Assembly: GCF_947498005.1 (NCBI RefSeq) | Contig: NZ_CANMIW010000006.1 | Coordinates: forward strand, 62,001-126,000 | DNA: 64,000 bases | Source of the DNA: an uncultured Winogradskyella sp. | GTDB taxonomy: Bacteria; Bacteroidota; Bacteroidia; Flavobacteriales; Flavobacteriaceae | Reading direction: 5' to 3' | Part shown: in pieces, positions 1 to 64,000 of the stretch | Layout of the letters: each line of letters begins with the position of its first letter | Position numbering within the stretch: position 1 is the first letter of the stretch | Notes under the pieces: generated by a model | Seen by the model: the letters and a program-made list of their open reading frames with translations, nothing else | Databases searched by the model: none | Told to the model about the DNA's origin: nothing | Program-made: the position numbers and the translations under genes

Positions 1-56
1 GAATTGATGCTATAAATGGTGGTGGACTAAGTAGCTTACAGCGCAAGCTAGGTTAA
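1..56 (+). CDS. 3' end of an unidentified gene (partial)
   Basis: A reading frame enters from the left edge and ends with TAA at 54-56. The visible C-terminal residues are IDAINGGGLSSLQRKLG. This is too little to name the product. Its stop codon overlaps the stop of the convergent DUF4230 gene within the four bases TTAA at 53-56, so the two genes meet tail to tail with no spacer. That it is coding is inferred from the open frame and the neat convergent junction only. Confidence 0.4.
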   Translation, partial: IDAINGGGLSSLQRKLG

Positions 57-676
57 TTTAATATGTCTTCTAAATTTTCGAGCTGAATTAAATCGTTAAC
101 GGGATTTTCATTGTACTGCAATGTCCAACCTAAAGAGTTCGTTAACATAAAAAATTTAGAAAGCTCACTGATTAATCGATTTTGAGCGTTAGCTTTTAAA
201 TCTGAAGCTTCAATCTTTTTCATTAAAGATTTACTAACCGTTTCCTTAATCTTATTATAGTCTTTGGCTTCAAATGGATTGAGATAATCGGCTTGGATAT
301 CGTAATACTCAAAATCTGGACTAATTTTTATTTCTTCTTTTGGGATATTTAAGATTTGAAGCGTTTTAGTTGTTTCATCAATATTGTATTCAATTTTACT
401 CAAATCATAAGTCACAGTAACATCTGCGTTTACCACGACTAATGCTTTTTTATCTGCAGAAAGATAGTCTCCAAAAATAGCTTTAGAATTTTTGTAGCTA
501 AACACTTCAGAAAAATGCCCTTCGGTTACAACTAATTTACCTACGTTTTTTATTTGTTCTTGGATTAAAGCACTGTGCTCTTCAATTACAATTTTATCTT
601 CATTTTTATCATCACAATATTTAAAAGTAAAAATGACAATTATTGCGATAATGATACCAAATACTATTTTTTTCAT
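53..676 (-). CDS. DUF4230 domain-containing membrane-anchored protein
   Basis: A 207-residue protein with a short N-terminal hydrophobic segment (about residues 4-18, rich in Ile and Val) followed by a soluble domain that should lie outside the cytoplasmic membrane. The soluble part resembles DUF4230 proteins: a strand-rich first half with VVVNADVTVTYDLSKIEY, then a helical second half. The molecular role of the family is unknown. The gene stands alone between a convergent gene on the left and the divergent secreted-family gene on the right. The family call rests on recalled sequence character, not on a search. Confidence 0.6.
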   Translation of the reverse strand: MKKIVFGIIIAIIVIFTFKYCDDKNEDKIVIEEHSALIQEQIKNVGKLVVTEGHFSEVFSYKNSKAIFGDYLSADKKALVVVNADVTVTYDLSKIEYNIDETTKTLQILNIPKEEIKISPDFEYYDIQADYLNPFEAKDYNKIKETVSKSLMKKIEASDLKANAQNRLISELSKFFMLTNSLGWTLQYNENPVNDLIQLENLEDILN

Positions 677-735
677 AGGTTATTTTATACATTTTACATA
701 TTTAATACTGTAAAATTAATTATTATTAAATCTTG

Positions 736-758
736 TTTTTTTGCCTTATGTCGTAAAC
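736..758 (+). promoter_or_regulatory. Upstream element of secreted-family gene 1
   Basis: Contains TTTTTTTGC (736-744), five bases, then GTCG (750-753) followed by TAAAC. The same T7GC-N5-GTCG arrangement is found at 3163-3180 and a degenerate form at 1785-1803. In each case the GTCG or ATCG core lies 156-158 bases before the chosen ATG of a gene of the same family. It is probably a regulator binding site or a relic of gene duplication. The regulator is unknown. Confidence 0.35.
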
Positions 759-905
759 GTGTGTGGGTTAACTAAAAAAAATGCAACATATCACTAAAAT
801 TTAAAAGTTTCTTTCTTCTGGTTTTAACTTAGACACAGAATAAGATAGTATTTCTATTAAAACAGAATACTTAAAGAAAGCCCTCTAATCTAAAAAGTGA
901 CTATT

Positions 906-1664
906 ATGTTTAAAAATATAAGCACACTACTTATCCTATTTACGACTTTAACTAGCTACGGCCAAGACTTCAAGTTAATAAAAAACACACATCCTAAAGC
1001 AAAAGAGTTAAAGCATAGTTTAAATCATACCAAAGACAGTTTAATTTTAGAATGTAATAACAAGATTCTAAATGTAGAGTTTTTTAATGAAGATTTTGAA
1101 AAAAAAGTAATCGTTGATGACCTTAAGACCAAAATATCACTGAAAGAATTTCCACAGGGAAAATTTGTTATAGAAGCTAAGTTAGCAGATAAAATTATTC
1201 TTATGGATTTGATTAGACATGAGAACTATAATGACAACCCTCAAACGGATGTAAATGAACCAGCAGAAGGTAAAGGTATGATGTTAGATGAGAGTTTAAA
1301 TATTATAAAATCATCACCAAAAAATAGTATTTCATATATTCTTACTCGTGGCAAAATAAAACAAAACAGAACTAATAGTTCTAAATTTTATTGGATAATA
1401 TCTCATGTAAATAATAAGATAGGATCGAGTAAAACTATGAAATTAGCAGACCAAGAATCAGTGGATAGAATGATATTAAAACATAAGGTAGAACTAAAAA
1501 GTGATTGTGGCAAACTTAACGAGTTAACCATTTGGGAAGTGTATGATACTAGTGAATTTATGGAAAACCAAGCCTCTAATCCAAACTTTGTATATACTTC
1601 AACTACGGATGTTTTTAATTCTACACCGTATTATACGACAAATCTAAAATCTCAAGATTTATAG
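906..1664 (+). CDS. Secreted protein of an uncharacterised tandem family, copy 1
   Basis: The product is about 252 residues from the ATG at 906. An in-frame GTG at 897 is possible but would spoil the compact signal peptide MFKNISTLLILFTTLTSYGQ. The mature protein has two conserved blocks shared with the next two genes. The N-terminal block has the pattern A-x-ELKH-x-LN-x-T-x-DSLIL-x-C and F-N-x-DFE. The C-terminal block has DQ-x-x-VDRMI, then LNEL-x-x-W-x-VYD, and ends in PYY. The linker between them is short and lacks the DLAVAGKK motif of the other two copies, so this is the most divergent member. Function is unknown. Export to the periplasm or beyond is inferred from the signal peptide. 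Confidence 0.75.
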   Translation: MFKNISTLLILFTTLTSYGQDFKLIKNTHPKAKELKHSLNHTKDSLILECNNKILNVEFFNEDFEKKVIVDDLKTKISLKEFPQGKFVIEAKLADKIILMDLIRHENYNDNPQTDVNEPAEGKGMMLDESLNIIKSSPKNSISYILTRGKIKQNRTNSSKFYWIISHVNNKIGSSKTMKLADQESVDRMILKHKVELKSDCGKLNELTIWEVYDTSEFMENQASNPNFVYTSTTDVFNSTPYYTTNLKSQDL

Positions 1665-1784
1665 TTTATAAGATAATTTTTGGAATAATTTAAGGTTTTT
1701 AAGTTTTTGACTTTTCAAATATCACAATTTTTAAACCTCTAGTAATCAAGACAGTTAATATTAAAACATTTACTTTTCATGCCG

Positions 1785-1806
1785 TTTTTTGTGTTGTTTA
1801 TCGAAG
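1785..1806 (+). promoter_or_regulatory. Upstream element of secreted-family gene 2 (degenerate)
   Basis: A run of six T, then G, and TATCG ending at 1803, resembling the T7GC-N5-GTCG element before copies 1 and 3 but with two extra bases. The ATCG lies 158 bases before the ATG at 1958, against 156 and 157 in the other copies. The similarity alone is weak; the constant distance is the main support. Confidence 0.25.
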
Positions 1807-1874
1807 ATCTTTACACATTAACTAAGATTAAAGTAGGCTAACTGATTTATAGAAATTACCAAAATAAAAGCAAA

Positions 1875-1882
1875 TATCTTTG
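1875..1882 (+). promoter_or_regulatory. Probable -7 promoter box of secreted-family gene 2
   Basis: TATCTTTG matches the Bacteroidota housekeeping -7 consensus TAnnTTTG exactly. Transcription would start near 1889, giving a leader of about 70 bases that contains the motif shared with gene 3. No good -33 TTG is seen at the usual distance. Confidence 0.4.
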
Positions 1883-1928
1883 TTTATACCGATGAATTGT
1901 ACATATTTGTAGTTACATTGGTAATATT

Positions 1929-1957
1929 GTTTCCCCAAAACAAAAACCTACTTAGAC
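1929..1957 (+). promoter_or_regulatory. Leader motif shared with gene 3
   Basis: The 25-30 bases before the ATG (a pyrimidine-C run, then AAAACAAAAACCTACTT) are nearly identical to 3304-3333 in front of copy 3. This conservation right up to the start codon suggests shared translation control or a recent duplication that included the leader. Copy 1 lacks it. Confidence 0.4.
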
Positions 1958-2950
1958 ATGAAAACACTTTACACAACAGTGTTCTTACTTTTGGCATCAT
2001 TAGTTTATGCCCAAAAATCTACATTATATCAAAATGTAAATGTTAGAGCGCAAGAACTTAAACACAACCTTAACAAAACTGGAGATAGTCTCATATTAAA
2101 ATGTGAGCGAACAGTATACGAAATTGTTATATTCAACGATGATTTTGAACGTGTTATTAAAGTTAGAGATAATGAAGCCATTATACCTATCGCTGATGTC
2201 CCTGTTGGAAGATATATTGTAGAAGCCTTGCTAAGTGACAAATTAATAGTAATGACTCTATTAAGAAATGAATCTTTTGGAACACCTCCTCCTAAAGCTC
2301 TTATAACGGATAGCTCTGATTTATTTGGAACCAAACAAAAAAAGGAAGCTGTAGCGAGTGTTGAAGTCCCAATTAAGACTCCAGAAAAAGAAGAAATTAA
2401 AGTTGCTGCGATTGAAGAGACTCAACCTATGGAAGAACTAACCAGCAGTGAAAATCATATAAAAAAGACAGATTTAGCGGTTGCAGGTAAAAAGTCTGAG
2501 CCAGAAAAAGTTAAAAAACCAAGGCTAAAAAGAAAGGTAACTTATACCAAACCTAAAGATCCAACGGAAAGTAGTTTATCATTATTTAAATCTGAAAAAC
2601 AAACCGCTAGTACTTCATCTAAAAGATCTACCAGAGAAGTCGATGCTGCGAGAGCTAATAGAATTGAGAGTACATATTGGGTAGAATATAGAATTAATAA
2701 TGGACAGAGCTCTCAAAAAATACAAAAATTAGGAGATCAAGATACGGTTGATCGTATGATTAGAAAAATAGAGATTGATAAGAAAACTAAAGCCGGACGA
2801 TTAAATGAACTTATTATCTGGACGGTTTATGATCCTCCACAATTTGTAAATCACAAAAAGAACAATAAATCGAACTTTACAACATTACCATCGGAAAGCT
2901 TCAATCTAGAACCTTATTACAAGCAAGTAAACGATCCGGATAATTTGTAA
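1958..2950 (+). CDS. Secreted protein of an uncharacterised tandem family, copy 2 (long linker)
   Basis: A 330-residue protein with a clear signal peptide (MKTLYTTVFLLLASLVYAQ). Residues about 25-110 form the conserved N-terminal block (RAQELKHNLNKTGDSLILKC, then FNDDFERVIKVRD). Residues about 120-235 are a Lys/Glu/Thr-rich, probably disordered linker containing DLAVAGKK. Residues about 240-330 form the C-terminal block (YWVEYRINNG, GDQDTVDRMIRKIEIDKKTK, GRLNELIIWTVYD, EPYYK). The linker is about 75 residues longer than in copy 3. No enzyme motif is visible. The two conserved blocks held by a variable linker suggest a two-domain binding or structural protein of the envelope. That role is inference. 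Confidence 0.8.
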   Translation: MKTLYTTVFLLLASLVYAQKSTLYQNVNVRAQELKHNLNKTGDSLILKCERTVYEIVIFNDDFERVIKVRDNEAIIPIADVPVGRYIVEALLSDKLIVMTLLRNESFGTPPPKALITDSSDLFGTKQKKEAVASVEVPIKTPEKEEIKVAAIEETQPMEELTSSENHIKKTDLAVAGKKSEPEKVKKPRLKRKVTYTKPKDPTESSLSLFKSEKQTASTSSKRSTREVDAARANRIESTYWVEYRINNGQSSQKIQKLGDQDTVDRMIRKIEIDKKTKAGRLNELIIWTVYDPPQFVNHKKNNKSNFTTLPSESFNLEPYYKQVNDPDNL

Positions 2951-2984
2951 TTTTCATAACTTAAATACATAAAACGTAATATAT

Positions 2985-3020
2985 AAATCTCAGATTAGTA
3001 ATTAATCTGAGATTTTTTTT
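2985..3020 (+). terminator. Rho-independent terminator after secreted-family gene 2
   Basis: A perfect 13-bp stem (2985-2997 with 3003-3015), loop GTAAT, then an unbroken T-run to 3020. It lies 35 bases after the stop codon of gene 2, so genes 2 and 3 are separate transcription units. Confidence 0.85.
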
Positions 3021-3162
3021 ACAATTAATCCAATCACTCTAACGGACTAGCTTAGTGAATCTCTATGAGATAATCACACCTCAACAAAACCCACTTAATC
3101 ATCTGAAATTAAACAACTTAAGCCAAACAAACGCATTAATAAAAAAATTAACTTTAATACCC

Positions 3163-3184
3163 TTTTTTTGCACTACGTCGATAG
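3163..3184 (+). promoter_or_regulatory. Upstream element of secreted-family gene 3
   Basis: TTTTTTTGC (3163-3171), five bases, GTCG (3177-3180), then ATAG. It has the same layout as the element at 736-753. GTCG lies 157 bases before the ATG at 3334. Confidence 0.35.
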
Positions 3185-3333
3185 TGAATACAACTCAACA
3201 ATAAAATAAGTAATGTGTCCATTTATCTAAAATTAGGTTAGTATAATACTTTAATTTTACACTAGCTAAGTGAGTAATCCCTAATTACTTTTTGCTATTA
3301 AATTGTTCCCAAAAACAAAAAACCTACTTTATT

Positions 3334-4101
3334 ATGCGACTACAAATTACACTCGTGTATTTGCTTTTGACTTCTTTTGTTTATGGTCAAAAATCCACGT
3401 TATTCCAAAATAAAAATTCTAGAGCTTTAGAGCTAAAACACGAACTAAATAAAACTAACGATAGTCTTATTTTAAAATGTGATCGTACCATATTCGAAGT
3501 CGTTTTCTTTAACGATGATTTTGAAAGGGTCGTTAGAGTTAGAAAAAAAGAAGCCAAAATCGCTATAACAGATTTGCCAGTAGGTCAGTATATAATTGAA
3601 ACACTTCTTAGAGATAAACTCATTGTACTTACTTTAGTAAGAAACGAAGAGTTTAAATTACCCAAACAGGATATTATAGCTAATGTTGTAAAGCAGGAAG
3701 AAAAAAAACCTACACCCTCTCAACTTTTAAACAGAGAAACGATAACTAAAAAATCTGATTTGGCAGTAGCAGGAAAAAAAGCTGTTAGAACAGTTGAAGT
3801 AAAAAGAAAGCAATCCACAGCACTTTATTGGATAGAATACAAAATCAATACAGGTCAAAACACACTTAAAACCGAAAAATTTGGAGATCAAGCAACTATT
3901 GACCAAATGATTAGAAAAATTGAAATAGATAAAAAAACTAAAACAGGTCGCTTAAATGAGTTGATAGTTTGGAAAGTGTTTGATTCTTCCAAGTTTTTAA
4001 AACATAGAAGAGCAAACAAAAACAATTATTCTACAACAGCATCAGACAGCTACAATACAGAGCCTTATTACAAAGAAGTAAATGAGCTAGACAGCAAATA
4101 G
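3334..4101 (+). CDS. Secreted protein of an uncharacterised tandem family, copy 3
   Basis: A 255-residue protein from the ATG at 3334. An upstream in-frame TTG at 3292 falls inside the leader shared with gene 2 and is rejected. The signal peptide MRLQITLVYLLLTSFVYGQ is followed by the conserved N-terminal block (ELKHELNKTNDSLILKC, FNDDFERVVRVRKK), a linker with DLAVAGKK, and the C-terminal block (YWIEYKIN, FGDQATIDQMIRKIEID, TGRLNELIVWKVFD, EPYYKEV). It is clearly closer to copy 2 than to copy 1. Its stop is only four bases from the stop of the convergent gldC. Function unknown. Confidence 0.8.
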   Translation: MRLQITLVYLLLTSFVYGQKSTLFQNKNSRALELKHELNKTNDSLILKCDRTIFEVVFFNDDFERVVRVRKKEAKIAITDLPVGQYIIETLLRDKLIVLTLVRNEEFKLPKQDIIANVVKQEEKKPTPSQLLNRETITKKSDLAVAGKKAVRTVEVKRKQSTALYWIEYKINTGQNTLKTEKFGDQATIDQMIRKIEIDKKTKTGRLNELIVWKVFDSSKFLKHRRANKNNYSTTASDSYNTEPYYKEVNELDSK

Positions 4102-4105
4102 TCTA

Positions 4106-4441
4106 CTATTTTTTTAACTCTAATTTCTCAGCAAAATAATCACAAAAATCTTTCATTGTTGCAGTCATTTTTTCATCTTGAGTGGCTCTTAAAAACGTAT
4201 CACTCATTGTGACTAATGTTTGATGAAAAAACAATTTCATTTCATCTACAGGCATATCCTTTGTCCATAAGTCTATTTTTAGAGTTTCTTGCGCATTACT
4301 ATCCCAAACAGATAACATTAATGCTTTAGCTTCTTCATTATTAACACCACCATCTTGTGCAGACCAGTTTAATTTTTCTGGCACACGGTTTTCATCAAGT
4401 TCTACGTTTAATACTATCTTAGATTTTATAACTTTAGACAT
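4106..4441 (-). CDS. gldC: Gliding motility protein GldC
   Basis: A 111-residue protein without signal peptide or membrane segment, matching GldC of gliding flavobacteria in length, sequence character (KIVLNVELDENRVPEKLNWSA near the N-terminus, a helical C-terminal half) and position next to gldB. Its ATG overlaps the gldB stop by one base (TAATG), so the two are translationally coupled. In Flavobacterium johnsoniae GldC is needed for efficient rather than for any gliding; its biochemical role is not settled. Identification rests on recognised family features and synteny. Confidence 0.85.
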   Translation of the reverse strand: MSKVIKSKIVLNVELDENRVPEKLNWSAQDGGVNNEEAKALMLSVWDSNAQETLKIDLWTKDMPVDEMKLFFHQTLVTMSDTFLRATQDEKMTATMKDFCDYFAEKLELKK

Positions 4442-5412
4442 TACTTTTTTGGTTTAAAATTTGCGTTTCTAAATATTTCTTCAGGTTCGGTTTGCATTAT
4501 TTTTAGCACATCATCCTCTACTTTTTCAGCATAAGCTTTAACAATTTGCCAACCTAAATACTGACCTAATCGTCCAGGCGAATCATTATCTAATTCTAGC
4601 CCAAATTTTGTAAATGGTGCATCACCAACAAAGCGACTTGGCAATTTACTATTTGTACTATAAAGAAATTCTTTTTCTACAAAATAACTCCATATCTGGC
4701 TTTCATTTGCTTCTGCCCATTTTAACTGCGCGTCAGAATATCCTATTTTTTCAGCGTCAGTTTTAAACGGAATCATGATATCTTTAAAGTATAACAACTT
4801 ACCAAAGTAAATCATCTCATCTAACAGCGTACTTCGCCTAGTTTGAAAATTATATTTTGATGCATACCCATTTGCTACATCAGAGATAATCTGATCTTCT
4901 TCCATATTGGCCGCGATATACATTGGTATATTTTGATAAAACGGATGACTAGCTCCTAAATAATTATCTAATGCGATAAGAACAATAGAATCGTTAACAA
5001 AGGTTTTATCTCTGTAAGCTACATCGTTAGTTAAAGTTATAACTCTAGGAGCCTTAAAGGTTTTATCATAATATTTTAGATGCTGAAATAAGCCTTCTAA
5101 CTCTTTTGTAGCCGTATTGACATCTGGAAATTTCTCTTGTACTTCGCCTAGTAATTCATTTTGTAAACTATCATTCATTTTTTCAATCCAGAAAGAATCC
5201 GGATCACTTATAAAAAAAAATGGGTAAGCCTCTTTTAATTTTTGAAGATCTTTAGGCTCAGCCTCAAAAAACGCTTTATCAAAACGTTCAACGTAAAAAT
5301 CTATATCAATCTCAGCAATTTGTTTTTCTAGTTTAGACTCCTCTTCACAAGACCATATAACTAATCCTATCACTAATATTATAAAAAATCTTATCTGCAT
5401 TTTATAAAACAT
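4441..5412 (-). CDS. gldB: Gliding motility lipoprotein GldB
   Basis: About 323 residues. An N-terminal lipoprotein signal (MFYKMQIRFFIILVIGLVIWSC) ends in a lipobox with Trp before Ser-Cys. Starts at 5400 (MQIRFF) and 5451 are also in frame. The one at 5451 would place 13 extra residues ahead of the signal peptide and is unlikely. The mature protein (FYVERFDKAFFEA near the N-terminus, GWQIVKAYAEK near the C-terminus) fits GldB, an essential gliding lipoprotein. It heads a gldB-gldC operon and is divergent from nadE, so both promoters must lie within about 70 bases. Confidence 0.85.
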   Translation of the reverse strand: MFYKMQIRFFIILVIGLVIWSCEEESKLEKQIAEIDIDFYVERFDKAFFEAEPKDLQKLKEAYPFFFISDPDSFWIEKMNDSLQNELLGEVQEKFPDVNTATKELEGLFQHLKYYDKTFKAPRVITLTNDVAYRDKTFVNDSIVLIALDNYLGASHPFYQNIPMYIAANMEEDQIISDVANGYASKYNFQTRRSTLLDEMIYFGKLLYFKDIMIPFKTDAEKIGYSDAQLKWAEANESQIWSYFVEKEFLYSTNSKLPSRFVGDAPFTKFGLELDNDSPGRLGQYLGWQIVKAYAEKVEDDVLKIMQTEPEEIFRNANFKPKK

Positions 5413-5435
5413 TTTTAATCCTAACACGTTTGCGT

Positions 5436-5443
5436 TATTTTTG
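5436..5443 (+). promoter_or_regulatory. Probable -7 promoter box of nadE
   Basis: TATTTTTG matches TAnnTTTG. A start of transcription near 5450 leaves a leader of about 35 bases to the ATG at 5486 and excludes the in-frame TTG at 5441 as start. The box lies 24 bases upstream of the chosen gldB start. Confidence 0.45.
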
Positions 5444-5485
5444 TTGTGCAAAGGTACACTTCTTTGTTATAAAAACTCAAAAATT

Positions 5486-6274
5486 ATGCAGACAGAAAAG
5501 ATTGTAAATCATATTGTAGATTGGTTAAAAGACTATGCCACTAAAGCTGGTGTTAATGGTTTTGTAATAGGAATTTCGGGCGGAATTGATTCTGCCGTAA
5601 CCTCAACTCTTTGTGCAAAAACAGGTTTAGATCTTCTCTGTATTGAAATGCCAATTCACCAAGCCGCTAGCCACGTTACAAGAGCACAAGAGCATATTGC
5701 TCAATTAAAAGCGCGTTTTCCTAACGTTAAAGATGCACGAGTAGACTTAACACCTGTGTTTGAAGAATTCAAAACAGAAGTAAATTTAGATGGTAAGGAA
5801 GCAATTGTAAATATGGCTTTAGCAAATACGCGAGCGCGTTTAAGAATGACTACGTTGTATTATCACGCTGGTCTTTTAGGTCTTTTAGTTGCAGGCACAG
5901 GGAACAAAGTTGAAGATTTTGGTGTTGGGTTTTATACTAAATATGGAGATGGTGGAGTTGACTTAAGTCCGATTGCAGATTTATTAAAGTCTGAAGTATA
6001 TGAAATTGGATCCTATCTAAAAGTGCCAGAATCTATAATGAATGCAGCGCCTAGTGATGGATTATTTGGTGATGCACGAAGTGATGAAGATCAAATTGGA
6101 GCTTCTTACCCAGAATTAGAATGGGCAATGCAAATGAAAGACGAAGGAAAATCAGCAAATGATTTTGAAGGAAGACAACGAGAAGTTTATGAAATCTTTT
6201 CTAGATATAATAACTCTAACAAACATAAAATGGTCGCCATACCAGTTTGCGAAATCCCTAATAATTTAAAATAA
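5486..6274 (+). CDS. nadE: NH3-dependent NAD+ synthetase
   Basis: A 262-residue enzyme that amidates nicotinic acid adenine dinucleotide to NAD+, the last step of NAD synthesis. The ATP-pyrophosphatase P-loop is seen as GISGGIDSAV at about residues 30-39. Downstream are the family blocks RARLRMTTLYYHA and GTGNKVEDFGVGFYTKYGDGGVDLSPIADLLKSEV. There is no N-terminal glutaminase domain, so it should use free ammonia. The ATG at 5486 gives the usual MQTEKIV N-terminus. The gldC-gldB-nadE neighbourhood is common in flavobacteria. Confidence 0.93.
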   Translation: MQTEKIVNHIVDWLKDYATKAGVNGFVIGISGGIDSAVTSTLCAKTGLDLLCIEMPIHQAASHVTRAQEHIAQLKARFPNVKDARVDLTPVFEEFKTEVNLDGKEAIVNMALANTRARLRMTTLYYHAGLLGLLVAGTGNKVEDFGVGFYTKYGDGGVDLSPIADLLKSEVYEIGSYLKVPESIMNAAPSDGLFGDARSDEDQIGASYPELEWAMQMKDEGKSANDFEGRQREVYEIFSRYNNSNKHKMVAIPVCEIPNNLK

Positions 6275-6294
6275 ATTTTGCGTTTTAATATACT

Positions 6295-6328
6295 AAATAG
6301 TGAAATTAATCAATTTTTCACTATTTTT
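6295..6328 (+). terminator. Terminator after nadE
   Basis: An 11-bp stem (6295-6305 with 6316-6326), 10-base loop, T-run on the 3' side. It lies 20 bases after the nadE stop and separates nadE from the response regulator gene. Confidence 0.65.
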
Positions 6329-6411
6329 ACCTAATTGAATCTACACATTGTATTGATTATAGCCTATTAAATTATTAATAATCCTAACCAACCAAATAAA
6401 ATACAATAGTA

Positions 6412-7041
6412 ATGATACATATTTTACTAGTTGATAATCATCCCATTATACGCAAGGGATTAGAGCTATATCTTAACAGCAAGCCAGACCTTAAAGTAAT
6501 AGGAAGTTTAGAAAGCGGAATTGAAATATTTGAATTTGTTAGACGTAATAAAGTAGATGTTATTATATCTGAAGTAGATCTTCCAGAACTTAATGGAATA
6601 ACTGCACTTAGAGCTATAAAAAAAGAATACAAGTCTGTAAATGTATTAATGTTTAGCCACCAACCCGAAGAAATTTACGCCATAAGCACACTAAAAGCAG
6701 GTGCATCTGGTTATTTAAATAAAACTGCTGAAGTCGAAGCTATAGAAACTGCTGTCCGAAAAATTCATGCTGGTGAGACTTCACTTAGTGAAAAAATGGA
6801 TAAGCACCTTCGTTATGAAGACACTAGAAAAAGCAGAAGTAGAATGTTTAAAAAACTATCAACACGAGAGGTTGAAGTTTTAAAACTATTATCCATTGGT
6901 CGTAAGAATAAGGAAATTGCGCAAGAATTAGATATCAATGAAAAAACAGTAAGTACTTATAAAGCACGCTTGTTTAAAAAACTTAATGTAACCAACATTG
7001 TAGACTTAATTCACCAAGCTAAACACCATAATTTAGCTTAG
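6412..7041 (+). CDS. NarL/FixJ-type response regulator with Glu at the phosphorylation site
   Basis: A 209-residue regulator: receiver domain (about 1-120) and LuxR-type HTH (about 145-205, LSTREVEVLKLLSIGRKNKEIAQ then NEKTVSTYKARLFKKLNV). In the receiver the block that normally reads L-D-L-x-M-P-G-x-N-G is S-E-V-D-L-P-E-L-N-G, so the phospho-accepting Asp is Glu54. The acidic pair before HP is Asp8-Asn9 instead of Asp-Asp. Ser82 and Lys104 of the switch are kept. It may therefore act without phosphorylation, Glu mimicking the active state. No histidine kinase gene is adjacent. Targets are unknown. Confidence 0.88.
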   Translation: MIHILLVDNHPIIRKGLELYLNSKPDLKVIGSLESGIEIFEFVRRNKVDVIISEVDLPELNGITALRAIKKEYKSVNVLMFSHQPEEIYAISTLKAGASGYLNKTAEVEAIETAVRKIHAGETSLSEKMDKHLRYEDTRKSRSRMFKKLSTREVEVLKLLSIGRKNKEIAQELDINEKTVSTYKARLFKKLNVTNIVDLIHQAKHHNLA

Positions 7042-7063
7042 ATTATAATAATAGAAATAACAG

Positions 7064-7095
7064 ATGTCATGTAACTTTACGTGGCATTTTTTTTT
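7064..7095 (+). terminator. Terminator after the response regulator gene
   Basis: A 10-bp stem with G-T pairs (7064-7073 with 7078-7087), loop ACTT, then a run of nine T ending at 7095. It sits between the convergent response regulator gene and dnaG. Confidence 0.75.
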
Positions 7096-7101
7096 ATGTT
7101 T

Positions 7102-9066
7102 TTAGCCAACAACTTTACCCAACTTACGAGACAATAACATCTTAAGTCCTACGTAATCTTTAACATCTTCTATAATGGATCTCGTATCCGCGTTTTCGTT
7201 TAATGTTTCATTTTTATATTCTGCCACTTTTTGATCTATAAGATGACATCTTAAACTTAAGATCGTTTGACTTACCAGTTGAGAAACTGCATCCTTCTTT
7301 TCTTTAGGCACAATTTGATTACGCTCCCAATCGTGTAGATTATATCTTTCATCTTCCATTAAAATGCTTGTAACTAAACTTGCAGCTTCTTGATCGAGTT
7401 GGTTTACAAAGTTTTTAGTTGAAAAATTCTCATCAACATTCAACTTATCAATAATAGAATAATATAAAGCCTTAAACTGAGGGTTAGAAAATTGCATTTC
7501 ATCTTCTTGAAGGTCTAGATATATTTTTTCGAACACTCTTGTTTCGTGTTGAGTAGGCTCTAAAACTAAATCTCCTGAAGCCTCATCTTCCTTTAATATT
7601 AAGTCCTCAAATTGTTCTGTTCTTTCACCATACAACATCAGAATTTCAATAATTTTACGTTCTAACTCAAACTGAACATCTACCTTTTGCTTAGGCTTTT
7701 GTTCATTTTTCACAACCTGAAATGCTTGTTGTTCTTGCTTATGACTCTTACTAGCGTCTTGAGTCTCTTTTTTATTTATCTGTGCTAACGTACTAAAAAG
7801 TACAGTTTCACTTATATCCATAATTCGAGCACACTCTTGTATATAGATTTCACGCTTTATCTGGTCTGGTATAAGTGCAATACTATTTACAATTTCTCTA
7901 ATAGTCTCTGCTTTCTTAATAGGATCATTGTTCGCTTCTTTTACCAATAATGACGCTTTAAACTGAATAAAATCCTTTGCATTTGCATTGAGGTATTCCG
8001 TAAGTTCTTCTAATGTATTTGATTTTGAAAAACTGTCAGGATCTTCACCGTCTGGAAATGTGCATACTTTTACATTAACACCTTGTTCTAGAATTAAATC
8101 TATACCACGAATGGAAGCTCTTATACCTGCTGCATCTCCATCAAATAGTACTGTAATATTATTAGTAAGTCTATTAATTAGCCTTATTTGATCTGAAGAC
8201 AAAGCAGTTCCAGAAGAGGAAACCACGTTGGTAATTCCGGTTTGATGAAATTGAATAACATCTGTATAACCTTCTACCAAATAACAATTATCTTCTTTAG
8301 CAATACTCTGTTTGGCGTGATACAAACCATACAAAACTTTACTTTTGTGATATATTTCACTTTCAGGAGAGTTAAGATATTTAGCTGCTTTTTTATCTGC
8401 CACTAAAATACGTCCTCCAAAGCCTAGAATTCTTCCACTCATACTATGAATAGGAAACATAACTCTACCTTTAAATCTATCGAAACGCTTTTCGCCCTTT
8501 ACAATAGTTAAACCTGTTTGCTCTAAAAAATTGATATTATAACCTTTTCCTAAAGCATCATCAGTAAAGGCTTGCCACTCATCTAACGAATATCCTAATT
8601 GAAACTTTTTAATCGTTTCTTCTGTAAAGCCACGCTCTTTAAAATAACTCAAGCCAATTGCCTTACCTTGATTACTATTATGTAATACTTTTTGAAAATA
8701 AGTGTTGGCATATTCACTTACCAAATACAAACTTTCTCTGGTATCAGCCTGCGCTTTTTCCTCGTCAGTTTGTTCTGTTTCTTCAATTTCAATATTATAC
8801 TTTTTTGCTAAATACTTTATAGCTTCAGGATATGTAAAATGCTCATGTTCCATTAAAAAAGTCACAGCATTCCCTCCTTTTCCACTCGAAAAATCTTTCC
8901 ATATTTGTTTTACAGGTGAAACCATAAAACTTGGTGAACGCTCTTCACTAAATGGACTTAGTCCTTTAAAATTACTACCAGATTTTTTTAATTGTACAAA
9001 ATCGCCAATAACCTCTTCTACGCGAGCGGTTTCAAAAACTTGTGCTATGGAACTTTGTGAAATCAA
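7102..9066 (-). CDS. dnaG: DNA primase DnaG, zinc-ligand-less N-terminal domain
   Basis: A 654-residue primase that makes the RNA primers for replication. The N-terminal domain aligns well with the zinc ribbon of other DnaG proteins, but all four ligand positions are changed: the CPFH of the family is SPFS (Ser37, Ser40) and the CFGC is DFSS (Asp58, Ser61). The rest is normal: an RNA-polymerase core with RFKGRVMFPIH, and a TOPRIM domain with VEGYTDVIQ and FDGDAAGIRA. A variable helicase-binding C-terminal part follows. I recall the same substitutions in other Bacteroidota, so this is a lineage trait and not damage. It is transcribed alone. Confidence 0.95.
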   Translation of the reverse strand: MISQSSIAQVFETARVEEVIGDFVQLKKSGSNFKGLSPFSEERSPSFMVSPVKQIWKDFSSGKGGNAVTFLMEHEHFTYPEAIKYLAKKYNIEIEETEQTDEEKAQADTRESLYLVSEYANTYFQKVLHNSNQGKAIGLSYFKERGFTEETIKKFQLGYSLDEWQAFTDDALGKGYNINFLEQTGLTIVKGEKRFDRFKGRVMFPIHSMSGRILGFGGRILVADKKAAKYLNSPESEIYHKSKVLYGLYHAKQSIAKEDNCYLVEGYTDVIQFHQTGITNVVSSSGTALSSDQIRLINRLTNNITVLFDGDAAGIRASIRGIDLILEQGVNVKVCTFPDGEDPDSFSKSNTLEELTEYLNANAKDFIQFKASLLVKEANNDPIKKAETIREIVNSIALIPDQIKREIYIQECARIMDISETVLFSTLAQINKKETQDASKSHKQEQQAFQVVKNEQKPKQKVDVQFELERKIIEILMLYGERTEQFEDLILKEDEASGDLVLEPTQHETRVFEKIYLDLQEDEMQFSNPQFKALYYSIIDKLNVDENFSTKNFVNQLDQEAASLVTSILMEDERYNLHDWERNQIVPKEKKDAVSQLVSQTILSLRCHLIDQKVAEYKNETLNENADTRSIIEDVKDYVGLKMLLSRKLGKVVG

Positions 9067-9090
9067 ATATCTTGGGTATTAAATAGTCTG

Positions 9091-9124
9091 CAAATTTAAG
9101 AAGATAAATTGATAATTAATCAAA
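9091..9124 (-). promoter_or_regulatory. Probable dnaG promoter
   Basis: Read on the minus strand: TTTG (9124-9121), 22 bases, then TAAATTTG (9098-9091), matching the flavobacterial TTG-N17-23-TAnnTTTG pattern. Transcription would start about 17 bases before the dnaG ATG at 9066. Confidence 0.45.
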
Positions 9125-9196
9125 CTGTAACCGCTCATATGTTAAACAATAGATAATTGAAACTAGGAACATACATCTATTTACTATATTTAAAAT

Positions 9197-10318
9197 ATGA
9201 ATAATGCCGCGGAAAACACTAAAACGAAGTCTTCAGACTCTCATAACAAACGTAAAATATATAAGAAAAAGAGGTATACCCTTCCTATAATTATAATTAC
9301 TACTCTAATAGCCTTAAGAATTTATTTGCCCTATTTTGTTAAAGATGAAGTTAATAAAGTCTTGGCTGATCTTCCTGGATATTTTGGTAAAGTTAAAGAT
9401 ATAGACATTTCACTATTACGAGGTGCTTATGTTATTGAGGACTTATATCTTAATAAGGTTAATGCTAAAACAGAAGTGCCTTTTCTTAATTTCCCCAAAA
9501 CAGACATATCTATACAGTGGAAATCAATATTTAAAGGAGAAATTGTGAGTGAGATTATCATGACCAATCCTGAAATTATATATGTTATGGAAGACCAACA
9601 AACGGAAGGAAAAACTGCAGATTCTGATGATTGGACAGAAGCCTTAACCGACTTAGTACCTATTGATATTAATAATTTTGAAATTCATAACGGAAAGATG
9701 GCGTTTGTAGAATTGCAGGCCGATCCTAATATTGATTTACATTTCAACAAATTAAATTTAACTGCAAAAAATTTGAGAAACGTATCTTCTAAAGAGCACA
9801 CTTTACCTTCTCCCATTTATGCAACCGCGACTTCTATTGGAAATGGAATGGTCACTTTAGATGGCAATATTAATCTGATAAAGGAAATACCAGATATGAA
9901 TATTGAATTTGGCCTAAAAGCAGCTGATGTCACTGCTTTAAATCCGTTTACAAAACATTACGCAGGCATTGATTTTAAATCTGGAACATTTGAGCTATTT
10001 AGTGAAATAGCAATTGCAGACGGTTATCTTAAAGGCTATATGAAACCTTTAGTAACCGATTCTAAACTAATAAGTAAAGAGGACAGTTTCCTTAGCGTTT
10101 TATGGGAAGGTTTTGTTGGTTTTTTTAAATTCATTTTAAAGAATCAAAAGACTGATACCTTAGCCACAAAAATACCTATTGAAGGCGATCTTACTCAAAT
10201 TAAAACAGGAGTTCTACCTAGTGTCCTTAACATTTTAGAAAATGCCTGGATAAAAGCCTTTAAAGGTGTTGTTGATGATGATATTGAATATAAAGATGCT
10301 TTAGACGCCAAGAATTAA
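9197..10318 (+). CDS. DUF748-like membrane-anchored periplasmic protein
   Basis: A 373-residue protein with a basic N-terminal tail (to about residue 28, rich in Lys), one membrane segment (about 29-47) and a large region outside the inner membrane. The arrangement of repeated strands, the segment DIDISLLRGAYVIEDLYL, and the phrase FEIHNGKMAFVELQADPNID are typical of DUF748 proteins, relatives of the AsmA group linked to outer-membrane or lipid homeostasis. The exact role is unknown. It lies alone between dnaG and the phosphoesterase gene. The family call comes from recognised patterns only. Confidence 0.65.
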   Translation: MNNAAENTKTKSSDSHNKRKIYKKKRYTLPIIIITTLIALRIYLPYFVKDEVNKVLADLPGYFGKVKDIDISLLRGAYVIEDLYLNKVNAKTEVPFLNFPKTDISIQWKSIFKGEIVSEIIMTNPEIIYVMEDQQTEGKTADSDDWTEALTDLVPIDINNFEIHNGKMAFVELQADPNIDLHFNKLNLTAKNLRNVSSKEHTLPSPIYATATSIGNGMVTLDGNINLIKEIPDMNIEFGLKAADVTALNPFTKHYAGIDFKSGTFELFSEIAIADGYLKGYMKPLVTDSKLISKEDSFLSVLWEGFVGFFKFILKNQKTDTLATKIPIEGDLTQIKTGVLPSVLNILENAWIKAFKGVVDDDIEYKDALDAKN

Positions 10319-10413
10319 CGTAAGATGATCTAATTTATAAAAACCAATATAAATTAATGTATTATCACATTCATATTATATAACTTTAACTTCATATTTT
10401 GAACTTAAATAGA

Positions 10414-11250
10414 ATGAAATCTAAATACAACGCAACTTCTCTTAGGCTTTATTTTGCCGCTGTAAGCCTATCATTAATCTACATTTCTTGCACAACAAAA
10501 AGGGCTGAACCCTTTTCTTTCATTCAATTATGCGATACACAGTTAGGAATGGGTGGTTATGAACATGATATTGCTACTTTTAAACAAGCTGTATCTCAAA
10601 TAAATGAATTAAACCATGATTTTGTAGTCATTTGTGGTGATCTTGTTAACGACGCTACTGACAGTAGCTATGTTGAATTTAAAAACATTTTGAAAAAATT
10701 AAAAACACCTTGTTATGTAGCTGCTGGCAATCATGATGTAGGTAATATCCCAAATGACTCAACACTTCGTTTTTATAGAAATACTATTGGCAAAGATTAC
10801 TATGATTTTAAACACAAAAACAATGCTTTTGTCGTTATAAATACCCAACTACTTAAAGTTGATGTTGAAAATGAATCTGAAAAGCATTACAACTGGTTTA
10901 AAAACAAACTTGAGAGTCATAAAAAAGAACAACATTCTGTATTTGTAATTGGTCATTATCCTTTGTTTACAGAGACACCTAACGAAGAAGAACATTATTT
11001 TAATTTACCTTTGGATAAAAGGAAAGAAATATTAGAATTGTTTAAGAACAATAATGTTGCAGCATATTTATCTGGTCATACACATAAGTTAACCATCAAT
11101 AATTATGAGAACATTCAACTAGTAAGTGGTGAAGCCACAAGTAAAAATCTAGATGATAGACCACTAGGATTTAGGCAATGGGAAGTTTTGGGAGATACAA
11201 TTGTACATAAGTTTGTTCATCTTAAACCTATTAATCAAATTCAGCAGTAA
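10414..11250 (+). CDS. Calcineurin-like metallophosphoesterase lipoprotein (CPPED1-like)
   Basis: About 278 residues from the ATG at 10414; the TTG at 10399 adds only five residues. The lipoprotein signal ends at Cys26 (LIYISC). Metallophosphoesterase motifs follow in order: LCDTQLGM (Asp41), GDLVND, GNHDVG, GHYPLF and SGHTHK. The first motif is D-x-Q instead of the usual D-x-H, as I recall for the CPPED1/CSTP1 branch. So the protein should be a binuclear metal phosphoesterase facing the periplasm or cell surface. The substrate is unknown. A bidirectional terminator follows. Confidence 0.8.
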   Translation: MKSKYNATSLRLYFAAVSLSLIYISCTTKRAEPFSFIQLCDTQLGMGGYEHDIATFKQAVSQINELNHDFVVICGDLVNDATDSSYVEFKNILKKLKTPCYVAAGNHDVGNIPNDSTLRFYRNTIGKDYYDFKHKNNAFVVINTQLLKVDVENESEKHYNWFKNKLESHKKEQHSVFVIGHYPLFTETPNEEEHYFNLPLDKRKEILELFKNNNVAAYLSGHTHKLTINNYENIQLVSGEATSKNLDDRPLGFRQWEVLGDTIVHKFVHLKPINQIQQ

Positions 11251-11254
11251 AAAT

Positions 11255-11290
11255 AAAAAGCCCAAATCTAATAATAGATTTAGGCTTTTA
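11255..11290. terminator. Bidirectional terminator between phosphoesterase and beta-barrel genes
   Basis: A stem of 7 + 7 bp with one central C-A mismatch (AAAAGCC pairs with GGCTTTT, AAATCTA with TAGATTT), loop ATAA. It is A-rich on the left and T-rich on the right, so it can serve both convergent genes. Confidence 0.8.
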
Positions 11291-11310
11291 ATCTCAACTA
11301 AATTGATTGG

Positions 11311-12393
11311 TTAATCTAAATCAAAACGTAATCCAACAGAAATATTATTCTGATCTACTGCTTGGTCTTTAAATAATGGATTCAGATCATATTTTACGTA
11401 AAGTGATATATCATCATAACCTACATATGCACTTAAACCATATACAAAATTAGACGTGTTATAATTTTTTCTGATTTTATCCTTAACACGATCTCCATTC
11501 TCTTTATATTTCAATTTTTGCAATGTACCGAGTCTTAAACCTCCATAACCACCAATCCCGAATTTAAATTGGTTTTCCGTTGTATACCTTATTTTATTCT
11601 CATATTCTCTTTTTTTAGATGGTCCAAATTCTAAGTGAAGCGGAAACACTAAATTAGTTACTCTAAATTGTGCTTTATCGAGATCTACTGGAAATTCTTG
11701 TAATGACGTTACATCTTCTGATTGTACAAAATATTGATTATCCTTCATATTCAATTTGTTCCATTGAAATGAAAACCCATAATTCACTCTCATAAAGTTA
11801 GAGTCTTTAAAAAGACGTGTTTGCCATAGCCAACCCAACTCTACAAAACCAGAACCTCCAATCTTATATGGAGAATCGTCTAAGTTTTCGCCATCAATTA
11901 ATGTGTTATTGAAGCCTATAGCAAAAAGTAATTTATTAGTGGTTCTAAGATCGTACTTAGGAGCTTTATCCTCAGACCCTATATTGATATGCAAACCATT
12001 AGATCCAATGTTTAATTCTACCTTCTCGTCATCGTCGCTTCTATATTGATAAGCATCATAGCCATTACGCTTTAGTAAAGCAATTTGCTTATCTATAATA
12101 ACCGTTCTGTTTTCAATATTTAGCACAGCTACCTTTGCAGCTTCTTTCTTTAGGTTTTCAGCTTCTGCAGCTGTGATTTCATCGGCATCTAACCTATCAT
12201 TGATTTTTTGAATTTTTAACTTTAAAGCTCCTTTTTCTTGTGCTTCAATTTGAGACCTTTCTTCTTCTAATTTAACAATTTTGTAATCTATTTTTTCCTT
12301 TCTAATAGAATCTAAATCCTTTGTTTGTGCTTGTAAATGTGATATTGTAATGCTTAAAATTAGGCATACTAATAGCTTTGTAATTGTGTTCAT
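11311..12393 (-). CDS. Outer-membrane beta-barrel protein with N-terminal coiled coil
   Basis: A 360-residue protein with a signal peptide (cleavage after about residue 22, LQAQ). A charged coiled-coil region (about 25-105, Lys/Glu/Ala-rich) follows, then a strand-rich barrel domain (about 150-360) ending in an alternating pattern with a final Phe (VGLRFDLD). It is the third gene of the sigma / anti-sigma-like / barrel operon, so its synthesis is probably part of an envelope response. The coiled coil could sit in the periplasm. Function is unknown. Confidence 0.75.
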   Translation of the reverse strand: MNTITKLLVCLILSITISHLQAQTKDLDSIRKEKIDYKIVKLEEERSQIEAQEKGALKLKIQKINDRLDADEITAAEAENLKKEAAKVAVLNIENRTVIIDKQIALLKRNGYDAYQYRSDDDEKVELNIGSNGLHINIGSEDKAPKYDLRTTNKLLFAIGFNNTLIDGENLDDSPYKIGGSGFVELGWLWQTRLFKDSNFMRVNYGFSFQWNKLNMKDNQYFVQSEDVTSLQEFPVDLDKAQFRVTNLVFPLHLEFGPSKKREYENKIRYTTENQFKFGIGGYGGLRLGTLQKLKYKENGDRVKDKIRKNYNTSNFVYGLSAYVGYDDISLYVKYDLNPLFKDQAVDQNNISVGLRFDLD

Positions 12394-12440
12394 GACTGTT
12401 CGTTTTTTGATTAATGATGATTTATTTTGATTTGATGATT

Positions 12441-13232
12441 TTAGTTGTTTCGATCTGCAACTGCTGTTTTTACTGTATTATAACTATCCTTTAAAGCTTC
12501 AAAGACTTTTGTTCTAAAAGATTGCCCCATTTCATCCTCTACACTTATTAATAAGGCTTCCACATCTGTAACCTTAATGGATTCACTTTTAATATTTTCT
12601 TTAAATAGTTCTTTACTTGCTACTTTTAATAAGGAATCTATTTCTCTATCACTTACTTCAGGCTGTTCACTTTTTAATTCTTGCATTGCCACAGCTAGAG
12701 CCTCTTTCAACATAGCATTATCTATAATATTCTGTTCTTCTTTTTTAATCACCTTATTTTTTACAGTGACACTTTCAGTTTCTTCGCTATTGTCATGAGA
12801 CGCGAGTTTAGAATCAATTGTAGCTTGGCCTTTTATTACCTTCTTAAAATCATTATGATTTGAGTTGTTTAGCTCTGGTAATATTTCTGATTTTTCTAGT
12901 TTTACCTCTACAACTTTTTCGTGCTCAACTAATTCAATAGCGTTTTTATTTGGCTGAATTTCACTTTTATTTATTTCAACTTCATTATTGTCTTCATTTA
13001 CAAATTGTGGAAGATTTTTATCTGAATCTACTGTATTAAAAAATTGAACCGCAATTGCCATCATAAGCAATAAGCCTGCAGCAATACTTAACCACCAATA
13101 CAATGGTTTTTTTGATTTTTTTTGATCTTCATTTAATCGATCAGATAATTTAGACCAACCACCTTGTGATGGCGATAAGATTCTTTTTTCTAACTTATCT
13201 TTTATGTTTTCTTCAAATTTAATTGGAGCCAT
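12441..13232 (-). CDS. Membrane-bound anti-sigma-factor-like protein
   Basis: A 263-residue protein with a cytoplasmic N-terminus of about 45 residues (MAPIKFEENIKDKLEKRIL), one membrane segment (about 46-64, WWLSIAAGLLLMMAIAVQFF) and a charged, probably disordered periplasmic part. Its start overlaps the end of the ECF sigma gene by 14 bases. Position, topology and the short cytoplasmic head fit an anti-sigma factor, but the sequence shows no standard zinc-binding anti-sigma motif. The function is therefore inferred from context. Confidence 0.6.
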   Translation of the reverse strand: MAPIKFEENIKDKLEKRILSPSQGGWSKLSDRLNEDQKKSKKPLYWWLSIAAGLLLMMAIAVQFFNTVDSDKNLPQFVNEDNNEVEINKSEIQPNKNAIELVEHEKVVEVKLEKSEILPELNNSNHNDFKKVIKGQATIDSKLASHDNSEETESVTVKNKVIKKEEQNIIDNAMLKEALAVAMQELKSEQPEVSDREIDSLLKVASKELFKENIKSESIKVTDVEALLISVEDEMGQSFRTKVFEALKDSYNTVKTAVADRNN

Positions 13233-13782
13233 AACTGTTGTTATTTAATTCTTTAATTTTTTTCTGTAGCATTTGACGTGCTTTAAACAATTGCGATTTT
13301 GACGTTCCTTCAGAAATCTTTAGTAATTCTGCTATTTCTTGATGCTTGTACCCTTCTATCGCATACATTACAAATACCATTCTGTAACCTTCTGGCAAAC
13401 TATCTATTACTTGTTGTATTTCTGCAACTTCTATATTTGAATTGATATTATTTGAAGAATCATGTTCTAAGTAATCATCTTCTACAGCAAACTCTATTTT
13501 CTTTTTCTGTCTTAAATACGAAATAGATTCGCGAACCATTATTCGCCTTATCCAACCTTCAAAGCTTCCTTCATTTTTAAATGATTTTAAGTATTTAAAT
13601 ACTTTAAAAAAACCATTTAGCATTACCTCTTCTGCCTGATGTACATCTTTTATATAATACCTACATACACTTAACATTTTTGGCGCATGCAACTCATATA
13701 AGACATGCTGTGCTTCACGATTTTGTTTCGCTGCACGTTCTATAAGTTTCTTTTCGTTTTTATGAAGCTGAATAACTTTCAT
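13219..13782 (-). CDS. ECF-type RNA polymerase sigma factor
   Basis: A 187-residue sigma-70 family protein. Region 2 is at about residues 25-95 (YYIKDVHQAEEVMLNGFFKVF, then EGSFEGWIRRIMVRESISYLR). Region 4 is at about 125-178 (VIDSLPEGYRMVFVMYAIEG, then HQEIAELLKISEGTSKSQLF). Regions 1.1 and 3 are absent, as expected for ECF. It leads a three-gene operon with an anti-sigma-like membrane protein and a beta-barrel protein. The promoter-like sequence upstream (13831-13855) has ECF-type boxes, which suggests self-activation. Confidence 0.9.
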   Translation of the reverse strand: MKVIQLHKNEKKLIERAAKQNREAQHVLYELHAPKMLSVCRYYIKDVHQAEEVMLNGFFKVFKYLKSFKNEGSFEGWIRRIMVRESISYLRQKKKIEFAVEDDYLEHDSSNNINSNIEVAEIQQVIDSLPEGYRMVFVMYAIEGYKHQEIAELLKISEGTSKSQLFKARQMLQKKIKELNNNSYGSN

Positions 13783-13830
13783 TGATTGTAATAAGTACTG
13801 ATTGTTTACAGATGCCTTTCTATTTATAAA

Positions 13831-13855
13831 GACGCAATTCTTTATCCAAGGGTTG
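13831..13855 (-). promoter_or_regulatory. ECF-type promoter, probably autoregulated
   Basis: On the minus strand CAACC (13855-13851), 16 bases, then CGTC (13834-13831), followed by TTTATAAATAG. CAACC and CGTC with a 16-base spacer is the usual layout of ECF sigma promoters. It lies about 50 bases before the sigma gene ATG. It has no TAnnTTTG box of the housekeeping type. Confidence 0.5.
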
Positions 13856-13913
13856 CCTGGAGAGTTAAAAAAATTAAATTAATTTTTAATATACTGTTTT
13901 ACAGTGTTTTATA

Positions 13914-14891
13914 TTATTTTTTTCTATCAATAACATAATCCACCATGAGCTTAAGAGATGCTCTGTATGGAGATTCTGGGTAAGTTGCTAATAAGGATAA
14001 CGCTTCCTCTTGAAACATTTTCATTTTAGAAACCGCATAATCAAGTCCACCATTTTCTTTTACAAAAGTGACAACTTGCTTAACTCGTTGTTTATCTTTG
14101 TTATGATTTTTTACCGAATTAATCAACCACGATTTCTCTTTTTTAGTACAGTTGTTTAAGACATATATTAAAGGTAGTGTCATTTTCTGCTCCTTAATAT
14201 CAATACCTGTTGGTTTACCAATCGCTTCTTGACCATAATCAAATAAATCATCTTTTATTTGAAAAGCCATGCCTATTAGCTCACCAAACTTTCTCATAGT
14301 TTCCACTTCTGGAGTGTTAGGCTTAACAGAGGCAGCACCAAGACTACAACAAGCTGCAATTAAAGTTGCTGTTTTTTGCCTTATTATTTCATAATATATA
14401 TCCTCTGTAATATCTAACTGTCTGGCTTTTTCTATCTGCAATAATTCACCTTCACTCATCTCACGTACTGCGACAGAAATAATCTTAAGTAAATCAAAAT
14501 CATTATTGTCAATTGACAACAACAATCCTTTAGACAGCAGAAAATCTCCAATTAAAACCGCTATCTTATTTTTCCAAAGTGCATTAATAGAGAAAAAACC
14601 ACGTCTTCTATTACTATCATCTACAACATCATCGTGGACTAACGTCGCTGTATGAATTAACTCAATAACCGAAGCGCCTCTATAAGTACGTTCACTTACC
14701 TCACCATTATTCATCATTTTAGCAACTAAAAAAACAAACATAGGTCGCATTTGTTTTCCTTTTCTGTTAACTATATAATGTGTAATCCGATTAAGAAGTG
14801 CAACTTTACTTGCCATGGAGAGTTGAAACTTTTGTTCAAAAAGATCCATCTCGTAGGCAATAGGTTGTTTTATTTGTTCGGTTATTTTCAT
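13914..14891 (-). CDS. Polyprenyl diphosphate synthase (IspB-like)
   Basis: A 325-residue trans-prenyltransferase. It adds isopentenyl units to allylic diphosphates and probably makes the quinone side chain. The first Asp-rich motif is seen as LVHDDVVDDS at about residues 85-94 and the second as IKDDLFDYGQ at about 215-224. The family sequences RKGKQMRP, GDFLLSKG and GEXXQ-like EGELLQIEKAR are also present. The chain length of the product cannot be read from the sequence. The gene is transcribed alone. Confidence 0.9.
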   Translation of the reverse strand: MKITEQIKQPIAYEMDLFEQKFQLSMASKVALLNRITHYIVNRKGKQMRPMFVFLVAKMMNNGEVSERTYRGASVIELIHTATLVHDDVVDDSNRRRGFFSINALWKNKIAVLIGDFLLSKGLLLSIDNNDFDLLKIISVAVREMSEGELLQIEKARQLDITEDIYYEIIRQKTATLIAACCSLGAASVKPNTPEVETMRKFGELIGMAFQIKDDLFDYGQEAIGKPTGIDIKEQKMTLPLIYVLNNCTKKEKSWLINSVKNHNKDKQRVKQVVTFVKENGGLDYAVSKMKMFQEEALSLLATYPESPYRASLKLMVDYVIDRKK

Positions 14892-15031
14892 TTATCTATA
14901 AATGATGACTTAATTCACAAAACTACAAATAATGACTATTCTTTATTGCGAAAAATTCAATAATGTAACTTTAACATTTATGGCTCACAAATATTTGTAA
15001 CTTTATAGCATTAATCCAAAATTTTTAACAC

Positions 15032-16294
15032 ATGAAAAAAATTACCTTATTATTTATTTTTTGTTTAGCATTCGCCACAATATCATATGGTCAATGTACT
15101 ACAAGTACTGGTGGTCAATGGCCAGCATCAGCTGTTACTTTAGCGAATACAGGAGGTGAAGAAGCTATCGCATCTAATAATTGGCCTAACGCCGAATTTT
15201 CAGTAATTGAAGGAGTTCAAGTTGGTTCAGACTATACAGTTACCGCTACACCTTCAATGTATATTACTGTTACAAATACTTCTGATGGTACAGTCATAGG
15301 CCACGGAGCTGGTAGTGTTTCATTTACCGCTGGATTTGGTGTAACTGGAATTACAATTTTTTGGCATTTAGACGCTGCCTGTGGCACTCAAAACTCAGGG
15401 AATACAGTTACTACAATACAATGTACTTCATGTGTTTGTAGTTACACTGTTGCACCAAATTGTGTTACTGAAATTTCACCTGTAGATGCAGATCCATCTG
15501 CAACTGTAGGTACTGGAGGTGCTGTAACTTTTGAGTGGAATACAGATCCAGACGCGGAATCTTATGAATTATTTATAAATAACTTTTCTCAAGGATCACG
15601 AGAATCTGGAGTTACCTTTACTGGTTTTGACTATGGAACAGCATATACATGGCAAGTGGTACCAACAAATTGTTTTGCAGCAGCTACCGGTTGCGCAACT
15701 TGGTCATTTACAACGGAAGCCTGTGCTGAAACAGCTGCACCAAGTGTACCAGCAACAGCACCTTCTCCTGCGGATGGAGCTACTGCTGTTGCGATTGAAG
15801 CACCAGACGGAACTTATGATTTTAGCTGGACTGACTCAGGAAGCGATAGCGAAAGTTATACTTTAAATATTGGTACATCTAACCCTCCAACAACTCCACT
15901 AGAAAATTTCCCTAATGGCGGAACAATTACAGGTTTAGCTGTTAACACTACTTATTTTTGGAGTATTGATGTAACTAATTGTATTGGAACTACCACTGGA
16001 ACCTCAGTTTGGAGTTTCACAACTGACACAGTTCTTGGCGTTGAAGATAACTTCAATACAAACGAAACTTTTGCTGTTTACCCTAATCCTACTTCAGGTT
16101 TATTAAACATTAAATCTTCACAAGATGTTGATAGCGTTACTGTTTTTAACCTATTAGGTCAAAGTGTTGCAAGTTATACTAAAAATGATATCACTAATTC
16201 TTCAATTGATATGTCTGACTTATCGCAAGGTTTATATTTAGTGAAAATTACTTCAGGAGAGAATACTCAAACAGTAAGAGTAACTAAAGATTAA
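15032..16294 (+). CDS. Secreted T9SS cargo protein with fibronectin-like domains
   Basis: A 420-residue protein with signal peptide (MKKITLLFIFCLAFATISYGQ) and a type IX secretion C-terminal sorting domain (about 340-420). Its hallmarks are FAVYPNPTSGLLNI, then VTVFNLLGQSV, and LSQGLYLVKI with a basic end. In between are a Cys-containing region (about 22-145) and two Trp/Tyr-rich beta repeats resembling fibronectin III, each with an ending of the form W-SFTT (about 145-230 and 240-335). It should be exported through T9SS and attached to or released from the cell surface. The binding target is unknown. Confidence 0.88.
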   Translation: MKKITLLFIFCLAFATISYGQCTTSTGGQWPASAVTLANTGGEEAIASNNWPNAEFSVIEGVQVGSDYTVTATPSMYITVTNTSDGTVIGHGAGSVSFTAGFGVTGITIFWHLDAACGTQNSGNTVTTIQCTSCVCSYTVAPNCVTEISPVDADPSATVGTGGAVTFEWNTDPDAESYELFINNFSQGSRESGVTFTGFDYGTAYTWQVVPTNCFAAATGCATWSFTTEACAETAAPSVPATAPSPADGATAVAIEAPDGTYDFSWTDSGSDSESYTLNIGTSNPPTTPLENFPNGGTITGLAVNTTYFWSIDVTNCIGTTTGTSVWSFTTDTVLGVEDNFNTNETFAVYPNPTSGLLNIKSSQDVDSVTVFNLLGQSVASYTKNDITNSSIDMSDLSQGLYLVKITSGENTQTVRVTKD

Positions 16295-16315
16295 TTATTC
16301 ATAGTTTTAAAACAT

Positions 16316-16343
16316 AAAAAAGCGGCATTAGCCGCTTTTTTTT
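16316..16343. terminator. Bidirectional terminator after the T9SS cargo gene
   Basis: AAAAAAGCGGC, loop ATTA, GCCGCTTTTTTTT: 11 bp with a GC core and flanking A and T runs. It can terminate both the T9SS gene and the convergent MtfA-like gene. Confidence 0.85.
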
Positions 16344-16386
16344 ATTTCCTATTGTTACATGTTTAAATAAAAGGAATTACTAAAAA

Positions 16387-17244
16387 CTAATAACCAGCAA
16401 ATTTAAAATTTAGCATTTGCCTCATGTATCTATATAACTCTGGAAACTGAGATCTAAATTCATTTGGTGTCTCAATAAAATTTTCGAGGAGAACTGCAAA
16501 AAATTCAAAATGATTGGTAAATGCGTAAGTTCTAAAGTATTTAGATGCTAGCAGGTTTTTTCTTACATTCTCATTACTTTGCAGATAGGTTATAAGCTCA
16601 TTAAATCCTTTATTAAATATATGACTACTTATATCCTTGCTTGTTTTAGCATTTAAGTGTATCGCGTGACCAAATTCATGAATACCAAGATTTAGGTTGT
16701 CATTTCCTATCTTATAACCATGATTAAAATCTTCCCAAGAAAAAACAATAGCTTTCATTTTTGGATTAGTCTCCCCTTTGTGATAAGCTTCATTAATACT
16801 AGAATAATAAACCTTTGGGTAAATAATAACTGTATCAATTAAATCTAATCTATGCTTTTTAAAACCAAAAGTTAACATGGTAGCTGTAGCAGCAACGATA
16901 ACTTTCATATGATCTGTTACTACAAGTTCTTGTTTTCCTATAAATTTATTTTCATTTATAAAAACAGCTACTCTATGTTCAAAATGTAGTTGCTGACTAT
17001 CTTTTAACTTATTGTAAAACTCATACTCCTTTTTTAATATAGCTTGCTGTGTTTCGTTTAATATATTCCGCTTCACATAAAGGTGCGTAAACAAGGGCTT
17101 ACTAAAACGAGAGGCATATAATACTTGAAGAATTTTAAACAATCTATAAAGTATAAAAAGGACAATTATCACAATCCCTATTGGAATCAAATATTTGGAT
17201 ATTAATTGTCTTTCTAAAATTTCTTGCTCTGTTTGTAGCAACAT
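16387..17244 (-). CDS. Zinc metallopeptidase of the MtfA (M90) type, membrane-anchored
   Basis: A 285-residue protein with one N-terminal membrane segment (about 18-42) and a domain with the gluzincin-like HEFGHAIH zinc motif at about residues 187-194. The surrounding segments (VAVFINENKFIG, then VIIYPKVYYSS and the conserved last part with FAVLLENFIETP) match the MtfA/M90 group. In Enterobacteria MtfA is cytoplasmic and linked to the Mlc regulator; here a membrane anchor has been added. Its substrate is unknown. Confidence 0.75.
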   Translation of the reverse strand: MLLQTEQEILERQLISKYLIPIGIVIIVLFILYRLFKILQVLYASRFSKPLFTHLYVKRNILNETQQAILKKEYEFYNKLKDSQQLHFEHRVAVFINENKFIGKQELVVTDHMKVIVAATATMLTFGFKKHRLDLIDTVIIYPKVYYSSINEAYHKGETNPKMKAIVFSWEDFNHGYKIGNDNLNLGIHEFGHAIHLNAKTSKDISSHIFNKGFNELITYLQSNENVRKNLLASKYFRTYAFTNHFEFFAVLLENFIETPNEFRSQFPELYRYMRQMLNFKFAGY

Positions 17245-17483
17245 TCAATATCGAATTTTTAATTAAATAAGGTAAAGTTGAAAATAAGGAAACTATTCTA
17301 ACTTTCATTTTTAATTTAGACAATAATTTTTCAGAATTAAACGCATCAAAACAAATTAGCAATAAACCAACTATTATAGCTTTAATAAGATTAGAGCGTG
17401 TTACTAATGTGGTATAATTATTATATTTACGTCAGAATTCTTAAGACAGCATAATTTCCTAATTTTTTCTAATATTATTTTCT

Positions 17484-19073
17484 ATGAAGGTACGTGAACA
17501 ATTTTTAATCATTTCTGTAATTATTGTTTTAGCAATTGTTGGCTTTGCTTTTATTTGGCAACCGATTTTATGGGCATTCTTATTAGTAGGACCATTGATT
17601 ATTATGGGTCTTTTTGATATCATGCAAACCTCACACACCATTAGACGTAATTTTCCTTTATTAGGAAGATTTAGATATCTATTAGAGTCTATTCGACCAG
17701 AAATTATGCAATATTTTGTGGAAACAGATACTCAAGGAAGACCACTAAATAGAATACTTAGATCTTTAATTTACCGAAGAGCAAAAGGCGAAAATGACAC
17801 TGAGCCTTTTGGTACGCAAATGGATTTATATCATTCTGGTTACGAATGGCTAGAACATTCTATGTATGCAAAGCAAAACCCGAAGAATATTGGTGAGTTT
17901 CCTAGATTAATTATTGGAGGTAAAGATTGTAAACAACCTTACTCATCTAGCTTATTAAACATATCAGCAATGAGTTTTGGCTCACTTAGTAAAAATGCCG
18001 TTTTGGCTTTAAACAAAGGTGCAAAAATGGGAAATTTTGCACATAATACTGGCGAAGGTGGAATTAGTAATTATCATTTAGAAAATGGTGGTGATTTGAT
18101 TTGGCAAGTAGGAACAGGATATTTTGGTTGTAGGAAAGAAGACGGTACGTTTAACGAAGTTACCTTTAGAGAAAACGCGTTAAGACCTGAGGTTAAAATG
18201 ATAGAAATAAAATTATCTCAAGGTGCAAAACCCGGTCATGGTGGTATTTTACCAGCTTCTAAAAACACTGAAGAGATTGCTAAAATAAGACATGTAAAAC
18301 CTGGCGTTGCAGTGCATTCTCCACCATCTCATTCTGCTTTTTCCGACCCTATACAGTTTATGTATTTTATAAAGAAACTAAGAGAATTATCTGATGGAAA
18401 ACCAATAGGTTTTAAGTTATGCTTAGGGAGAAAACAAGAGTTTATGGATTTTTGTGAGGCTATGATACACACTGGCATTCAACCAGATTTTATCAGCGTA
18501 GATGGCGGAGAAGGTGGCACAGGTGCCGCGCCAGTAGAATTCTCCAACTCTATGGGAATGCCATTAAGAGAGGGTTTAATTTTTGTTCATGATACTTTGA
18601 TTGGCTTCGACTTAAGAAAAGATATAAAAGTCATTGTTGCCGGAAAAATAATTACTGGTTTCCATATGGCTCGAGCGATAGCTTTAGGAGCAGACGGTTG
18701 TAACAGCGCACGTGCTATGATGTTATCTATTGGATGTATTCAAGCTTTACAATGTAACACTAATACTTGTCCCGTTGGTGTGGCAACGCAAAACGCATCC
18801 TTAGTAAAAGGCTTAGTAGTAGAAGATAAAGCACCTCGAGCAAAACGTTATCATGAAGCTACAATTCAAAGTTTCCTAGAACTTGTTGCTGCTGCTGGAT
18901 TGAACAATCCAGGAGAGCTTACAAGAGATCATATTAGCAAAAGAGTTGGCCTATATAATGTACAAACCTATCATGATATTTATCCTCCTATGGAAAAAGG
19001 TTCATTACTAAATATTGATACCATACCAGACGATTACAAAAAATTCTTTCAGCTTACAAGAATGATGAAATAG
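17484..19073 (+). CDS. FMN-binding glutamate synthase family protein
   Basis: A 529-residue protein with two N-terminal membrane segments (about 8-50) and the central FMN/synthase domain of glutamate synthase: LNISAMSFGSLS, NTGEGGISNYH, GAKPGHGGILP and VDGGEGGTGAAP. A Cys cluster, IGCIQALQCNTNTCPVGVAT, occurs at the iron-sulfur position. It lacks the glutaminase domain of GltB. It may be a membrane-bound oxidoreductase rather than a true glutamate synthase. The family is widespread and poorly characterised. Confidence 0.88.
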   Translation: MKVREQFLIISVIIVLAIVGFAFIWQPILWAFLLVGPLIIMGLFDIMQTSHTIRRNFPLLGRFRYLLESIRPEIMQYFVETDTQGRPLNRILRSLIYRRAKGENDTEPFGTQMDLYHSGYEWLEHSMYAKQNPKNIGEFPRLIIGGKDCKQPYSSSLLNISAMSFGSLSKNAVLALNKGAKMGNFAHNTGEGGISNYHLENGGDLIWQVGTGYFGCRKEDGTFNEVTFRENALRPEVKMIEIKLSQGAKPGHGGILPASKNTEEIAKIRHVKPGVAVHSPPSHSAFSDPIQFMYFIKKLRELSDGKPIGFKLCLGRKQEFMDFCEAMIHTGIQPDFISVDGGEGGTGAAPVEFSNSMGMPLREGLIFVHDTLIGFDLRKDIKVIVAGKIITGFHMARAIALGADGCNSARAMMLSIGCIQALQCNTNTCPVGVATQNASLVKGLVVEDKAPRAKRYHEATIQSFLELVAAAGLNNPGELTRDHISKRVGLYNVQTYHDIYPPMEKGSLLNIDTIPDDYKKFFQLTRMMK

Positions 19074-19125
19074 TTAAACTTATAGCATTTTATAGTTAAT
19101 AAGCATGGTGTCCTTTTTCAAATCG

Positions 19126-19133
19126 TATCTTTA
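19126..19133 (+). promoter_or_regulatory. Possible -7 promoter box of the FUSC gene
   Basis: TATCTTTA, one base from TAnnTTTG. It would start transcription near 19140, about 20 bases before the proposed non-ATG start at 19160. This agrees with translation starting upstream of the first ordinary start codon. Confidence 0.3.
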
Positions 19134-19159
19134 CATAGAACCAGAAAATTATACATCTA

Positions 19160-21373
19160 ATTATAAATTTTATATCAAAACACATCAAAGAATTACTTGA
19201 ATTCTTTAAAAGCACTAACTTCTCAAAAGCTGTATTAATTAGTGTTGCCGTAACAACGCCAATTGTTTTAGGTATCGTTGTAGATCAACTAGAAATTGGA
19301 CTTGCCATATGCTTCGGTGCATTTTGGTGCTCTCCAAGCGACATTAGTGGCAACTTAAGACATACACAAATTGGTATTTTATATTCTTCATTAATTGTTG
19401 TTTTGATAAGTTTTATTGGTGGATATCTTAATATTTCTAATTACCTACTCTTTCCGGTTTTAGGCACATTAACATTTTGCATAGCCTTTATATCAATTTA
19501 TGGTTTTAGGGCATCTTTAATTAGTTTCTCTGGTTTACTCGCTCTTGTTTTAAGTTTTGCACACACCTTGGAGACATTAGAAGTCTACCAATACGCATTA
19601 TTAATTGGTGCTGGAGGTTTATGGTATTTAATATTATCTACAATTTGGTTTTATATTAATCCCAAAGCTCAAACCGAAGAAATCCTAACAGAAATCTTTA
19701 CTCTCACTGCAGATTTTTTAGATATTAGAAAACAGTTAATTGGCGAACAGCCTAACAGAAGCGACTTACAAGTTCAACTTTTAAATTTACAAAGTGAACT
19801 TATAGAGCATCACGAAACATTACGTGAAATTCTAATACTATCAAGAAAAAGCTCAGGGAAATCTAATTACCAAAGTAGGCGTTTGCTTGTTTTTGGGCAG
19901 CTTATAGACATTTTAGAAACGGCCATTGCAAATCCTGTTAATTACGATAAAATGGATGATTTCTTTGAAGAGCATCCTATGTTTAAGAATGATTTTCAGA
20001 ATATCATTTCTAGACTTTCTGAACAACTTAGAAATATTTCTAAAAACCTTAATAAGTCAAAACAATTTTCATCAAATAAAATACTATCTGATTATTTAAA
20101 AAGTTTAGACCTTAATATTTCAAAGTTTAAAAATGAAAATGATGTTGAGGCCTACGAACGTTATTTGATGCTACAGAATTATTTAGATTATCAGAAAAAG
20201 CAATTCGAAAAAATTAAAAAGATAAAATGGCTTTTAGGTAATCCTGTTTTAACTTCTGATGATTTTATAAAAAATGATAAGCTTAAACGTTTTATTGTAT
20301 CTAGAGATTACAATCCAAAAATAATCTTAAGAAACTTAAGTTTTAAATCTACAATTTTTAAACACTCCCTAAGATTAGCTGTAGCCGTTATGCTAGGCTA
20401 TGCTATTGGCTTGTTCTTCGATTTTCAAAATCCATACTGGATCATTCTTACCATTATTGTTATAATGCGACCAAGTTATGGACTAACCAAGGAGCGATCT
20501 AAAGACCGAATTATAGGAACAGTTATTGGTGCAGTAATAGCTACAGGTTTAGTTTTTGTAATTAGCGGTCCATATGTATTTGGTGGTCTTGGCGTATTAT
20601 CTATTGTTGTAGCTTTTTCAATGATTCAAAAGAATTATAAAGCAGCCGCTACATTCATAACATTAAGTGTTATATTAATTTATGGCATCTTAGAACCTAA
20701 CATTATCAGCGTTATTAAATTTAGAGTTATTGATACTTTAATAGGCGCAGTTATTTCCTATACTGCAATGCGTTGGCTTTGGCCTGCATGGTCTTTCATG
20801 GAGATAGGAGACCATATAAAAGACAGTGTAAAAGGAAACACAGAGTTCTTTAAATCAATCAGTAAATTTTATATTAATAAAGGCCCAATTCCTACAAGCT
20901 TAAAAATTAATAGAAAGGAAGCTTTTTTGCAAATGTCTAATTTGAGTTCTGCTTTCCAACGTATGGCTCAAGAGCCAGAGTCTAAACAAAACCATATTGA
21001 TGATATTTACCAACTTGTAGTAATAAACCATAGCTTTTTAGCATCACTAGCATCGTTAAGTACATTTTTCCAAAATAATAGTACTGCTAAAGCCTCTGAG
21101 GATTTTAAAATTATTTCAGAAAAAATAAACCATAACCTAGATAAAGCTTGCTCGCATCTAAAGGAAATTAATTTTGAAGATTTTAAACAAAATTTAGTAA
21201 CTTTTAAACCAGAGCCTTTTATATTTCCCGTTAATCAAATTACTAATGAAGGCGCCATTCAATTAGGTAACGAAAGTACTCATAAAGAAGCCCACTTGGT
21301 TTGGGAACAACTTTACTGGCTACATTCCTTAAGTGAAAAAATGCTAAAGCTAACTTTTAAATTTTCACATTAA
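19160..21373 (+). CDS. FUSC-family (YccS/YhfK-like) membrane protein with a non-standard start
   Basis: The frame is open from 19139, after a TAG at 19136. The protein from 19160 has about 737 residues: three N-terminal membrane helices (AVLISVAVTTPIVLGIVV, GLAICFGAFWCSPSDISG and following), a cytoplasmic part, four more helices (about 395-530, ALRLAVAVMLGYAIGLFF-like and IILTIIVIMRPSYGLTKERS) and a cytoplasmic end. The region 19139-19402 has no in-frame ATG, GTG, TTG or CTG, yet encodes the family-typical N-terminal helices. The first ordinary start is a TTG at 19403, which would cut these off. ATT at 19160 or ATA at 19163 are the likeliest starts. Transport role is inferred from the family. 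Confidence 0.7.
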   Translation: MINFISKHIKELLEFFKSTNFSKAVLISVAVTTPIVLGIVVDQLEIGLAICFGAFWCSPSDISGNLRHTQIGILYSSLIVVLISFIGGYLNISNYLLFPVLGTLTFCIAFISIYGFRASLISFSGLLALVLSFAHTLETLEVYQYALLIGAGGLWYLILSTIWFYINPKAQTEEILTEIFTLTADFLDIRKQLIGEQPNRSDLQVQLLNLQSELIEHHETLREILILSRKSSGKSNYQSRRLLVFGQLIDILETAIANPVNYDKMDDFFEEHPMFKNDFQNIISRLSEQLRNISKNLNKSKQFSSNKILSDYLKSLDLNISKFKNENDVEAYERYLMLQNYLDYQKKQFEKIKKIKWLLGNPVLTSDDFIKNDKLKRFIVSRDYNPKIILRNLSFKSTIFKHSLRLAVAVMLGYAIGLFFDFQNPYWIILTIIVIMRPSYGLTKERSKDRIIGTVIGAVIATGLVFVISGPYVFGGLGVLSIVVAFSMIQKNYKAAATFITLSVILIYGILEPNIISVIKFRVIDTLIGAVISYTAMRWLWPAWSFMEIGDHIKDSVKGNTEFFKSISKFYINKGPIPTSLKINRKEAFLQMSNLSSAFQRMAQEPESKQNHIDDIYQLVVINHSFLASLASLSTFFQNNSTAKASEDFKIISEKINHNLDKACSHLKEINFEDFKQNLVTFKPEPFIFPVNQITNEGAIQLGNESTHKEAHLVWEQLYWLHSLSEKMLKLTFKFSH

Positions 21374-21378
21374 AAACT

Positions 21379-22263
21379 ATGAAAACCATGAAATCAGCAC
21401 TTATACTATCTGCTATAGTAATTGTATTGTCTTACTTTGCTTCTATTACATATAAAGATAAAATATCTGAGAAGTCTAAAAACAACCTCACAAAGGTTGA
21501 GAACAAATCATCTTCAAATTACACAATTAAAAACACATATAAACTCCCTAAATCGCTTAACGAAATTAGTGGTATTGTATGGCTTAGCTCTAATATGTTT
21601 GCTTGTGTTGAAGACGAATCTGGTACAGTTTTCATTTACAACACTAAAGAACAAACTATTACAAAAGAAATAAAATTTGCTGGTAAAGGTGATTATGAAG
21701 CTATTGCCATAAATGATAATGACGCTTACATTCTAAGAAGTGATGGATTAATATATGAAGTTAAAAATTATGATTCAGAAAATCTTGAAACCTCTAAAAT
21801 TGCAACCTCTTTTAAACAATACAATAACATGGAAAGTTTAACTTTAGATAGAGGGAATGACCAATTACTCATCACACCAAAAGATTACGACTTCGGAAAA
21901 AAACATATTAAAAGTATCTACAAAATTCCGCTTAGCTCTAAAAAAATGGACGCCAATCCTATCATTAATATTGATTTAAAAGCAAACATTCTAGAAGACT
22001 TTAAGAAAAAGAAAATTCGTGAGACATTAAGTCCTTCTGATATTGCAGTGCACCCTAAAACGAAGGATATCTATGTAATAGATGGCAGAAACCCGAAACT
22101 TCTAATTCTTAATTCAGAAGGCGAAATAAAAGATGTTTTTGAATTAGATAAACACAAATTTGCGCAACCAGAAGGTATAACTTTTAGCACTGATGGCCGT
22201 TTATTTATTTCTAACGAAGCCAATAAAGAAGAGGCTAATATTTTAGAGGTTGAGCTGAAATAG
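21379..22263 (+). CDS. SdiA-regulated-domain (beta-propeller) protein
   Basis: A 294-residue protein with an N-terminal membrane anchor or uncleaved signal (about 4-22). It then has a repeated beta pattern: LPKSLNEISGIVW, NMFACVEDESGTVFIYN, GDYEAIAINDNDAYIL, SPSDIAVHPKTKDIYVID and FAQPEGITFSTDGRLFISNE. These match the SdiA-regulated family, a propeller fold of unknown function. The name comes from one E. coli gene and does not imply quorum sensing. It starts five bases after the FUSC gene, so the two are co-transcribed. The start at 21388 is also possible. Confidence 0.75.
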   Translation: MKTMKSALILSAIVIVLSYFASITYKDKISEKSKNNLTKVENKSSSNYTIKNTYKLPKSLNEISGIVWLSSNMFACVEDESGTVFIYNTKEQTITKEIKFAGKGDYEAIAINDNDAYILRSDGLIYEVKNYDSENLETSKIATSFKQYNNMESLTLDRGNDQLLITPKDYDFGKKHIKSIYKIPLSSKKMDANPIINIDLKANILEDFKKKKIRETLSPSDIAVHPKTKDIYVIDGRNPKLLILNSEGEIKDVFELDKHKFAQPEGITFSTDGRLFISNEANKEEANILEVELK

Positions 22264-22315
22264 ATAGTAAAGCAGCCTCATATGATTTTTAAGCCGCTTA
22301 AAACACTTGTTTTGA

Positions 22316-22377
22316 AAATCAAAAAGTTGCACTTACAAATTCAAGCGAGCTTGATTTGACGTGCAACTTTTTGATTT
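22316..22377. terminator. Large two-level hairpin between the SdiA-regulated gene and tRNA-Arg
   Basis: A perfect 17-bp stem (22316-22332 with 22361-22377) encloses a smaller hairpin in its loop (TCAAGC, GA, GCTTGA). The T-rich right arm ends TTTTTGATTT. It lies just beyond the 3' end of the tRNA and beyond the plus-strand gene, so it may terminate transcripts from both sides. Confidence 0.65.
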
Positions 22378-22382
22378 ATTCG

Positions 22383-22456
22383 TGACCGCGAGAGGATTCG
22401 AACCTCCAACCCTCAGAGCCGAAATCTGATATTCTATCCAGTTGAACTACGCAGCC
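22383..22456 (-). tRNA. tRNA-Arg, anticodon UCG
   Basis: The minus strand folds as a tRNA: acceptor stem GGCTGCG with CGCGGTC plus discriminator A, anticodon stem TCAGA/TCTGA with loop TTTCGGC (anticodon TCG, reads CGA), and T arm GGAGG-TTCGAAT-CCTCT. The 3' CCA is not encoded. It follows yqeY on the same strand. Confidence 0.93.
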
Positions 22457-22459
22457 ATA

Positions 22460-22479
22460 ATTCCTGTTAAAACAGGAAT
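22460..22479. repeat. Short palindrome between yqeY and tRNA-Arg
   Basis: ATTCCTGTT, AA, AACAGGAAT: a 9-bp perfect hairpin. The ends ATTCCTG and CAGGAATC resemble the arms of the larger repeats at 31018-31087 and 32501-32578, so it may be a degenerate relative. Confidence 0.4.
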
Positions 22480-22493
22480 CCTATTCTTGTATT

Positions 22494-22940
22494 TTAAGAC
22501 AACTTAGCTTTAACAATATTAGAAATAGTTTTCCCATCAGCTTGTCCTGCTAATTTCTTATTTACTATTCCCATAACTTTTCCCATATCTTTCATGCCTT
22601 CTGCACCAACTGCAGCAATGGTTTTCATTACTTCAACAGTTATCTTCTCTTCAGATAGTTGCTCTGGTAAAAACTGGCTTATAACCTCTGCTTGTGCCAA
22701 TTCTGGCTCTGCTAAATCATTTCTGTTTTGATCTGCAAAAATCGCAGCACTATCCTTTCTTTGTTTTACTAATTTAGATAAGATTTTTATTTCGTCTTCT
22801 TCTGATAACTCAGCTTCAGAACCGGAAGTCTTAGCTAATAATATCTCTGACTTTACAGCTCTCAATGCAGCTAAAGCTGTTTGATTTTTTTCCTTCATTG
22901 CTGCTTTCATCGCAGTCATTATATCTACTTGTAAACTCAT
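22494..22940 (-). CDS. yqeY: GatB/YqeY domain-containing protein
   Basis: A 148-residue cytosolic helical protein of the YqeY family: TAMKAAMKEKNQTALAALRA near the N-terminus, then ISQFLPEQLSEEKI and DMGKVMGIVNKKLAGQADGK. The domain is also found at the end of GatB, where it binds tRNA, but the stand-alone protein has no settled role. It lies downstream of the ftsZ terminator and upstream of tRNA-Arg. Confidence 0.9.
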   Translation of the reverse strand: MSLQVDIMTAMKAAMKEKNQTALAALRAVKSEILLAKTSGSEAELSEEDEIKILSKLVKQRKDSAAIFADQNRNDLAEPELAQAEVISQFLPEQLSEEKITVEVMKTIAAVGAEGMKDMGKVMGIVNKKLAGQADGKTISNIVKAKLS

Positions 22941-23017
22941 ATTTTTATTCTTTATTTAAGAAGTTCAAAGATACTAAAAACTTTCGCTTAAGGTCGTTTA
23001 GAAAAGCGTGAATAAAC

Positions 23018-23053
23018 AAAAAGCCCAAAAAGTTTGAGGGACTTTTTGGGCTT
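23018..23053 (-). terminator. Terminator of the dcw cluster after ftsZ
   Basis: A perfect 13-bp stem (23053-23041 with 23033-23021), 7-base loop, T-run TTTTTGTTT on the minus-strand side. It lies 37 bases past the ftsZ stop and closes the long division operon. Confidence 0.85.
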
Positions 23054-23089
23054 GACTTTAGTGTTTCTACACAATAGCTCAATTTGCTA

Positions 23090-25060
23090 TTAATCTACGT
23101 TATCATGTAAAAATGAATTATTACTTCTTAATTGAATATCGTCATTTTCATCCGTTCCTACTGACATTCTAGAAGCTTTAGTTTCAGAAGAATGCTGCGC
23201 ATCTTCTAAATTTACACCTTGTCTTTTGTAAGCAGGTTCTTTTTCAATCTCATCTATTTTAGCTTTATTAAATTTATAGTTGAAATCTTTCATACTTCTT
23301 CTACGATCATCAGCACGAGCTATTAATAAATCTGAGATAGGACTGTTCATAGGATCAATCTCTTCCTCAGTAATTTCTTTAGGCTCATTTATATGAAGCG
23401 TTTTCTTCTCAAAAACAATCTCCTCCTTTACTTCGGTTCTTTCGTTTTTTGTATTAATAGACGATTCAAATGTTTCAAAATCATCTAAAGCATAACGCTT
23501 TTCACCTTGCTCGTTGACTTCCGCTACAGAAATAACTTCAACCGGCTCCTTAACATCTATATCTTTTACTTCTTCTTCTAAACTAAAAAACATTTTTTCT
23601 TCCTCAGCTTTTGGCTCTTCAGCTTCTACTTCAGTTTTTTTGTTCGCTAACGGCAAATCAAAAGAAAACGTAATTTGTTCTTCTGAGGTTTCTTCTATTC
23701 TTTCCGCTTTGTTTACAATTGGCGTAATAATAAAATCTTCTGGCTCTATTGTTGGTTCTGGTTCAATTACAGCTACTGGCTCAATGATCTCTGGTTTAGC
23801 ATCTAAAACCTCATCGTAAACAACATTTATATTTTTAATAATATCTGTAGTTTCAATTAAGTTAGTACCACTATTATTTTCAACTTTATTTACAACTTTA
23901 ACCTCCTCTACATCTTCTTCTAAAGTATGACGAACAACAGGTTCTGGTTTTTCTACTTCTAAAACAATATCTGGTGTTACAATTGCTGGCTCCTTGTCTG
24001 GAACATTGGTTTCAGTGGTTTCCCCTAACGCATGAATTACTTTTTTAGTCTCTGTATTAGAAATTTCATTTTGCTGATCTAAATCAAAACCCGTAGCAAT
24101 AATAGTTACAGAAATAGATTCTTGTAACTCTTCATCTTCACCAACACCCATAATTATGTTAGCTCCAAATCCAGCTTCAGTTTGAATATGATCATTAATT
24201 TCTCCAATCTCATCAATTGTAATTTCTTGAGAACCAGAAACGATTAGCAACAATACGTTTTTAGCTCCTGTGATTTTATTATCGTTGAGTAATGGCGAAT
24301 CTAAAGCACTCATAATAGCTTCTTGTGCTCTGGTTTGTCCAGACGCTGTAGCAGAACCCATTATTGCTGTACCACTATTACTTAATACCGTTTTAGCATC
24401 ACGTAAATCAATATTCTGTGTGTAGTGATGTGTTATAACTTCTGCTATTCCGCGAGATGCTGTAGATAATACTTCATCTGCTTTAGAGAAACCAGCTTTA
24501 AACCCAAGGTTTCCATAGACTTCACGAAGCTTATTGTTATTTATAACCACTAAAGAATCTACATGAGAACGTAATTTCTCAATACCACGTTGTGCTTGTG
24601 CATTACGCATTTTTCCTTCAAACTGAAACGGCATTGTTACAATACCGACCGTAAGAATATCTAACTCTTTAGCCATTTTTGCAATAATTGGCGCAGCACC
24701 TGTTCCTGTTCCTCCACCCATTCCTGCAGTGATAAATACCATTTTAGTATTAGTATCTAACATTCTACGGATATCTTCTAAACTTTCAATAGCTGCCTCT
24801 TCTCCAACATCTGGGTTGGCACCTGCACCTAATCCTTCTGTTAAAGCTACACCTAATTGAATTTTGTTAGGAACTCCACTGTTTTGAAGTGCTTGTGAAT
24901 CTGTGTTACAGATTACAAAATCAACACCTTTAATACCTTGCTGAAACATGTGATTGATGGCGTTGCTTCCACCTCCTCCGACACCAATTACCTTGATGAC
25001 ATTAGATTGATGTTTTGGCAAATCAAATGAAATGTTTCCAAATTCGTTGCTGTTACTCAT
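23090..25060 (-). CDS. ftsZ: Cell division protein FtsZ with very long C-terminal linker
   Basis: A 656-residue tubulin homologue that forms the Z ring. The GTPase core spans about residues 15-330, with GVGGGGSNAINHM (27-38) and the tubulin signature GGGTGTG (115-121). The core is followed by about 310 residues of Glu/Pro/Val-rich, repeat-poor and presumably disordered sequence. A conserved short end, NNSFLHDNVD (647-656), corresponds to the C-terminal peptide that binds FtsA and other partners. Typical FtsZ is 350-400 residues, and long tails are known from flavobacteria. It is the last gene of the cluster. Confidence 0.96.
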   Translation of the reverse strand: MSNSNEFGNISFDLPKHQSNVIKVIGVGGGGSNAINHMFQQGIKGVDFVICNTDSQALQNSGVPNKIQLGVALTEGLGAGANPDVGEEAAIESLEDIRRMLDTNTKMVFITAGMGGGTGTGAAPIIAKMAKELDILTVGIVTMPFQFEGKMRNAQAQRGIEKLRSHVDSLVVINNNKLREVYGNLGFKAGFSKADEVLSTASRGIAEVITHHYTQNIDLRDAKTVLSNSGTAIMGSATASGQTRAQEAIMSALDSPLLNDNKITGAKNVLLLIVSGSQEITIDEIGEINDHIQTEAGFGANIIMGVGEDEELQESISVTIIATGFDLDQQNEISNTETKKVIHALGETTETNVPDKEPAIVTPDIVLEVEKPEPVVRHTLEEDVEEVKVVNKVENNSGTNLIETTDIIKNINVVYDEVLDAKPEIIEPVAVIEPEPTIEPEDFIITPIVNKAERIEETSEEQITFSFDLPLANKKTEVEAEEPKAEEEKMFFSLEEEVKDIDVKEPVEVISVAEVNEQGEKRYALDDFETFESSINTKNERTEVKEEIVFEKKTLHINEPKEITEEEIDPMNSPISDLLIARADDRRRSMKDFNYKFNKAKIDEIEKEPAYKRQGVNLEDAQHSSETKASRMSVGTDENDDIQLRSNNSFLHDNVD

Positions 25061-25122
25061 TTTAATTGTAATTATGGGTTTTCAATTTTATTTTAATACT
25101 GTATTAGATAATTTGAATGCGC

Positions 25123-26454
25123 TTATTCCGCATTATCCAAAAAATCTTTTACGCGTTCTGTTAATTTATCTAAGAATGAACGACGCTCTCTTGTTGGTTC
25201 CTCTGGTTTAACTTCAACCTCTGGTTCCTCTACTTCTTCTGCTATATTCTCAATAATCAACTCTTCTTCTATTGCTTCTGCTTTTTTACGTTCTTGACGT
25301 TTTAAACCGTCCATCACTAAACCTACAGCTGTTGCATAAAGTGGACTTGCTATATCTTCATCACTATCGCCTGCTAAATGCTCATTTGGATAGCCAATTC
25401 TAGTATCCATACCTGTAATATATTCTACTAATTGCTTTAGGTGCTTTAATTGGCTTCCTCCACCAGTTAAAACAATACCACCAATAAGTTTTTTCTTTTG
25501 CTCCTCGTGACCGTAATTTTTTATTTCAACAAAAACTTGCTCAATAATTTCCACAACTCTAGCGTGGATAATTTTAGACAAATTCTTTAATGTGATCTCT
25601 TTTGGCTCTCTTCCTCTTAATCCAGGAATAGATACAATCTCATTATCCTTATTTTCTCCTGGCCATGCTGACCCAAACTTCACTTTTAAAAGCTCAGCTT
25701 GTTTTTCGATTATTGAACAGCCTTCTTTGATATCTTCAGTAATTACATTTCCACCAAAAGGAATTACAGCTGTATGACGAATAATACCATCTTTAAAAAC
25801 AGCCAAATCCGTTGTTCCACCTCCTATATCAATTAATGCTACACCAGCTTCTTTTTCTTCTCTGCTTAACACTGCATTTGCAGACGCTAAAGGTTCTAAA
25901 GTGATGCCTTCTAATTCTAAACCAGAACTTTTAATACATCTTCCTATATTTCTGATAGATGATACTTGACCTACAACCACGTGAAAATTAGCTTCTAATC
26001 GTCCACCGTACATCCCTATTGGTTCTGTAATTTCGGCTTGACCATCAATCTTAAATTCTTGAGGTAATACATGAATAATTTCTTCACCTGGAAGCATTAC
26101 TAATTTGTGCACCTGATTGATTAAACGATCAATATCATCTTCATCAATAACGATATCAGAATTTGGACGCGTTATGTAATCGCTATGTTGTAAACTACGT
26201 ATATGCTGACCAGCAATACCAACCGTTACTTCTTCAATTTTCTCTGCAGCTGCTGCTTCAGCCTCTTGAACCGCTTGTTGTATAGACTGAATCGTTTGGG
26301 TAATATTATTTACCACACCACGATGCACTCCCATACTTTTAGCCTTACCTAAGCCTAAAATCTCAACTTTATCATACTCGTTTTTACGACCAATCATGGC
26401 CACAATTTTTGTGGTTCCTATATCTAGACCTACCGAAATGTTTTGTTTGTCCAT
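25123..26454 (-). CDS. ftsA: Cell division protein FtsA
   Basis: A 443-residue actin-like ATPase that tethers FtsZ to the membrane. N-terminal phosphate-1 motif GLDIGTTKIVAMIG (8-21), SHS2-type insert, ALIDIGGGTTDLAVF (phosphate 2) and IVLTGGGSQLK. After an acidic, Pro-rich stretch the protein ends with an amphipathic helix (SFLDKLTERVKDFLDNAE), which should be the membrane anchor. It starts four bases after ftsQ stops. Confidence 0.95.
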   Translation of the reverse strand: MDKQNISVGLDIGTTKIVAMIGRKNEYDKVEILGLGKAKSMGVHRGVVNNITQTIQSIQQAVQEAEAAAAEKIEEVTVGIAGQHIRSLQHSDYITRPNSDIVIDEDDIDRLINQVHKLVMLPGEEIIHVLPQEFKIDGQAEITEPIGMYGGRLEANFHVVVGQVSSIRNIGRCIKSSGLELEGITLEPLASANAVLSREEKEAGVALIDIGGGTTDLAVFKDGIIRHTAVIPFGGNVITEDIKEGCSIIEKQAELLKVKFGSAWPGENKDNEIVSIPGLRGREPKEITLKNLSKIIHARVVEIIEQVFVEIKNYGHEEQKKKLIGGIVLTGGGSQLKHLKQLVEYITGMDTRIGYPNEHLAGDSDEDIASPLYATAVGLVMDGLKRQERKKAEAIEEELIIENIAEEVEEPEVEVKPEEPTRERRSFLDKLTERVKDFLDNAE

Positions 26455-26457
26455 AGT

Positions 26458-27180
26458 TTACTTTTTGGTGCAAATCACTTGTTTATCAAATTTTAAATTC
26501 ACTACTGAATACCTATCTAAAATTTGGTCTTTAAAAGCCTTTTGGTAAAACGCTTTAAAATTGTTTATCTTTTTTTCGAGTTGATTTAAAGTTCCTATAT
26601 GAACAGTAAAATCACTTTTTCGAATTTTAAAATCGATTGTATTATCGTCGTTTTGACGAATCTCAATGACATGTTTCTTTAAGAAATCATCTTCATCTAC
26701 AATTTTTGCAAATTGAAAGACAGTTTGAAGCTTATTTTTCTTAATATTTCCAGTAACAAGTGGCACTCTTGCAGCGTAATTATAAGACAGAGGCATAAAT
26801 CCACCTTCATCATCTATATAATAAGACGCATTTGTGTTCACTCTTGCGATAGGTCGTTTCTGTTCAATTTCGGCTGAAAGTGTACCATTTACTGACATAA
26901 ACACTTCCGCCTGCTTGATCATTGGATTAGATTTCAGGGCAGATTCTAATTCATTCAAATCTATAATATCTTTAGGCTGCTTTGAAACAGGTTCTAAATT
27001 TTGTATTAACAATTTACTAACATTCGATTCTGTTATAAATAATTTGTTTTCGCCCAAGAATTTTATACTTGGTTCTCCAACAATTCTATTCTTATTTCTT
27101 TGATTTGAAAACGCAAACAAAAAACCAACCAACAGAATTAATACAATGATTTTTATGTAGTTGTAATTAATTTTCAACAT
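26458..27180 (-). CDS. ftsQ: Cell division protein FtsQ/DivIB
   Basis: A 240-residue bitopic protein: membrane segment at about residues 9-24 (IIVLILLVGFLFAFS), then a periplasmic region beginning with a degenerate POTRA domain (KLFITESNVSKLLIQ, KSNPMIKQAEVFMSVNGTLS) and the FtsQ core (PIARVNTNASYYIDDEGG). It is part of the FtsQLB divisome complex. Its start overlaps the end of murC by 14 bases, which indicates coupled translation. Confidence 0.9.
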   Translation of the reverse strand: MLKINYNYIKIIVLILLVGFLFAFSNQRNKNRIVGEPSIKFLGENKLFITESNVSKLLIQNLEPVSKQPKDIIDLNELESALKSNPMIKQAEVFMSVNGTLSAEIEQKRPIARVNTNASYYIDDEGGFMPLSYNYAARVPLVTGNIKKNKLQTVFQFAKIVDEDDFLKKHVIEIRQNDDNTIDFKIRKSDFTVHIGTLNQLEKKINNFKAFYQKAFKDQILDRYSVVNLKFDKQVICTKK

Positions 27181-28573
27181 AGAACGCTTCTTTTATATGT
27201 TTAACTTCAGCTCCTATATCTCCTGCTCCAATAGTTAACACAACTTGAGCATCAGATTTATTAATTTCATTAATTATTTCTGATTTTTGAATTAGTTTTT
27301 TATTCGAGTTTTCAATCTTTTCTAAAAGCCATTTTGAGGTTATACCTTCAATTGGTAATTCTCTTGCAGGATAAATATCTAACAACAATAATTCATCGAA
27401 TTTTGAAAGACTTTCTGCAAATCCATCTACAAAATCTTGTGTTCTGCTGAATAAATGCGGTTGAAAAACTGCCAACACCTTTTTACCTGGATACATTTCT
27501 CTTACCGCTTGATGCACTGCTTTAATTTCTTCAGGATGATGCGCATAATCATCTATAAAAACAAAATCACTGGTTTTTATCTGATATGTAAATCTGCGTT
27601 TTACACCCTTATAAGTTTCTAAGCCTATAGCCAAATCGTTATAAGAACAACCATACTCAACAGCCATAGCTAATGCAATAATGGCATTAGATAAATTGTG
27701 CCTTCCTGGCAAACTAAATTTGAAACCTTTTTGAATGCCTTTTGGTGTTTTTACATCAAAAATATAGCTGCCATTTTCTATTGAAATGTTCTGAGCACTA
27801 TAATCTGAATCATCTTCAATACCATAAGTAATGCCATTTAACGGCAATCCATTTTTTACAAACAGCTTTCCGTTAGGCTTTATACAATCTGTAAAATCTT
27901 TAAACGTTTTTACGAGCTCTTCTGCATTTCCGTAAATATCTAAATGGTCTGCATCCATTGACGTGATGCATGCCAAATCTGGCGATAAGGTTAAAAACGA
28001 ACGGTCAAATTCATCTGCCTCCACAACTGTAACGTTTGTTCCGTTAAGAATTAAATTAGAATTATAATTCTCACTAATGCCACCTAAAAAAGCCGTAACA
28101 GGTACATTACATGTATTTAATAAATGACCTAAAATACTTGTCGTTGTTGTTTTACCATGCGTACCAGCAACTGCCAAACAAACGGTTTGCTTTGTGATTT
28201 CACCTAAAACTGCTGAACGTTTTAAAACACTGAAACCATTATCTTTAAAATAATTAAATTCCGAATGACTTTTAGGAATCGCAGGTGTATAAACCACCAA
28301 TGTGTTTTCAGGATTTAAAAATTCTGAATCAATGTGTTCTATGTTATCTTCAAAATGAATCTGAACACCTAAAGCTTCAAGCGCCTTAGTGATTTCACTT
28401 GGTGTTTTGTCATAACCAGCTACTTGCTTACCGTTAGCCACAAAATAGCGCGCAATCGCACTCATTCCGATGCCTCCTATGCCAATGAAATAAACACTAG
28501 AAGCCCATCCCAAACCCTTCCCATTAGGAAGGGCTTTTTCACGGTTGCTAATATGTTCGTTATCCATGTTCAT
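27167..28573 (-). CDS. murC: UDP-N-acetylmuramate--L-alanine ligase MurC, with N-terminal repeat-derived insert
   Basis: A 468-residue ligase adding L-Ala to UDP-MurNAc. The Rossmann start VYFIGIGGIGMSAIARYF begins only at residue 27. The ATP motif is GTHGKTTTTSILGHLL, followed by VVEADEFDRSFL and DYAHHPEEI. Residues about 12-24 (EKALPNGKGLGWA) are encoded by a copy of a short repeat (28503-28539) also found in murD and murG. MurC proteins usually begin a few residues before the GIGGIG loop, so these residues appear to be an in-frame addition. Confidence 0.94.
   Translation of the reverse strand: MNMDNEHISNREKALPNGKGLGWASSVYFIGIGGIGMSAIARYFVANGKQVAGYDKTPSEITKALEALGVQIHFEDNIEHIDSEFLNPENTLVVYTPAIPKSHSEFNYFKDNGFSVLKRSAVLGEITKQTVCLAVAGTHGKTTTTSILGHLLNTCNVPVTAFLGGISENYNSNLILNGTNVTVVEADEFDRSFLTLSPDLACITSMDADHLDIYGNAEELVKTFKDFTDCIKPNGKLFVKNGLPLNGITYGIEDDSDYSAQNISIENGSYIFDVKTPKGIQKGFKFSLPGRHNLSNAIIALAMAVEYGCSYNDLAIGLETYKGVKRRFTYQIKTSDFVFIDDYAHHPEEIKAVHQAVREMYPGKKVLAVFQPHLFSRTQDFVDGFAESLSKFDELLLLDIYPARELPIEGITSKWLLEKIENSNKKLIQKSEIINEINKSDAQVVLTIGAGDIGAEVKHIKEAFYVEN
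28503..28539 (-). repeat. Palindromic repeat inside the murC 5' coding end (family 1)
   Basis: On the coding strand it begins AAAGCCCTTCC, centres on AATGGGAAGGG and ends GGGATGGGCTT. The same order of blocks is found in murD (32456-32418, same orientation) and, inverted, at the end of murG (28617-28652). It is translated in the same frame and at the same residue range (12-24) in MurC and MurD. Confidence 0.6.
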
Positions 28574-28616
28574 TCTTATAATTCCTATTTTTGACTCTTA
28601 CATTTTGACGCGTCTC

Positions 28617-28652
28617 AGTTTCTTCCCTTAGGGAAGATTAAGATGGGCCATT
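28617..28652 (+). repeat. Palindromic repeat at the murG 3' coding end (family 1, inverted)
   Basis: On the plus strand AGTTTCTTCCCTTAGGGAAG, then ATTAAGATGGGCC, matching the coding-strand copy in murD. It supplies the last four codons (Asn-Gly-Pro-Ser) and the stop codon of murG. Confidence 0.55.
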
Positions 28653-29738
28653 TAATAATTTTTCCACCTCATCCACAATATCATTTGTGGCATTAACTAA
28701 TGCTAAGGCTTCAATATGTTTACTTAATTCTTTTTGTTTGTCTTCGTTTGAAATCAATGCAGAAAATTCATTTTGAAAATCAGCATCTAAATCTTTTTCT
28801 CGTATTAAAATCGCTGCGCCTTTATCTGCAACCGACTTTGCATTTTTTGTCTGATGGTCTTCTGCCACATTTGGCGACGGAATAAAAATGACAGGCTTAC
28901 CAACAATGCATAATTCTGAAACCGAAATTGCTCCTGCTCTAGAAATTATAACATCTGCAGCTGCATAAGCCAAATCCATTTGATTTAAAAACGCATGTAC
29001 TTGCACTCTATCTAAATCATTGTATTGTTTATACTGATTGTAATACAATTTTCCGCATTGCCATATCACTTGGATATCTTGTGTTTCAAAAAACTCAATA
29101 TTAGCTTCAATTAATTGATTGATACGTCTTGCCCCTAAACTTCCACCTAAAACTAAAAGTGTTTTTTTATTATGCTTTAACGTAAAGGCATCTTTACCTT
29201 CTATCTGTTTATTTTTTACTTCTAACAAATCCTTACGAATGGGATTTCCTGTAAGCTTTACTTTTTCCTTCGGAAAAAATCGTTCTAAACCATCATAAGC
29301 CACACAAATGGTATTCACTTTTTTTCCTAGTAACTTATTTGTGATACCAGGAAATGAATTTTGCTCTTGAATTAAACTCGGAATCCCTTTTGACGATGCC
29401 ACTTGTAACAAAGGACCACTTGCAAAGCCACCTGTTCCGATAACAGCATCTGGCTTGAATTGCTTTATGATTTTTCGAGATTTTAAAAGACTTGAAATCA
29501 ATTTAAATGGAAAGGCTAAATTCTTTAAGGTTAATTTTCTTTGAATTCCAGAAATCCACAACCCTTCAATTTTATAACCAGCTTGTGGCACTTTATCCAT
29601 TTCCATTCTATCTGAAGCACCTACAAAAAGGAACTCAGCATCTGGATAGCGCGACTTTAACTCGTCCGCAATTGCAACCGCAGGATAAATATGTCCTCCT
29701 GTCCCACCTCCTGACAATATGAATTTATATGGCTTCAA
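28638..29738 (-). CDS. murG: UDP-GlcNAc:lipid I transferase MurG
   Basis: A 366-residue membrane-associated glycosyltransferase that makes lipid II. The N-terminal Gly-rich loop [19 protein letters not shown] (9-27) binds the acceptor side. The C-terminal domain has [35 protein letters not shown] and [14 protein letters not shown]. The usual flavobacterial C-terminus (about EVEKLL) is followed here by NGPS, encoded by repeat 28617-28652. Confidence 0.95.
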
Positions 29739-29816
29739 ATTTTAATTTCTATTTTTTTAGTCTTTTGTCTTATTTCTTTATTCTTAACTCTCTTTACTAA
29801 CCTCTTTTCTGTGTAT

Positions 29817-31007
29817 CTAAATCGCTTCGCTTAAAATGGCTAATGGATTATCTTCTGCTTCTTCTTGTTCTTTTAGCTCTTCGCGTTTAGCACTAACACT
29901 AAGAATAATTCCAATTGCCATACAGGTCATCCAAATTGATGTTCCACCACTACTAATTAATGGCAAGGTCTGACCAGTTACTGGGAATAACTCCACAGCA
30001 ACTGCCATATTAATTAAGGCTTGAAAAACGATTGGCAACCCAACACCTAAGACTAATAATTGTCCGAATATGGTATCAGACTTATGGCTTACAACCACTA
30101 TTCTAAATAAAAACCATAAATATAAAACGAGAATAAACACACCTCCCAACAAACCATATTCTTCAATAATAATAGCAAAAATAAAATCAGACGATGACTG
30201 CGGTAAAAAATTCTTTTGAATACTTTTTCCTGGTCCTAACCCTCTAATTTCGCCTGTTGCAATAGCAATTTTTGCTTTTTCAATTTGGTAATCCGCTTCC
30301 GTGTCTTCTCCGTTTGTAAAATTTTCAATTCTACTCATCCACGTGTCTACTCTATTTGGCATAGCTTCCGGGAATGCTTTTGCTACCAATATAAAAATAG
30401 TTAAGGCTGCAATACCAGATACTATCATTAACGCCAAATATTTTAATGGATAACCACCAATAAATGCCAACATCATAATCATTGTAAATATGATTGCTGT
30501 TGTTGAAAAATTAGCAGGAAGTATTAAAATTAGAATCAGAAAGATTGGTGTCCAAAGTGGTAAAATAGTTTCCTTAAATTTAATCTCTTTGTCTCTTATT
30601 TTAGACAAATATCTTGCCACATACACCATCAATACCACAGAGGCTAACGTTGATGTTTGAAAAGACATATTCACTATAGGAATCTGAATCCAACGACTTG
30701 CATTTGCACCATCAATAGTAGTGCCTTGAAGCATTGTTATTAATAACAAAACAAAAACAATAGGAATCATTACCATAGACAAGCCACGGAAATATTTGTA
30801 AGGCACCTTATGTACCCCAAACATTATAACAAAGCCCAACAACAAGTGCATAAAATGTTTAACCAACAAGGAAAATGTATTGGTATGCCCAGCATTAGCT
30901 AAGTTACTTGCAGCACTATAAACAGGCATAAATGAGAATATAGCCAACAACGCGACTATAGCCCAAATGGCTTTATCTCCTTTTATTTGTTTGAATATGT
31001 TTTGCAT
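29817..31007 (-). CDS. ftsW: Lipid II polymerase FtsW (SEDS family)
   Basis: A 396-residue SEDS protein with about ten membrane helices. Conserved pieces are GHTNTFSLLVKHFMHLLLG, DGANASRWIQIP and SSSDFIFAIIIEEYGLLGG. Near the end is NMAVAVELFPVTGQTLPLISSGGTS, with the Pro-Leu-Ile-Ser-Ser-Gly-Gly motif. Works with FtsI in septal peptidoglycan synthesis. The C-terminus is a charged cytoplasmic tail. Confidence 0.95.
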   Translation of the reverse strand: MQNIFKQIKGDKAIWAIVALLAIFSFMPVYSAASNLANAGHTNTFSLLVKHFMHLLLGFVIMFGVHKVPYKYFRGLSMVMIPIVFVLLLITMLQGTTIDGANASRWIQIPIVNMSFQTSTLASVVLMVYVARYLSKIRDKEIKFKETILPLWTPIFLILILILPANFSTTAIIFTMIMMLAFIGGYPLKYLALMIVSGIAALTIFILVAKAFPEAMPNRVDTWMSRIENFTNGEDTEADYQIEKAKIAIATGEIRGLGPGKSIQKNFLPQSSSDFIFAIIIEEYGLLGGVFILVLYLWFLFRIVVVSHKSDTIFGQLLVLGVGLPIVFQALINMAVAVELFPVTGQTLPLISSGGTSIWMTCMAIGIILSVSAKREELKEQEEAEDNPLAILSEAI

Positions 31008-31017
31008 TTTCCGCTTT

Positions 31018-31087
31018 GTCTTTCCTGCGTAGGCAGGAATCTAATTGTTTACCTTATTCTGGATTCCTGCGTTCGCAGGAATGACTA
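31018..31087. repeat. Paired palindromic repeat upstream of ftsW (family 2)
   Basis: Left arm TTTCCTGCGTAGGCAGGAAT (31021-31040) and right arm ATTCCTGCGTTCGCAGGAAT (31063-31082) are each palindromic and are inverted relative to each other, separated by an AT-rich spacer. It lies between the ftsW start and the murD stop and resembles the element at 32501-32578. The layout is that of REP-type paired hairpins. Confidence 0.75.
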
Positions 31088-31091
31088 CATT

Positions 31092-32489
31092 TTATAAATT
31101 TCTAACCGCATTTTTAAATTGACGACCTCTGTCTTCATAATTTTCGAACAAATCAAAACTAGCACACGCAGGCGACAACAACACATTATCTCCAGCATCA
31201 GCCAATTTGTATGCTATTTTCACAGCTTCACTCATATACTCCGTTTCAATAATAACATCGACCATTTTCCCAAATGCATCCATAAGCTTAGCATTATCTG
31301 TACCTAAACAAATAATCGCTTTTACTTTTTCATTTACAAACGGAAACAACTCTTTATAGTCGTTACCTTTATCTACGCCTCCAACAATCCAAACCGTTGG
31401 TGCATCCATACTTTCTAAAGCAAAATAAGTAGCATTTACATTCGTAGCTTTAGAGTCATTAATGTATTGCACCTTATTAATTTTTAGAACATTTTCTAAA
31501 CGATGCTCTACACCCTGAAAATTCTCTAAACTCTCACGTATAGTTTGCTTTCTAATTTTAAGTAAATGTGCCACAGTAGAAGCTGCCATTGCATTCTTCA
31601 CATTGTGTTTTCCTTCTAGTGCTAAATTTTCTGTTGGCATAGTGATTTTATTATTATCTATTGTTATTATTATATTGTTATTGTCTAAATATGCGCCTTG
31701 CTCCATAACTCGCGTTAATGAAAAAGGCAGTTTTTTTGATTGAATTTGATGCGTTTTCATGTATTCTAAAATAACGTCATCATCTGCATCGTAAATGAAA
31801 TAATCATCTTCTGTTTGATTTTCTACCACTCTAAATTTTGAAGCGATATAGTTTTCAAACTTATAATCGTATCTATCTAAATGGTCCGGTGTGATATTCG
31901 TTAGAATCGCAATTTTTGGTTTAAAATCGATGATATCATCCAATTGAAAACTACTAATCTCCAACACGTAGTTCTCATGACTTTTTTCTAAAATTTGCTT
32001 CGCGAAACTGTCGCCAATATTTCCAGCTAAACCAACATCTAAATCTTGATGCAACAAATGATGTGTTAACGTTGCCGTTGTGGTTTTACCATTACTTCCT
32101 GTAATTGCAACCAAAGTTGCTTCTGTAAATTTTGAAGCAAATTCAATTTCTGAAACTACTGTAATACCAGCTTCACGAATCTGTTTTATCAAAGTCACTT
32201 TATCTGGAATACCAGGACTTTTCATGATGATGTGTGCATTCAGAATTTTTGATTCCGTATGTTGTTCATCTTCAAATTCAATCTCATTATTTAAAAGAAC
32301 GTCTTTATACTTGTCTTTAATTTTCCCTTTATCGGATACAAAAACCTCGTAACCTTTTGCCTTTCCTAAAAGCGCTGTTCCTACGCCACTTTCTCCTCCA
32401 CCAAGAATTACTAATCGAAGCCCCTTCCTGAATTCTTCCCCAGAAGGGAAGGACTTCTTACTCTGCTGGTTATTTGTTGCTTCGTTCAT
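31092..32489 (-). CDS. murD: UDP-MurNAc-L-Ala--D-Glu ligase MurD, with N-terminal repeat-derived insert
   Basis: About 465 residues from the ATG at 32489. An ATG at 32507 is rejected because it lies inside the repeat at 32501-32578. The Rossmann segment RLVILGGGESGVGTALLGK starts at residue 25; the ATP motif is AITGSNGKTTTATLTHHLL, then NITPDHLDRYD and DSKATN. Residues about 12-24 (KSFPSGEEFRKGL) come from repeat 32418-32456, the same place as in MurC. It adds D-Glu to the peptidoglycan precursor. Confidence 0.93.
   Translation of the reverse strand: MNEATNNQQSKKSFPSGEEFRKGLRLVILGGGESGVGTALLGKAKGYEVFVSDKGKIKDKYKDVLLNNEIEFEDEQHTESKILNAHIIMKSPGIPDKVTLIKQIREAGITVVSEIEFASKFTEATLVAITGSNGKTTTATLTHHLLHQDLDVGLAGNIGDSFAKQILEKSHENYVLEISSFQLDDIIDFKPKIAILTNITPDHLDRYDYKFENYIASKFRVVENQTEDDYFIYDADDDVILEYMKTHQIQSKKLPFSLTRVMEQGAYLDNNNIIITIDNNKITMPTENLALEGKHNVKNAMAASTVAHLLKIRKQTIRESLENFQGVEHRLENVLKINKVQYINDSKATNVNATYFALESMDAPTVWIVGGVDKGNDYKELFPFVNEKVKAIICLGTDNAKLMDAFGKMVDVIIETEYMSEAVKIAYKLADAGDNVLLSPACASFDLFENYEDRGRQFKNAVRNL
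32418..32456 (-). repeat. Palindromic repeat inside the murD 5' coding end (family 1)
   Basis: Coding strand: AAGTCCTTCCCTTCTGGGG, then AAGAATTCAGGAAGGGGCTT. It aligns with the repeat in murC (28503-28539) and with the inverted copy at 28617-28652. It is translated as KSFPSGEEFRKGL without disturbing the frame. Confidence 0.6.
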
Positions 32490-32500
32490 TACTTTCCTTT

Positions 32501-32578
32501 TTGTCATACCTGCGTAGGCAGGAATCTACTTTTATTCTACTCTGTATTGTGGATTCCTGCCTACGCAGGAATGACAAA
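32501..32578. repeat. Paired palindromic repeat between murD and mraY (family 2)
   Basis: The arms 32501-32526 and 32553-32578 (TTGTCATACCTGCGTAGGCA at the left end; ATTCCTGCCTACGCAGGAAT at the right) form an inverted repeat of 26 bp with a single mismatch. The spacer is an AT-rich 26 bases. It fills the murD-mraY gap and covers an ATG at 32507. Confidence 0.8.
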
Positions 32579-32583
32579 CTCAT

Positions 32584-33825
32584 CTATCTAATTTTCAAGG
32601 TCACTATAGTAATTATCGCAAGTAAGATTCCTACAATCCAAAACCGCGTCACGATTTTACTCTCGTGATAACCTGATTTTTGATAGTGATGATGTAAAGG
32701 CGACATTTTAAAAATGCGTCGTCCTTCTCCAAATTTCTTTCTTGTGTATTTAAAATAACTGACTTGCAAAATGACTGATAAATTCTCTGCTAAGAATATG
32801 CCACATAGAATAGGAATTAACCATTCCTTTCTAACCGCAATAGCAATAACCGCAATAATTCCTCCTATCGTTAAACTCCCAGTATCTCCCATAAACACTT
32901 GTGCTGGATAGGTGTTATACCAAAGAAAACCAACCAATGCACCAACAAAGGCTGCAATGTAAATTGTGATTTCCTCAGCTCTTGGGATGTACATAATATC
33001 TAAGTAACCAGAAAAAACGATGTTACTAGAGACCCAAGCAAAAATCCCTAAAGTCAATACAATTATGGCCGAAGTTCCTGCTGCGAGTCCATCTATTCCA
33101 TCTGTTAGATTTGCACCATTAGATACTGCTGTGATAATAATAATGCTAACCAAAATAAATACTAGCCACGTATATTTTTCTAAACTTGGACTTATCCATG
33201 TGATTAAATCTGAATAATCAAACTCATTGTCTTTTAAAAAAGGAATCGTTGTTTTTGTTGATTTCTCTTCTGCCTTAAACAACTTAGTTGCTTGCACGTT
33301 TGGGTTCTCAGCCCTAATTTCATTTTGTTGCGCAATTGGCAACTTCTCCTTTAAGGTCACATCTTGATGAAAGAATAAGGTGGCTCCAACTATGATCCCT
33401 AATCCAACCTGACCCAAAACTTTAAATTTCCCTTTTAAGCCATCTTTATCATTTTTGAATTTCTTGATATAATCATCAATAAACCCAATGGTTCCCATCC
33501 ATAGCGTAGTAACGATTAAAAGGATGATATAAATATTTTCAAGCTTCGCTAACAACAATACAGGAATCAAAGTCGCTAGAATAATGATGATTCCACCCAT
33601 GGTTGGTGTACCAGCTTTCTCAACTTGCCCTTCTAGACCTAAATCTCTAATAGTTTCGCCTACTTGCTGTCTTTGTAAAAAACGAATAATACGCTTACCA
33701 AAAATTGTAGAAATCAACAACGACAATATAATTGCCACAGCCGCTCTAAAGGTTATGAACCCAAAAAGTGACGCTCCTGGTAATTGGAACTGTTGTTCTA
33801 AATATTCGAATAAGTAATACAGCAT
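32584..33825 (-). CDS. mraY: Phospho-MurNAc-pentapeptide transferase MraY, with extra loop
   Basis: A 413-residue membrane enzyme making lipid I. Recognised motifs: [34 protein letters not shown] with the catalytic Asp, MGDTGSL and [12 protein letters not shown] near the end. A loop of about 70 residues (around 168-215, with [19 protein letters not shown]) is absent from the E. coli enzyme of 360 residues. I recall similar loops in other flavobacteria. The gene follows murE by 13 bases. Confidence 0.95.
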
Positions 33826-33838
33826 TATTGGTTGTTGT

Positions 33839-35299
33839 TTATTGTAATTGTTTCAAATAGTCTTGAACGATTTTATAATCATCAAAATCAAAGCGTTCGC
33901 CTTTAATTTCTTGGTAATTCTCATGGCCTTTTCCAGCGATGAGAATAATATCTTTTGGTCCTGCCAATTGGCAAGCTGTTTTAATGGCTTGTTTTCTATT
34001 GGTTATAGACAATGTCTTCTTAAAATTTTGAGGCTCTACGCCTTTTTCCATATCTTCTATAATCGTTTCTGGCACTTCGCTACGTGGATTATCACTTGTA
34101 AAGATGGCTTTTGTACTTAAAGCCGAAGCGATATGCGCCATTTTTGGTCGCTTGGTTTTATCCCTATCGCCTCCACAACCTATAACCGTAATTAATTCTT
34201 CGTTTTTAGTTCTGATATCGTTTATGGTCTGCAATACGTTTTTTAAAGCATCTGGTGTGTGTGCATAATCTACAATCGCTGTAATTTTTTCATCTGAAAT
34301 AAAATATTGAAAGCGTCCTGCTACGTTTTCAAGCTCACTAATCAATCTTAAAATTTCATCTTTTTCTAAGCCTAATAATTCGGCGGTTCCGTAAATAGCC
34401 AGAATATTGTAGGCGTTAAAACTTCCTATTAAACGTGTCCATAATTCGCTATCATTCAACTTTAATAACAAACCACTGAATTCATTTTCTAAAATCTGAG
34501 CTCTATAATCCGCATAGTTTTTTAAAGCGTAAGTATATTTTTTGGCTTGCGTATTTTGAAACATAACCAAACCATTCTTATCATCGATATTAGATAATGC
34601 AAAGGCTTCCTTTGGCAATTGGTCAAAGAATTTTTTCTTTACATCTCTGTACTCAGCAAACGTTTCGTGATAATCTAAATGGTCGTGAGAGAGGTTAGTA
34701 AAAATACCACCTTCAAACTTTAAGCCTTCGGTTCTACTTTGATGAATACCGTGAGAACTAACTTCCATGAAGCAAAATTCTACACCTTCATCATTCATTA
34801 GCTGTAAATATTTATTGATAGTTAAAGAATCTGGCGTGGTATGCGTCGCTTTATACGTGGTATTATCCACCATAATTTTCACTGTAGACAATAAGCCAAC
34901 TTTATATCCTGCTTTTTTAAATAGTTGATACAGTAAACTTGATACCGTTGTCTTACCATTTGTCCCTGTAACACCAACTAGTTTTAAATTTTCAGATGGT
35001 TGACCATAGAAATTATTAGCCATAAAAGCCATCGCCTGATTAGAGTTTGCTACCTCTATATATGTGATGTCATCTTGAAGGTTTTCAGGCAATGTTTCAC
35101 AAATAATGGCTGTTGCTCCATCTTTAATCGCTCTTTCTATATAATTATGACCATCTGTAATCGTCCCAGAAATAGCCACAAAAACATCATTCGTTTTTAT
35201 TTGACGCGAATCGAATTCAATTTTGCTAACCGTAATGCTTGTACTACCAACCACTGCGTTTATTGTAACCTTGTATAATATGTCTTTTAATACCATCAT
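33839..35299 (-). CDS. murE: UDP-MurNAc-tripeptide synthetase MurE
   Basis: A 486-residue ligase adding the third amino acid. [17 protein letters not shown] is the ATP loop, followed by [35 protein letters not shown] and the Asp-Asn-Pro-Arg (TSDNPRSE) motif, which marks diaminopimelate-adding enzymes. The start ATG (35299) overlaps the TGA stop of ftsI as ATGA. A second ATG at 35296 is also possible. So meso-diaminopimelate is the expected substrate. Confidence 0.95.
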
Positions 35300-37308
35300 G
35301 ATGCTTCTAAAATGATGGTTTGGTTAGACTCTAATTTCTGATGTTTCTCAACAGACTGTTTCTTTACAATACCACTGCCTGTTAATTTTACGCGCACATC
35401 TACTTGTAAGTTTTCTAACAACGCAATCGCATCCATTGCTGGCATACCGACTACGCTTGGCATTAGTTCCTTATATTTTTGAGCGTTATCGTAATAACTT
35501 TCAAAATCTTTATTAACTATATTATTTTTGAAATCGAGGGTCTCAATTTCATCTATAATTGGTGTATCTGTATAAATTTTTTGAGCAATTCTCTTAAAAA
35601 CAGGACCAGAAACATCTGCTCCATAATAACCCACTTTTGTACTTGGTTTATGTATAACCACAATGCAAGAATACTTTGGGTTATCTGCAGGAAAATATCC
35701 AGCAAAAGACGATACGTATTTTTTGTCTTTGTACCATTTTTCTAAATCAGCATAATCCGTTCTCGCTGTTCCGGTTTTACCTGCCATAGAAAATGTTTCA
35801 GAATACATACGCTTTCCTGTACCACGAATTACCACGTTTTTCAATATATCTTGAACTTCAGACAAGGTTTTATCTGAGCATATTTTATCGATGATAACTT
35901 CTTTTTCAAACTCTTCAATATCCTTATCAAAAGACTTAACCGATTTAATAAAACGTGGCTTTATCATTTCGCCATCATTTGCAATCGCATTGTAAAACGT
36001 TAATGTTTGCAAAGGCGTAATCGTTAAATTATAGCCATACGCAATAGAAGGCAATGCGTTTCTACTCCAGTTTGAAGCTCCAGGTTCTGGAATATCTGGT
36101 ATTCCCTCTCCCATTATTGAAATATTAAGAGAATCATTTAGCTTCCAACCTTTTAAATGGTCAATAAATTTTTGTGGTTGTTTAGCATAATTATCATCTA
36201 TAATTGACGCCAAACCAATATTAGATGACACCTCCAATGCACGAGCTGCAGAAATTTCGCCATAACCACTACCAGAATCCGTAATAACACGACCGTAAAA
36301 TTTCTTTCTTCCTTTCTTTGTATCTACAACTGTTGATGTGTCGATTACTTTATCTTCTAAAGCTGCCATCATCGCCATAACTTTAAATGTAGAACCTGGC
36401 TCATGAGCTTCATAAACCGCATAGTTTCTTTTTTCGTAATAGGTGCCTTTTGAAGTTTTAGCCAAGTTAGCAATAGCTTTAACTTCGCCAGTTTTAACAT
36501 CCATAACAACAACACAACCGTGTTCTGCTTCGTATAACTCTAATTGCTTTAACAACGAATGATGTGCAATATCTTGAATATTAACATCTATAGTTGTGTA
36601 CACATCATAGCCATCTTTTGGCTCTACTTGGTCGTAATCTGCAATAGGTTTCCATTGGCCATTTCCTATTCTTTGCTTACGACGCTTACCATTCGTTCCT
36701 CTTAAATATTTAACACCAAAAGCACCATCAATACCTGCTCTACTTACATTGCCATCTTCATCAAATCGTTCATAACCAATAGAACGCGACGCAACGCCTC
36801 CCATTGGATGCTCTCGTCTAGTAGTTTGTTCTACAATTAAACCACCTTTAATCGCTCCGAGATTTAAGAGAGGAAAATTTCGCATTCTTATATAATCTGA
36901 ATAGCTAATGTTTCGAGCTAAAAGGAAATATCTGTTTTTGTTTTTTCGTGCTTTGCGAATGATATTTTTATAATATGAAGCAGGTTTTCCTTTATAAACA
37001 TGAAGCGAATCTGCCAAAGCACCAATATACTTTTCGAAAGTGGCTGGTTTTGCCTGAATAGCATCAATCCTAATATCATATTTAGGAATAGATGTTGCTA
37101 ACAAACTACCATCTGCAGAATATACATTACCACGATTTGCAGGAATATCGAAATCCTCAAGTGTTCTTTTCTCAGCAAGCGCTCTGTATTCGTCTCCTTG
37201 AACAAATTGAATATTCACAAGTTTAAACACCACAGCAATCGCGAACACAAGCAAGCAGCCTGCCACGAAATATAATCTGTGTAATATGTTTTTCTCTGTT
37301 ATTGCCAA
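35296..37308 (-). CDS. ftsI: Division transpeptidase FtsI (PBP3) with C-terminal PASTA domain
   Basis: A 670-residue class B penicillin-binding protein. Membrane segment about 12-32; dimerisation domain to about 230; transpeptidase with Ser306 in EPGSTFK (SxxK), SSN at 361-363 and KTG at 511-513. Residues about 612-670 (ELMPSVVGMPAMDAIALLEN) are one PASTA domain, absent from E. coli FtsI but usual in this phylum. It crosslinks septal peptidoglycan together with FtsW. Confidence 0.94.
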   Translation of the reverse strand: MAITEKNILHRLYFVAGCLLVFAIAVVFKLVNIQFVQGDEYRALAEKRTLEDFDIPANRGNVYSADGSLLATSIPKYDIRIDAIQAKPATFEKYIGALADSLHVYKGKPASYYKNIIRKARKNKNRYFLLARNISYSDYIRMRNFPLLNLGAIKGGLIVEQTTRREHPMGGVASRSIGYERFDEDGNVSRAGIDGAFGVKYLRGTNGKRRKQRIGNGQWKPIADYDQVEPKDGYDVYTTIDVNIQDIAHHSLLKQLELYEAEHGCVVVMDVKTGEVKAIANLAKTSKGTYYEKRNYAVYEAHEPGSTFKVMAMMAALEDKVIDTSTVVDTKKGRKKFYGRVITDSGSGYGEISAARALEVSSNIGLASIIDDNYAKQPQKFIDHLKGWKLNDSLNISIMGEGIPDIPEPGASNWSRNALPSIAYGYNLTITPLQTLTFYNAIANDGEMIKPRFIKSVKSFDKDIEEFEKEVIIDKICSDKTLSEVQDILKNVVIRGTGKRMYSETFSMAGKTGTARTDYADLEKWYKDKKYVSSFAGYFPADNPKYSCIVVIHKPSTKVGYYGADVSGPVFKRIAQKIYTDTPIIDEIETLDFKNNIVNKDFESYYDNAQKYKELMPSVVGMPAMDAIALLENLQVDVRVKLTGSGIVKKQSVEKHQKLESNQTIILEAS

Positions 37309-37318
37309 AGTTTGTTTA

Positions 37319-37642
37319 TTATTGCTCTTGTTGCGACTTTACTATTATTTTTGTTGGTGGGTTTAAGGAAATCCCAATTCCTTTTGCTTTCATTTCTACC
37401 TCTACAAAAGATTCTTTTTTAAGCTGCATTAGCTTCCCTCTTTTATCTACAAATGCAGAACGTAATTCTTTTACCTCATTGGTTAATTTTGCAATTTCAT
37501 AAACCTTCTGGTCCGCCTTATGAGAACTAGCAATCATTATTATAGCTAAGACAGAAATTAAAATGATGATACGCCAATTTTTAAACGAATCATCACTGAT
37601 TAGAAATTTCCCTCTTAGTATGTGATAAATATTTTTTCTCAT
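37319..37642 (-). CDS. ftsL: FtsL-like division protein
   Basis: A 107-residue bitopic protein: cytoplasmic head (about 1-25), one membrane helix (about 26-42, IIILISVLAIIMIASS) and a heptad-like periplasmic helix (KVYEIAKLTNEVKELRSAF). Length, topology and position between rsmH and ftsI define FtsL; sequence is poorly conserved in this family. It should pair with FtsB (encoded elsewhere) and FtsQ. Confidence 0.85.
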   Translation of the reverse strand: MRKNIYHILRGKFLISDDSFKNWRIIILISVLAIIMIASSHKADQKVYEIAKLTNEVKELRSAFVDKRGKLMQLKKESFVEVEMKAKGIGISLNPPTKIIVKSQQEQ

Positions 37643-37648
37643 TTTTAC

Positions 37649-37666
37649 TTCCTACAAAGGCAGGAA
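37649..37666. repeat. Degenerate family 2 palindrome between ftsL and rsmH
   Basis: TTCCTACAAAGGCAGGAA resembles a single arm of the repeats at 31018-31087 and 32501-32578 with one arm position changed. It occupies most of the 28-base gap between ftsL and rsmH. Confidence 0.4.
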
Positions 37667-37670
37667 ACTT

Positions 37671-38576
37671 TTATAATTTTTTCGCAATTCGAAGCTTAGC
37701 ACTTCTTGCTCTATTATTTGTTTTTATTTCTTCTTTTGAAGGAATTATTAATCCGCCAACCTTTTTTAGAGGCACTTCAAAATTCCCAAACACATCACGC
37801 TCTGGCTCGCCTTCAAAAAGTCCGTTTCTAATAAATCGTTTTACTAACCTATCTTCTAAAGAATGGTATGATATAAAACTTAAGCGACCATCTGGTTTTA
37901 AAATTTCTGGTGTTTGAAGCAGTAATTCTTTTAAGACTTCAATTTCTTGATTTACTTCAATTCTTATCGCCTGATAAATCTGAGCCAAGACTTTATTCTC
38001 TTTTTGATGGTTTAGAAATTTCTTTAAAACCGTTTTTAACTGTTCACTGGTTTTAATAGCTCCTTCTTTTCTAGCTTCGACAATTACTCTCGCCATAGCA
38101 GGCGCTTGCCTTAATTCACCATATTGCAAAAGCACAGTTTTAATTTGCTCTTCTTCGTAATCATTAATGACTTCAAAAGCCGAAAGCTGATTATCTTGAT
38201 TCATTCGCATATCTAAATCTGCCTCGAACCTTGTAGAAAAACCACGTTCCGCAACATCAAATTGATGAGATGATACACCGAAATCAGCTAAAACACCATC
38301 AACTTCTTTTACACCATAAAACCTTAAAAATCGTTTGATGTATCTAAAATTCTCATTAATGAGCACAAAACGGTCGTCATCAATAGTATTTTCTAGTGCA
38401 TCTTTATCTTGGTCAAAAGCGTATAATCTTCCGTTAGACCCTAAACGTGATAAGATTTCACGACTATGACCTCCGCCACCAAACGTAACATCTACATAAA
38501 CGCCATCTGGCTTAATTTCTAAACCATCTACGGTTTCCTTAAGTAAAACTGCATTATGATAATCCATTTTCTTCAT
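37671..38576 (-). CDS. rsmH: 16S rRNA (cytosine1402-N4)-methyltransferase RsmH
   Basis: A 301-residue SAM-dependent methyltransferase. YHNAVLLKETVDGL, DVTFGGGGHSREIL (SAM loop), FDQDKDAL, GVLADFGVSSHQFD, RGFSTRFEADLDMRMN and FISYHSLEDRLVKRF are all family blocks. The start at 38576 overlaps the mraZ stop by 23 bases. The ATG at 38567 (MDYHN) is also plausible. Formerly called mraW. Confidence 0.95.
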   Translation of the reverse strand: MKKMDYHNAVLLKETVDGLEIKPDGVYVDVTFGGGGHSREILSRLGSNGRLYAFDQDKDALENTIDDDRFVLINENFRYIKRFLRFYGVKEVDGVLADFGVSSHQFDVAERGFSTRFEADLDMRMNQDNQLSAFEVINDYEEEQIKTVLLQYGELRQAPAMARVIVEARKEGAIKTSEQLKTVLKKFLNHQKENKVLAQIYQAIRIEVNQEIEVLKELLLQTPEILKPDGRLSFISYHSLEDRLVKRFIRNGLFEGEPERDVFGNFEVPLKKVGGLIIPSKEEIKTNNRARSAKLRIAKKL

Positions 38577-39024
38577 CGTCTTGTCCCATTACCTCTTCGG
38601 CTAAATCAGCAAAATCTGAAGCCGCATCATCAATAGCCTGTTCGTATTTATCTTTATCCCAAATTTCAAGAATATTCACAGCAGATGCCAAAACCACTTG
38701 CTTACTTATCCCTGAAAAACTGATTAAATCTTTCGGAATTAATAATCGCCCAGTACTATCTACCTCAACAATTTTAACACCAGCCGTAAAGCGTCGAATA
38801 AAATCATTGTTCTTTTTCTTAAAGCGGTTTAGCTTGTTAATCTTCTCCATCATTTTGTTCCATTCAGACATAGGATACAACTCTAAACACGGCTGAAAAA
38901 CGGCACGCTTCAACACAAAACCATCTTGCAATGCTGATGACAACTGCTTTTTGAGGACAGCAGGTATCATTAGCCTTCCTTTGGCATCAGCTTTACATTC
39001 GTATGTTCCTATAAATGAATTCAA
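38554..39024 (-). CDS. mraZ: Transcriptional regulator MraZ
   Basis: A 156-residue protein with two AbrB/SpoVT-like repeats: first GTYECKADAKGRLMIPAVLK (about 5-24), second TAGVKIVEVDSTGRLLIPKDL (about 80-100). MraZ binds direct repeats in its own promoter and represses the dcw cluster. Here it is the first gene of the cluster, and three repeats of the right spacing lie at 39077-39102. The acidic C-terminal end overlaps rsmH. Confidence 0.95.
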   Translation of the reverse strand: MNSFIGTYECKADAKGRLMIPAVLKKQLSSALQDGFVLKRAVFQPCLELYPMSEWNKMMEKINKLNRFKKKNNDFIRRFTAGVKIVEVDSTGRLLIPKDLISFSGISKQVVLASAVNILEIWDKDKYEQAIDDAASDFADLAEEVMGQDDEENGLS

Positions 39025-39057
39025 AAGGTTTCGTTTACCACTTTAACGATTAAGAAT

Positions 39058-39065
39058 CAAAGATA
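39058..39065 (-). promoter_or_regulatory. Probable -7 box of the mraZ-dcw promoter
   Basis: TATCTTTG on the minus strand matches TAnnTTTG. Transcription would start near 39050, about 26 bases before the mraZ ATG. The MraZ repeat array begins 12 bases upstream and covers the place of the -33 box. Confidence 0.5.
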
Positions 39066-39076
39066 TTGAAAATTTC

Positions 39077-39102
39077 ACCACATTTTACCACAATCTACCA
39101 CA
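39077..39102 (-). promoter_or_regulatory. Probable MraZ operator: three repeats with 10-bp period
   Basis: On the minus strand TGTGGT occurs three times, at 39102-39097, 39092-39087 and 39082-39077, with exactly 10 bp between starts. Known MraZ sites are short direct repeats with a 10-bp period (TGGG-type in E. coli). The array covers the -33 region of the candidate promoter at 39058-39065, which fits repression of the whole division cluster by its first gene product. Confidence 0.65.
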
Positions 39103-39271
39103 TTTGTTGATAAGTTTTTGATTAATAAATATTTCATTTATAACAACCTTAATGAATTCGACTTTTGACAAAGCATTAACAAGTGGGAATTATTAACAAT
39201 TCTCATTCTTGAAGTATTTGAATAAAAAATCGATATTTTTTGCATATTATTTTTATTCTAAAGGATTTGGT

Positions 39272-39279
39272 TATATTTG
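39272..39279 (+). promoter_or_regulatory. Probable -7 box of the alpha/beta hydrolase gene
   Basis: TATATTTG matches TAnnTTTG. It lies 28 bases before the ATG at 39308, giving a leader of about 22 bases. This supports the ATG over the TTG at 39302. Confidence 0.4.
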
Positions 39280-39307
39280 TTTTTAACACATAACCACTAA
39301 CTTGTAC

Positions 39308-40072
39308 ATGGCACACCTTTTAAAAAAAGAAAAGGATTATAGATATATCGAAGTAGGAGAAGGCACACCAATTATTGTGTTACACGGATTAATGGGTGGA
39401 CTTAGTAATTTTGATGCTGTTACAGAACACTTTAGTAAAAAGGGTTATAAAGTTATTATTCCTGAATTACCTATTTACACCATGTCGTTAATTAAAACTA
39501 ACGTCAAAAGTTTCGCCAATTATCTTAAATCATTTATTGAGTTTAAAGGATTGGACGAGGTTATTTTACTCGGAAATTCACTAGGTGGACACATTGGACT
39601 ATACTATACAAAACTGAACCCTAACAAGGTTAAAGCACTTATCATAACCGGAAGTTCTGGATTATATGAGAGCGCAATGGGTGGAGGCTACACAAAAAGA
39701 AGCGATTACGAAGTTATAAAAAAGAAAGCGCAAGACGTATTTTACGATCCTGCTGTTGCCACAAAGGAAATTGTTGATGAAGTTTACGAAACTGTAAATG
39801 ACCGAAACAAATTGATTAAAACTTTAGCTATTGCTAAAAGTGCAATTAGACATAACATGGCAAAAGATTTACCTAAAATGAATACACCTGTTTGTATTAT
39901 TTGGGGAAAGAATGATAATGTTACACCTCCTGAAGTTGCAGTTGAATTTGATGAATTATTACCAGATTCTGAATTATTTTGGATTGATAAATGTGGCCAT
40001 GCAGCTATGATGGAACATCCTGAAGAATTTAATACTATTTTGAATGGGTGGTTGAAAAAACGTGGATTTTAA
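39308..40072 (+). CDS. Alpha/beta-fold hydrolase
   Basis: A 254-residue hydrolase. VLHGLMGGLSNF is the oxyanion region, GNSLGGH (Ser about 97) holds the nucleophile, GKNDNVTP the acid and GHAAMMEHPEEF the histidine. There is no signal peptide, so it should be cytosolic. Esterase, lipase or C-C hydrolase activity cannot be chosen from the sequence. It is divergent from mraZ and followed by engB. Confidence 0.85.
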   Translation: MAHLLKKEKDYRYIEVGEGTPIIVLHGLMGGLSNFDAVTEHFSKKGYKVIIPELPIYTMSLIKTNVKSFANYLKSFIEFKGLDEVILLGNSLGGHIGLYYTKLNPNKVKALIITGSSGLYESAMGGGYTKRSDYEVIKKKAQDVFYDPAVATKEIVDEVYETVNDRNKLIKTLAIAKSAIRHNMAKDLPKMNTPVCIIWGKNDNVTPPEVAVEFDELLPDSELFWIDKCGHAAMMEHPEEFNTILNGWLKKRGF

Positions 40073-40154
40073 AGTCCATGCTTAATTCGTGCTAACAAGT
40101 AGAGTAATACACTTGACAAAATATCTTCAATAAAAATAAAGTATAACCAAAAAA

Positions 40155-40177
40155 GATTCCAGCTTTCGCCGGAAGTT
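40155..40177. repeat. Degenerate family 2 palindrome before engB
   Basis: GATTCCAGCTTTCGCCGGAA with TTC after it: the outer TTCC and GGAA still pair around a mismatched middle. It resembles the right arms of the dcw repeats and ends two bases before the engB ATG at 40180, so it could affect translation start. Confidence 0.4.
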
Positions 40178-40179
40178 CT

Positions 40180-40794
40180 ATGAAAATAAAATCAGCCGAA
40201 TTTGTAGTTAGTAATTCTGAAGTAGAAAAGTGTCCTAAAAACCAACTACCAGAATATGCCTTTATTGGTCGAAGTAATGTTGGAAAATCTTCATTGATTA
40301 ATATGCTTACTGACCGTAAGAGTTTAGCTAAAACATCAGGACGACCAGGAAAAACACAACTGATTAACCATTTTTTAATTAATAAAAATTGGTACTTGGT
40401 AGATTTACCAGGTTATGGCTATGCACGTGTTTCTAAGTCATCCAAGAAGAAATTTCAAAAATTTATTACAAATTATTTTGAGCAAAGACAGCAACTCGTT
40501 TCTGCTTTTGTTTTAGTTGATATAAGACATAAACCTCAGCCAATAGATTTAGAATTTATGCAGTATTTAGGAGAAAGTGGAATTCCTTTTGGTATCATCT
40601 TCACTAAAGCAGATAAGTTAAAACCATTAGCGATTGAACGCCATGTAAACGACTATTGCGAAGAACTACTTAAAACATGGGAAGAATTACCACCATATTT
40701 TGTCACTTCTTCTTCAAAAAACATTGGGCAAGAGGATGTTTTAGGTTTTATAGGTGGTACTAATGATGAGATAGAACAACTTAAGTCGCATTAA
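40180..40794 (+). CDS. engB: Ribosome biogenesis GTP-binding protein EngB (YihA/YsxC)
   Basis: A 204-residue GTPase needed for assembly of the large ribosomal subunit. G1 GRSNVGKSSLI (about 30-40), G3 DLPGYGYA, G4 TKADK, G5 SSSK. Start ATG at 40180 gives the usual MKIKSAEFV. Its stop TAA overlaps the stop of the convergent ABC permease in TTAA (40791-40794). Confidence 0.94.
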   Translation: MKIKSAEFVVSNSEVEKCPKNQLPEYAFIGRSNVGKSSLINMLTDRKSLAKTSGRPGKTQLINHFLINKNWYLVDLPGYGYARVSKSSKKKFQKFITNYFEQRQQLVSAFVLVDIRHKPQPIDLEFMQYLGESGIPFGIIFTKADKLKPLAIERHVNDYCEELLKTWEELPPYFVTSSSKNIGQEDVLGFIGGTNDEIEQLKSH

Positions 40795-40800
40795 GTTTTT
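40778..40800 (+). terminator. Possible terminator across the engB stop codon
   Basis: A 7-bp stem AACTTAA/TTAAGTT (40778-40784 and 40791-40797), loop GTCGCA, then TTT. It includes the overlapping stop codons of engB and the permease gene. It is short, so this is a weak call. Confidence 0.4.
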
Positions 40801-41885
40801 ACATCTAAGGCATCTCTTAAAGCATTACCTACCAGCATAAAAGCCATTACCAATAACATAATACAAAGGCCTGGAATTAAAGCCAAGTAAGGCTTACCCA
40901 AGATAATATAGTTGTAATGGTCTTTTATCATTGCGCCCCAACTAGCCATTGGTGGCTGTGCTCCAATTCCTAAAAAACTCAATCCACTTTCTATTAAAAT
41001 AGCTGCCGCAAAATTAGCCGCAGAAATCACAATTAAAGGCCCAAATATATTAGGCAAAATATGTTTAGTTATGATTCTGTAGTCATTATACCCTAATGCT
41101 TTTGCTGCCGTAACATATTGCATTTCCTTAGCACTAATAATTTGTCCTCGCACTACTCTAGCCACTTCAACCCACATGGTTAAACCAACAGCAATAAAGA
41201 CTTGCCAAAATCCTTTACCTAATGCTAAGGTTATAGCAATAACTAATAATAGAGTCGGAATTGACCATGTAATGTTAATAATCCACATAATAAGCGCATC
41301 TACCTTACCTCCATAATAACCAGCTAAACTTCCAAATAGAAGCCCAACGATTAATGAAATAAAAACAGCAACAAAACCAATAAAAAATGAAATCCTAGAA
41401 CCGATTAATACCCGACTTAAATAATCCCTTCCATATTTATCAGTACCAAAAACAAAGCTTCTAGTTTCTATATATTCTTTATAATTAGACTTTGGAAATT
41501 TTGATACATCTATTTGCTTTTCAAAACCTTGCAATCCATCTGAAGCATATTCTACATACATCATTTTATCTCCATTGACACTATAAGACTGAATTGGAAT
41601 TTCTGTATCTGTATTTGTTTTACCAAAGAATAATTTTGAAAAGAAATTTTGTTCTGATTCTATACCTGAAGGAATAGTCAACATTTGCACTTCAAATCCT
41701 GGCGATTTAGAATGAATAGACAAATGCATCTGGTTGGCATTCTTTGAAGCATCTGGCGCAAACAAATAGGCAAATATTGAAATGAATCCTATACAGGCAA
41801 TAATTCCTAAACTAAAAACGCCCCAAAAGTTCTTTTTGAACTTTTGAAGCGCTAACCTTGATAATGAATTATTTTTATTTGCCAT
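40791..41885 (-). CDS. ABC transporter permease of the DppC/OppC type
   Basis: A 364-residue permease. One N-terminal membrane segment (about 22-45) is followed by a periplasmic stretch of about 100 residues. Five further helices contain the EAA loop (EMQYVTAAKALGYNDYRIITKHILPN) and GTDKYGRDYLSRVLIGSRIS, typical of peptide or nickel permeases. The extra periplasmic stretch is not in E. coli DppC. No ATP-binding or binding-protein gene is adjacent. Substrate unknown, peptides probable. Confidence 0.85.
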   Translation of the reverse strand: MANKNNSLSRLALQKFKKNFWGVFSLGIIACIGFISIFAYLFAPDASKNANQMHLSIHSKSPGFEVQMLTIPSGIESEQNFFSKLFFGKTNTDTEIPIQSYSVNGDKMMYVEYASDGLQGFEKQIDVSKFPKSNYKEYIETRSFVFGTDKYGRDYLSRVLIGSRISFFIGFVAVFISLIVGLLFGSLAGYYGGKVDALIMWIINITWSIPTLLLVIAITLALGKGFWQVFIAVGLTMWVEVARVVRGQIISAKEMQYVTAAKALGYNDYRIITKHILPNIFGPLIVISAANFAAAILIESGLSFLGIGAQPPMASWGAMIKDHYNYIILGKPYLALIPGLCIMLLVMAFMLVGNALRDALDVKT

Positions 41886-41934
41886 TTACATAACCTAATT
41901 TGTAATAACAATTACTACAATTGTTGCTTTACCT

Positions 41935-41942
41935 CAAAGGTA
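41935..41942 (-). promoter_or_regulatory. Possible -7 box of the ABC permease gene
   Basis: TACCTTTG on the minus strand matches TAnnTTTG and lies in the 64-base gap between the prc stop and the permease start. No -33 box at the usual distance was found. Confidence 0.3.
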
Positions 41943-41949
41943 TTATAAA

Positions 41950-44091
41950 TTAATTCTTTACAGAATTTACAACTTCAGTTTTAATAGCGTATGCCATTTT
42001 TAAATCGTGAAGCACATTGATTGCTTCTTCCACATAAACATCTTTCGCTAAACTCTTATGCCAACGATCACGTTTTTCTTTCAATACAGAGTCTTCATCC
42101 ATCAACTTAATTTCGTAAGGTAACGAACTAAATGTTAAATTTGTTTGATACTCAGATAACTTAGAAAATCGTTTTGCCTCTTCTTCATTGACTTCCATTT
42201 CTTTTTTGTAATCTTCATAATTTAAAGAATACGTTTCACGGTCTCTAATTTTCTTTACCCATTGTGCATTTGCATCAATAAGCTTTAACTGTTCATTATT
42301 AGCCATACGAGCCTTACTTTTATTGATGGTAGAATCATAATCAAAATAATTTTCCCAAACTTCGTATTCTGCCGCATCTATTTTATCCCAAGGTAACGGG
42401 TTTTCTTGATCCTTTTCTCCTATATCAATATATGAATAACGGTCCGGAACTACAACATCACTCTTGACGCCTTCTAACTGCGTAGAACCACCATTAATTC
42501 TATAAAATTTTTGAGTTGTAAATTTCAATGCTCCCATATCTCCATTGGTATTATTTCTTACCATGCGGTTGAGATCAAACACTGTCTGTACAGTGCCTTT
42601 TCCATAGGTTTGCTTACTTCCAATAACAATACCTCTTTTATAATCTTGCATTGCAGCAGCCAAAATTTCTGAAGCCGAAGCAGACAATTCATTTACAAGT
42701 ATAACTAATGGACCATCCCATACAATCGATTTATCTTTATCTCTAAGTACTTCTTTTGCACTTCCTGTTTCTCTAACTTGTACAACAGGTCCTTCTTCAA
42801 TAAATAAGCCAGCAATATCTACAACTGTTTGCAAAGAACCGCCTCCATTATTTCTTAAATCCATTACAAGACCTTCAACACCTTCTTCTTTTAATCTTAA
42901 AATTTCTTGTTTAATATCTGAGGCTGCATTTCGTTTGTTATAGTCTTCAAAATTAATGTAAAACTTAGGTAAATTTATTATCCCAAATTTCTTTCCATCT
43001 TTATCTACAGTTGAAGATTTAGCGTAAGTTTCTTCTAATTCCACTATATCTCGTTTTATTGAAATATCTTGAATTGTTCCATCCACCTTTTTCAAAGTTA
43101 AGGTTACAATGGTTCCTTTTGGGCCTTTTATAAATTTAATAGCATCATCTAAACGCATACCTACAACGTTTAAAGCTTCCTCTTCATCTTCTTGTTTTAC
43201 TTTTAAAATTTGGTCTCCTACTTCTAATTCATTAGCTCGCCATGCTGGTCCTCCACTAATAATTTCATTAACCATTATACCATCAACCTTCTTTTGTAAT
43301 CTCGCACCAATTCCCTCAAACTTACCAGAAATATCTCTATCAAAACGCTCTTTATCTTCTGGTGCGAAGTAAAACGTATGCGGATCAAATCCTTCTACAA
43401 TTGCATTTATGTAAACAGAAAACCAATCTTCTCGTCGTCTATCTTCAATATAATCGTAGAGTTCATCTAATGATTTTTTTGTCGCTATCCTGGCATCAGA
43501 TTCTAATACTTTTTCCGATTTCTTTGATTTAGATACTGACTCATCACTTTCTAAATCTAAAACTTGTTGAGCAATTGCATCATCATAATTTGCAATGGTA
43601 GAGAACTTAAGCTGCTGTCTCCAACGCTCATTCATCTCTTTCTTATTATTCACAAATACGAGTTTCTCATAATCCGCTGAATAACTTTCATCAATTGAAA
43701 AATCGAATGGCTTATCTAAAATATTTCCATAAATCTTTTTTGATTCCTCAATTCGCTGCAACAACCTGTTGTGCGTAAGGTTGAAAAATGTTAAATCGTA
43801 AGCTTTAATTTCATCATCAATTTTATCTCTATAAGCTTCAAATTCTTTGATGTCTGAAGCATAAAAATAACGTTTAAATGGATCTATATTATCTATATAG
43901 GCATCAAACACGTGTGAAGAAAAATCATCATTTATATCTTTAGGATCAAAATGTCCTTGATCTAACAAATAGGTTATCAATTGTATTAGTAATTTATCCT
44001 TATCTGGATCATCAAATTTTTTACTTGTAAAACTACATGAGGCAAATGCGATTAACAATGCAAGTAGTAAAAATTTATAATTCCCTCTCAT
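41950..44091 (-). CDS. prc: Carboxy-terminal processing peptidase (Tsp/Prc)
   Basis: A 713-residue S41 protease with lipoprotein-like signal (FLLLALLIAFASC, Cys19), an N-terminal helical domain, a PDZ domain (about 250-335, FEGIGARLQKKVDGIMVNEI) and the S41 core. The core has VDLRNNGGGSL-like MDLRNNGGGSLQTVVDIAGL, the Ser in NELSASASEI and the Lys in KQTYGKGTVQT. A C-terminal Tsp domain (DUF3340 type) follows. Trims C-terminal tails of periplasmic proteins and matures or controls peptidoglycan enzymes in other bacteria. Confidence 0.92.
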   Translation of the reverse strand: MRGNYKFLLLALLIAFASCSFTSKKFDDPDKDKLLIQLITYLLDQGHFDPKDINDDFSSHVFDAYIDNIDPFKRYFYASDIKEFEAYRDKIDDEIKAYDLTFFNLTHNRLLQRIEESKKIYGNILDKPFDFSIDESYSADYEKLVFVNNKKEMNERWRQQLKFSTIANYDDAIAQQVLDLESDESVSKSKKSEKVLESDARIATKKSLDELYDYIEDRRREDWFSVYINAIVEGFDPHTFYFAPEDKERFDRDISGKFEGIGARLQKKVDGIMVNEIISGGPAWRANELEVGDQILKVKQEDEEEALNVVGMRLDDAIKFIKGPKGTIVTLTLKKVDGTIQDISIKRDIVELEETYAKSSTVDKDGKKFGIINLPKFYINFEDYNKRNAASDIKQEILRLKEEGVEGLVMDLRNNGGGSLQTVVDIAGLFIEEGPVVQVRETGSAKEVLRDKDKSIVWDGPLVILVNELSASASEILAAAMQDYKRGIVIGSKQTYGKGTVQTVFDLNRMVRNNTNGDMGALKFTTQKFYRINGGSTQLEGVKSDVVVPDRYSYIDIGEKDQENPLPWDKIDAAEYEVWENYFDYDSTINKSKARMANNEQLKLIDANAQWVKKIRDRETYSLNYEDYKKEMEVNEEEAKRFSKLSEYQTNLTFSSLPYEIKLMDEDSVLKEKRDRWHKSLAKDVYVEEAINVLHDLKMAYAIKTEVVNSVKN

Positions 44092-44263
44092 TTTCTTTTT
44101 GTTTTAATTAATTCTTAATTAAGTAGGTGCTCAATTTTTCACTAAAATAGAAGAAAAAATCGTGCCATAAAAAATAGACGCACTAATTTTTTGTTAAACC
44201 TAATAATAACCGATTAACGGTAGCTTTTTATTATTTTTACAATTCATTAAAACTTTATGCCAA

Positions 44264-45037
44264 ATGTCTAAACGCCCTTTAATATTAGTTACCAATGACG
44301 ATGGTATAACTGCCCCTGGAATTAGAACCTTAATTTCAGTTATGAATACCATTGGTGACGTCGTTGTTGTGGCTCCTGATAGTCCTCAGAGCGCAATGGG
44401 ACACGCCATTACAATTAATTCTACACTTCATATTGAAAAAGTGGTTATCGATGGTAAACAAACAGAATATAGTTGTTCTGGCACTCCTGCAGATTGTGTA
44501 AAAATCGCAGTTAATGAGATTTTAGACCGACGACCAGATATTTGTGTGTCTGGTATTAATCATGGTTCAAACTCATCTATAAACGTTATTTATTCTGGTA
44601 CAATGAGTGCTGCTTTAGAAGCCGGAATTGAAGGTATACCAGCGATTGGTTTTTCGTTATTAGATTTTAATTGGAATGCCAATTTTGAACACACAAAATC
44701 CTTTATTAAAACAATCACTAATGAAGTATTAGAAAATGGTCTACCTGATGGCGTAGTTTTAAATGTAAATTTACCTAACCTTGAAAAAAAGGCTATTAAA
44801 GGCATTAAAATTTGCAGACAAGCTAAAGCAAATTGGAAAGAAGAATTTGACAAACGTACCAACCCAATGGGACGCGATTATTATTGGTTAACGGGAAAAT
44901 TTGTAAATATGGATCAAGGCGAAGATACTGATGAATGGGCATTAGAGAACGGTTATGTCTCTGTAGTACCTGTTCATTTTGATTTAACTGCGCATCACAC
45001 AATACAAAAATTAAATACCTGGAAACTCAATGGGTAA
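44264..45037 (+). CDS. surE: 5'/3'-nucleotidase SurE
   Basis: A 257-residue metal-dependent phosphatase of nucleoside monophosphates. VTNDDGITAPGI (about 8-19) carries the metal-binding Asp pair. It is followed by VVAPDSPQSAMGHAIT, SGTPADCVK, SGINHGSN and YSGTMSAALEA. The start is the ATG at 44264, six bases past a near-promoter AT-rich tract. It lies divergent from prc and upstream of lpxB. Confidence 0.94.
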   Translation: MSKRPLILVTNDDGITAPGIRTLISVMNTIGDVVVVAPDSPQSAMGHAITINSTLHIEKVVIDGKQTEYSCSGTPADCVKIAVNEILDRRPDICVSGINHGSNSSINVIYSGTMSAALEAGIEGIPAIGFSLLDFNWNANFEHTKSFIKTITNEVLENGLPDGVVLNVNLPNLEKKAIKGIKICRQAKANWKEEFDKRTNPMGRDYYWLTGKFVNMDQGEDTDEWALENGYVSVVPVHFDLTAHHTIQKLNTWKLNG

Positions 45038-45076
45038 TAGAACAAAAATACTTAATGTAAACATAGCTCTGAACTA

Positions 45077-46192
45077 ATGAAGTACTATATCATTTCTGGG
45101 GAAGCTTCTGGTGATTTACATGGATCAAATCTCATGAAAGCATTGATTGAACGCGACGAGCAAGCTGAAATTAGATTTTGGGGAGGCGACCTTATGCAAC
45201 AGGTTGGTGGAGAAATGGTAATGCATTATAAAGAGCGCCAATTTATGGGCTTTGCTGAAGTGATTTTGAACCTCAGAAAAGTCTTAGGCCATATTAAATT
45301 TTGCAAGTCTGATATTGAAAAATTTCAACCAGATGTTATTATTTTTATTGATAATTCTGGGTTTAACCTTAGAATTGCGAAATGGGCAAAAGCACTTAAT
45401 TACAAAACTCATTATTATATTTCGCCTCAGGTTTGGGCTTCTAGAGCAAGTAGAGTGGAAAAAATAAAGCAAGATGTTGATGCTATGTATTGCATTCTAC
45501 CTTTTGAAAAAGCATTTTATAAAAAATACGATTACGACGTCAATTTTGTTGGTCATCCATTAATTGATGCTATTGCGGATAGACCGCAAGTAAACGAGCA
45601 AAAATTTAGAGAAGAACATCAATTAAGCTCACAACCTATAATTGCATTATTACCTGGCAGTAGAAAGCAAGAAATCACAAAAATGCTAGGTGTAATGTTA
45701 AGTTTAGTAGATGACTTTAAAGGTTATCAATTCGTTATTGCAGGTGCACCAAGTCAAGATTATAATTTTTACAAAACTTTTATAAAGAAGAAAAACATTA
45801 AGTTTATTTCTAATAAAACATACGATTTATTGAGTCTCTCAACTGCTGCATTAGTAACTTCGGGCACTGCTACTTTAGAAACTGCATTATTTAAAGTACC
45901 GCAGGTCGTTTGCTATAAAGCAAGCTCCATTTCTTATCAAATTGCTAAACGAATAATTACGCTTAAATATATTTCACTAGTTAATTTAATTATGGATCGT
46001 GAAGTTGTAACTGAGTTAATACAAGGTGATTTAAATACTAAACGATTGAAGAATGAATTAACTACAATTCTAGATTCTAAAAAACGAGAGCAACTCTTTT
46101 TAGATTATTACGAATTAGAGCAAAAGCTTGGTGGTCGTGGTGCTAGTGAGAACACTGCTAAATTAATATATAACGCTATTAAAAACGATTGA
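45077..46192 (+). CDS. lpxB: Lipid-A-disaccharide synthase LpxB
   Basis: A 371-residue GT19 glycosyltransferase that condenses UDP-2,3-diacylglucosamine with lipid X at the inner membrane. ISGEASGDLHGSNLM (5-19), WGGDLMQQVGGEMV, FIDNSGFNLRIA, YYISPQVWASRASR, FVGHPLID, LLPGSRKQEI and VTSGTATLE are family blocks. The surE-lpxB pair is close (39-base gap), then a short gap to the C40 lipoprotein, suggesting one transcript. Confidence 0.95.
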   Translation: MKYYIISGEASGDLHGSNLMKALIERDEQAEIRFWGGDLMQQVGGEMVMHYKERQFMGFAEVILNLRKVLGHIKFCKSDIEKFQPDVIIFIDNSGFNLRIAKWAKALNYKTHYYISPQVWASRASRVEKIKQDVDAMYCILPFEKAFYKKYDYDVNFVGHPLIDAIADRPQVNEQKFREEHQLSSQPIIALLPGSRKQEITKMLGVMLSLVDDFKGYQFVIAGAPSQDYNFYKTFIKKKNIKFISNKTYDLLSLSTAALVTSGTATLETALFKVPQVVCYKASSISYQIAKRIITLKYISLVNLIMDREVVTELIQGDLNTKRLKNELTTILDSKKREQLFLDYYELEQKLGGRGASENTAKLIYNAIKND

Positions 46193-46209
46193 TACCGAAA
46201 CTACTATAG

Positions 46210-46719
46210 ATGAAAAAAATATTACCATTTATATTCTTGCTTTTTATAGTTTCTAGCTGTAAATCAAAAAAGGTTGCACCAAATAAAAAGAAACAAACAC
46301 GCACTGTAAAGGTTAATACTACGAATAAACCAACAAAAGCTGCAGAATCTATTGTTAAATACGCACAAACTTTTAATGGCACACGCTACAAATATGGTGG
46401 TACTACAAAAAAAGGTATGGACTGTTCTGGTTTAATTTTTACAAGTTATAAAAAATACGATATTAATTTGCCAAGAACTACATCTGGACTAAAAAGCACT
46501 GGTGATTGGGTAGACTTAAAAGAAGTTAATGTTGGTGATTTAGTCTTTTTTGCGACTAAAAAGAATAGTAGAAGTGTCAACCACGTAGGCATTGTAACAA
46601 GAGTAAGAACTGGCAATGTGGAATTTATACATGCTTCTAGTAGTAAAGGTGTAATGACCTCTTCATTAGCAGAAAAGTATTGGTACTTCTCTTTTGTACA
46701 AGCTAGGCGCGTTTTGTAA
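46210..46719 (+). CDS. NlpC/P60 (C40) peptidoglycan endopeptidase lipoprotein
   Basis: A 169-residue lipoprotein (MKKILPFIFLLFIVSSC, Cys17) with a basic linker and the C40 domain: RYKYGGTTKKGMDCSGLIF (catalytic Cys about 76), VNHVGIVT (His) and FIHASSSKG (third residue His). It should cut peptide stems of peptidoglycan. It starts 17 bases after lpxB. Such enzymes are common in flavobacteria. Confidence 0.9.
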   Translation: MKKILPFIFLLFIVSSCKSKKVAPNKKKQTRTVKVNTTNKPTKAAESIVKYAQTFNGTRYKYGGTTKKGMDCSGLIFTSYKKYDINLPRTTSGLKSTGDWVDLKEVNVGDLVFFATKKNSRSVNHVGIVTRVRTGNVEFIHASSSKGVMTSSLAEKYWYFSFVQARRVL

Positions 46720-46751
46720 AAACATTTTACATATCTTAGTAACTCATTATC

Positions 46752-48782
46752 ATGAAGTTACTAAATTTTACATTTATAAAGCTAACCTTTTGTTTAGTCT
46801 TAGGTATAATTTTAGCCCACTACCTGAAGCCAAGCTTCAACGCAACTTTATATATTACAATTAGCTTAATTATCCTTGTTGGATTTTATTGGTACAAATT
46901 AAAATCTAAAATAAATCGTTCTCCTCTTTTTGGATGTCTCGCATTCCTTAGTATGATTGGTGTAGGAATGATATCGTATCAGCTGCAAGACGACACACTA
47001 CGACCTCAGCATTACACACACTATAATTCTTCAGATAACTATAACAATGTAATTTTTAAAATTGAAGAGCGATTAAAACCAGACACTTACAATTTTAAAT
47101 ACATTGTAGCTATAAGCTCATTTAATAAAAAAGAAACTACAGGGCGATTATTAATAAATATTAGGCGTAATAGTTTAGTGAAACAATACAATGTAGATGA
47201 TGTTTTGTATGCATCTTTAAAACTTCAACCTATTCAAAAACCATTAAACCCATTTCAGTTTGATTATAGTAATTACTTAGAGTTAAAGCAGGTTTATCAT
47301 CAAGTTTATCTTAATCATTCAAACATCCTTCCGCTCTCTAGCGATAAGTCTACAATCTATGGATATGCAGACCAATTAAGAACTAAAATCAACAGAAAAC
47401 TAATAATAGCAGGATTTAAAGGCGATGCACTCAGTATTATGAATGCATTATTACTTGGTCAGCGACAAACCATTGACAAAACTGTTTATAATAATTATGT
47501 TAACTCTGGAACTATTCATATTCTGGCTGTATCTGGATTGCATGTTGGAATCATTTTATGGATCTTGAATTTTATTTTTAGTCCACTACTTTACCTAAAA
47601 CACGGCCACTTTTTAAGGCCATTTATTTTAGTCATTATATTGTGGTGTTTTGCCGTTATCGCAGGTTTATCGCCTTCGGTTACAAGAGCCGTTACAATGT
47701 TCAGTATCATTAGCATTGCTATGCATCTCAAACGACCAACCAACATCTACAACACCTTAGTTCTTTCAGCATTTGTAATTTTATTATTTAAGCCTACTTT
47801 TTTGTTTTCAGTTGGTTTTCAAATGAGCTACTTAGCCGTATTAGGTATCGTTAGCATACAGCCATTTATCTATAAAATTTGGCAACCAAAATATATAATA
47901 ACAGATAAATTGTGGCAAATTTTCACAGTTACGCTAGCTGCACAAATTGGTGTAGTCCCTATTAGTTTATTTTATTTTCATCAATTTCCTGGTCTATTTT
48001 TCATCTCTAATATGGTTATTATTCCATTTTTGGGGTTAATCCTTGGGTTTGGTCTGCTAATTATTTTACTAGCATTAATTGATTTATTACCTCAGCCCTT
48101 TGTTACGACTTACAGTTATATTATTGATAGTTTAAATAGTTTTATAGCTTGGGTTGCTCAATTCGAAAACTTCTTGTTTAGAGATATTCCCTTTACTTTA
48201 ATTCAAGTTATCACAACCTATCTGATAATTCTAGCATTGATTCAAGTTTACAAAACAAGAAAATATAAATGGGTTGTGCTAAGTTTAATAGGTATAATGG
48301 GGTTTCAATTTTTGAATTTTTATAATAAACATAAAACTCAAACTAGTGAATTTGTAATTTTTAATAAAAGTAGATTTACCATTATAGGAGAAAAATTTAA
48401 TGACGAATTGAGGTTGTTTCATAATTTAGATTCTACTAAACTACAATCTGATTATGTGATAAAGAATTATAAAGTAGGCCAATCCATCACTAAAATTGAA
48501 ACTAATAATCTTAAGACAGTGTATCAGTTTAAAAATAAAACCATCTTAATTATAGATAGCTTAGCCGTTTATAAACGCCTAACGTTTAAACCAAACTATA
48601 TTGTACTAAGAAATTCTCCTAAACTAAACTTAAATAGACTCATAGACAGTTTACAACCTCAAAAAATAATTGCAGATGCTAGTAATTACAAATCTTATCT
48701 TAAACGTTGGAAAGAAACTTGCTTGCATAAAAAAATCCCTTTTCATCAAACCAATGAAAAGGGAGCTTTTATAATTAAATAA
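46752..48782 (+). CDS. comEC: ComEC/Rec2-family DNA-uptake channel protein
   Basis: A 676-residue membrane protein. Two N-terminal membrane segments, a DUF4131-like OB region (about 95-195), the competence domain with about seven helices (NSGTIHILAVSGLHVGIILW, AGLSPSVTRAVTMFSI, SVGFQMSYLAVLGIVSI), then a C-terminal part of about 170 residues. The metallo-beta-lactamase domain of the longer ComEC proteins is missing: no HxHxDH motif is seen. It transports single-stranded DNA in competent bacteria. A terminator for the neighbouring gene lies in its last codons. Confidence 0.88.
   Translation: MKLLNFTFIKLTFCLVLGIILAHYLKPSFNATLYITISLIILVGFYWYKLKSKINRSPLFGCLAFLSMIGVGMISYQLQDDTLRPQHYTHYNSSDNYNNVIFKIEERLKPDTYNFKYIVAISSFNKKETTGRLLINIRRNSLVKQYNVDDVLYASLKLQPIQKPLNPFQFDYSNYLELKQVYHQVYLNHSNILPLSSDKSTIYGYADQLRTKINRKLIIAGFKGDALSIMNALLLGQRQTIDKTVYNNYVNSGTIHILAVSGLHVGIILWILNFIFSPLLYLKHGHFLRPFILVIILWCFAVIAGLSPSVTRAVTMFSIISIAMHLKRPTNIYNTLVLSAFVILLFKPTFLFSVGFQMSYLAVLGIVSIQPFIYKIWQPKYIITDKLWQIFTVTLAAQIGVVPISLFYFHQFPGLFFISNMVIIPFLGLILGFGLLIILLALIDLLPQPFVTTYSYIIDSLNSFIAWVAQFENFLFRDIPFTLIQVITTYLIILALIQVYKTRKYKWVVLSLIGIMGFQFLNFYNKHKTQTSEFVIFNKSRFTIIGEKFNDELRLFHNLDSTKLQSDYVIKNYKVGQSITKIETNNLKTVYQFKNKTILIIDSLAVYKRLTFKPNYIVLRNSPKLNLNRLIDSLQPQKIIADASNYKSYLKRWKETCLHKKIPFHQTNEKGAFIIK
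48729..48764 (-). terminator. Thioredoxin-gene terminator inside the comEC coding end
   Basis: A perfect 11-bp stem (48764-48754 with 48746-48736) with a T-run of seven on the minus strand (48735-48729). The hairpin lies within the last codons of comEC, so both a coding sequence and the terminator of the convergent thioredoxin gene (stop at 48796) share these bases. Confidence 0.75.
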
Positions 48783-48795
48783 GTCTGTACTTTAA

Positions 48796-49347
48796 TTACT
48801 CTTCAAATTCAGCCTCAAAAGTCTTTACATACTCACTAAACTCTTCTTGAGTAGTCATATCCTTATATTTATCAGTTTTAAAGATTTTTAAATATAACTC
48901 CAATTGTTGCGGCTTAAGATAACCTTGAATAGGTGCAATTACATTTCCTTCTTCATCAAAAAACACCATTGTAGGATATGCCCTTATTTGCAAGAAACGA
49001 GAAAACTCGTGTGCGCTATTTCTTCTATTTGCTTTAGATTCGTCATAGTTAGGATTAGTATATGTTTTTTCCTTGTACGTTATTTCTTCATCACCTTCAG
49101 CATTAAACTTAACGGCATAATAATGCTCATTAATGTAAGCAGCCACATCTTTTGTTTGAAATGTATTCTTATCTAACATTTTACATGGACCACACCAATT
49201 GGTATACACATCCATAAAAATTTTTTTAGGTGCCTTTTTCTGAAGTTCTAAGGCTTCTTCCATAGTTAACCAGTTAATATCTTGTGCAATTGCTGATATT
49301 GAAAAAGCAAAAATTGCAATGAGTCCTAAACTTATTTTTTTCATCAT
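48796..49347 (-). CDS. Periplasmic thioredoxin-family protein
   Basis: A 183-residue protein with signal peptide (cleavage after AIAQ, about residue 22) and a thioredoxin fold with NWCGPCK (Cys52, Cys55), FMDVYTNW before it and RAYPTMVFFDEEGNV (cis-Pro) after it. An insert of about 25 residues (AEGDEEITYKEKTY region) lies between. It should act in the periplasm as a disulfide reductase or isomerase. The start at 49344 (second Met) is also possible. Confidence 0.87.
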   Translation of the reverse strand: MMKKISLGLIAIFAFSISAIAQDINWLTMEEALELQKKAPKKIFMDVYTNWCGPCKMLDKNTFQTKDVAAYINEHYYAVKFNAEGDEEITYKEKTYTNPNYDESKANRRNSAHEFSRFLQIRAYPTMVFFDEEGNVIAPIQGYLKPQQLELYLKIFKTDKYKDMTTQEEFSEYVKTFEAEFEE

Positions 49348-49383
49348 AGTTGATTTGTTGCAAATACTGATCCGAACTTACAA

Positions 49384-49409
49384 AAAATGCTCCTAAATAG
49401 GAGCATTTT
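49384..49409 (-). terminator. Terminator after the longer POT gene
   Basis: A perfect 12-bp stem (49409-49398 with 49395-49384), loop of two bases and a T-run on the minus strand. It lies between the stop of the POT gene at 49431 and the thioredoxin gene, and closes the peptide-use operon. Confidence 0.8.
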
Positions 49410-49430
49410 ATAAATTTTTAACGATTTGTC

Positions 49431-51551
49431 TTAACGTACACCATGCATTAATTTCTTTAATACTGGGTTTAAAATAAATATTAATAGACCTGCTGCCACA
49501 GGCACAATAGTAAAAATTAAGAAGAATGTAGATAAACTATACTCTTTTGTAATATTTTCAATTTGTCCACCAACAACTGCAGCCAATTTGTTTCCAATTG
49601 CAATTGCTAAATACCACATACCAAACATTAACGCAATCATTCGGCCAGGCACTAGTTTACTCACATAAGACAAACCAACAGGAGATAAACAAAGTTCTCC
49701 AAGTGTATGGAATAGATATGCTAATATCAACCAGACCATACTCACTTTAACACCATCTACAAGACCAAAAGCACCAAAAGCCAATAATCCAAACCCAAGT
49801 CCCATTGTAGATAAACCAAGCGCATATTTAGTTGCTGCACTTGGGTTGTATTTACTTTCCCACCATTTAGAAAAGAATGATGCAAATACAATGATAAAGA
49901 ATGAATTAAGAATACTAAACCATGATACTGTGATTTCTACTTCGTTGTCTCTTACTTTTGTAATAGTAGCATCAACAAAACCATTATCTCTACCAATGCT
50001 TGAGGCATGAGCTTTAAGTTCTTCTAATTTTTCATTTGAAGAAACAAAAGAAAACTCGGTTAATTCCTTGTTTTTATTAATGATAATTTTTCTATCTCCT
50101 ACTTTATAATCAGCATATGGCTCACCTACAGTAATTACTTTGGTCACAATTTTCTGGGACGGCTCAGTACCTGTATTTTGAGTCACTGGTATATATTTAT
50201 ACTGTAATACGCCCTTATCATTTTTAACATGAACACCTTTTTCATCTAATTCTGGTTGCTCAATTGCACTGTAACTTACATCATAAGCTGTAGTGTTAAA
50301 ATCTCTATTTAACATCCATCCTACAATTCCCCACATTAACACAAAACAGACTACTAATACAATATTTGAACCAGGTATTTTCTTGAACGTTTTCTTCCAT
50401 AAAATATAAAGAACGTATGAAATGATAATCAATGGTACAACTGTAAGTAATGTATTCACTATATTAAATATCGTTGCTGAACTTCCGCTTAATAATCGAT
50501 CTACATTATCTCTAGCAAAAATTACTAATGATGATGCTCCTTGCTCAAAAGACATCCAAAAGAATACCGTGAAAAATGCAAAAATGATAAATGCTATCAT
50601 TCTATCTCTTACAACAGCTGTATATCTTAAAATACGACTAATAACTAATATTAAGAATAATCCCAATGCAAATAATACTGCTGTATATTGACCTTCAAAT
50701 TCACCTATTTGTAAAAATGAGAACATATCGATACCTGCTATCTTGGACATTGGATCGTTAATAGCATAACCAAGTCCAATGATTGAAGAAATAGCAATTA
50801 AAATTTTATCTAAGGTCGTAAACGGATTAGGGCGCTCCTCATTTTCTTCAGTTGTTATTTCAACACTTTCCTCGTTAATGTTTTGAGGTAACTCTACCTC
50901 ATGTACTTTAGAAGGCTTCGCTCCTATTTTACCGAATAAAGGTCCTGCTAACCAAAATTGGATGGTTCCTAAAAGCATAAAGATTCCTGCTAATCCAAAT
51001 CCATAAGCCCAACCTACTTTTTCTGCCAAATAACCACAAAGCATCATACCAAAAAACGCACCTGCATTTACTCCCATATAATAAATGGTATAAGCGCCAT
51101 CTTTTTTCTCTGGATGCGTTTTGTACATATCAGAAATAATAGACGTCATAGTAGGCTTAAAGAATCCTGTTCCAATAACTAATAGGGCCAAACCAAAATA
51201 CAAAGAAAATTCTGTTTCTAGTGCCATTGAGGCATGGCCAGCTGTCATAATTAGCGAGCCAATAATAACTGCTGCTCTATAACCTGTGTACTTATCTGCA
51301 AGCCATCCTCCAATAATTGGCGTAATGTAAAGTAGCATGGCGTATGTACCAAAAAGCGCACCTGCATTTTCTACTGTCCATTCCCAACCTGGATTATAGC
51401 CAATAGCTGCCATGGTAAGAAAATTAACTAGTAAAACACGCATTCCGTAGAAGGAGAAACGTTCCCACATTTCAGTAAAGAATAGCACAAAAAGTCCAGC
51501 AGGATGACCTAAAACTTTGTCTTTAAATAGATTTTCAATATCTGTATTCAT
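49431..51551 (-). CDS. POT-family peptide transporter with large extracytoplasmic insert
   Basis: A 706-residue proton-coupled oligopeptide transporter. N-terminal FFTEMWERFSFYGMR (E-x-x-E-R motif, proton coupling), then the PTR2 signature region (GAFFGMMLCGYLAEKVGW) and C-terminal helices with FHTLGELCLSPVGLSYV. Residues about 415-543 (from NRDFNTTAYDVSYS to DNEVEITVS) are a charged strand-rich domain of about 130 residues inserted between helices, absent from the neighbouring paralogue of 519 residues. It probably faces the periplasm. It is in line with a second POT gene and a DPP IV gene. Confidence 0.9.
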   Translation of the reverse strand: MNTDIENLFKDKVLGHPAGLFVLFFTEMWERFSFYGMRVLLVNFLTMAAIGYNPGWEWTVENAGALFGTYAMLLYITPIIGGWLADKYTGYRAAVIIGSLIMTAGHASMALETEFSLYFGLALLVIGTGFFKPTMTSIISDMYKTHPEKKDGAYTIYYMGVNAGAFFGMMLCGYLAEKVGWAYGFGLAGIFMLLGTIQFWLAGPLFGKIGAKPSKVHEVELPQNINEESVEITTEENEERPNPFTTLDKILIAISSIIGLGYAINDPMSKIAGIDMFSFLQIGEFEGQYTAVLFALGLFLILVISRILRYTAVVRDRMIAFIIFAFFTVFFWMSFEQGASSLVIFARDNVDRLLSGSSATIFNIVNTLLTVVPLIIISYVLYILWKKTFKKIPGSNIVLVVCFVLMWGIVGWMLNRDFNTTAYDVSYSAIEQPELDEKGVHVKNDKGVLQYKYIPVTQNTGTEPSQKIVTKVITVGEPYADYKVGDRKIIINKNKELTEFSFVSSNEKLEELKAHASSIGRDNGFVDATITKVRDNEVEITVSWFSILNSFFIIVFASFFSKWWESKYNPSAATKYALGLSTMGLGFGLLAFGAFGLVDGVKVSMVWLILAYLFHTLGELCLSPVGLSYVSKLVPGRMIALMFGMWYLAIAIGNKLAAVVGGQIENITKEYSLSTFFLIFTIVPVAAGLLIFILNPVLKKLMHGVR

Positions 51552-51596
51552 ATAAAAATTAATTAGTTAGGAGTAATTATTTAAGCGTTAGTTATT

Positions 51597-53156
51597 TTAA
51601 TTATCAGCTAATTCAAAACCTTCGGCTTCATCATCATGCATTTCTACTTCGTTGTCCTCTGCACCATGCGTTAAACGTTTTAAAGGTTTAAGTAATAAGA
51701 TTACCAATATTCCAAAGATAACAGTGAATATCGTTATTCCAGAAAATATAGCATATTCCCCAAATTCTGAAGCAGATTCTCCAATAACACCAGCGACTTT
51801 GTTACCAAGTCCTGTTGCCGCAAAATAAACACCCATCATCAATGAAGCATATTTTACAGGAGCTAATTTTGTTATAAACGATAATGCTACAGGAGATGAA
51901 CATAACTCTCCAATTGTATGGAATAAATAAGCCAACACCAACCAATACATTGCAGAGCTGCCTTTTGAGTTAAACTCAGCAGCTGCAAATATCATAAACA
52001 CGAAACCAAGGCCCATTATCATCGTACCAATTGCCATCTTAAATAATGAAGATGCCTCTTTACCTTTCAATTTTCGTTTGGCCCAATAACCCGCAACTAA
52101 CGTAGCGAAAATAATAATGAAACCAGCGTTTAAACCTTGAAACCAAGTCGCAGGTATTTCCCAACCAAATAATACACGGTCTGTATTTGTTTTCGTGTAA
52201 ATACTCATTAAACCACCTGCTTGTTCAAATGCTCCCCAAAAAACTATAACTATCAAAAATGAGAGTAATAATACAAGATATCGATCTTTAGATATTTGAG
52301 TTTCTAAATTTTTATAAATCATCATCATGATTCCTGCTACTACAGCAATAAATATATATAATGCCGTGTAACCCCAACTATCTACACCATTATAAGTAAA
52401 TCCTGCATATACAGCATATACCATAATCAACGCAACAATTCCAAGGTTAATTGGAGACTTTAATAAATCACTTAAAAGCTTACCAATAGAAACATCAGAG
52501 TTTTTGTCTTCGGCTGTAGGCTTATTTCCAACAGAAACTAAATATTTCTGTCCATATAAATAAACAACTAATCCTAACAGCATGGCAATACCTGCTAATC
52601 CAAAGCCATAATGCCAACCAATTTGTTCACCAACATATCCGACAATAAAAGTTGCAAGTAACGACCCCAAATTAATTCCTATATAGAAAATACTAAATCC
52701 TTTATCTCTTCTAATATCTCCAGGTTTATATAAACCACCAACCATAGTTGAAATATTTGGCTTTAGTAAACCAACACCTAAAATAATAAGAGCTAAACCT
52801 GTGTAAAAAGCCCACATTTCATCAAAAGCTAAAATACCATGACCTGCAACTAATATTAATGCGCCATAAAGAACCGCTTTCTTTTGCCCTAACACTTTAT
52901 CCGCAATCATTCCGCCAGGAATAGACATTACATATACTAACATGGTATACCATCCATAAAGCATTATTGACTCCGAATCTAACCATCCTAAACCAGGATT
53001 ATCTGCTGTAGTCTTCTCTACTAAATAGAGTGTTAATAAGGCTCGCATCCCATAATAGGAGAAACGTTCCCACATTTCTGTAAAAAATAATACGTATAAA
53101 CCTACTGGATGTCCAAATAGCTCCTTTTGATGTGCTTGTTTAATTGCAGTTGACAT
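51597..53156 (-). CDS. POT-family peptide transporter
   Basis: A 519-residue di/tripeptide:H+ symporter. The E-x-x-E-R motif in FFTEMWERFSYYGMR (28-42), NLGSLLATFIVGYVGEQIGW (PTR2 signature), and FHTIGELCSSPVALSFI near the end. It has the usual length. It is paralogous to the next gene, whose N-terminal motif differs by few residues. It lies 48 bases after the DPP IV gene, so import would follow outside cleavage of peptides. Confidence 0.92.
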   Translation of the reverse strand: MSTAIKQAHQKELFGHPVGLYVLFFTEMWERFSYYGMRALLTLYLVEKTTADNPGLGWLDSESIMLYGWYTMLVYVMSIPGGMIADKVLGQKKAVLYGALILVAGHGILAFDEMWAFYTGLALIILGVGLLKPNISTMVGGLYKPGDIRRDKGFSIFYIGINLGSLLATFIVGYVGEQIGWHYGFGLAGIAMLLGLVVYLYGQKYLVSVGNKPTAEDKNSDVSIGKLLSDLLKSPINLGIVALIMVYAVYAGFTYNGVDSWGYTALYIFIAVVAGIMMMIYKNLETQISKDRYLVLLLSFLIVIVFWGAFEQAGGLMSIYTKTNTDRVLFGWEIPATWFQGLNAGFIIIFATLVAGYWAKRKLKGKEASSLFKMAIGTMIMGLGFVFMIFAAAEFNSKGSSAMYWLVLAYLFHTIGELCSSPVALSFITKLAPVKYASLMMGVYFAATGLGNKVAGVIGESASEFGEYAIFSGITIFTVIFGILVILLLKPLKRLTHGAEDNEVEMHDDEAEGFELADN

Positions 53157-53203
53157 AATATGTTAGTTAGTGTTAGTTAGTTTTATTTTAACTCGCAAAG
53201 ATG

Positions 53204-55405
53204 TTATTCTTTGTCTGATATAATTTTATCACCTAAAGTTCTGTTGATAAAATTGGTCATCTTTTTATATAAATGAAGCCTAGTATTCCCTCCATATATA
53301 CCGTGGTTTTTATCCGGATAGATCATCCATTCGAATTGCTTATCTGCTTGAATTAAAGCTTCTACCATTCGCATAGTATTCTGTACATGTACGTTATCAT
53401 CTCCAGATCCGTGAATCAGTAAGAAATCGCCATTAAGTTTGTCTACATGATTAATTGGCGAATTTTCATCATAACCACTTGGGTTTTCTTGAGGCGTTGT
53501 CATGTAACGTTCTGTATAAATTGTATCATAAAATCTCCAACTTGTAACAGGTGCAACAGCAATCGCCATTTTAAAGACATCATTTCCTTTAAAAAGAGCA
53601 TTACTACTCATAAAGCCACCATAACTCCAGCCCCAAATTCCTATTCTCGAAGCATCAATATAATCTAATTTACTTAGTTGTTTTGCTGCTTCTATTTGGT
53701 CTTCTACTTCATACTTCCCTAATTCGTTTTGAGTAACTTTTTTAAATTCCGAACCTTTAAAACCAGTTCCTCTACCATCTATACAAACTACAATATAGCC
53801 TTGTTGCGCTAACATTTGATACCAGTAATCATTTGCACCATTCCAACGATTAGCTACTTGTTGAGAACCTGGACCTGAATATTGATACATAAACAAAGGA
53901 TACTGTTTGGTAGCATCAAAGTTTTTAGGTTTGATGGTCCATATGTTTAAATCATTTCCGTTCACTGAAATGGTACTAAACTCTTTTTTAGACATTACAT
54001 AACCATCTAATGTCTTGGCTAATCCACTATTATCCTTAATGTTTTTTACAATTTTTCCTGATTTTGAATTATACAACGTGTATTCTTGAGGCGTTGTAGC
54101 GCTAGAAAATGTATTGATGAAATACGTAAAATCTGCACTAAATGAACCAGCATTAGTACCATCTTTTTCAGTTAAACGTTTTTTACTTTTTCCATTTAAT
54201 TTTATTGAATAAACATCTCTATTAATCGATCCGTTTTCGGTAGATTGAAAATAGATAGTGTTTGCTTTATCATTAAAACCATAATAATTTGTTACTTCCC
54301 AATTTCCTTGAGTCACCTGATTTATTAATTTACCCGTTTTGGCATAATGATAAATATGATTAAACCCATCGTCTTCACTCGTCCAAATAAAACTATGGTC
54401 ATCTAAAAAGGTTAGGTTATCCGTAACATCGACATAAGCATCATCCTTTTCAGCTAAAATAATTTTAGATGTCATTGATTTTGTATCTATCATCCAAAGG
54501 TCTAATTCATTTTGATGACGATTCATAAATTGCGCACTTAGCACGTTTGATTCATTAGTCCATTTAATTCTAGGTATATAAAAATCTTTATAAGCCTTAT
54601 CAACCTTTATCTCTTGTAGTTTTGCTGATCCTAAGTCATATAAATGCAGTGATACTTTAGAATTAGCTTCACCTGCTTTTGGATATTTAAAAACATGTTG
54701 AGTCTGGTATAAATCTGAACCGTAAACGTCCATAGAAAATTCTGGCACGTCAGTTTCATCAAATCTTATAAATGCAATTTTATTACTGTCAGCATTCCAG
54801 TCAAAGGCTCTAACAAAAGCAAATTCCTCTTCATAAACCCAATCCGTTATACCATTGATGATTTTATTTTTTTCGCCATCTGTAGTTATCTGTGATATTT
54901 TACCCGATTCTAAATCTTTAACGTAAAGATTGTTATCATAGCCATAAGCTACTTTTGTACCATCTGGAGACAACGTTGGTTCTTGCACTAAATCATCAGA
55001 TACTTTAGTAACTTTTTTTGAAGCTACGTCATAAATGTAGTATTCTCCTAGCGTGGAATGTCTAAAAACAGGTTGTGACTTTGTAGTAAGAATTATTTTA
55101 GACTCATCCTTAGTAAACTTATAATCAATAAAATATTGAATCTCTGCAATATCAGATGAAGACACTAAAGTGCTCACTTTTTCTAATGTTTCATAGTCAT
55201 AAATATCAATAGTAGTCGTTCTACTAACTCTATTAAAATCTAAAACCGAATACTGATTTCCGTTAGCCATTGAATGCAGAGCTTGCATTCCTGAAGTTCT
55301 AAATTTTCCTCCCCAAATTTCCTCGAGTGTAATTTGTTTTTCTTGGCAGAAAACTAAAGCAGTGATAAAAAATGTAAAAACTACAGCAAAACGTCTAAAA
55401 ATCAT
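53204..55405 (-). CDS. Dipeptidyl peptidase IV (S9 family)
   Basis: A 733-residue serine peptidase with signal peptide (MIFRRFAVVFTFFITALVFC; Cys20 could also be a lipid site). N-terminal eight-blade propeller with the double-Glu motif DWVYEEEF (about 188-195), which binds the substrate amino terminus, and a C-terminal hydrolase. Catalytic triad: Ser594 in GWSYGGF, Asp669 in GSGDDNVH, His701 in DKNHGIYG. It should cut X-Pro dipeptides from periplasmic or outside peptides. Upstream of the POT genes, it forms a supply route for peptides. Confidence 0.94.
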   Translation of the reverse strand: MIFRRFAVVFTFFITALVFCQEKQITLEEIWGGKFRTSGMQALHSMANGNQYSVLDFNRVSRTTTIDIYDYETLEKVSTLVSSSDIAEIQYFIDYKFTKDESKIILTTKSQPVFRHSTLGEYYIYDVASKKVTKVSDDLVQEPTLSPDGTKVAYGYDNNLYVKDLESGKISQITTDGEKNKIINGITDWVYEEEFAFVRAFDWNADSNKIAFIRFDETDVPEFSMDVYGSDLYQTQHVFKYPKAGEANSKVSLHLYDLGSAKLQEIKVDKAYKDFYIPRIKWTNESNVLSAQFMNRHQNELDLWMIDTKSMTSKIILAEKDDAYVDVTDNLTFLDDHSFIWTSEDDGFNHIYHYAKTGKLINQVTQGNWEVTNYYGFNDKANTIYFQSTENGSINRDVYSIKLNGKSKKRLTEKDGTNAGSFSADFTYFINTFSSATTPQEYTLYNSKSGKIVKNIKDNSGLAKTLDGYVMSKKEFSTISVNGNDLNIWTIKPKNFDATKQYPLFMYQYSGPGSQQVANRWNGANDYWYQMLAQQGYIVVCIDGRGTGFKGSEFKKVTQNELGKYEVEDQIEAAKQLSKLDYIDASRIGIWGWSYGGFMSSNALFKGNDVFKMAIAVAPVTSWRFYDTIYTERYMTTPQENPSGYDENSPINHVDKLNGDFLLIHGSGDDNVHVQNTMRMVEALIQADKQFEWMIYPDKNHGIYGGNTRLHLYKKMTNFINRTLGDKIISDKE

Positions 55406-55615
55406 GGATTTGTGTTTAATTATATTTAAAAAATTACAGGCTTGAGGTTGTCAATAACACGACCTCGAAATTCTATTTTTAGCATGTAAGTTTCATAAAA
55501 TTCTTATTTCAATAAAGCAATGTCAAGTTTACTAAAAATTATGCAAAAAATCGCTATTATTAACAGTAAATCGGCATTTACAGCCTATTATGCACACATT
55601 TTATACCAATCCTAG

Positions 55616-55623
55616 TATCTTTG
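55616..55623 (+). promoter_or_regulatory. Probable -7 box of the HMG-CoA reductase operon
   Basis: TATCTTTG matches TAnnTTTG. A start of transcription near 55630 leaves about 17 bases before the ATG at 55647. It excludes the upstream in-frame ATG at 55590, which would not be on the mRNA. Confidence 0.5.
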
Positions 55624-55646
55624 TTTTTACTAAACTAAAAACTAAG

Positions 55647-56963
55647 ATGCCAAATACAATTTCTGGCTTTTCAAAGCTGTCTAAATCCGATAAGATTGAA
55701 TGGCTGTTAGACACGTATTTTAAAGATAAAACCAACGCAAGAGCGCTTGTTAAAGGTTATTGGAATACAGATGATAAACTACAAAAGCTTCACGATGAGT
55801 TTATTGAAAACACCATTACCAATTATTATTTACCATTAGGTGTAGCTCCTAATTTTCTAATTAATGGGAGTCATTACACCATTCCAATGGCAATTGAAGA
55901 AAGTTCGGTTGTTGCAGCAGCTAGCAAAGCAGCGAAGTTTTGGTTAGAGCGAGGCGGTTTTAAAGCAGAGGTATTATCTACTGAAAAAATTGGGCAGGTA
56001 CATTTTATGTTTTTAGGTGACTTTAAAAAACTTCAAATCTTTTTTAATTATGTAAAACCTAAATTAATAAGCGAAACGGCTACCATAACAAAGAGTATGG
56101 AACGACGAGGTGGTGGAATCTTAGATATTGAATTACGAGATAAATCTGAGGATGTTCCAAATTACTATCAACTGCATGCTACCTTTGAAACCATGGATGC
56201 CATGGGAGCAAATTTCATCAATACCTGTTTAGAACAATTTGCTACTACACTGAAATACGAAGCTTCGACTTACGAAGCATTCGATGCCAAGGAAAAAGAT
56301 ATTACCGTTATAATGAGTATCCTTTCTAACTACGTTCCTCAATGTTTAGTGCGCGCAGAAGTCTCTTGTAAGATTGAAGAATTAAAAAGTAAAGATATAC
56401 CTCACCCTGAAGAGTTTGCTCAAAAATTCAAACAAGCTGTTAGCATTGCTGAAATTGAGCCTTATAGAGCTGTGACACACAATAAAGGTATAATGAATGG
56501 TATCGATGCCGTGGTTTTAGCTACAGGCAATGATTTTAGAGCTGTAGAAGCTGGTGTGCATGCTTATGCCGCAAAAGAAGGAACATATTCTAGCTTAACA
56601 CATTGTACCATTGAAAATGGAGTTTTTAGGTTCTGGATTGAAATTCCCTTAGCATTGGGAACCGTTGGTGGTTTAACCAGCATACATCCCTTAGTTAAGT
56701 TTGCTTTAGAAATGTTACAAAAACCGTCTGCTAGAGACTTAATGCAAATTGTTGCGGTTGCTGGATTAGCTCAGAACTTTGGCGCGGTAAAATCGCTTAC
56801 CACAACAGGCATTCAAGAAGGACATATGAAAATGCACTTAATGAACATCTTAAACCAATTTGAAGCTACAGAAGCCGAAAAAACAAAGCTTATAGAGCAT
56901 TTTAAAACAAACGTAGTCACACATAGTTTGGTAGTTGAGGCCATTGAGACGTTAAGAAAATAA
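55647..56963 (+). CDS. Hydroxymethylglutaryl-CoA reductase, class II
   Basis: A 438-residue reductase making mevalonate (or, in the degradative direction, HMG-CoA). Class II features: no membrane anchor, NFLINGSHYTIPMAIEESSVVA with the catalytic Glu, NKGIMNG (Lys), TGNDFRAVEAGVHAYAA (Asp) and EGHMKMHL (His). ITKSMERRGGGILD is also conserved. The start was chosen because a -7 box at 55616 lies just upstream. It precedes a GHMP kinase by one base, so both serve the mevalonate pathway, which is the usual route to isoprenoids in flavobacteria. Confidence 0.93.
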   Translation: MPNTISGFSKLSKSDKIEWLLDTYFKDKTNARALVKGYWNTDDKLQKLHDEFIENTITNYYLPLGVAPNFLINGSHYTIPMAIEESSVVAAASKAAKFWLERGGFKAEVLSTEKIGQVHFMFLGDFKKLQIFFNYVKPKLISETATITKSMERRGGGILDIELRDKSEDVPNYYQLHATFETMDAMGANFINTCLEQFATTLKYEASTYEAFDAKEKDITVIMSILSNYVPQCLVRAEVSCKIEELKSKDIPHPEEFAQKFKQAVSIAEIEPYRAVTHNKGIMNGIDAVVLATGNDFRAVEAGVHAYAAKEGTYSSLTHCTIENGVFRFWIEIPLALGTVGGLTSIHPLVKFALEMLQKPSARDLMQIVAVAGLAQNFGAVKSLTTTGIQEGHMKMHLMNILNQFEATEAEKTKLIEHFKTNVVTHSLVVEAIETLRK

Positions 56964-56964
56964 A

Positions 56965-57897
56965 TTGAGTAAGGAAACCAAAATATATCAAAGCAACGGC
57001 AAATTACTCATTACTGGAGAGTATGCTGTTTTAGATGGTGCAAACAGTTTAGCGATTCCCACAAAATACGGGCAGAATTTAGAAATTACGCCTAATGATT
57101 CTAATATAATTACATGGAAAAGCTATAATGAACTAAATACCATTTGGTATGAGGACGAATTTTTAATTGAAAATTCATTAGACGCACTAATTATTAGAGC
57201 CAAAACTAATAACGAAATATCAGAACGCTTAATACAGATTCTACATTCTATTATGAGTTTGAATCCTGAATTTTTGCATTTAGATCAAGGATACGATGTT
57301 AAAACGCACCAAGATTTTAATAGACTATGGGGTTTAGGCACTTCTTCAACCTTAATTAATAATATGGCTGATTGGGGAAATGTTGACGCCTATAAACTAT
57401 TAGAAAAAACATTTGGAGGTAGTGGTTATGATATCGCTTGTGCGCAAAATAACAGTGCCATTACATTTCAACTTCAAAAAGATAAAACACCAATAGTAGA
57501 AACCGTAGATTTTCAACCGCAGTTTAAACAACATCTTTATTTTGTGTATCTCAATCAGAAACAAAATAGTAGAGATGGCATTGCTGCTTATAAAAAATTA
57601 GGAAACCTTAATCCTGAAATAATTATAAAAATCAATACTATTACCAAAAAGTTGATTTCTTCAGAATCACTTTCTGAGTTTAACAGTTTAATTGAACTAC
57701 ACGAAACAATTATCTCTAGCCTCATACAGCAAGAACCTATTAAGTTAAGGTTATTTAGGGATTTTAATGGTGCTATTAAGAGTTTAGGTGCTTGGGGAGG
57801 CGATTTTGTATTGGTTACTTCAGCGCAAGATCCAACGCCTTATTTTAAATCTAAGGGATTAGACATTGTCATTCCGTATGACCATATGATTTTATAA
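56965..57897 (+). CDS. GHMP kinase, probably of the mevalonate pathway
   Basis: A 310-residue kinase that begins with TTG (56965); no in-frame ATG is near. GHMP family pieces: GKLLITGEYAVLDGANSLAIP (motif 1), RLWGLGTSSTLI (motif 2, the ATP loop, a weakened form of GLGSSA) and GGSGYDIACA (around the catalytic Asp). The C-terminal motif is SLGAWGGDFVL. One base separates it from the HMG-CoA reductase stop. Mevalonate kinase or phosphomevalonate kinase is likely, but which one cannot be settled here. Confidence 0.85.
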   Translation: MSKETKIYQSNGKLLITGEYAVLDGANSLAIPTKYGQNLEITPNDSNIITWKSYNELNTIWYEDEFLIENSLDALIIRAKTNNEISERLIQILHSIMSLNPEFLHLDQGYDVKTHQDFNRLWGLGTSSTLINNMADWGNVDAYKLLEKTFGGSGYDIACAQNNSAITFQLQKDKTPIVETVDFQPQFKQHLYFVYLNQKQNSRDGIAAYKKLGNLNPEIIIKINTITKKLISSESLSEFNSLIELHETIISSLIQQEPIKLRLFRDFNGAIKSLGAWGGDFVLVTSAQDPTPYFKSKGLDIVIPYDHMIL

Positions 57898-57935
57898 AAA
57901 TTAAAATCTGTAGATTTCAAAATCATTTTCATAAA

Positions 57936-57965
57936 AAAAGGCTTTACATTTCTGTAAAGCCTTTT
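57936..57965. terminator. Bidirectional terminator between GHMP kinase and PpiD genes
   Basis: A perfect 13-bp stem (AAAAGGCTTTACA with TGTAAAGCCTTTT), loop TTTC. It lies 39 bases after the kinase and 22 bases after the ppiD-like stop, so it can serve both convergent genes. Confidence 0.85.
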
Positions 57966-57986
57966 GATATATAAAAAATATTCAGG

Positions 57987-60134
57987 TTAATAAACCGTCT
58001 TTGCTCTATTATCTTCAATTTCTGCAGCATTTTCTAATGCTTTATAAACTGAAGTTTGTGCTGCTGCACGACGCTCGTTATTTAATCTATTCATTATTGC
58101 AGAATAGTTATCCAACTTGGTAGCTTCTGTAATTTTTGTTACTTCTACAACGTAAACACCCTTTTCTCCATCAATTGGCTTAGATGTTGCACCTTGCTCT
58201 AATCCAAAAGCAGCACCTACAACTTTAGGCTCAACACCTGCTCCTGAAAGCGTAGTGTTTTTTAATGTGATTGCCGCTGCACTTTTAGGGCTTAATCCTT
58301 GATTTTTTGCAATGTCTGCAACTGATGTTCCTGTTATTTTATCACGAATCAATTTCGCTTTTTTCTCATTTCTAATAATAGGTAACGCAGTGATTGATGC
58401 ATCTTCAGTACTCATTAAGCCTTTGTCTTTTTTCTCAACAACTTTAGCCACTATAAATCCGAAATTAGAAATTGCAAAATTCTTATAATCTCCAGTCTCT
58501 GTATCTTCATTAAACGCCCAACGCACAACTTCTCTTTGACTTCCTAAACCTGGAATATTCTCATCTAAAGCTTTAAAAGAAATAGGCTTAACTGTTAATT
58601 CTTTTTCTTTAGCTAATTCATTAAAATCGCCATCTTTTGCTGCAATCTCAAACTTAGACATTTTGTTAAACACAGCTTGTAACGTTTCGTCAGATGGTTC
58701 AATTTTATCTGCAATAGTCGCTATCTTTAAGGTGTTATTATAACTCTTTTGTTCTAATACTTCAATAATGTGATATCCAAATGACGTTTGCACTACATCA
58801 ATATCACCAACTTTATTATCAAAAGCATACGCCTTAAATTCTGGAGCCATTCCTGCTCTGTAATCAAATTCTATTTCTCCATCTTGCTCATTACTTACTT
58901 TATCAGAAGATAATTCTAATAAATCCATAAACTTCGTTCCTCCTTTAATCGCTGCTAATATACTATCTGCTGTTTTCTTAGCCTCTTCTGGAGTTTTTGT
59001 CACTGACGCATCTGCTCTTTGACCTCCAATATTTGGAATTAAGATATGACGTACTTTAACTGAATCTGGTAATTCTTGTTTAGCAACAATCTTAGATAAT
59101 TTATAATACTCACCATCTTTATATGGTCCGTAATAATCACCTACGTTTAATTTTAATAACGTATCCTTTGCTACAGAAGGTAATTCTGCTGCTCTCAAAA
59201 ATGAATCATTATATTTAATATCTGAATTTGTATTTACAAACTCTTCAATATTACTAGCATTATCAAATCCTTGAATAGTTTCTTCATTTTTACTACTCTC
59301 GTTGTATTCAATCTTATCAGCCTTTAATTCTAATAAACCAGCTTTAATAGCATCTTCATCTGCTTTTGAAGCTTCTTCCTTAAACTCTACGTAAACAACT
59401 TCTCTTGTTGCTTCTGTTTCGTAAGTATCTTTATGTTCATTTATGTAAGCTTGAATATCACTTTTAGAAACCTGCACTAAACTATCTGCAATAGTTGTAT
59501 AAGGAATTTGTACGTAACGTACATCTACAGTTTTTGCATCACCAAAATAATCATTTTCAGCTTCAGAAATTGTAGTGCTTATTCCTGCTTTAATCATATT
59601 ATAATATGATTGTTGTATTGAGTTTGCAGCGATAGATTGCTCATTGTTTACCCAACTATCAAAGTTTACCATAAAGTTACCTAATGGTGCAGCTCCTCCG
59701 TTTAAGTCTTGTAAGTTTGAAATAAAAGCATTTAGACGATTAACATCAAAACTTCCGTTTTCATCCTGAAATTCTGGATAAGAAGAAAAGCTATTCTTCA
59801 ATAAATCTCTCATTTCATCTTTTTCTACGGACAATCCTAATTTATCAAATTCAGATTGTAATACAATTTTACGAAGTTCTTGACTGTAAATTGTATTCAT
59901 TGCTTGAGTAGATGTTTGTCTTCCTCCTGAACCATCTTGATAGTTCTTTACCTTCTGCTGAAAATCTAAACGATTAATGTCTTGCCCATTAATAGTTGCA
60001 ACCACGTCTTGTGATCCTCCAGAAAATGCACTTGAATTTTTGAATAAATCTCCAATTACAAAAGCAAATAATGCCATTGCAATTACAAATATTAATATCA
60101 ATGATCGTTGTCTAATTTTATTTAAAACTGCCAT
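57987..60134 (-). CDS. Membrane-anchored peptidyl-prolyl isomerase (PpiD/SurA-like)
   Basis: A 715-residue protein: N-terminal membrane segment (about 12-30, LILIFVIAMALFAFVIGDLF), SurA_N-type helical region with FQQKVKNYQDG, and a rotamase-type domain (about 355-460, VKVRHILIPN, then FGYHIIEVLEQK). A helical second half with a weaker repeat of the PPIase domain follows. It is the periplasmic foldase that assists outer-membrane proteins. It is transcribed alone. Confidence 0.9.
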   Translation of the reverse strand: MAVLNKIRQRSLILIFVIAMALFAFVIGDLFKNSSAFSGGSQDVVATINGQDINRLDFQQKVKNYQDGSGGRQTSTQAMNTIYSQELRKIVLQSEFDKLGLSVEKDEMRDLLKNSFSSYPEFQDENGSFDVNRLNAFISNLQDLNGGAAPLGNFMVNFDSWVNNEQSIAANSIQQSYYNMIKAGISTTISEAENDYFGDAKTVDVRYVQIPYTTIADSLVQVSKSDIQAYINEHKDTYETEATREVVYVEFKEEASKADEDAIKAGLLELKADKIEYNESSKNEETIQGFDNASNIEEFVNTNSDIKYNDSFLRAAELPSVAKDTLLKLNVGDYYGPYKDGEYYKLSKIVAKQELPDSVKVRHILIPNIGGQRADASVTKTPEEAKKTADSILAAIKGGTKFMDLLELSSDKVSNEQDGEIEFDYRAGMAPEFKAYAFDNKVGDIDVVQTSFGYHIIEVLEQKSYNNTLKIATIADKIEPSDETLQAVFNKMSKFEIAAKDGDFNELAKEKELTVKPISFKALDENIPGLGSQREVVRWAFNEDTETGDYKNFAISNFGFIVAKVVEKKDKGLMSTEDASITALPIIRNEKKAKLIRDKITGTSVADIAKNQGLSPKSAAAITLKNTTLSGAGVEPKVVGAAFGLEQGATSKPIDGEKGVYVVEVTKITEATKLDNYSAIMNRLNNERRAAAQTSVYKALENAAEIEDNRAKTVY

Positions 60135-60240
60135 AGTCTTTTATATATAGTTTATTTTGGTGTAAATAAGTCTGCGAAAATAGTATATTCTTGTAAATAA
60201 TAAAAGGAGTAACGTAGTTTTTATAAGTGTTACTAATCTA

Positions 60241-61530
60241 TTAATCTACATCGAGCACTTTTAGCTCAACCTCATCTATCTTGGTTGACGAAACTTCTGT
60301 AATTGTGAATTTAAAATTACCGATTTGAACATCGTCTTTTTCTTGTGGTATTTCTTCCGTTGCATTAACTATTAAACCGCCTAAAGTTTCATAGTTTTCA
60401 CTTTCTGGCAGATTTAATTTATAGGTTTCATTAATGTAATCTACTTCAAGCCTTGCTGAAAATTTATAGGTAGATTCATCTATTTGTTCTTCAATCATCT
60501 CAATAGTATCGTGCTCATCTTCAATTTCACCAAATAGCTCTTCAATAATATCCTCAACTGTCATTATACCAGATGTTCCGCCATACTCATCAATGACTAC
60601 CGCCATACTTTTACGTTTCTTATTTAAAATATTTAGAACATCTTTTATAAAAATAGTTTCTGGTACAAATCCTACAGGTATAATAATGGACTTGATAGAT
60701 TTAGGTTTTTTAAACAATTCAAAGGAATGTACATATCCTAAAATATCATCTATATTGTCTTTATAAACAATAATTTTGGTTCTACCTGTGTCAATAAACA
60801 ATTGTCTTAAGTTTTCTAAAGACTCTGAGATATCAACAGCGGTTATCTCTGTACGCGGCACCATGACCTCTCTCGCTTTTACATCCGAAAATTCTAAGGC
60901 ATTCTGAAAAATTTGAATCTCACTATCTACGTCATCATGATCTTCTACCGATTCCATTTGCTCACTAATGTAGTTACCAAGTTCTACTTTGGTCATTGCC
61001 AATACCACATCTTCTCCTTCGGTTTTAAAGATATATTTTAAAACTGCATCTGAAATCCATATTACGAAATCAGAAATCCAAGAAAACAATATATAAAATA
61101 TGTACGTTGGAAGTGCCAATACCTTCAATAATGAATTAGAATAAATCTGAAAAAACACTTTGGGTAAAAACTCTGCTGTTACCAAAATTACAATAGTAGA
61201 AATTATAGTTTGGGTTAGCAGCTGTAAATCTGTTAATAAATAGGTTACTGCTGTATTATCTGATGGTAACAAGGACTCAAACCAATGCACCAAAACTTCC
61301 CCCATTTTAAAACCATAGATTACCAATGCAATGTTATTACCGATAAGCATTGTGGCAATATACTTTGATGGTCTTGCTGTAAGTTTCCCTAAAATTTTAC
61401 CTAAAAAATCGCCTTGTTTTTTCTCTAATTCAATATGAATTTTATTAGCAGACACATAAGCAATTTCCATACCCGAAAAGAAGGCTGAAAGAATAAGTGT
61501 TGATATAATAATGACTATATCTAGAGTCAT
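60241..61530 (-). CDS. CBS-domain membrane protein of the CorC/HlyC group
   Basis: A 429-residue protein: DUF21 membrane domain with four helices (about 1-155), two CBS domains (about 205-330, with VMVPRTEITAVD and VVIDEYGGTSGIMTVEDIIEELFG) and a CorC/HlyC domain (about 345-429). Some members transport Mg2+ or Co2+. It is often annotated as hemolysin, but nothing suggests toxin action. It starts three bases after the small gene 61534-61725 and belongs to the lptC group. Confidence 0.9.
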   Translation of the reverse strand: MTLDIVIIISTLILSAFFSGMEIAYVSANKIHIELEKKQGDFLGKILGKLTARPSKYIATMLIGNNIALVIYGFKMGEVLVHWFESLLPSDNTAVTYLLTDLQLLTQTIISTIVILVTAEFLPKVFFQIYSNSLLKVLALPTYIFYILFSWISDFVIWISDAVLKYIFKTEGEDVVLAMTKVELGNYISEQMESVEDHDDVDSEIQIFQNALEFSDVKAREVMVPRTEITAVDISESLENLRQLFIDTGRTKIIVYKDNIDDILGYVHSFELFKKPKSIKSIIIPVGFVPETIFIKDVLNILNKKRKSMAVVIDEYGGTSGIMTVEDIIEELFGEIEDEHDTIEMIEEQIDESTYKFSARLEVDYINETYKLNLPESENYETLGGLIVNATEEIPQEKDDVQIGNFKFTITEVSSTKIDEVELKVLDVD

Positions 61531-61533
61531 ATA

Positions 61534-61725
61534 TTACTTTTTATTTCGGTCTTCAATCTTTTTACTAAAGCGTCTTCTAAAAAAAAAGACAAATAATATT
61601 AACACCACAAAAAACAATGATGTATAAGATCTATTTCTAGCTACTGACCAGTTAGATACAGCATCCCATAGAAAAAGCACTGCTAAAACAATATAAGCGT
61701 ATTGAAAAAATTTTAGAATTTTCAT
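61534..61725 (-). CDS. Small two-helix membrane protein, unknown
   Basis: A 63-residue protein with two membrane helices (about 6-21, YAYIVLAVLFLWDAV; about 36-48, LFFVVLILFVFFF) and a basic tail (RRRFSKKIEDRNKK). It lies between lptC and the CorC-like gene on the same strand, with a spacing of only three bases to the next gene. The operon position and clean codon usage support a real gene. No family was recognised. Confidence 0.7.
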   Translation of the reverse strand: MKILKFFQYAYIVLAVLFLWDAVSNWSVARNRSYTSLFFVVLILFVFFFRRRFSKKIEDRNKK

Positions 61726-61762
61726 TTATTAATTATTCAAAATATTTATTAATCAAAGATAG

Positions 61763-62317
61763 TTAATTATCAAGCTCAAACTCGCCACCCATTTCTAACA
61801 TTTGAAAATTCTCGAAATTTTTATCAGAATCAAATCCTATACCATGTAATGTTCCGTATTTCCATGGTTCATTTGTAAACAACCACTCTAACTTCTGATT
61901 ATAGTATAGCTGTTCTGTAAACAAAGTGTCTTTTTCGGATGTTACAATCCTTACATCACCTTGTAAATCGATGATATTAGTATCTGGATAGTGTATGGCG
62001 TAATTAGAGGTTATAGTTGTACGATTACCGTCGTCATCATAAGTTCTTAATTCTATACCTTCAGGAAATTCTGAAAAACCAAACGCTCTATTGGAGTAAT
62101 CTAACATTTTAGGACTTAACAAATTGGCTATCAACTTAACGGTATCATCAACAAATTTCGTGTATTTTAAATCTATATTATTCGCTTTACCAACAGGTTG
62201 ATTTTGGTGTACACCAACCTTTTGAACCTCGTTAAAGTCGTTGGTACACGAAAAAAACAAAGTCACAACAATTGCTGTGACTAAGTTTTTAATAATATGT
62301 AATTTTTGTTTTGTCAT
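61763..62317 (-). CDS. lptC: LPS export periplasmic protein LptC
   Basis: About 184 residues, lipoprotein-like (MTKQKLHIIKNLVTAIVVTLFFSC, Cys about 24). The LptC fold is seen as GIELRTYDDDGNRTTITSNYAIHYPDTNIIDLQGDV, then EQLYYNQKLEWLFT. It would pass lipopolysaccharide from the LptBFG transporter to LptA. The chosen ATG at 62317 overlaps the TPR gene stop in TAATG. The longer start at 62356 would add 13 residues that destroy the signal peptide. Confidence 0.88.
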   Translation of the reverse strand: MTKQKLHIIKNLVTAIVVTLFFSCTNDFNEVQKVGVHQNQPVGKANNIDLKYTKFVDDTVKLIANLLSPKMLDYSNRAFGFSEFPEGIELRTYDDDGNRTTITSNYAIHYPDTNIIDLQGDVRIVTSEKDTLFTEQLYYNQKLEWLFTNEPWKYGTLHGIGFDSDKNFENFQMLEMGGEFELDN

Positions 62318-63687
62318 TAAACTTTTGGAACCGTTACTGAGCGACCTATCCAACATCCTATTTTAATTACAGTACCTGAACAGCTACAAGAAAATATATC
62401 TGATTTAGATGGCGCACTTGCTCTATAACTTGCTGCTGTTTTAGCTGCTGCAGATCTTAATCTACCATCAACTCTACCAGCTTTTTCAGCTTCATTAGCT
62501 GCTAACCAAAATACAGCTCTTTTATTAAAGTTGGTATCTCCACAGTTATTTGCACTTTTAGCATACATTGCTGCTATAGCCAAATAAGGTGATCCATCCG
62601 AAGGATTTAATTTTAAAGCCTCCATGTAATACTGTCTTGCTCTACTATAACTTCCCTTAGCCTTTAATTGTTGTGCTAAACCTTTATATAATTTTGCCTT
62701 TTTTAAAGGATCTGTAGATAAAGCAATTGTTTGATCTACGTATTTTTGCTCACCAGTTAATACATATAAGTAATATGCCGTATCTGCACTAGGCTCAATA
62801 GTATTTTTCTGTTGTACTAATTTTAAGAATAATGGATCTTCTTTACATCCTTTAGCATACATTCTATTCATTGCACGTTGTAACCAAACCCCATTCTCTT
62901 TATTTTCTTCAAAATCCTTTTCATATAAAGGTATTAAAACTTCACATGTTGCTCTTTCACCAAGTTTTTGATCCATACTTGGTAGAATTTTAGTTTCAAA
63001 AGCATTAATGTAAGATTCGTAACTTGCTTTACGATTAGCCTCTTTTTTAGTTAGTGTTCCTCCTGCTTCTTCTTTAGCCGCATACTTATTTAACTTAACT
63101 GTATTAGACTCAATAATTCCTTCAATAATTTCGTTTACATCATCATACTTATCAAACATCTGCTGCGCTGTAAGTTTTTGTGTATCATATAAATCTACTG
63201 CTAATGAAAAGTAAGAATATAATCCTTTAGCGTCACTAAAGTTTTTAGCATCCTTTGTGTAAGCTTCATCAAACATAGCATATACTTGCTCATCAGTCTT
63301 ATTCAATTCTTTCTTGTACTTATAAGCTAAATTCGCCTTATCAACCAAAACGTCTGCAAGATCATATTTAGACTCAAAATGCTCTCTACTTTGATCGTGT
63401 AATAACATTAAATCATTGATATGAGCCACTTGCTCTTCACCTGTAGAGTTTTTAATTTTATGTGTTAAGATTTTTTCTCCATGTGCATAAATCGCTCTAT
63501 TAAATTTAGGGCACATTTCTCTTACTATTTTCCAAGGACCATAGGCATCATCATATTTTTTACTTTTTACGTAACCGTCAAAAAGCGAAAGATTCGTCAT
63601 GCATTCTTCCTGGCTATCATCTTGAGCAAAGCTCAAGTTAACACTCATAAAAAGGGCTAATACCAGTATTGTAATTCTCGTTTTCAT
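62317..63687 (-). CDS. Tetratricopeptide-repeat protein, exported
   Basis: A 456-residue protein with signal peptide (MKTRITILVLALFMSVNLSFAQ) and TPR-like helices. At about 345-385 the repeat ARQYYMEALKLNPSDGSPYLAIAAMYAK is typical. The C-terminal end, with FSCSCSGTVIKIGCWIG, holds three Cys in a row that may bind a metal or form disulfides. The product should sit in the periplasm. It shares an operon with lptC, perhaps for envelope assembly, but the role is unknown. Confidence 0.85.
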   Translation of the reverse strand: MKTRITILVLALFMSVNLSFAQDDSQEECMTNLSLFDGYVKSKKYDDAYGPWKIVREMCPKFNRAIYAHGEKILTHKIKNSTGEEQVAHINDLMLLHDQSREHFESKYDLADVLVDKANLAYKYKKELNKTDEQVYAMFDEAYTKDAKNFSDAKGLYSYFSLAVDLYDTQKLTAQQMFDKYDDVNEIIEGIIESNTVKLNKYAAKEEAGGTLTKKEANRKASYESYINAFETKILPSMDQKLGERATCEVLIPLYEKDFEENKENGVWLQRAMNRMYAKGCKEDPLFLKLVQQKNTIEPSADTAYYLYVLTGEQKYVDQTIALSTDPLKKAKLYKGLAQQLKAKGSYSRARQYYMEALKLNPSDGSPYLAIAAMYAKSANNCGDTNFNKRAVFWLAANEAEKAGRVDGRLRSAAAKTAASYRASAPSKSDIFSCSCSGTVIKIGCWIGRSVTVPKV

Positions 63688-63703
63688 TTTTAAGTTAATT
63701 TTA

Positions 63704-64000
63704 TTAGTAATACTTTTTTTGTTGAAACCATCTAGAGTTTAAAGATAAACTAACATTAAAGTTTACAAAATTCTCTAAGATTAAATTTTTCTCTGTTGTT
63801 CCTCTTCTTCCAAATTCTAAACCTAAATTAGCATTAGAAAACAAATTTCGAGCTCCAACTGGTAAACCTAGTCCAAAAGATATGCCAAACTCATTTATTG
63901 GCTCATCTTTTATAACTAAACCTGTGTTTTCAAATTTAACTCCTGCTCTATAAACTACACGATTAAAATAACCCGAGAAAGCATTATACTTAGGAATATA
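63704..64000 (-). CDS. 3' end of a probable outer-membrane protein (partial)
   Basis: An open frame enters from the right edge and ends with TAA at 63704-63706. About 98 residues are visible, with alternating strand pattern: VVYRAGVKFENTGL, FGISFGLGLPVGARNLFSNAN, LGLEFGRRGTTEKNL, and the end SLNSRWFQQKKYY. This is the look of the last strands of a beta barrel. It lies 16 bases before the TPR gene, so it leads the same operon. Identity cannot be given from the fragment. Confidence 0.6.
   Translation of the reverse strand, partial: YIPKYNAFSGYFNRVVYRAGVKFENTGLVIKDEPINEFGISFGLGLPVGARNLFSNANLGLEFGRRGTTEKNLILENFVNFNVSLSLNSRWFQQKKYY

Follow-up and report, generated by a model that had tools for sequence, protein, structure and literature searches.

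Near one end of a 64,000-nucleotide stretch of DNA from an uncultured Winogradskyella sp. (the window), three neighbouring genes encode putatively exported proteins. The locus raises the question of which domains these proteins are built from, and of what such proteins may do beside gldB and gldC.

Gene array and its duplication history

A sequence-only reading of the DNA had described three tandem secreted paralogues at 736-4101. The paralogues are confirmed by their open reading frames (ORFs), by signal-peptide-like segments recognised by eye, by alignment and by reciprocal matches. The end of the range at 4101 is correct, whereas its start at 736 falls in intergenic DNA. The features of the locus are as follows.

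53..676, - strand: flanking gene, DUF4230 (Pfam E 4.7e-25)
906..1664, + strand: paralogue 1 (P0001, 252 aa), from ORF and tree; own orthologue group in Winogradskyella
966..1220, + strand: paralogue 1, N-terminal CTD-like beta-sandwich, from alignment and profile test; fold inferred from the paralogue 3 model
1221..1373, + strand: paralogue 1, linker, from alignment and linker comparison
1374..1661, + strand: paralogue 1, C-terminal alpha/beta domain, from the C-domain alignment
1958..2950, + strand: paralogue 2 (P0002, 330 aa), from ORF
2015..2269, + strand: paralogue 2, N-terminal CTD-like beta-sandwich, from alignment and profile test; weak phmmer match to mirolase CTD (E 0.25)
2270..2659, + strand: paralogue 2, long charged linker, from alignment and linker comparison
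2660..2947, + strand: paralogue 2, C-terminal alpha/beta domain, from the C-domain alignment
3334..4101, + strand: paralogue 3 (P0003, 255 aa), from ORF
3391..3645, + strand: paralogue 3, N-terminal CTD-like beta-sandwich, from the AlphaFold model and PDB matches
3646..3810, + strand: paralogue 3, linker, with pLDDT mostly < 50 in the AlphaFold model
3811..4098, + strand: paralogue 3, C-terminal alpha/beta domain, from a model of the domain alone (pLDDT 87.7); no PDB match
4106..5451, - strand: flanking genes gldC and gldB (TIGR03515, TIGR03514), convergent with paralogue 3

According to the ORF list, an alternative GTG start at 897 is possible for paralogue 1. In all three proteins the N-terminal hydrophobic segment ends in ..YGQ or ..YAQ, which by eye is of the signal peptidase I type. 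The array (+ strand) sits between the DUF4230 gene and the gldC-gldB pair (both on the - strand), and these opposite strands rule out its co-transcription with gldB/gldC. A Bacteroidota promoter motif was sought upstream of each paralogue, and none was convincing.

The conserved blocks that had been proposed are seen in the alignment: ELKHxLNxTxDSLIL is present in all three paralogues, whereas the supposed DRMIxK reads DQMIRK in copy 3 and the motif closest to the C-terminus runs G(R/K)LNELxxW, its second residue being K in copy 1. Pairwise identity amounts to 34% between copies 1 and 2, 35% between copies 1 and 3, and 56% between copies 2 and 3. A search with copy 3 recovers copy 1 (E 8.9e-44) as well as copy 2 (E 4.9e-43 and 4.0e-37), and therefore the kinship of the paralogues (E 4e-37 to 9e-44 between copies) is far above chance. 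In a tree built from 38 rows, copies 2 and 3 fall in one clade (100/99), with copy 3 sister to the third gene of locus L010 (100/99), while copy 1 stands outside and groups with its own orthologues, which implies at least two duplications. Identities and tree thus bear out the proposal that copies 2 and 3 are close and copy 1 has diverged, and the tree agrees with at least two duplications behind the array. The alignment (A2) has 34 rows, namely the three window proteins and 31 of the 34 family ORFs from 16 named loci (L009-L024); not included were both fragments of a disrupted L021 copy and the ORF L013:5957-7039.

The linker between the two blocks measures 56 aa in copy 1, 135 aa in copy 2 and 60 aa in copy 3, and 28-143 aa in 71 two-domain members. 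Its variability, long in copy 2 and short in copy 1, had been anticipated and is supported, with copy 3 short too. Between the orthologue pairs compared, identity is 28-57% in the linker, 71-96% in the N-domain and 74-94% in the C-domain; judged from these sequences, the linker evolves fast. It is also predicted to be disordered, with pLDDT < 50 at about residues 110-159 of the copy 3 AlphaFold model.

The N-terminal domain and the T9SS sorting domain

Scans of single members against Pfam and NCBIfam gave no credible match for the N-domain. Comparison of profiles and of folds leads further: the N-terminal block is distantly homologous to the T9SS type A sorting domain (CTD) / DUF3244 beta-sandwich. 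The family counts 112 distinct members, including a few fragments and L080; 108 of them yielded N-domains, L080 not among them. Aligned by hhalign with 30 type A CTDs, the 108 N-domains gave Prob 91.7 and P 7.9e-7 over 68 columns. The real score of 36.5 compares with a mean of 9.8 and a maximum of 15.9 in 200 column shuffles, and with 9.1 for the reversed control. Taken separately, the 75 rows of Winogradskyella type gave P 4.4e-6 and the 33 rows from other genera 7.3e-5. The CTDs comprised 29 from the window genome and one from another genome: L110 was dropped from the 30 own loci L082-L111 on account of an in-frame stop, and L080 was added.

The relationship was also followed in two genomes without the family (G157 and G112), chosen for having many or already known matches. 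The HMM used was made from 45 N-domains with no CTD included, 46 diverse ones having been picked and L021:4574-4867 omitted for its unreadable residues. At E<=0.001 all 20 matches fell on places of Por_Secre_tail (PF18962), and at the looser limit of E<=0.01 this held for 22 of 24; the overlap was compared by eye. Over 199 Flavobacteriaceae genomes the same HMM detects the family at E < 1e-20 in 28 genomes and in the distant genome G068 at 3.7e-12; a second group of matches is weak, mostly in long ORFs, with many reaching the stop codon. PF18962 itself finds none of 34 members above its curated cut-off (one gives E 1.1), and the window paralogues are absent from its 89 places in their own genome. 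DUF3244 (PF11589) is not among the 22 families matched by the 34 members at E<=10, nor does the window genome contain a match to it at E<=1e-5. A phylum-wide search for DUF3244 sequences gave matches mostly inside long ORFs.

The AlphaFold run for copy 3, made on 34 sequences, gives a beta-rich domain at about residues 20-104 with pLDDT > 90 over most of them. The modelled domain is a beta-sandwich of CTD topology, and it has the DUF3244 fold as well. The top PDB rows of VIA are RemA-CTD (Z 9.3; rmsd 2.0 over 71 residues), DUF3244 (9.2 for 3d33, 8.6 for 3sd2 and 8.6 for 4g5a) and FspA-CTD (8.3); the fold is a common one, and these rows are ahead of the first unrelated row, BBSome at Z 7.8, by just 0.5-1.5. 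Foldseek places DUF3244 4g5a first (E 9.9e-4), followed by fibronectin and mirolase CTD. In the model, CTD and DUF3244 are thus tied by structure as the match of the N-domain. The statement that the paralogues carry no known domain fails for the N-terminal block, given its profile homology and fold, and stands for the C-terminal block, where neither a family nor a fold was matched.

The T9SS papers examined (PMC10994853, PMC12618676) regard the CTD as an export tag at the C-terminus, and one lysine towards the end of the type A CTD is described as almost invariant and functionally important (PMC10994853). The glycine of the GxY motif is retained in all 108 N-domains. The column of the lysine holds K or R in 29 of the 30 CTDs but in just 2 of the 108 N-domains, as read from an extended hhalign alignment whose confidence is low there, at the end of the match, and which is favoured by the presence of L080, a CTD found by the family's own profile. 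The N-domain occupies about residues 20-105 of proteins of 252-330 aa and not the extreme C-terminus. Its place directly behind the signal peptide, together with the missing near-invariant lysine, makes it unlikely that the N-domain functions as a sorting signal. Since position, lysine and profile cut-off all fail, it is classed as a homologue of the type A sorting domains of the T9SS and not as one of them.

Compared with known systems, the paralogues share with the T9SS type A CTD (TIGR04183 / PF18962; RemA-CTD 8gl6, mirolase CTD 8qb1) profile homology, the beta-sandwich, a GxY-type motif and a Sec signal peptide in the protein that bears the domain, but their domain is N-terminal and followed by a linker and another domain, lacks the conserved lysine and scores below the cut-off. 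With DUF3244 (3d33, 3sd2, 4g5a) they have the fold in common, and the single-domain relatives from other genera likewise consist of a signal peptide and one such domain; unlike DUF3244, the window proteins have a linker and a second domain, and no profile match links the two. PorA of Porphyromonas gingivalis and Fjoh_0547 are likewise small and exported, carry a CTD-type domain and are handled atypically, but their CTD is C-terminal and the other domain of PorA resembles the FimH ligand-binding domain, according to PMC7712824. No prior account of the paralogue family, or of any CTD-like domain at the N-terminus, was found in the literature searched, a body outside which most subscription journals lie. 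That such a domain stands at the N-terminus and lacks the key residue points to a wider use of the fold, as an ordinary building block of proteins, and CTD-like matches need a check of their position. The family also offers natural 'signal-dead' CTD candidates for asking what makes a CTD a secretion signal.

The C-terminal domain and the distribution of the family

From residue 164 onward the copy 3 model forms an alpha/beta domain. Modelled alone, this C-domain reaches pLDDT 87.7 and pTM 0.77, with the order beta-beta-alpha-beta-alpha. Foldseek against the PDB returned nothing for it at E<=0.001 (best E 0.26), the best VIA row has Z 5.0 with rmsd 3.3 over 76 residues, and no PDB sequence match was found for the C-domain, a result that does not imply a new fold. 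Several candidates were rejected. The SeqA C-terminal domain, the best PDB sequence match of the A2 profile (E 0.63), vanished when the C-domain was used alone, was absent from the fold rows and is put down to chance. Matches to the alginate lyase model NF001466 were seen in 6 of 34 C-domains (best E 0.0002), but they span a short stretch of this long model (in P0002 about 54 of its 320 positions), whose cut-off is 615 bits. Other scattered weak matches, SPECT1, ketol-acid reductoisomerase and LptF/G among them, were likewise taken as chance.

The C-domain occurs in 4 of the 199 Flavobacteriaceae genomes (the window genome, one congener, G118 and, weakly, G068) and is nearly confined to Winogradskyella. 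In G118 and G068 it is again preceded by the N-domain, and no gldB or gldC was recognised by eye in the region examined. The named close relatives are almost all from Winogradskyella. All 60 genomes of the genus (the window's included) contain some match, which is better than 1e-20 in 53, that of G039 containing 16 stops; in the other seven the best match, at 1e-9 to 1e-12, is at the level of the single-domain relatives. The DUF4230 gene adjoins the family in 16 of the 16 named loci, and gldC lies downstream in 15 of them (L017 ends earlier).

The single-domain relatives are found across Flavobacteriaceae in one conserved locus, and no single-domain copy was seen in the window genome. In the ten larger regions examined for single-domain or long-tailed relatives (L119-L124, L126-L128 and L142), these genes adjoin what we take, by eye, to be a NamZ/DUF1343-like gene. 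Upstream of them and in the same direction are genes presumed, again by eye, to be fatty-acid-hydroxylase-like and, in most regions, also GDPD-like.

Possible roles of the paralogues

The paralogues are most likely tethered binding proteins of the periplasm whose CTD-like domain has been repurposed for docking. They would be Sec-exported two-domain proteins, located in the periplasm or at the inner face of the outer membrane, and would not be T9SS cargo. The beta-sandwich may dock the protein to an envelope partner, either one independent of the T9SS or the apparatus by which genuine CTDs are handled, and the C-domain may bind a second partner within reach of the linker. This non-cargo protein, docked by its N-domain and binding with its tethered C-domain, from an array grown by duplication beside gldBC, is the best explanation of the whole, held tentatively and a little short of an even call.

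It is also quite possible that the domain has no relation to secretion. In that case DUF3244 would be an ancient Ig-like domain of Bacteroidota, with the T9SS CTD as its sister, and the N-domain would be the equivalent of DUF3244 in flavobacteria and bind envelope ligands such as glycan, peptidoglycan or protein. The tie of DUF3244 structures with T9SS CTDs (Z 9.2 vs 9.3, and 4g5a as the best Foldseek match), the absence of the CTD lysine and the place of the single-domain relatives, which are the final gene in a conserved locus of envelope type that ends against the NamZ-like gene (neighbours named by eye), are in line with such a use. Nonetheless, by sequence the N-domain HMM leads to T9SS CTDs, and profile scans of single members matched DUF3244 in 0 of 34. 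SprA is present in 195 of the 199 sampled Flavobacteriaceae genomes, and therefore its co-occurrence with the family cannot separate T9SS-linked from T9SS-independent use.

The homology to CTDs could also be read as a link to the T9SS itself. By analogy with PorA, the CTD-like domain of a periplasmic regulator might compete with cargo CTDs for PorV/SprA or report on secretion. PorA sets the precedent of a small CTD protein acting upstream of PorXY-SigP (PMC7712824), and the family stands beside gldBC in 15 of 16 named loci, those where gldC was reached; the missing lysine, the nearly genus-specific two-domain form and the opposite strand of gldBC make this role unlikely. That the paralogues are atypical cargo, with an N-terminal CTD that still serves as a secretion signal, is very improbable: PorA and Fjoh_0547 are, according to PMC7712824, small CTD proteins that reach the surface by unusual routes, and the homology applies here too, but the domain is not terminal, the lysine is missing, and the CTDs described in PMC10994853 and PMC12618676 are C-terminal. 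A bolder version is rather doubtful: a former T9SS sorting domain would now serve as an N-terminal dock in the periplasm and engage the secretion or gliding machinery from the inside, the protein acting as a tethered regulator or adaptor with the nearly genus-specific C-domain, of a new fold, as its working end.

Under the preferred reading of tethered binding proteins, the array would derive from duplication of a two-domain gene adjoining gldBC, with copies that then diverged chiefly in linker length, and additional copies may serve to vary the reach of the linker. The copy number is 1-3 in L009-L024, where one L021 copy is broken, and 4 in L125, and two more relatives are encoded elsewhere in the window's own genome, at C2:547360 and C11:42686.

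Leaders and foreign-looking genes at the array

Copies 2 and 3 have in common a near-identical leader of the TTCCCCAAAACAAAAACCTACTT type, located immediately 5' of the start codon, which is not found at copy 1:

1931-1953, leader of copy 2 (+ strand)
3305-3328, leader of copy 3 (+ strand)

In three array loci of relatives, foreign-looking genes, among them those for a GNAT acetyltransferase, TfoX_N, Amidohydro_3 and others, are found between the array copies (L017:5870-9678, L018:3319-4659 and L020:2834-4555); the array site acquires genes. In a genome of the genus Winogradskyella, an array copy is in decay, with 16 in-frame stops (G039:C2:3561-4124).

Relatives in other genera and taxonomic placing

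The long relatives in other genera (L054-L079, e.g., L055:934-1965 and L056:1474-2364) have the same plan as the array proteins but a different rear end: their charged linker is followed by a conserved terminal tail, centred on (S/T)REEYRxxNLRPNGKPYD, in place of the C-terminal domain. The locus of the single-domain relatives also encodes a conserved protein of ~300 aa (..VLMVWEE.., L119:8435-9334), for which a Pfam search gave no match at E<=0.01.

Locus L021 comes from a MAG named Algicola, which the tree tool assigns to Pseudomonadota. Given that DUF4230, gldC, gldB and the array are all present in the flavobacterial order, either the name or the placing is probably wrong.
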